19,220 bases of DNA from Anaerolineae bacterium (GTDB lineage: Bacteria; Chloroflexota; Anaerolineae; Promineifilales; Promineifilaceae): contig JANQGC010000353.1 in the NCBI GenBank assembly GCA_028277515.1, positions 1 through 19,220 of the forward strand, given 5' to 3'. The position numbers and the translations under genes were made by a program. The notes beneath the pieces were generated by a model. The model was not told where the DNA came from and did not search any database. It was given only the letters and a program-made list of their open reading frames with translations. Positions 1-19,220 of the stretch are shown in pieces (the first letter of the stretch is position 1; each line of letters starts with the position of its first letter).

Positions 1-105
1 TTGGTCATCCTTAATGCGATGGTTCGCGATGGAAATTCGTGGCAAGATAGACCTGTTTTTTCTTGATTGGACCATTTTTATTCACACAGTTGCTCCGAAG
101 CGAAG

Positions 106-130
106 CGAGGAATCTAACTAAGATGCCTCG
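106..130. repeat. Imperfect inverted repeat (10-bp arms)
   Basis: CGAGGAATCT at 106-115 pairs with AGATGCCTCG at 121-130 around a 5-base loop, with one mismatch. The preceding cgaagcgaag also resembles intergenic repeats found in Anaerolineae genomes (from memory). It abuts the modular hairpin element at 148 and may belong to the same repeat-rich spacer. Function unknown. Confidence 0.45.
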
Positions 131-147
131 GTTCCTGCTGATGACAT

Positions 148-236
148 TGTAGCGCGAGCTTTCCAGCTTGCCGGCTTGCGTCTGTAACGCAAAAAGCCTT
201 TTTTGCGCTTGAACAAATTAGGCAATTTGTTCTACA
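148..236. repeat. Modular three-hairpin dispersed repeat, TGTAG...CTACA ends
   Basis: The element starts TGTAG and ends CTACA, so its ends are inverted repeats. Inside are three stem-loops in a row: gcgagc/gcttgc around tttcca; CGCAAAAA/TTTTTGCG around gcct; and GAACAAATT/AATTTGTTC around aggc. The segment 181-237 recurs at 13901-13967 with the same hairpins and one 10-base insertion. The first hairpin resembles the tandem repeats at 12272-12474. No open frame lies inside. It could be a small non-autonomous mobile element, a REP-like sequence or an RNA structure. Confidence 0.75.
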
Positions 237-486
237 GCACCGCAACGTGCCGGCGAATTTTGTGAGATGTCATTTGCTCATAGAAAATCGCTCGTGATGT
301 GATAGTTCTCGAAATGACGATTTTAAATTTTTGTTTCTTAGCAAGTACGTTCAGGTCTCCAAAAGTGTGCGTCACAATAAATCCGATTTCTAAACATTGA
401 AAACAACCCCTACTTTATGCCATCAAATAACCACCTCCCTTATAACCGAATGCCAGGGCCGGCATCTCTACCGGCACGACAGATGC

Positions 487-1329
487 TTACAACGTGCCGT
501 AATTTTGCTGGGTGCGGACGGAGACATGCCAGGGGATTAACAAATCTTCCAACCATTGGATCACGTAATATAAAAGCAGCCCCTGAACAGTCAGCGCAAT
601 GATGACGCCAAACATCAATGCCGTTTGCAGATTGGAGTTGGTGACCAGCAGCAAATAGCCCAGCCCCTGGTCGGCGCCCACAAACTCACCCACCACAGCG
701 CCTACCACAGCTAAGGTGGCGGCCACCTTGAGGCCGCTGAACAGATAAGGCAGGCTGGTGGGCAGCCGGAAATTCATGAAGGATTGTCGTGCCGAAGCGC
801 CCATGGATTTGGCCAGATCGAGCATCTCCGGTGAGACGGAGCGCAGCCCGACGGCCGTATTAATGATGATCGGGAAGAAGGAAATGAGAAAAGCTACCAG
901 TACTTTGGGCAGCGGCCCGACCCCAAACCAGACCAGGAATAAGGGAGCGATGGCAATCTTGGGTACGGTCTGGAAAAACAATAGAATGGGCGTGATAAAC
1001 TGGTCAAATGTTTTGGAGGCGGTGATGAATATGGCCAGGGGCACGGCGACGATGATCGCCAAAATATAGCCAAACAACATCTCATAGGCCGTAATCCAAC
1101 TGTGTTCTAAAATACGGCCGAAATTGGCCGCAGTTTCCGTGATGATCTCCGAAGGGGGCGGCAATAAATAGGAGGGAATCTCTTGAATACGCGTGAACGC
1201 CTCCCAAAACAAAAAAAACAGCAACAGCGCCAGGATGGGCAGCACCTTGGTGCGCCACATCTCGCGCTTCATTTGTTTTTTATTGGCGGCTATCAATTCT
1301 CGTTTAATGAGCGCATCATCTGCCATCAT
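487..1329 (-). CDS. ABC transporter permease, SsuC/TauC (NitT/TauT) type
   Basis: This 280-residue inner-membrane protein has the layout of BPD_transp_1 permeases of the sulfonate/nitrate/taurine group. A hydrophobic helix at about 29-45 is followed by the family-typical IPSYLLPPPSEI (51-62), then four or five further helices. The EAA loop that docks the ATPase is seen at about 171-192 (DLAKSMGAS ... FRLPTSLP). It starts 9 bases after the stop of the upstream enolase-like gene, with GGAAGA as Shine-Dalgarno; the second ATG (1326) is equally possible. It is the last gene of the operon. No ATPase or substrate-binding protein is encoded in this window, so partners must lie elsewhere. The substrate is unknown, presumably an organic anion related to the upstream enzymes. 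Confidence 0.9.
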   Translation of the reverse strand: MMADDALIKRELIAANKKQMKREMWRTKVLPILALLLFFLFWEAFTRIQEIPSYLLPPPSEIITETAANFGRILEHSWITAYEMLFGYILAIIVAVPLAIFITASKTFDQFITPILLFFQTVPKIAIAPLFLVWFGVGPLPKVLVAFLISFFPIIINTAVGLRSVSPEMLDLAKSMGASARQSFMNFRLPTSLPYLFSGLKVAATLAVVGAVVGEFVGADQGLGYLLLVTNSNLQTALMFGVIIALTVQGLLLYYVIQWLEDLLIPWHVSVRTQQNYGTL

Positions 1330-1338
1330 AAATCTTCC

Positions 1339-2784
1339 TTATTTCATAGATGCAAAACTCCAGGCGGAGCGAGGAGTAAACTGAGTGGGGTCTAAATCAA
1401 ATCCATAGCCGAAAGGGGCATCCACGACGCTGCCAATCGCCATTTTTCCATCGACGATGGCCGGCGTCGGATAATCATGTTTCTGCTCATAGAGGTCCCC
1501 ATGCGCTTGCAAAACCTGCTGCTGCACATCCGGGGGCAGCATGCTCAAACCCTGAAAGTAATGATGTCCGTTGCGTTCCACATGCTCAATGCCCAGGGTG
1601 GCCATGAGCGCCAGGTCTTGCAGCAAGGCCACGGGACCGATGTTGGTCAGGTCTTCGCCGCTGAGTACCAGCACTTGATCGGGGTCCCGGCCGGCCAAAA
1701 AATTGAGATAGCAGGCGTTGGCCAGACCCTTGATCACCCCCTTACAGTTCTTATGGCTGGTCCCTACATATCCACAAGATAAAGCGCGGCGCAGGGAGGT
1801 GAGGTCGGCGTCTGACTCGTCAATAATTGTCGGTGGGCCATCATCCCAGGTCTGCATGGCCCGCGCCGTTTCCCCGTTCAAGGCCACGCTACGGTGCAAG
1901 GGCTGCTCCACAAAAAGCAGATGGTCCATGAACGGTTTGAGGGCATCATCGGCGCAGATGGCCCCCCATAATTGGCGAAAGCCGGCTAACTCATGGTATT
2001 GCTCGTTGCCGTCCAGTGTGAATTGAAAATCGTTCAACCCGGCTTCCTGGACGATCTGGGCAATGGCCTTCAGGCGAGCCAGATCTTGGGGCACATCTCC
2101 TCCAATTTTTATTTTGAGATAGTTGACGCCATAGTGGATTAAAACAGATTGCAGCGACTGCGGCAGCCCATCTTCCAGCCGTTCGGCCGCTGGAATCTCA
2201 GCATCGGTCAGGGGGTCGGCCAGGCCAATCGTGTGCCGCACAGCAATCGTGCGCAGCGCCCGTTCCGGCAGGAGATCGGCCGGTGTTTTTCCGGCCAGTT
2301 CGGGGTGAATCTCCGACAGGACAATACCCAGGGAATTATCACGAACAACCGCTTCAAACGTCTGGCCGCTCGCCCGGCAAAAAGCATCAATGATCGCCCG
2401 TTCCGTGAGACTGACTCCGAAATTCCACAATAAGGGCGGGTATCCTCGCCCCTCAGCCCATGCTTTCTGCCGGTTGTAGATGTGCAACCACAATTGGAAC
2501 ACATCCGGCTGGGGTGTGGCCGTTTGCGCCCAGTGAGCGGCCTGCTCAATGACAATGAGCATCTCCTCAATATCATCGGCGTAGTTGGAAGCCGGGTCTT
2601 TCGTGAACCATTTGGGAACCAACGAATCTGCGGCCAGGCCTACGCTTTCCTGGCCATCAATGCGGCAGACCGCGCGCAAAAAACAGTGCGGCATGGCCGT
2701 CATCGTGGCGATGCCGTACTTAAAGGGTATGCGCGTACGCACGTTAAACAGATGAATCGTGACCTGGATGACTTCTATTGACAT
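1339..2784 (-). CDS. Enolase-superfamily protein, muconate-lactonizing-like, long form
   Basis: This 481-residue protein carries the TIM-barrel signatures of the mandelate racemase/muconate lactonizing enzyme branch. KIK (224-226) is the K-x-K catalytic pair, D258 (in LDGNEQ), E293 (FVEQP) and D322 or E323 (IIDESDAD) are the metal ligands, and K345 (SHKNCKG) is the opposite-face base. The family makes an enolate from a carboxylate alpha-proton, leading to racemization, dehydration or cycloisomerization. It is longer than the usual 350-400 residues, with extra sequence around 60-200 and a C-terminal tail past 430. It lies 29 bases after the neighbouring enolase-like gene in the same operon. 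The specific reaction cannot be named. Confidence 0.85.
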   Translation of the reverse strand: MSIEVIQVTIHLFNVRTRIPFKYGIATMTAMPHCFLRAVCRIDGQESVGLAADSLVPKWFTKDPASNYADDIEEMLIVIEQAAHWAQTATPQPDVFQLWLHIYNRQKAWAEGRGYPPLLWNFGVSLTERAIIDAFCRASGQTFEAVVRDNSLGIVLSEIHPELAGKTPADLLPERALRTIAVRHTIGLADPLTDAEIPAAERLEDGLPQSLQSVLIHYGVNYLKIKIGGDVPQDLARLKAIAQIVQEAGLNDFQFTLDGNEQYHELAGFRQLWGAICADDALKPFMDHLLFVEQPLHRSVALNGETARAMQTWDDGPPTIIDESDADLTSLRRALSCGYVGTSHKNCKGVIKGLANACYLNFLAGRDPDQVLVLSGEDLTNIGPVALLQDLALMATLGIEHVERNGHHYFQGLSMLPPDVQQQVLQAHGDLYEQKHDYPTPAIVDGKMAIGSVVDAPFGYGFDLDPTQFTPRSAWSFASMK

Positions 2785-2813
2785 AAGGGTTCCTGTCTTT
2801 TTCGCCCCATTTC

Positions 2814-3950
2814 CTACAACTGCCCAACAACGCGCATCACGTCATGCAGGTTATCCGGCAGGGAAACACCAAGGCCATCTCCGCTCGGAACTTGCATCAC
2901 ATCGGCCGCCAGCAGCAAATCCTCCTCAATTAACATATCCGCCAGGTACTGCGGGCCATTTAAGGCAGCCGGTTTATCAATGCCTGCATAAGAAAACAGA
3001 TGTAGGGAAGCCACCATGGACAGGTCAGGGTCGGTTAAGCCCGAACCCAACAAACGCAATCCCGCTTCCTGGGCGGCGTTGACGATCTGTCCCGACGAAT
3101 ACAAGCCACCGGAGCGCGCCGTCTTTAAAGTCAGGCCGTCGACCATATCCAGGGCGATAAATTCTTTGGTTTCATGAATGGAGACAATGCCTTCATCCAT
3201 GAAGATAGGCAGGGCGCCTTGCTTCTTTAAATTTTGGTAGCCGCGGATCTGACTGGGGAGCAGGGGGGACTCGATGACGGCCACCCCGGCGTCGGCCAGT
3301 TTGGGCAACAAATCCAGCGCTGTCTCCTCATCAAAACCGGTGTTCGCGTCAGCCCACAGGAAGCCCTGCGGCGCGAAGTCGCGGATCATTTGCGTGATCT
3401 GCAGATCATATTGCGGGGTCTGCGGATAGCCCACTTTATAATTGAAGTTGCGATAGCCGCGCTCGCGCCCTTCTTGCAGTTGGGCTTCGATGTTTTCTAT
3501 GAGTGGTGAAGCGACCGTCCAGCTCAAGGTCAGTTCGTCCCGCTTGCCGCCACCCAGCAGATCGGCCGCCGCCTGGCCGCGCTGCTTGCCGGCCAGATCG
3601 AAACAGGCCAGGTCAACGGCCGCCTTGCACAAAGGCTGCCCGGTCGTAAATCCGGGCTTAATCGCTGTATTCATGGCCGTGTGCACCGATCCGAAATCGG
3701 CCGGATCAAGGCCCAACAACACCGGGGCCAGGTAATGTTCCAGGGTGGTCAGAACCGATTCCATTGTTTCATATGTCCAACTGGGCACAGGAACAGCTTG
3801 CCCCCAGCCCTGGACGCCTTCCTCATCCGTCAGGCACACAAAAACTGTTGGCCGCCGGATGACACCATCGGCATCAGGCTTAAAAAACTTAAATTCGCCG
3901 CTGAAATGATAAGCGTAGGAACCAATCTCGATCTTGCTAATAACACTCAT
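2814..3950 (-). CDS. Mandelate racemase/muconate lactonizing enzyme family protein
   Basis: This 378-residue protein has normal length for the family. The capping domain is N-terminal (to about 125). The barrel shows N-Y-K172, D201 (WADANTGF), E227 (VIESPL), D252 or E253 (MDEG) and K276 (LKTARSGG), the expected order of base, three metal ligands and second base. The first lysine of the usual K-x-K is Asn170 here. It is only distantly similar to the downstream 481-residue enolase, so the two probably act on different steps. The start lies 22 bases after the stop of the methyltransferase-like gene, indicating cotranscription. Substrate unknown; an epimerase or acid-sugar dehydratase role is possible. 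Confidence 0.87.
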   Translation of the reverse strand: MSVISKIEIGSYAYHFSGEFKFFKPDADGVIRRPTVFVCLTDEEGVQGWGQAVPVPSWTYETMESVLTTLEHYLAPVLLGLDPADFGSVHTAMNTAIKPGFTTGQPLCKAAVDLACFDLAGKQRGQAAADLLGGGKRDELTLSWTVASPLIENIEAQLQEGRERGYRNFNYKVGYPQTPQYDLQITQMIRDFAPQGFLWADANTGFDEETALDLLPKLADAGVAVIESPLLPSQIRGYQNLKKQGALPIFMDEGIVSIHETKEFIALDMVDGLTLKTARSGGLYSSGQIVNAAQEAGLRLLGSGLTDPDLSMVASLHLFSYAGIDKPAALNGPQYLADMLIEEDLLLAADVMQVPSGDGLGVSLPDNLHDVMRVVGQL

Positions 3951-3972
3951 GGATCTTCTAACCTGTTTTCCT

Positions 3973-5100
3973 TTATGATGTCGGGCGTCTGCGCGGCCGC
4001 TTCAGTTTGGCTGGGCCGGCAGCGGCGGCCAGGCGACGTTTGGCGGCGGCGCTTTTCTTACCGATAATGTCCGGTTTGGTGGCGCGCACGTCGGCCGAGT
4101 CGCCCCAATCCCTGGCTGCCCGGACCATAGCCGCGATGTTGGCCGGCGGCGCGTGCTGGGGCAGGGAACAGCCGGGGGTAAGAATATCTACTCCATTGGC
4201 CAGGCACTCAATAGAAGCCTGGTACACTTCATCCGCCGTGCCATTAAGCAAGAACTCCACTGTCGGCACGTAGCCGATGATCGTCACCTGGCCTTTGAGC
4301 TCCTTATAAACCACCTCAGGGTCGGCTCCCTCGTCGAAGTTGTAAGCTGTTGTCCCGGTACTGGCCAGGTAAGGAACATGGCCGGTCGATTTGCCGCAGA
4401 TATGCATGATGGTGGGGGCGGTGACATGACTGCATAACTCCTTATGATAAGGAGCGATGAAATCGCGATAAATATCGGGCGCGATCAAATCCCCGGAGCA
4501 GGTGGCCTCACCGATGAGAATGGCGTCCGCGCCCGCCTCAGCCTGGGCATTAGCATAGGCGATGGCCAGAGGGGTCAGCTTGCCCATAATCTCATGGACG
4601 TAATCGGGTTGGTTGATGATCCAGGGGAAAAAGTTGTCGAAACCGTACAGCTTGGAGGCCAGGGCGAAGGGACCGACGATGGAGGAGACAATGGCCACTT
4701 CATCTTTGTAGCGATCGTGCAAACGGCCGATCGCCTCCAGGACAGTGGGAACCCGGTTCAATGCAAAAAAGTTATTGGGCACTTCCAAATCATCGGGGTG
4801 GTTGAAGATATGGCCGACCTCCGTTGGCAGCGTATCGTAAGTGCCAAAATCAATGGTCGCCCCAAAGGTCTCCACCTCAACGGTCATGCCAAAGGGCAGT
4901 TTGATACATTCCAACTCGCCCACTTCCCATACCGCAGCCGCACAGTCGGCCAGAAGTTGCGGGTCCGTATGCGCTTCCGGCCAGCCAACGCCAACCGCCT
5001 CCATCATAGGCACGGTCACCGCCGTCACCACAGCGCCCACCGGGGGCCGGTCGACAGGCCGGCGGTTTAAGGCGTTCATGAATCGTTCCTTGTTGTTCAT
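3973..5100 (-). CDS. UroD/MtaA-family methyltransferase-like protein
   Basis: The N-terminus (NNKERFMNALNRRPVDRPP) is typical of the uroporphyrinogen decarboxylase superfamily. The pattern HICGK plus a later TPGCSLP gives the His-x-Cys...Cys zinc site (H233, C235, C311) of MtaA/CmuA/MtbA corrinoid:thiol methyltransferases, which true heme-pathway UroD lacks. It probably moves a methyl group between a corrinoid and a thiol or other acceptor. The last ~37 residues are an unusual Ala/Lys/Arg-rich tail. I prefer the ATG at 5100, because the frame-extending ATG at 5121 lies inside the GntR palindrome and has no Shine-Dalgarno, while AGAAG precedes 5100. No corrinoid protein is encoded nearby. Confidence 0.82.
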   Translation of the reverse strand: MNNKERFMNALNRRPVDRPPVGAVVTAVTVPMMEAVGVGWPEAHTDPQLLADCAAAVWEVGELECIKLPFGMTVEVETFGATIDFGTYDTLPTEVGHIFNHPDDLEVPNNFFALNRVPTVLEAIGRLHDRYKDEVAIVSSIVGPFALASKLYGFDNFFPWIINQPDYVHEIMGKLTPLAIAYANAQAEAGADAILIGEATCSGDLIAPDIYRDFIAPYHKELCSHVTAPTIMHICGKSTGHVPYLASTGTTAYNFDEGADPEVVYKELKGQVTIIGYVPTVEFLLNGTADEVYQASIECLANGVDILTPGCSLPQHAPPANIAAMVRAARDWGDSADVRATKPDIIGKKSAAAKRRLAAAAGPAKLKRPRRRPTS

Positions 5101-5119
5101 ACCATCACTTCTCAACTTC

Positions 5120-5139
5120 ATATATCATATATGGTATAT
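5120..5139. promoter_or_regulatory. Candidate GntR operator ahead of the catabolic operon
   Basis: ATATATCATATATGGTATAT is a 20-bp palindrome with one mismatched pair. Its core TATATCATATATG is identical to the core of the perfect palindrome in front of the GntR gene (5981-6004). It sits 20-39 bases upstream of the preferred start at 5100 and contains a TATGAT -10-like sequence on the minus strand. The matching -35 is poor. Binding here by the GntR protein would block transcription of the four-gene operon. Confidence 0.7.
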
Positions 5140-5261
5140 TGTTAAAAAAATCGACGTGAAGGTTCCGATATTTTCATTAACACCAGGCAAATGGCTTGTT
5201 CTTCCCAGAAACCGCATGTTGATCGCGAACGGCCGGTAGGTTTTTGCGATCCATCCGCCGG

Positions 5262-5951
5262 CTAAAGTGCTTCTCCCATCTCCGTCTCTGAAAAATAAGC
5301 CCGGAAGGCGTCATGAGCATTACGATTATGCTGCTTGGCCAGTTCAGCCAACGCCGGGCCATCACGCAGCTCTAAGAGATGGATCATCTGCCGGTGATCT
5401 TCCTGGGAGAGAGACATGCGCGTCAGGACATATTCACGTAAGTAAAGGCTGCGCAGGCGGTCCCATCGTCCCAGGACGCGCCGGGTAAACTCATGAAGCA
5501 GGGGCATCCGCGCCAGTTCGGCGACGGACAAATGAAGTTGGGTATTCAAAGCAGCCCACTGATCCGGCTCTTCAGCCTCCACGGCGGCATCCATTTTGCG
5601 CACAATGGCCGCTAATTTCTTTAATTCCGCATCCGTAATGACTTGGGAGGTCGCTTTAAAAGCGACGCTTTCTAAAGTTTCCAGCAGGGTAAAGACTTCA
5701 GCGACATCATGCAGCGAGATATGGGAAACAATCGCCCCGGTATGCGGCCGAATATCGACCAATCCTTCCACCTCCAACCGCTGCAAGACGGTGCGGATGG
5801 GGATGGTGCTCACCCCCAATTCGCTGCGCAGGTTGTCGATGACCAGCTTGTCACCGGGACGCAGACGGCCGTCCATGATCGCCCCACGCAGGATCCCATA
5901 AACATACTCTTCTTTTGTCTGATACGGTTTGGCGGGAATGGTGTCGAACAT
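5262..5951 (-). CDS. GntR-family transcriptional regulator, FadR/FCD subfamily
   Basis: This 229-residue regulator has an N-terminal winged helix (about residues 10-75: ILRGAIMDGRLRPGDKL ... LGVSTIPIRTVLQRLE ... GLV), the canonical GntR pattern. An all-helical FCD effector domain follows (about 80-220), with the metal/ligand residues expected of the subfamily: LNTQLH, EDHRQM and NRNAH. FCD regulators typically bind carboxylates and are released from DNA by them. The ATG at 5951 is preferred over the TTG at 5972 because CCAGGAGAGGG lies just upstream of it. The gene has its own promoter overlapped by a perfect palindrome, and a sister palindrome precedes the downstream operon. It is therefore very likely the local, autoregulated repressor. 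Confidence 0.92.
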   Translation of the reverse strand: MFDTIPAKPYQTKEEYVYGILRGAIMDGRLRPGDKLVIDNLRSELGVSTIPIRTVLQRLEVEGLVDIRPHTGAIVSHISLHDVAEVFTLLETLESVAFKATSQVITDAELKKLAAIVRKMDAAVEAEEPDQWAALNTQLHLSVAELARMPLLHEFTRRVLGRWDRLRSLYLREYVLTRMSLSQEDHRQMIHLLELRDGPALAELAKQHNRNAHDAFRAYFSETEMGEAL

Positions 5952-5980
5952 ACCCTCTCCTGGGACAGTCAACCATTAAT

Positions 5981-6004
5981 GCGTATATCATATATGATAT
6001 ACGC
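5981..6004. promoter_or_regulatory. Perfect 24-bp palindromic operator (GntR autoregulation)
   Basis: The half-site GCGTATATCATA is followed directly by its exact reverse complement, with no spacer. It overlaps the -10 box and spacer of the GntR promoter, the classical position for repression. The only similar sequence I find in the window is at 5120-5139, upstream of the operon, so the two form a matched operator pair. Confidence 0.85.
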
Positions 6005-6015
6005 GTGGATGTCAA
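5987..6015 (-). promoter_or_regulatory. Sigma-70-type promoter of the GntR gene
   Basis: On the minus strand a perfect TTGACA (6015-6010) is followed by a 17-base spacer and TATGAT (5992-5987), one base from consensus. Expected transcription start is near 5980, giving a leader of about 30 bases before the ATG at 5951. The spacer and -10 lie inside the 5981-6004 palindrome. Confidence 0.85.
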
Positions 6016-6050
6016 GATTCAATTTTTATAAAAAGTGTAAGACCCTATGA

Positions 6051-6277
6051 TTGACGACCGTCAAAAAATTATCATCCATTGAAGATGAAATCCTTTGCCT
6101 TGCAGATCAGGTGGGGATCGATTGCCCAGCGGTGTGTTATACTAATACAGAAATTACCTACGGTCGCGGCTTTATGAAAAACATGGCTTTCTGTCCGTGC
6201 ATGAGGAAACATTCCCCTATCTACGCGGTTTACTTGGGTTCGGCGGTGCGACGACAATGGAACTCCCGATAGGTTAG
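6051..6277 (+). pseudogene. Frameshifted remnant of a GNAT acetyltransferase
   Basis: Frame 3 from about 6051 reads ...IDCPAVCYTNTEITYG, resembling the YTN...T strand region of GNAT enzymes. The sequence then shifts frame near 6160 to read SRLYEKHGFLSVHEE and ends LGFGGATTMELPIG at the TAG at 6275. LYEKHGF is the classic C-terminal beta-bulge motif of Gcn5-related acetyltransferases. The acetyl-CoA loop (R/Q-x-x-G-x-G/A) and the whole N-terminal half are missing, so this is a broken 3' fragment. Identification rests on motif recall only. Confidence 0.5.
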
Positions 6278-6389
6278 CAGATTATCCAATACACTGTGTA
6301 AGCTTGCTGAAAGCAGAGGCGGGCAATGTTCACAAAATGTTAGCAATATCTACTGTTGAACCAGGCTGGATTCAAGTAATATAAGGGGC
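6278..6389. other. Intergenic spacer, nothing recognised
   Basis: No gene, strong hairpin or clear promoter is seen between the GNAT remnant and the small membrane protein. A poor AT-rich stretch (taatataa) lies just before the ATG at 6390. Confidence 0.5.
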
Positions 6390-6635
6390 ATGGATCGCAA
6401 CTATCTCTTCCAATACTTGATCACCATCATCAAATTCATGGCGCGCTATGCGCTCTACGGTGCGGGCATTGCTCTCGTAGCCGTGGCTATCATCCTGCTC
6501 CTCTCCTACTTCAGCGATAGCAGCACCCTCGACAACGAGCGCATCATCGGGGCCATCAAGAATTACCTTTTCGTCGGCCTCACCTTTGGCGGGATCATCG
6601 GCCTGCTTTATGGGTTGCTGACTTATCGATCATGA
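6390..6635 (+). CDS. Small membrane protein with two transmembrane helices
   Basis: This 81-residue protein has two strongly hydrophobic segments, about residues 21-45 (ALYGAGIALVAVAIILLLSY) and 62-78 (FVGLTFGGIIGLLYGLL), separated by a polar loop (FSDSSTLDNERIIGAIKN). Glycine-rich helices suggest helix packing or oligomerization. AAGGGG lies only one base before the ATG, too close for a normal ribosome binding site, so the start or translation signal is uncertain. Family and role are not recognised. It stands alone with good codon composition compared with the AT-richer genes that follow. Confidence 0.6.
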   Translation: MDRNYLFQYLITIIKFMARYALYGAGIALVAVAIILLLSYFSDSSTLDNERIIGAIKNYLFVGLTFGGIIGLLYGLLTYRS

Positions 6636-6713
6636 TTTGAGAAGCAAGGATGGTATACTATTTAGAAAACGGTTTGCTCAGTTAATAGATGGTGAAGTGT
6701 GTGAGGAATCAAT

Positions 6714-6959
6714 ATGGAAATTCATGAACTCGTCATTGAGATGAAAATGCTTGAGCGACGGCTCACTCTATATGAAGAAAAATATGGTGTTTTAAGCGCA
6801 GATTTTTATCAGGCACTTATGGATGGACAACTTAATGATTTTGACGAGTTTGATGAGACTCGTTTAGATTTCAGCAAGTGGAAAGGAATCTATGAAACCT
6901 GGCAGCGTCGCAAAAAGAAATCGTATTCCTGCACCGGGGTTGAGCTTCAAAAGTCCTAA
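6714..6959 (+). CDS. Hypothetical small acidic protein, possible antitoxin-like
   Basis: This 81-residue, highly charged protein has a predicted helical N-terminus ([20 protein letters not shown]), then [11 protein letters not shown], an acidic run ([12 protein letters not shown]) and [17 protein letters not shown] precedes the ATG by 7 bases. I recall similar short proteins in cyanobacteria and Chloroflexota, often beside small toxin-like genes, but cannot name a family. The last ~15 residues ([12 protein letters not shown]) look unlike the rest and may follow a frameshift. A 40-codon frame overlaps the end and a DUF4926 fragment follows. Confidence 0.6.
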
Positions 6960-7014
6960 TTTGCCTCAAATTATCAAAGAAGTGGAAGAATTAATCGAAT
7001 CACTAACCGGATGA
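6892..7014 (+). CDS. Overlapping 40-residue open frame, doubtful
   Basis: It reads [20 protein letters not shown]... and ends [11 protein letters not shown], with TGA at 7012, nine bases before the DUF4926 start. It overlaps the 3' end of the preceding gene by 68 bases in another frame. The protein-like ending suggests either a real small partner gene translated by coupling or the original C-terminal continuation of a frameshifted neighbour. No Shine-Dalgarno is evident. Confidence 0.3.
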
Positions 7015-7023
7015 GGTGCTCGT

Positions 7024-7167
7024 ATGATTAAAGAACTTGATACTGTAGTGCTAGCAAGTGATCTCGATGATCATGGTTTAAGAAAGGTAGATATTGGAGC
7101 GCTACAAAGAGCGGACCCATTAACTTATAACAGACCAAAAAATCAAATGGAGGATGCTTTAATTTAA
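7024..7167 (+). pseudogene. Truncated DUF4926 protein
   Basis: The 47-residue product starts MIKELDTVVLASDLDDHGL and continues RKVDIGA, matching the start of DUF4926 proteins (ELD-x-VVL...GL...GDIG-x-V). The usual following strand, with Val-His-x-Tyr and a YEVEF motif, is absent and replaced by unrelated residues. It has a good ribosome binding site, GAGGTG five bases before the ATG. DUF4926 genes commonly accompany small toxin-like genes, consistent with the surrounding island. I call it broken because about a third of the family's usual length is missing. Confidence 0.55.
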
Positions 7168-7258
7168 CGTCCGTATCTAAAACATTCTCCACAGATTGCA
7201 CCGATTTCGCTAAAAACCTGCGCCATCTGTGAATAGTCAAGAACCTGATCTACCTTTT

Positions 7259-7289
7259 AATTTGATGTCCAGGGTAATTGTTAGTCAAT
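7259..7289. repeat. Direct repeat, left copy, at peptidase 3' end
   Basis: AATTTGATG, a short variable stretch, then AGGGTAATTGTTAGTCAAT. The same sequence with two substitutions and a 2-3 base gap recurs in the same orientation at 8065-8092. The left copy contains the stop codon of the C39-like peptidase; the right copy lies just ahead of its partner gene. Together they bracket the two-gene cassette. Confidence 0.65.
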
Positions 7290-7739
7290 TGTAACCGTAG
7301 CATAATAATAATCGCGTTCCAGCCAGGCTAATTCAAAATCGCCTTGAGGTACTGAAATTGGACTATTATCAAAATAAGGATCATTGATAAGAATTTGGTC
7401 ATTCTCATAACCAACAACGACCAAGGCATGGTCCGTGGCATATTGCCAATACGGCAAATCCCCTGTGCGAACAAAAACTATCACAGGTTGTCCATTATCA
7501 ATAAGGCTTTTCAATCCAGCCAAATCGGTTATGCGATAGTTCACCATCAGATTTAATTGTTTTAAATTTCGGATATTGGATGCGGGAGCGCCAAACGATG
7601 CGACGTTTAATATTTTTAAGAGTTGGTGGTATTCAATCGTGTCGTTTATATATTCCAACGTCATGGCGGCACAGGCTGCCAGACAATCACCATCACTTTT
7701 CTGGTTCAGCAGGGGAACGCTTAATAAGATCTTGGGCAC
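7281..7739 (-). CDS. C39-like cysteine peptidase (papain-like fold)
   Basis: This 152-residue protein has the complete C39 catalytic set. Gln13 (oxyanion) lies six residues before Cys19 in DGDCLAACAAM, His104 is in ATDHALVVVGY, and Asp120 follows in LINDPYF. Such domains cleave double-glycine leader peptides when fused to ABC exporters. Stand-alone C39-like proteins such as this one, with no transporter and no transmembrane helix, are of unknown substrate. The start is GTG, with AAGGAG about ten bases upstream inside the previous gene, and the gene overlaps that gene by 47 bases. Tight overlap implies translational coupling and a joint function with the 118-residue partner. No signal peptide is seen. 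Confidence 0.82.
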   Translation of the reverse strand: MPKILLSVPLLNQKSDGDCLAACAAMTLEYINDTIEYHQLLKILNVASFGAPASNIRNLKQLNLMVNYRITDLAGLKSLIDNGQPVIVFVRTGDLPYWQYATDHALVVVGYENDQILINDPYFDNSPISVPQGDFELAWLERDYYYATVTID

Positions 7740-8049
7740 ACGCTTCCATCTCCTTCATTTGTTGCGGTGAAAAATGAACCTGCCCTGTTTCCACATCTAC
7801 ATCAATGGTGCCCACCTCACCCACATCTCCAACTGAAGTTAAGGACAAAATGACCGGAATACGCCAGCAAATACGGTCACCAACAACCAATGCCGGTTCA
7901 GCGGCATGCATCATATAACTAATTTCACTCAGAACAAGGTTATTAACCTTTTGCCGGGCGGCATAGGCCGATATGTTGACATCGGCCGTTACCTTTATAT
8001 CAACCTCTATCCGGCCTGTCTTTGGTATCGACTCTACATTAGCGTTCAT
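7693..8049 (-). CDS. Unknown protein paired with the C39-like peptidase
   Basis: This 118-residue protein, taking the ATG at 8049, has GAGGTG immediately upstream at good spacing; the in-frame GTG at 8055 is part of that Shine-Dalgarno. The middle reads ISAYAARQKVNNLVL and then WRIPVILSLTSVGDVGEVG, followed by TIDVDVETGQV, a strand pattern resembling PepSY/propeptide-like modules (structure inferred only). The C-terminus is charged and helical (SPQQMKEMEACAQDLIK). Its 3' end overlaps the peptidase start by 47 bases. Plausible roles are inhibitor, substrate or chaperone of the peptidase. No family name is recognised. Confidence 0.65.
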   Translation of the reverse strand: MNANVESIPKTGRIEVDIKVTADVNISAYAARQKVNNLVLSEISYMMHAAEPALVVGDRICWRIPVILSLTSVGDVGEVGTIDVDVETGQVHFSPQQMKEMEACAQDLIKRSPAEPEK

Positions 8050-8434
8050 ACGCACCTCGTCTTAAATTTGATGAAGGGTGATCGTTAGTCAATATTATAG
8101 CGGATGACGTCAATAGCTTGCCAGAGGCCAGTGAGCAGTCGGACAGTAAAGCAGTGATCCGGCCCAAAACATAGGCTGCTAGATCGGGTTCTCGCAGGTC
8201 ATATGCTGCCAGCAGGGCTTGAATATCATCATTAAATGGAGCTAGTATTCGCTCAAAAGCAGCGGCAGTCAGGCAAACTCCCGGCGGCACAGGAAAGTCT
8301 TCAGCCAGCAAAAGGGACAAAACGGCCGCCTTGTCGCTAATAAAGCGTGCTCGGTTCGTAGTAACGGCTTCAGCCGTCGAAGCGCTAAAGCGCTCACTAC
8401 CAACAGATTCGAGAAGAAATACAAACTTTTCCAT
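8039..8434 (-). pseudogene. N-terminal fragment of a PEP synthase/PPDK-like protein
   Basis: The frame begins MEKFVFLLESVGSERF and contains KAAVLSLLLAEDFPVPPGVCLT followed by AAAFERIL. This is the N-terminal signature of the PEP/pyruvate-binding ATP-grasp domain (GGKGA-x-L...AGFPVPPGF...T-x-AF). The canonical GGKGA is eroded to SDKAAV. The protein stops after ~131 residues, whereas the domain alone needs ~300 and a full enzyme ~800. The last ~15 residues are read out of the direct repeat at 8065-8092, so the gene was cut exactly where the peptidase cassette begins. The frame overlaps the next gene's start by 11 bases. Confidence 0.65.
8065..8092. repeat. Direct repeat, right copy, between pseudogene and peptidase cassette
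   Basis: AATTTGATG, then AAGGGTGATCGTTAGTCAAT. It matches 7259-7289 in the same orientation. It forms the false 3' end of the PEP-synthase-like fragment and lies 15 bases ahead of the partner gene's start. The shared TTGACTAAC, read on the minus strand, looks like the end of a peptidase-type gene. Confidence 0.65.
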
Positions 8435-8456
8435 TTCTTCACACGGCAATCGTAAC

Positions 8457-8474
8457 CGAAATTTCCAAATTTCG
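8457..8474. repeat. Perfect 8-bp hairpin
   Basis: CGAAATTT-CC-AAATTTCG, a perfect 18-base inverted repeat between the VapC stop and the PEP-synthase-like fragment. It has the same design (a word, a short CC/GG-containing centre, its complement) and a preceding GTAAC like the larger modular hairpin elements. It could be a minimal member of that family or a weak terminator. Confidence 0.5.
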
Positions 8475-8516
8475 CCGCAAAAATTCCCCGGTAGTTCGGA
8501 GTTTTAGAGGAAAAAA

Positions 8517-8945
8517 CTAACGTTGATCTAAAATCTTACGAAAATGAGCCAAGTCAACGATCTTGACCGGCCCGGCGCTTCCTAGAACAAACAAATCCTT
8601 GTCCCCGGAAATTAAATAATCAGCCTGGCCGACGACCGCATAGGCAATCAGATAATCATCTTTGGGATCTCTGGTAATTGCCGGAATGGGGGTGCTAATT
8701 AACGGGATATCTTGGCCTAACCCTTTGAGTAAGGCTAAAAACCTTTCTAACCTTTCTTCTGTGATAACTTGCAGCAGATAAGATTTCAGTTTGACGGTGT
8801 TCTCGATTTCGTCAAGCAGTGCTTCCATCACCAATAAGATGACTCTGCCCTCTATAACCGCGTCAAATAACAACTCAATGAAGCTTTCTGGTTGAGGTTT
8901 AAGCAGGTAGGCGATAAACAAGTTGGTGTCGGCAAGGACGCGCAT
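8517..8945 (-). CDS. PIN-domain toxin (VapC-like, PIN_3 type)
   Basis: This 142-residue protein has the PIN nuclease acidic residues: D6 (VLADTNLF), E46 (LLDEIEN), D96/D97 (DPKDDYLIAYA) and D115 (ISGDKDL). The DPKDD...ADYLISGDKDL block is typical of the PIN_3/COG1569 group of putative RNases. It starts three bases after the antitoxin stop, with the Shine-Dalgarno inside the antitoxin's last codons. It should cleave RNA when free of the antitoxin. Length is normal and nothing looks broken. Confidence 0.9.
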   Translation of the reverse strand: MRVLADTNLFIAYLLKPQPESFIELLFDAVIEGRVILLVMEALLDEIENTVKLKSYLLQVITEERLERFLALLKGLGQDIPLISTPIPAITRDPKDDYLIAYAVVGQADYLISGDKDLFVLGSAGPVKIVDLAHFRKILDQR

Positions 8946-8948
8946 CCT

Positions 8949-9275
8949 TTAGTCCTGAAATGTAACTTTGCCTTTTCTAACCAGATTGTCAATGGCTTCC
9001 CTGCTGATCTGATCGGCCGTTTCCAAAGCCTGATCCTCGCTCATCTCCTCATTACGTGCCCCGATTTCCTGGGCGATCTTTTTTAGTTCTTGCACAGCTT
9101 GTGCACGGCGACGCCGTTCTCTGGCTTCCTGAAGCAGTGCATAATCATCTATAGGGATCATCACCACTTCAGCATGACCCCTGTTTTGGATGACCACATC
9201 GTTTTGATTTCTCTTGATCCAGGCCAAGAATGAACTGAGATTCTGCCTGGTTTCGGTCACTGATGCCGTTTTCAT
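8949..9275 (-). CDS. Phd/YefM-type antitoxin (VapB-like)
   Basis: This 108-residue protein has a Phd/YefM N-terminal DNA-binding fold (TETRQNLSSFLAWIK...VVIQNRGHAEVVMIPIDDYALL), then an arginine-rich helix (EARERRRRAQAV) and a C-terminal toxin-binding tail (EDQALETADQISREAID). The antitoxin precedes the toxin, the usual order, with a three-base gap. A near-consensus promoter and a small palindrome lie upstream, fitting autoregulation. Its 3' end is duplicated in decayed form at 10183-10296. Confidence 0.9.
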   Translation of the reverse strand: MKTASVTETRQNLSSFLAWIKRNQNDVVIQNRGHAEVVMIPIDDYALLQEARERRRRAQAVQELKKIAQEIGARNEEMSEDQALETADQISREAIDNLVRKGKVTFQD

Positions 9276-9315
9276 TTTGTTTCTGTCCTGTAATCACGTC
9301 AATTAGTAACACATC

Positions 9316-9354
9316 ATTATGTACATTATACGATACAAAAATAAAGCGTGTCAA
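9316..9354 (-). promoter_or_regulatory. Promoter and candidate operator of the VapBC-like pair
   Basis: On the minus strand a perfect TTGACA (9354-9349), an 18-base spacer and a perfect TATAAT (9330-9325). ATTATGTACATTAT at 9316-9329, a 14-bp palindrome with one mismatched pair, overlaps the -10 and the start site, the expected position for the antitoxin complex. The leader to the antitoxin ATG is about 40 bases. Confidence 0.8.
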
Positions 9355-9443
9355 TTATTTGCCGGTTCTCTCTTTCGCCGAGGATTAAAGAGATAATAAG
9401 GAGTAACTATCATCTGGGACTATCAGATCCTCTTTGAGAAATC

Positions 9444-9490
9444 CTGACAACGTGGTCTTTTTTAGTGTAGAATAATGCGTGACTATACTA
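9444..9490 (+). promoter_or_regulatory. Promoter and inverted-repeat operator of the BrnTA-type pair
   Basis: CTGACA (9444-9449), an 18-base spacer and TAGAAT (9468-9473), each one base from consensus. TAGTGTAG (9463-9470) is mirrored by CTATACTA (9483-9490) with one mismatch, so an inverted repeat straddles the -10 and start site, as expected for ribbon-helix-helix autorepression. Confidence 0.65.
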
Positions 9491-9523
9491 AATGTTTTTA
9501 TTGACTTGGTAAGAGGTTTAAAA

Positions 9524-9823
9524 TTGCAGTACCAATTTGACTGGGATCCTGCAAAAGAAGCAATCAATATCCAGAAGCATCAGGTCAACTTCCGGCGAGC
9601 GGCGACAATTTTTCGTGATCCAAATCAACTTTCTTTATTTGATGATGAACATAGCGAAAAAGAGGATCGTTGGATTACACTTGGTATTGATGTTGGAGGT
9701 GTGCTCCGAGTGGTCATTCATACTTTTGAAGTGATTAATGAAAATCGGTATGAAATTCGCATAATCTCTGCACGAAAAGCAACTTTAGCCGAAATTAAAC
9801 AATATCAAGAAGGGTTAAAATGA
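9524..9823 (+). CDS. brnT: BrnT-family toxin
   Basis: This 99-residue protein matches BrnT, a RelE-like ribonuclease toxin, throughout: YQFDWDPAKEAINIQKHQVNF, then FRDP, DDEHSEKEDRW, the central strand LRVVIHTFE, and IRIISARKAT near the end. I chose the TTG at 9524 because AGAGG lies 7 bases upstream and the family starts just before FxWD; a GTG at 9479 in the same frame would add 15 unusual residues. It overlaps the downstream antitoxin by ATGA. Toxin-first order is the norm for BrnTA. Confidence 0.88.
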   Translation: MQYQFDWDPAKEAINIQKHQVNFRRAATIFRDPNQLSLFDDEHSEKEDRWITLGIDVGGVLRVVIHTFEVINENRYEIRIISARKATLAEIKQYQEGLK

Positions 9824-10023
9824 TGAAAAAAGAGTATGATTTTTCAAAAGCATTACGGGGAAAGTTTTACATTGCTGATGGTTCTTTCAGCTTTCCTGTT
9901 TATCTCGATCCCGATGTTGATCAATATATGAATAAATTGGCTGATGAAAAAGAGTTGGACATTCAACAATTAGTAAACGAATGGCTTCGGGCAAACATCA
10001 AACTTGTGGAAAGCATTCATTAG
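9820..10023 (+). CDS. BrnA-like/ribbon-helix-helix antitoxin
   Basis: This 67-residue protein overlaps the toxin stop by four bases. It begins KKEYDFSKALRGKFY, a common antitoxin lead, then a ribbon-helix-helix pattern: strand SFPVYLD, helix VDQYMNKLADEKE, then LDIQQLVNEWLRANI. It is shorter than many BrnA (DUF4415) proteins and may be closer to CopG-type partners. It should neutralize the toxin and repress through the inverted repeat at 9463-9490. Confidence 0.78.
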   Translation: MMKKEYDFSKALRGKFYIADGSFSFPVYLDPDVDQYMNKLADEKELDIQQLVNEWLRANIKLVESIH

Positions 10024-10182
10024 GCCAGGTAAGAATCAACATCCACTTCCTCGGCCGATATTGAAAAACGGAAATCCCACTATTTCCTCCAATACTTGTC
10101 GTAAAATGTATAATCTCCAATTCTTCATAAACACTATATCATGGAGTTTCCGGGGAAGCAGTTGCCGTAAAATGCGCATCCT

Positions 10183-10296
10183 TTAATCCTGGAATATAAC
10201 TTTGCCTTTTCTAACCTGGTTGTCAATGGCCTCCCTGCTGATCTGATCGGCCGTTCCCAAAGCCTGATCCTCGTACATGTCCTCATAGCGCGCACT
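10183..10296 (-). pseudogene. Decayed duplicate of the VapB-like antitoxin 3' end
   Basis: The minus-strand frame reads SARYEDMYEDQALGTADQIS, REAIDNQVRKGKVIFQD, stop. It aligns without gaps to the last 37 residues of the intact antitoxin at 8949-9275, with about seven differences. DNA identity extends through the stop and the toxin start (AAAGGATGCGC) and then ends. The N-terminal two thirds are missing and an in-frame stop lies about 18 bases further upstream. No toxin sequence remains. The two copies flank the BrnTA-type pair in the same orientation. Confidence 0.85.
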
Positions 10297-10327
10297 AAAT
10301 TTAAAGGGAATTTCTCAATAAGCTCCC

Positions 10328-10346
10328 AGGCACTTTGTAAGTGCCT
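10328..10346. repeat. Perfect 8-bp hairpin upstream of the BASS gene
   Basis: AGGCACTT-TGT-AAGTGCCT, an exact stem with a three-base loop, 58 bases before the transporter start. It is followed by a pyrimidine stretch (gtctttcc) rather than a clean T-run. It could be a dispersed repeat, a weak terminator of the island, or part of the transporter leader. Confidence 0.5.
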
Positions 10347-10403
10347 GTCTTTCCAATTACCAAGAATTTCTGTAACATTATAGACATTCAATAAGGAGAA
10401 TTT

Positions 10404-11261
10404 ATGAGTGAATTTCTCACTGTTCTGGCCCAACTCTCCGTCCTGGTCTTTGTCATTGCCAGCATGTTGAGTATGGGACTTAGTCTAAAAATGGCGCAGA
10501 TCATTGAGCCTTTGCGCAATGTGCGTCTGGTCATTCTGGCCCTGGTGGCTAATTTCATTCTGGTGCCTATCATAGCGTATATCATCACCCTGGTTTTCGA
10601 TCTCAACCAGTCGGTGGAAATTGGATTGATCCTGCTGGCGACGGCCGCCGGCGCCCCGTTCCTACCCAAGCTGGCTCAAGCGGCCAAAGGCAGCACTCCC
10701 TTTTCAGTAGGCTTGATGGTGTTCCTCATGGTAGTCACCATCATTTATTTGCCATTTGTGCTGCCGCTGCTGCTTGGCGGGAATGTGCAGGTCAACCCGC
10801 TGGAAATCGCCCAATCGCTGATTGTCCTGATGTTGATCCCCCTGGCCATAGGCCTTTTACTCAATGCCCGTTATGAGGAAATGGCCGCCAAAATTCAGCC
10901 CAGCTTTGGCATGGCTTCCAATGTCGCCCTGATTATGCTCGCCGTCCTTGGCCTGGTGCTCAATTTTAGCAACATGATCGCCCTGGTGGGCACCTTCGGC
11001 ATCCTGGCCGGCATTATTTTCATCATTTTGTCACTGGCCGCCGGCTTTTTCCTCGGCGGTTCGCAGGGGGAGATCAAGAGCGTGATGGCTTTAGGCACAG
11101 CGCAGCGTAATATTTCCGCCGCTCTCGTTGTAGCCGGCCAGAATTTCGGCTCTGACGAGATCACTTACTTGATGGTTGTCGCCGTCATCGGTCTGATCGT
11201 GCTCTTGCCCGCCGCGGGGGAAATCGGCAAACGGATGGGTACGGTAGAGGTGCAAGGCTAG
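10404..11261 (+). CDS. Bile acid:sodium symporter (BASS)-family transporter
   Basis: This 285-residue integral membrane protein has about nine hydrophobic segments. BASS-like features include the N-terminal LSMGLSLKMAQI, a helix-breaking LLATAAGAPFLPKLAQAAKG (about 79-98), and a C-terminal repeat with MALGTAQRNISAALVVA (about 229-245), where family members coordinate sodium. Members import organic anions with sodium; the substrate here is not readable. It has an excellent ribosome binding site (AAGGAG six bases before the ATG) and lies 27 bases ahead of gpsA, so the two are probably cotranscribed. Arsenite exporters of the related ACR3 family are less likely on sequence. Confidence 0.83.
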   Translation: MSEFLTVLAQLSVLVFVIASMLSMGLSLKMAQIIEPLRNVRLVILALVANFILVPIIAYIITLVFDLNQSVEIGLILLATAAGAPFLPKLAQAAKGSTPFSVGLMVFLMVVTIIYLPFVLPLLLGGNVQVNPLEIAQSLIVLMLIPLAIGLLLNARYEEMAAKIQPSFGMASNVALIMLAVLGLVLNFSNMIALVGTFGILAGIIFIILSLAAGFFLGGSQGEIKSVMALGTAQRNISAALVVAGQNFGSDEITYLMVVAVIGLIVLLPAAGEIGKRMGTVEVQG

Positions 11262-11288
11262 AAGACCAATTGATTTAGGAGTAAAGTT

Positions 11289-12275
11289 ATGCAAATAGGC
11301 CTGATCGGATTAGGCAACCTGGGCACGGCCGTCGGCAACTTGGTCGCCCACAATAGCTATGATGTACTGGGCTGGAACTTTCAGCCTGAAGTAGTCGATG
11401 AAATTAACAATGAGCACACCAACAGCTATTTTTTGCCCGGCATCGCGCTCGATCCCAGGCTGAAAGCCACGAAGGAAATTGAAGTCGTTATTGAACAATG
11501 TAGTGTGATCTTCATTGCCATTCCCTCGGTCTTTGTGGAAAGCACCCTCCGGCCGTTTCAGGACAAAATCGGGACCGATCACATCCTGGTCAACATGGCC
11601 AAAGGCATCAACCAAAAAACGGGCCTCACCTCCTTCCAGACCATTGAAGCCATGTTCCCCGATAATTCCTGCATCATGCTTTCCGGCCCTTCAATCGCCA
11701 ATGAGTTCGCGCGCCATATGCCCACCGTTGTCGTTTTGGCCGGGGTGCGAAAACAGGATCTGCTGCTGGTTTCCCACCTGTTGGATAATGATTACTTCCG
11801 CACCCGATTCTCTTCAGATACGATAGGTGTGGAATTGGGCGGCATCTTGAAAAATATCTACGCCATCGGTCTCGGTTTATTTGACGGCAAGAATATCAAC
11901 AGTATCAACTTCCGCGCCGTTTATCTGACCATCGCCCTGGAGGAGATCGCCCGTATGGGGGTAGCCATGGGTGCGGATATTGAAACCTTTTTGTATCTAT
12001 CCGGCATGGGTGACCTGCTGGCTACCTCGCTCAGCGAGCACAGTCACAACCGGCATATGGGGGAACGGCTGGCACACGGTCTTTCACGCGATGAAATAAA
12101 AGAAGAAATGGGCGTCTTACCGGAAGGGTACAATACATTGCAGGCCATTCTCTACATCGCCGAGAAGCTGCACGTTACGATTCCCCTGGCCAGGGGTTTG
12201 TGGGATGTGATCAACGGCCGCATCGAAGCCGACCATTTTATTTATTCCTTTATTAAAGATTTTGTGGAGCCGTAG
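11289..12275 (+). CDS. gpsA: NAD(P)-dependent glycerol-3-phosphate dehydrogenase
   Basis: This 328-residue enzyme reduces dihydroxyacetone phosphate to sn-glycerol 3-phosphate, the backbone of phospholipids. The N-terminal Rossmann motif is GLIGLGNLGTAVG (4-16). NMAKGI and LSGPSIANEF are family motifs around the active site. GGILKNIYAIGLGLFDG holds the catalytic lysine, and SGMGDLLATSLSEHSHNR matches the substrate-phosphate-binding GDL...NR block. Shine-Dalgarno TTAGGAG. The stop codon lies inside the first unit of the tandem repeat at 12272, so its last codons (FVEP, stop) resemble the repeat's own TTTGTGGAGCC tail. Confidence 0.93.
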   Translation: MQIGLIGLGNLGTAVGNLVAHNSYDVLGWNFQPEVVDEINNEHTNSYFLPGIALDPRLKATKEIEVVIEQCSVIFIAIPSVFVESTLRPFQDKIGTDHILVNMAKGINQKTGLTSFQTIEAMFPDNSCIMLSGPSIANEFARHMPTVVVLAGVRKQDLLLVSHLLDNDYFRTRFSSDTIGVELGGILKNIYAIGLGLFDGKNINSINFRAVYLTIALEEIARMGVAMGADIETFLYLSGMGDLLATSLSEHSHNRHMGERLAHGLSRDEIKEEMGVLPEGYNTLQAILYIAEKLHVTIPLARGLWDVINGRIEADHFIYSFIKDFVEP

Positions 12276-12474
12276 CGTAATCTTTCCAGCTTGCGCAGAA
12301 ACAAACAGGAATGTTTGTTTTACATTTTTGTGGAGCCTAATGTAGCGTAAGCTTTCCGGCTTGCGCAGAAACAAACAGGAATGTTTGTTTTACATTTTGT
12401 GGAGCCTAATGTAACGTAAGCTTTCCAGCTTGCGCAGAAACAAACAGGAATGTTTGTTTTACATTTTTGTGGAG
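12272..12474. repeat. Three tandem ~70-bp hairpin repeats
   Basis: Units begin at 12272, 12342 and 12411 (70, 69 and 64 bases). Each has GTARCGTAA, a hairpin (taagc/gcttg around ctttccr), a perfect 9-bp hairpin AAACAAACA-GGAA-TGTTTGTTT, TTTACA, then TTTTTGTGGAG(CCTAAT). Units differ by only a few bases, so the array is recent. GTGGAG also occurs just before the first unit, as the gpsA 3' end, and just after the last, where it may help translate the next gene. The first hairpin resembles the one in the element at 148. Confidence 0.9.
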
Positions 12475-12484
12475 ATTTTGAGAG

Positions 12485-13900
12485 ATGCGAGAGAAGCCAT
12501 TATATCTATATTTAGCTGTATTCAACGGCATGGATCGAGCGGAAAACGCCTTAGAACAGATGCCGAAACGGGATCGAAATGTCGTTTCGGCCGTGGTCAT
12601 GATCAAGGACGCCGCCGAACAAGTACGCTTCAAGGATGTCGGCCTGACCCCGGCGAGAGGCGCTGTCACCGGCACCGTTATCGGTGGGGTCGTTGGTCTT
12701 TTAACCGGCGGGGCGGGACTGGTGGCATTTGGTGCCCTGGGTGGCTATTTTGGCCACCGCTCGGCGGTCAAAAAACAAGCTAACCAGGTAATCCCTGAAC
12801 AGTTAAAGAAAATTGCAGGCAGTATTGGCCCCGAATCATCGGCCATCATCGCCGTGACCAAACAAGAGCCTGATCCCACCGTTATGCAAACGATTGAAGC
12901 CTTAGGCGGGAAGATATTCTCAACCGAGCTAATACCACAAGCGGATAGCGACGGCCAAAAACAAGCGGACCAGACCTATGAGACTATCCTGGAGTCGTTG
13001 GCCGCCACCACAGGTGGTGAGGTCAAACGCAGCGTGCCCTATCCGCGCATTCATATTGTCATCAATCCTGTTTCCGGCAAAGACGAGCCGGTGGTCAATG
13101 TACTCAACCGGGTGTTTGGAAAATACGGCATCGACTGGACGATCAGCATCACCAAGAAATATGGCGATGCGGCCGAATTTGCCCGGCAGGCGGCCGAAGA
13201 CGGCTTCGACCTGGTTGCCGGTTACGGTGGAGACGGCACGCAGCATGAAATCGCCAACGCCTTAATGGGCACAGACGTGATGATGGGCGTGCTTCCTGGG
13301 GGAACGGGCAACGGTTTCGCCAGCGAATTAGGCATCCCCACTACCTTGCAACCTGCTGTGGAACTGCTCTGCACCAGCTATAACAAGCGCAAGATCGATA
13401 TCGCCCAGGTGGGTGATTCCTACTTCATCCAGCGCCTGTTCACAGGCATCGAACCGGAAGAACAGACCAGCCGGGCAGATAAAGATAAATATGGCACCTT
13501 CGCCTACCTGATCCGCGACATCAACCGCCTTCGCAACATTCAAGACATCCCCTATAAATTAACGATCGACGGGCAAGAAGTCGAAGTCATGGGCCATAAA
13601 TGCTATGTAGTCAACTCGGCCAGGGCAGGCACAGGTTTGTCGATCAGCACCCAATTTTCCGTGGATGACGGCATGCTTGATGTGTTTATGCTCAGCCGGG
13701 ACGCTAAAAGCGCCGGCGCAGCCCTGGAACGCTTCTTCAATTTGAAGACGAGCTCAGCGGGCATGTATTATTGGCGCGGGCAGGAGATCACGATTGAGAC
13801 GGAGGTGGACCAACCGGTTTGGACCGACGGCGAATATACGGGCCGCACGCCGGTCTCAATGAAGGTGCTGCCCGGCGGCCTGACCGTGGCCGTGCCCTAG
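12485..13900 (+). CDS. DUF1269 domain fused to a diacylglycerol kinase-like lipid kinase
   Basis: This is a 471-residue two-domain protein. Residues 1-150 resemble DUF1269 proteins: a short alpha/beta start (YLYLAVFNGMDRAENAL), then a glycine-zipper hydrophobic hairpin (VTGTVIGGVVGLLTGGAG, 61-78, to GYFG at 90). From about 187 it is a DAGK_cat/YegS/DgkB-like kinase: NPVSGK (194-199), GYGGDGT (246-252), LPGGTGNGFA (270-279), DGMLDV (395-400) and DGE (448-450) near the end. Such enzymes phosphorylate lipid hydroxyls with ATP. Its place after gpsA suggests phosphatidate/phospholipid work, with the N-terminal domain perhaps tethering it to membrane. The ATG follows the last tandem repeat unit by ten bases. 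Confidence 0.88.
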   Translation: MREKPLYLYLAVFNGMDRAENALEQMPKRDRNVVSAVVMIKDAAEQVRFKDVGLTPARGAVTGTVIGGVVGLLTGGAGLVAFGALGGYFGHRSAVKKQANQVIPEQLKKIAGSIGPESSAIIAVTKQEPDPTVMQTIEALGGKIFSTELIPQADSDGQKQADQTYETILESLAATTGGEVKRSVPYPRIHIVINPVSGKDEPVVNVLNRVFGKYGIDWTISITKKYGDAAEFARQAAEDGFDLVAGYGGDGTQHEIANALMGTDVMMGVLPGGTGNGFASELGIPTTLQPAVELLCTSYNKRKIDIAQVGDSYFIQRLFTGIEPEEQTSRADKDKYGTFAYLIRDINRLRNIQDIPYKLTIDGQEVEVMGHKCYVVNSARAGTGLSISTQFSVDDGMLDVFMLSRDAKSAGAALERFFNLKTSSAGMYYWRGQEITIETEVDQPVWTDGEYTGRTPVSMKVLPGGLTVAVP

Positions 13901-13901
13901 T

Positions 13902-13966
13902 CTGTAACGCAAAAAGCCTTTTTTGCGCCTACTGGCGACTGAACAAATTAGGCAATTTGTTCTACA
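13902..13966. repeat. Second copy of the modular hairpin repeat, between convergent genes
   Basis: CTGTAACGC then CGCAAAAA-gcct-TTTTTGCG (13908-13927), and GAACAAATT-aggc-AATTTGTTC (13941-13962), ending CTACA. It is identical to 181-236 except for ten extra bases (ctactggcga) between the hairpins. It begins right after the lipid-kinase stop codon and ends 40 bases from the stop of the convergent protease gene. The T-run of the first hairpin means it could also serve as a bidirectional terminator. Confidence 0.85.
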
Positions 13967-14005
13967 GGGTTTATATGCCACTCATTATCTTCGTTGGCGC
14001 TGTAA

Positions 14006-17000
14006 TCAGGGATATGTCAGCGTCCCCGGCACATTCATGTACACCTGGTAACCCTGTCCAGGTTGGAGATCGCCAATCTGATTGATACTAAACTCAGGCC
14101 AGTAGATTAATCCTTCGTTGTTTTTGGCCAGCAACAGATCACTTCCCAGAGAATTGAATGCCTGGTCTATGGGAACGGCCGTGTCGCGCCAGTAAGCAGC
14201 GATATTCCAGCCCATATTTAGCGAGATCGAATCCGCTGGGTTAAACGGCAAGCCGTCGATAGGTGCGTTGAAGGACTGCGACGCATAACATTGGTAACCC
14301 TGCTGCGCATCCCAGGTGCCAATAGAGTCAATATCCAAAGATGGCCAGTAAACTTGCCCCATATTGTTCTTGCATAACAGCAAGTCATGGCGCTCAGGCA
14401 AGGGGAAAATATCGTCCATGTCCGTCAGCGTTGGATTCAGATAGCTGGAAACCATGTTCCAACCACTATCAAGGGCAACCTCTTGATGCTCCAGGCCGCT
14501 GACAATTTGCAGTGTGATGTCAACATTCAGCGGGCTGCCGGCATCGTTGGAGGAGATGTTCAAAGTGTCGGTATAAAAGCCGGCACTCAACAGACCGACA
14601 TCAGCGAACAGGTAGACATCTTGCGCGCCACCGGGATCGATCGCAAACGAGGTGGGGGAGACGGTCAACCAGCTTTCACTATTGGTGATGTCCGTAACGT
14701 TTAAGAGGGCGCTGCCCGTATTTTGCAGGTTCAGGATGCGGCTGTTGTCACCGGCTTGCAGGGCAGCCAGCAATGCTTGATAAGCGTTAAGCCGGCCGTG
14801 GCCGAAGTCGTTGTCCCAGCCATTTGGCCCCAGGTCATCGGCCGTGCCCGTTAAAATATTGCGTACTTGGTCGTGGGTCAGCGCCGGTGCATGATTTAAG
14901 ATCAACGCCGCCACCCCGGCCACATGCGGGCTGGCCATTGAGGTTCCGCTAAAATAACCATAATCATTGCCGTTTAAGGTGGACATGATCAAAGATCCTG
15001 GGGCAACCACATCCAGGCCAGGACCATAATTGCTGAAGCTGGACCGCTGGTCGGCCGAATTGACTGAACCGACGGCAATCACCTCCGCATAGGCCGCCGG
15101 ATAATCAAGGGCGGATACGTTGTCATTGCCGGCCGCGGCAACAAGCACCACATTATTGGCATGGGCATTGGCCACAGCGGAAGCGATCAGGCTATCAAAG
15201 GGACCGCCGATGCTCATATTGATCACCTGCGCCCCCTCGCTCGTTGCCCAGTTGATACCGTCGGCAATATCATCACTCAGGCCACTCCCCGCTTCATTCA
15301 GGGAGCGCACTGAAAGAAGCTCAAACGCGCCCATGCCGGCAATGCCCGTGCTGTTGTTGATCGCTGCCCCAAGCGTGCCGGCGACATGTGTGCCGTGATT
15401 TTCAAATGTAACATCCGGTGCCGGATCGCTGTCATTATCCACAAAATCATACCCCTTATTAGTGCCAAAATTTGGCGCCAGATCGGGATGAGTATAGTCA
15501 ACGCCCGAATCAATGATCGCTACCTTTGTTGTCGCCGTGCCCGCTCCCAGACTCCAGGCCAGCGGCATCTGGATGCGCGGCCAGCCCCAAAGATAACTGT
15601 AAAGGGGATCATTCGTCGGTGGGGTCAGGGTATAGTAGTAATGACGTGGCTCGATACCGGTAACGGGTAGAGACGCAAAGTTGTCCAGCGATGGTTCCTG
15701 GCCTTCCGGCAGTTCAACGACGATATATGGGTCATGCTCAAAACTGTTGATTAATTGTGGAGTGGCGCGGTTTTTGACCACCTTGCCGTCAAATTCTTGC
15801 TGCACAAAGGCGGACATGGCCTGCACATCGGCCGCCGAACGCCCCGGCTTCAGACGGATAATGTACTGATTGGGCACAATGCCCTCATCAGAAGAGGCGG
15901 AATGGCCGGCGGGTAGCTTTGGCGTTTCGGGAGCAGCCGGCAGCGGTTTCGCCTGGGTAAAGCTGCTTGTTTCCGGTAAAGCGAAATTCACCGTTGTCCC
16001 CGAAGGCTGGATTTGGGGCATCGTGCCGTCGCTGGTCAGGACGAAGTCAACGCCGGTTAAGTTCGCGCCATTGCTGATATCAAGCTCGGTAAAATCAAAA
16101 TTATAACCGCTCTTGCTGGCCAGGATGATTTGCTCACCAGCATGCAGGTTAGTCAACGTGTATTGACCCAAGGCATTAGTCGTCGTCGCTTTATATTCGA
16201 CTTCGACCACGGCATCGGCCACGGGGTTCACGCCGTCGGTGACCGTTCCGCTGATTTGTGTCGGCGAGCTTGGGCCATTGATAAAACTACTGGCACTGGA
16301 CCAGGGTCCGTCACCCAGGGAATTGCCGGCCTGCACCCGCCACCAATACGTTTCGCCGACATCCGGAAAGCCGGATATGAGAAATCCAATGACATTTCCC
16401 AGTTCGATGTCAAAAATCAGATTGGTAAAACTGTTGTCATAGCTAAGTTGAAAGTGATAATCGGTGGCCCGCGCCGTCTGCTGCCACTGGAATAGGACAT
16501 TCAGGCCAGGCACATTCGTACCATCCCCCGGCGCTGTTAAAATCGTAATCGGTGGTACGGCGCTTGGCCCGTTCGTGAATTCTCTGCTGTCTGACCAGTT
16601 ACTCCAGCCCAAAGAATTCCAGCCGCGCACCCGCCAGTAAAAAATGGTCCCATCATCCGGCAATGATGAGAGATTCAGGCCAATAAAAGGACCGCCCAAC
16701 TGTTGATCAAGAAAAGGGGCATTAAACGCGCTTTCGATGGAAACTTGAAGCTGGATATCGGCCGCTCGCGGGGCGTTCCATTGCAAAGTCACGCTTGTTC
16801 CAGGAATATCAGCCATATCTGCGGGACTGATCAGCGTAGGGGTCGCCGGTGCGGCGCTGGGACCATTGGTCACCGACCATTCAGCCGACCAATCACCCCA
16901 ACCCATGCCATTCTCTGCCCGCACGCGCCACCAATAGGTCAGTCCGTTATCGGCAAGAGGGGAGATGTTCACACTATTAAAAACACCATTCAATTCCTGG

Positions 17001-17410
17001 TCAAATACCAGGTTGCTAAATCCGCTGTCGGTGGCAATCTGTAATTGGTAATCGGTCGCCCCACTGACTAGATTCCATTGGAAATTGATGGAAGTGCCGG
17101 GAACATTGCCGCCATCGGCCGGACTGACCAGGGTTGGCGCATCTGGGACGTCGCTTGGTGCCAGAGGCGCGACCTGCTCAACCGCCCCGATTGTCTCCTT
17201 GGCGGAGATGATCAAGGGTTGGGAATCGGCCGTTGCCGGGATCGGCTGCCCGTCCAATTGAGGAATGTCCGGCCCATGACCAGGCAAAACAGGCACAAGC
17301 GGTGCCGGGACCCGGCCCTGCCCTTCAACTGGGGCAAAAACGAAGAAGAATAGGAGAATGGCACCAATGCCGGAAACAAATTGGAATAAGCGGGGATTTT
17401 TATTGTTCAT
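14006..17410 (-). CDS. Secreted subtilisin-like (S8) serine protease, multidomain
   Basis: This is a 1134-residue protein. A signal peptide covers about 1-30. Three fibronectin-III-like modules start near 91, 190 and 288; each opens with a PTLVSPADG-type phrase and closes with NGPS. A carboxypeptidase-regulatory/Cna-B-like domain spans 383-458. An I9-type propeptide lies at about 512-590. The S8 domain has the full triad: D634 (IIDSGVD), H672 (NHGTHVAGT) and S824 (GTSMASPHV), with oxyanion N762 (AAGNDN). A BACON/Ig-like domain spans 890-972, and two C-terminal ~75-residue GWN/YWP/GYQ modules span 978-1134. The protease should be active outside the cell. Only a weak Shine-Dalgarno is present. 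The last two domains are shared with its neighbours. Confidence 0.93.
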   Translation of the reverse strand: MNNKNPRLFQFVSGIGAILLFFFVFAPVEGQGRVPAPLVPVLPGHGPDIPQLDGQPIPATADSQPLIISAKETIGAVEQVAPLAPSDVPDAPTLVSPADGGNVPGTSINFQWNLVSGATDYQLQIATDSGFSNLVFDQELNGVFNSVNISPLADNGLTYWWRVRAENGMGWGDWSAEWSVTNGPSAAPATPTLISPADMADIPGTSVTLQWNAPRAADIQLQVSIESAFNAPFLDQQLGGPFIGLNLSSLPDDGTIFYWRVRGWNSLGWSNWSDSREFTNGPSAVPPITILTAPGDGTNVPGLNVLFQWQQTARATDYHFQLSYDNSFTNLIFDIELGNVIGFLISGFPDVGETYWWRVQAGNSLGDGPWSSASSFINGPSSPTQISGTVTDGVNPVADAVVEVEYKATTTNALGQYTLTNLHAGEQIILASKSGYNFDFTELDISNGANLTGVDFVLTSDGTMPQIQPSGTTVNFALPETSSFTQAKPLPAAPETPKLPAGHSASSDEGIVPNQYIIRLKPGRSAADVQAMSAFVQQEFDGKVVKNRATPQLINSFEHDPYIVVELPEGQEPSLDNFASLPVTGIEPRHYYYTLTPPTNDPLYSYLWGWPRIQMPLAWSLGAGTATTKVAIIDSGVDYTHPDLAPNFGTNKGYDFVDNDSDPAPDVTFENHGTHVAGTLGAAINNSTGIAGMGAFELLSVRSLNEAGSGLSDDIADGINWATSEGAQVINMSIGGPFDSLIASAVANAHANNVVLVAAAGNDNVSALDYPAAYAEVIAVGSVNSADQRSSFSNYGPGLDVVAPGSLIMSTLNGNDYGYFSGTSMASPHVAGVAALILNHAPALTHDQVRNILTGTADDLGPNGWDNDFGHGRLNAYQALLAALQAGDNSRILNLQNTGSALLNVTDITNSESWLTVSPTSFAIDPGGAQDVYLFADVGLLSAGFYTDTLNISSNDAGSPLNVDITLQIVSGLEHQEVALDSGWNMVSSYLNPTLTDMDDIFPLPERHDLLLCKNNMGQVYWPSLDIDSIGTWDAQQGYQCYASQSFNAPIDGLPFNPADSISLNMGWNIAAYWRDTAVPIDQAFNSLGSDLLLAKNNEGLIYWPEFSINQIGDLQPGQGYQVYMNVPGTLTYP

Positions 17411-17419
17411 AATCTTATC

Positions 17420-17425
17420 ATTATA
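17420..17425 (-). promoter_or_regulatory. Candidate -10 box of the protease gene, possibly leaderless
   Basis: A perfect TATAAT on the minus strand ends ten bases before the ATG at 17410, so transcription would start about three bases ahead of the start codon. No good -35 is found at 16-18 bases and only GATAAG precedes the ATG. This would suit a leaderless or short-leader mRNA, but the box alone could be chance in AT-rich DNA. Confidence 0.35.
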
Positions 17426-17570
17426 CTATATAACTAGCCGTTGAACTATTAAAAATGGATAGATTAAGTAGGATTACAAGGACAGTCACCGACCAAAATT
17501 AGAAAGAATTCATGGCCAGACATTTGTAATTTTAACACATAGGAAATGAAATGGGGATAAATAAAAAGGT

Positions 17571-17605
17571 AAAGATGCCACCTTTCGGAAAGATGGCATC
17601 TTTTT
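17571..17605. terminator. Rho-independent terminator, bidirectional
   Basis: AAAGATGCCA (17571-17580) and TGGCATCTTT (17594-17603) form a perfect 10-bp stem. The loop itself can pair CTTTC with GAAAG. T-runs follow on both strands (TTTTT at 17601-17605; on the minus strand ACCTTTTTA). It lies about 30 bases after the stop of the minus-strand gene at 17636 and separates it from the protease gene. Confidence 0.88.
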
Positions 17606-17635
17606 GGTCGTAGTTGCCGCTTCAGCGGTCCGGCG

Positions 17636-18922
17636 CTATGAATCCGGATAAGTCAGTGTGCCGCCTACTTCCATATAGAGCTGGTAGCCTTGACCGGGCT
17701 GCATATTGCCGATCTGGTTAACGTTGAAATCAGGCCAGTAAACCCGGCCGTCCCCATCCTTGGCCAAAAGAAGCTGGTTATTGATACTGCCTAATGCCTG
17801 CTCCACAGGCGTGGAATCCGCCAACAAATATGCAATAGTATGCCAGCCGGCCGGCAGCGTCAAGGGCGTTTGTCCCACATCGACCGCTGTTCCATTAATC
17901 TCCAGCGTGGCCGGCCCTGCCATAAACACCTGGTAACCATTCCGCAGGTTCCAATCGCCGATTTCGTTCAGCTCCAAGGAGGGCCAATATAGCTGGCCAT
18001 TGCCATCTTTCATGATCACCATGTCCTGCACAACACCGGCCATCAAGGATTCCACATCACTGTTCCAGGGATCGACATAACTGGAAATCATATTCCAGCC
18101 TGTGTTTAGGAAAATATTATGGGTTACAAAATTTTGCGGCAGCAGATCAACGGACAACCGCAAAAAGCTATGATCGCCCCAACTACTGACCGAAATAAAA
18201 TAGGTCTGCCCACCACTCACGGCGACATCCAGAGCGGAATAAAGATCATCTCCGACATCATCATTGCAGGCCACTTCGCTGAGCGAAGCGCCATCCTGCT
18301 GCCACACGGCGAGAACCGTGTCATACTCACTACCTAAAGTGGTGGCCCTGAGCACTTGATTTTGGCTGGACGTGATTTTATACCAGACCGAGCCATCTTT
18401 GGGTCCACAAGAGGGAAACGGATCGGAGCCATCGAGCGTTGCCGCCTGCACATTTTGCTCATCAAGAAAGGGTGTCTCGCTGATCACCGTGGCGGCGGTC
18501 CGGTTATCATTGGCCGGCGCCTGGGGCAAGGATAGAGCGGCATTTATGTTGTTCACGCTGCCGCCCGCATTCAGCACAATATTTGTGGCGCTGAGCAGGC
18601 CGGGCGCGTCGTCGTAATACTCCCTTTGATAAACACCGTTTTCCAGGTCATGGAAAAGCAGGCGGTAGGTTCCGGCGGGCAGATTGCTGATCTGATACTG
18701 TCCATTGCTATCGGTGAAACCGAAATCGACGAACTCCCAGGCACTACCGTTAAGGATGTAAGCATCGACGTCAATATCTTGCAGCGGCGCACCACCGGCT
18801 TCGGCCGTGACCATGCCCGAAATGGTACCGCTGCCGCCCTGAGCCGTGACCCCGGTAGTGGCAACCCCTAATATTAAAATGAACATAACGGAAAAAATTT
18901 GTAAGGCTTTTTTTATCGGCAC
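17636..18922 (-). CDS. Secreted protein with Cna-B-like, PPC-like and C-terminal double modules
   Basis: This is a 428-residue protein. The signal peptide is about 1-27 (hydrophobic IFSVMFILILGVATTGVTAQ). A Cna-B/carboxypeptidase-regulatory domain spans 33-130 (GTISGMVTAEAGGAPLQDID ... LPAGTYRLLF). A domain at 138-260 opens NDNRTAATVI and has SVWYKI, DTVLAVWQ, ACNDDVGDD and YFISVSSW, the layout of bacterial pre-peptidase (PPC-like) beta domains. Two C-terminal modules (about 267-345 and 352-428) match the end of the protease at 14006. No catalytic residues are seen, so the role is probably binding or structural on the cell surface. The start is GTG with GAAGG six bases upstream. Confidence 0.85.
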   Translation of the reverse strand: MPIKKALQIFSVMFILILGVATTGVTAQGGSGTISGMVTAEAGGAPLQDIDVDAYILNGSAWEFVDFGFTDSNGQYQISNLPAGTYRLLFHDLENGVYQREYYDDAPGLLSATNIVLNAGGSVNNINAALSLPQAPANDNRTAATVISETPFLDEQNVQAATLDGSDPFPSCGPKDGSVWYKITSSQNQVLRATTLGSEYDTVLAVWQQDGASLSEVACNDDVGDDLYSALDVAVSGGQTYFISVSSWGDHSFLRLSVDLLPQNFVTHNIFLNTGWNMISSYVDPWNSDVESLMAGVVQDMVIMKDGNGQLYWPSLELNEIGDWNLRNGYQVFMAGPATLEINGTAVDVGQTPLTLPAGWHTIAYLLADSTPVEQALGSINNQLLLAKDGDGRVYWPDFNVNQIGNMQPGQGYQLYMEVGGTLTYPDS

Positions 18923-19024
18923 AGCAACCTTCTTTTTTGCGAGAGAAATCCAATTATTGGAAATAGAATGCTTCTTTGTTGGCCAATTTTGTAAGAAATT
19001 GGATTTCGACCATTAAATTCATCA

Positions 19025-19056
19025 CCAGGCAGGCTGGGAACCTTCTACCTGCCTGG
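19025..19056. terminator. Candidate terminator hairpin after the partial gene
   Basis: CCAGGCAGG (19025-19033) pairs exactly with CCTGCCTGG (19048-19056) around a 14-base loop, about 65 bases downstream of the minus-strand stop at 19122. A strong stem, but followed by TGATGAATTT rather than a clean T-run, so it could instead be an mRNA 3' stabilizer. Confidence 0.5.
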
Positions 19057-19121
19057 CACCATTTATATCACGAATAGCCACTTTTGGCGCGAAAAAATTT
19101 TGAATCGTTAAGCTATGCTCG

Positions 19122-19220
19122 TCAATTCTGCGGATAGGAAAAGGTACACGGTTCCGTCAAATAGAGTTGGTAGCCCTGTCCCGGCTGCATTTCCCCAATT
19201 TGGTTGAGTCCGAATTCGGG
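19122..19220 (-). CDS. 3' end of a third protein with the shared C-terminal module (partial)
   Basis: The window edge cuts this gene. The last 32 residues read PEFGLNQIGEMQPGQGYQLY, then LTEPCTFSYPQN, stop. They align with the end of the second module in both upstream proteins (PEFSINQIGDLQPGQGYQVY and PDFNVNQIGNMQPGQGYQLY, then a short strand and TYP). This makes three consecutive minus-strand genes with the same terminal module. What precedes it is outside the window. Confidence 0.88.
   Translation of the reverse strand, partial: PEFGLNQIGEMQPGQGYQLYLTEPCTFSYPQN

Follow-up and report, generated by a model that had tools for sequence, protein, structure and literature searches.

Among described systems, one of the closest to the two-module domain reported here, which we call the pair, is the type A sorting domain of T9SS (PF18962 / TIGR04183, Por_Secre_tail). 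Both are C-terminal in many unrelated secreted proteins per genome, and they share 19 of 20 genomes. However, the type A domain, a 72-position model, has no sequence match to the pair and lies downstream of it in the same proteins. Some copies of the pair, moreover, follow signal-like segments, and some are in genomes that gave no SprA hit. FISUMP / Fib_succ_major (PF09603), a surface-protein domain found in the same proteins as the pair, belongs to a different sequence family and is a neighbour, not a relative; we know of no function for it. A third comparison is with the T9SS type C sorting domain (cl41395), which passages of PMC10202324 describe as a C-terminal region of about 100 aa that is neither type A nor type B and is needed for efficient secretion of a reporter. 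The carriers named in these passages are Flavobacterium proteins only. The pair resembles type C in being a C-terminal region of neither type A nor type B, a likeness between descriptions only.

The window (the whole stretch of DNA analyzed, 19,220 nucleotides from an Anaerolineae bacterium) contains two genes that end in the pair and the end of a third gene that stops in part of a module 2, the three spaced about 200 bp apart, with the following features.

14006..17410, minus strand: secreted subtilase (S8) protein of 1134 aa with the pair at its end (ORF; signal-like N-terminus by eye)
16874..17104, minus strand: fn3-like stretch, protease residues 103-179 (Pfam PF00041, E 8e-6)
16034..16258, minus strand: CarboxypepD_reg-like domain, protease residues 385-459 (Pfam PF13620, E 3e-8)
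14795..15532, minus strand: Peptidase S8 domain, protease residues 627-872 (Pfam PF00082, E 3e-62)
14243..14485, minus strand: protease module 1, residues 976-1056 (module border approximate)
14009..14242, minus strand: protease module 2, residues 1057-1134, TLTYP and then the stop
17571..17603, minus strand: terminator-like hairpin of 15 pairs in the gap between the second protein and the protease (weak)
17636..18922, minus strand: second secreted protein of 428 aa, GTG start (ORF; signal-like N-terminus by eye)
18653..18826, minus strand: CarboxypepD_reg-like domain, second protein residues 33-90 (Pfam PF13620, E 1e-7)
17882..18121, minus strand: second protein module 1, residues 268-347 (module border approximate)
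17639..17881, minus strand: second protein module 2, residues 348-428, TLTYPDS and then the stop
19122..19220, minus strand: third gene, last 32 codons plus stop, the end of a module 2 (GYQLYLTEPCTFSYPQN-stop)

A preliminary description of this DNA had called the first protein a protease and the second PPC-like. The S8 match shows the former to be real, but a PPC domain was not listed up to E 1 in the Pfam scan. The same description held that all three proteins share a C-terminal two-module domain. For the two complete proteins, BLASTP bears this out, with 38% identity over 205 residues (E 2e-41; protease 931-1134 versus 226-426), and a second alignment pairs module 1 with module 2 (E 4e-10). 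By the family profile, the pair (about 160 aa) covers protease residues 976-1134 and second-protein residues 268-427, with 0 and 1 residues after it. The five modules that had been counted are four complete ones plus a fraction of a fifth, since the third gene contributes only its last 32 residues to the window (PEFGLNQIGEMQPGQGYQLYLTEPCTFSYPQN*), less than half of one module. The reported differences between modules are also present: IGTW and IGDW in module 1, and QPGQGYQ and the terminal YP in module 2. In an AlphaFold2 model, the pair of the second protein is predicted with mean pLDDT 95.4 and pTM 0.87, and its module 2 alone with pLDDT 94.5 and pTM 0.82.

In the libraries scanned, no family of Pfam, NCBIfam or PHROGs matched the pair, and no solved fold matching it was found in the structures searched. 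The domain was not described in the literature searched, where the string GWNLI is present in unrelated papers only. That it matches no characterized family is supported by these scans. The window proteins had also been said to lack LPXTG and T9SS-type signals, and this agrees with what we see: by reading, the chains stop 0 and 2 residues past TLTYP, and PF18962 / TIGR04183 had no match in them up to E 1. Across 11 pair sequences, the Pfam scan gave no match to PF18962 up to E 10 and none to CHU_C (PF13585, the T9SS type B sorting domain). The NHL / Pizza beta-propeller was considered and rejected; Pizza designs reach E 2e-8 on the whole sequence, but this score is a sum over repeats and single stretches fail (best i-Evalue shown 47), so that there is no match to a blade repeat.

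The two modules are one inherited unit. None of 185 ORFs has two pairs, and 5 of the 185 have only part of one. A tree of 65 module 1s and 65 module 2s, built on few columns, separates them into two groups with 4 changes, versus 43.6 when the labels are shuffled. The view that the domain travels as a unit is thus upheld, with exactly two modules behind many kinds of passenger. Signal peptides were seen by eye in most of the pair-bearing proteins inspected, and 20 genomes carry between 1 and 139 copies each. Our main set of 157 pairs comprises 150 non-redundant pairs spanning at least 140 residues, taken from the 185 ORFs (180 of which reach this span before removal of duplicates), plus 7 database proteins; P0006, P0010 and P0011 were left out, and part of the genome copies were chosen from the best-scoring profile matches rather than at random.

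The new observation is that, at certain positions, the two modules of a protein have identical residues, with the residue depending on the lineage. In fact, the four column pairs with the strongest covariation in the alignment each join a position of module 1 to its equivalent in module 2. Across the 157 pairs, kappa for module 1/module 2 columns is 0.80 at 38/121, 0.73 at 46/129 (123 identical versus 31.6 expected), 0.64 at 66/149, 0.59 at 51/134, 0.50 at 36/119, 0.48 at 44/127, 0.41 at 53/136 and 0.37 at 64/147, compared to 0.00 and -0.01 at the intervening columns 37 and 65. In 53 held-out pairs, drawn from loci in KSB1 (a group represented in the first set as well), in Desulfobacterota and in the phylum to which genome G009 belongs, the median kappa is 0.34 at these eight face columns versus 0.03 at the other 64 (p 5e-6), and columns 52 and 54 match there too (0.45 and 0.50). 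The face columns are hydrophobic at 36, 51, 44 and 46 and polar at 38, 53, 64 and 66, and the alternate columns 37, 45, 63 and 65 are nearly always hydrophobic or Tyr.

Genome identity may account for part of this signal. After within-genome shuffling, z values of 3.5-6.3 remain at five of the eight face columns, whereas coupling at 36, 38 and 64 does not exceed genome identity (z 1.6, 0.0 and -0.9); columns 9/93 have a kappa of 0.70, but a within-genome z of -0.5. Columns 35, 43 and 49 also match within genomes (z 4.2, 3.8 and 4.0), and 48 and 52 do so less (2.5 and 2.8). The alternation of matched columns is thus imperfect, with a kappa of 0.30 at the alternate column 45, and 43-53 looks like one matched block. 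Matched face residues use the same codon in both lobes in 372 of 686 cases versus 356 expected from the genome's other paralogs (1193 of 2595 versus 1134 for columns outside 43-53), and this closeness to the paralog expectation argues against gene conversion. Some general homogenizing of the lobes within a protein may occur, as judged from median identities of 44% between the lobes of one protein, 32% between module 1s of different proteins and 39% between module 2s. The face columns are more genome-specific than others (median 0.49 versus 0.20), although this test is partly circular, the face having been chosen by matching, and paralogs share descent.

We propose, with a probability of roughly 0.4, that the pair is an accessory surface domain whose two equivalent faces recognize one common component, and that it is not an export tag. 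The pair, C-terminal or nearly so in many unrelated Sec-exported proteins, would comprise two similar beta-rich lobes, and the strand positions with the same residue in both lobes would form an exposed face on each. Both faces would then recognize, twice, one component common to the pair-bearing proteins of an organism, for which a surface glycan or an envelope or matrix protein is a candidate, and this recognition could hold enzymes and adhesins at the cell surface. The matching of the lobes hints at recognition rather than export marking.

The predicted fixed arrangement of the lobes (pTM 0.87) raises a different possibility, that the matched positions may be where the lobes touch one another. 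In two-domain crystallins, equivalent residues pack against each other at a pseudo-two-fold contact. By analogy, the two lobes could form an obligate dimer within one chain, rigid and without a ligand, acting between the passenger and the C-terminus as a spacer or a protective cap, and we regard this as a real, if tentative, contender. Obligate pairing is what it would lead one to expect, as are the mix of hydrophobic and polar columns on the face, the nearly invariant character of the alternate columns and the coupling that five of the eight columns show inside a protein. The predicted placement also fits, though a module alone is predicted well too. However, packing would permit complementary pairs, and instead the eight positions match by identity, including K/K, R/R and Q/Q. 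Only positions on the axis can touch their own equivalent, and, common descent aside, a lobe contact leaves unexplained why residues are common to most paralogs of a genome.

A shared C-terminal domain also invites the reading that the pair is a sorting or attachment signal, either a tag that T9SS can use but that differs from types A, B and C, or, in lineages that lack T9SS, a tag coupled to export in some other way; we consider this unlikely. The preliminary description took the domain to be strictly terminal. Terminal placement is real, with 46 of 157 pairs at the protein end and an M14 peptidase and its four orthologs all keeping this architecture, but 92 of the 157 non-redundant pairs precede a longer tail, and in a few proteins the pair starts at residue 31-56, behind a signal-like segment. 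By rule, members of the tailed class (n=92) have 195-270 residues after the pair, apart from the hand-labelled P0008 with 354, and the class includes tails other than sorting domains. Among 69 genome loci, 53 have at least 30 residues after the pair, and these stretches match the type A sorting domain in 36 of 53 cases and CHU_C, somewhere within the stretch, in 15 of 53. We argue that the pair is not an export signal because many copies in T9SS genomes precede the sorting domain of T9SS itself, and because there are pair-bearing genomes in which SprA was not found.

Terminal and tailed pairs are interleaved on the tree, with 26 changes, at least 7 of which are forced by strongly supported branches, and their conserved columns are the same (rho 0.93). 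Of the final YP, 44/46 terminal, 86/92 tailed and 12/12 other pairs retain the Tyr, which is therefore no end signal; 40/46, 71/92 and 6/12 retain the Pro. The columns that differ most between the two classes, 46 and 129 (W versus I), follow lineage.

On the side of a sorting role, the terminal-pair proteins of T9SS genomes begin with signal-like segments, and their other domains resemble those of cargo (n=39 passengers; SprB repeats 3, CHU_C-associated Ig 3, M14 3 and endonuclease I 2). No tail domain was found in another frame, with a downstream hit in 2 of 56 terminal ORF entries, the same gene at two loci. In a Bacteroidota sample, SprA is present in 31/31 pair-positive genomes versus 190/247 overall (p 2e-4), an association that is phylogenetically confounded and becomes weaker for strong pair hits without two seed genomes (15/15, p 0.016); T9SS was the only system against which co-occurrence was tested. 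In Desulfobacterota, by contrast, SprA was found in 0 of 10 pair carriers, and the pair is mostly terminal there, with 8 of 11 loci no more than 17 residues from the stop. These tandem GWNLISL..SVW..YDP..GYGYWI..WSLP pairs, which have no database name, share the two-module layout (best profile E 6e-21 to 8e-6 in nine genomes other than G020), but they are more distant, and several end W-S/T-L-P instead of L-T-Y-P. A ‘Desulfobulbaceae’ genome, G001, is not counted as a T9SS-free case because SprA is present in it and its pair ORFs have about the same lengths and scores as those of the Ignavibacteriae genome G005.

A broader version of the recognition model would make the pair a targeting or retention code across phyla, with the matched faces reading a lineage-specific envelope partner. 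The residue set K/R-W/I/L/Y/R-K/Y/F, common to most of the pair-bearing proteins in a genome, would serve as a ‘species address’, and the terminal form would deliver T9SS proteins that have no classical sorting domain. This is speculative, and we think it improbable. Least likely of all is a carbohydrate-binding module with which glycoside hydrolases and other enzymes would grip extracellular polysaccharide substrates: the 25 commonest families listed for each passenger set include no glycoside hydrolase, no Pfam CBM family matches (the best, CBM64, has an E of 0.39 and is below the cut-off), and the key aromatic column turns Ile, Leu or Arg across whole lineages.

A domain that reaches 139 copies in a single genome and is missing from the family libraries scanned would aid the annotation of ‘hypothetical’ secreted proteins, and lobe matching offers a concrete handle of about eight positions per lobe. 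If the pair does bind a common partner, environmental bacteria would have a new way to keep enzymes at their surface; if the lobes contact each other, it would be a clean case of internal symmetry maintained by coevolution. Either reading cautions against taking a shared C-terminal domain for a sorting signal.

Further observations concern the window outside the pair. Three of its metabolic proteins, compared with plasmids, gave 24-36% among the matches listed. The hairpin between the second protein and the protease is weak, as 8 terminator-like sites were found in the region versus 6.5 expected by chance. For the protease part, the top named relative among the best 120 of 6607 listed is an Anaerolineae protein (48% over 61%), and lower-ranked relatives among these 120 include a Caldilineae protein and proteins of many other phyla. 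By eye, repeats resembling the fn3-like stretch at protease residues 103-179 come after it.

Two complete, adjacent genes of the window encode proteins that end in the same unit of about 160 residues, built of two similar modules or lobes and here called the pair; of a third gene, only the last 32 codons lie within the window:

14006-17410, minus strand: subtilase protein, 1134 aa, C-terminus formed by the pair
17636-18922, minus strand: second protein, 428 aa, next to the subtilase gene, C-terminus formed by the pair
19122-19220: third gene, last 32 codons

The preliminary description had three adjacent proteins sharing this end, which holds for the two complete ones (38% identity over 205 residues, E = 2e-41 in a protein alignment), while the third is represented by its final codons. 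The upstream parts, said to be unrelated, indeed have little else in common, but both include a CarboxypepD_reg-like stretch, and the strong alignment covers a lead-in of about 45 residues besides the pair. The two are no recent copy, because their pair-coding DNA is similar only in patches.

The pair belongs to no known family among those scanned. Pfam and NCBIfam gave no match within the pair of either window protein, and a search with 11 aligned pairs found no counterpart in Pfam (scattered hits, best E 0.06) or in PHROGs. A profile search of solved structures returned repeat-protein designs and a few others, through summed stretches only, with no single stretch passing. A predicted structure in BFVD, A0A8D9C8P8 ('putative hemin binding protein' of an uncultured marine phage), resembles the pair (E 7e-4, TMq 0.55).

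The most striking feature of the pair is that equivalent positions of module 1 and module 2 match within a protein. The strongest covarying columns in the entire alignment are module equivalents (46/129, 66/149, 51/134 and 38/121), and at 46/129 the 157 non-redundant pairs have W/W in 52, I/I in 29, L/L in 20, Y/Y in 9 and R/R in 9. The best-matched columns tend to fall at every second strand position (36 and 38, 44 and 46, 51 and 53, 64 and 66), and the intervening columns 37 and 65 are variable yet unmatched (kappa, a measure of matching, 0.00 and -0.01). The alternation is imperfect, with columns 45, 49 and 52 at 0.30-0.36, and comparison within genomes finds matching across most of block 43-53. 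Held-out pairs from other genomes reproduced the matching, with a median kappa of 0.34 at the eight alternating columns versus 0.03 at the other columns; p-values serve only as guides here, as columns and paralogs are not independent. Codon identity showed no excess specific to the eight columns or to block 43-53. The 46/129 type can be genome-wide: W/W in 24/26 pairs of G008 and 11/12 of G006, I/I in 13/16 of G003, and Y/Y in 7/10 of G005; G011 has no shared type.

Two equal, lineage-specific residue sets would fit either recognition of a shared component or a symmetric contact between the lobes. The residue patterns slightly favor recognition, in which both lobes would bind one common component and the pair would hold secreted proteins at the cell surface. 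Lobe contact is nearly as likely, and would also explain the matched positions, but the residues are kept identical rather than complementary and their type is common to paralogs, which is why recognition by both lobes is preferred. The pair is hardly an export tag, because in some proteins another export tag follows it or a signal-like segment directly precedes it, and it also occurs in genomes where the machinery's marker SprA was not found.

Contrary to the earlier proposal, placement of the pair is not strictly terminal. The number of residues after it has a two-peaked distribution: 46 of the 157 pairs lie within 11 residues of the protein end, 92 are tailed (195-270 residues, one with 354), 12 have some other placement and 7 run off a contig end. 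Among copies chosen from the best-scoring matches, 8/10 are terminal in G005, 9/20 in G008, 5/10 in G006, 1/10 in G011 and 0/10 in G003. Only 1 of 27 new KSB1 loci is terminal, the others having longer tails, many of which, judged by eye, finish like sorting domains. Loci from the phylum of G009 are terminal in 2 of 18 cases; in 8 of 11 Desulfobacterota loci at most 17 residues separate the pair from the stop, and the copy of the Desulfobacteraceae genome G020 has 199 residues after it. At four loci of G017, a genome with 139 copies (L059, L061, L063 and L068), the pair immediately follows a signal-like segment.

The terminal copies are real. In an M14 peptidase (Pfam E 4e-80) of a Flavobacteriales genome the pair stops 0-2 residues before the end, likewise in four orthologs (64-89% identical); a sixth genome carries a fragmented copy. 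A search of other frames beyond terminal copies found no lost tail domain, except for one gene with a match further downstream. Position also switches easily, with 26 changes on a tree with numerous weak branches, on which strongly supported branches force at least 7. Sister pairs differ in position (L127/L139, L096/L154). One G005 protein of 241 aa ends in the pair, whereas its 466-aa homolog in G004 continues for 222 residues beyond it. Terminal and tailed copies agree in which columns they conserve (rho 0.93), and both keep the final Tyr; their largest difference, W versus I at columns 46 and 129, tracks lineage.

The 53 stretches of at least 30 residues from pair to protein end contain Por_Secre_tail, the type A sorting domain of the type IX secretion system (T9SS), in 36 cases, FISUMP in 7 and GH10 in 3. 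An unnamed domain of about 110 aa (consensus NTGENATLVIP..GDEIGVF..AITIWGDD) flanks the pair: among 99 closed long-tailed copies, 78 have it downstream and 38 have it upstream. By eye, it recurs in the database proteins P0003 and P0006, neither of which lists a T9SS domain. The secreted proteins P0006 and P0019, the latter named as Anaerolineae, end in FLPMLNQ and IYLPLITR. YLPL ends are common in Anaerolineae; if they typify the group, P0006 would be a tailed pair protein of Chloroflexota.

Scanning genome contigs turned up 69 pair loci, with titles that name Bacteroidota lineages (43), KSB1 (13), Ignavibacteria (3), Raymondbacteria (1), two Desulfobacterota families (2) and plain 'bacterium' (7). 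In twenty of the genomes behind these loci the copy number ranges from 1 to 139, and all of the twenty except G020 have T9SS type A domains and the T9SS marker SprA (19/20). The pair occurs in 31 of 247 sampled Bacteroidota genomes, about half of them on weak matches, with SprA in 31/31 (190/247 overall); in 27 of 59 KSB1 genomes, with SprA in 59/59 (57 above cut-off); in 9 of 150 genomes from the phylum of G009; and in 10 of 198 Desulfobacterota genomes. The SprA model matched 0 of these last 10, and control genomes there also gave no match, although the same model matches all 59 KSB1 genomes. G001, a metagenome-assembled genome labeled Desulfobulbaceae (locus L002), has SprA and T9SS sorting domains, and its pair ORFs about equal those of Ignavibacteriae G005 in length and score; its label or bin looks wrong. 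Several of the divergent Desulfobacterota pairs (L202-L212) terminate in W-S/T-L-P at the stop, and these loci likely point to a larger superfamily of GWN pairs.

Pair genes cluster. Among 25 copies in G003, 6 pairs of copies lie within 10 kb of each other versus 0.8 expected, and contig C152 of G569 has three copies in 5.6 kb, like the window. Other window genes include what appears from sequence to be an ordinary type II toxin-antitoxin pair (the first two below):

8517-8945, minus strand: PIN-domain toxin, adjoining the antitoxin
8949-9275, minus strand: Phd/YefM antitoxin
9479-9823, plus strand: BrnT-type toxin (E 3e-23)
7281-7739, minus strand: stand-alone C39-like peptidase domain, 152 aa, with two small ORFs beside it (7693-8449)
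12485-13900, plus strand: diacylglycerol kinase with a DUF1269-type domain fused at its N-terminal side
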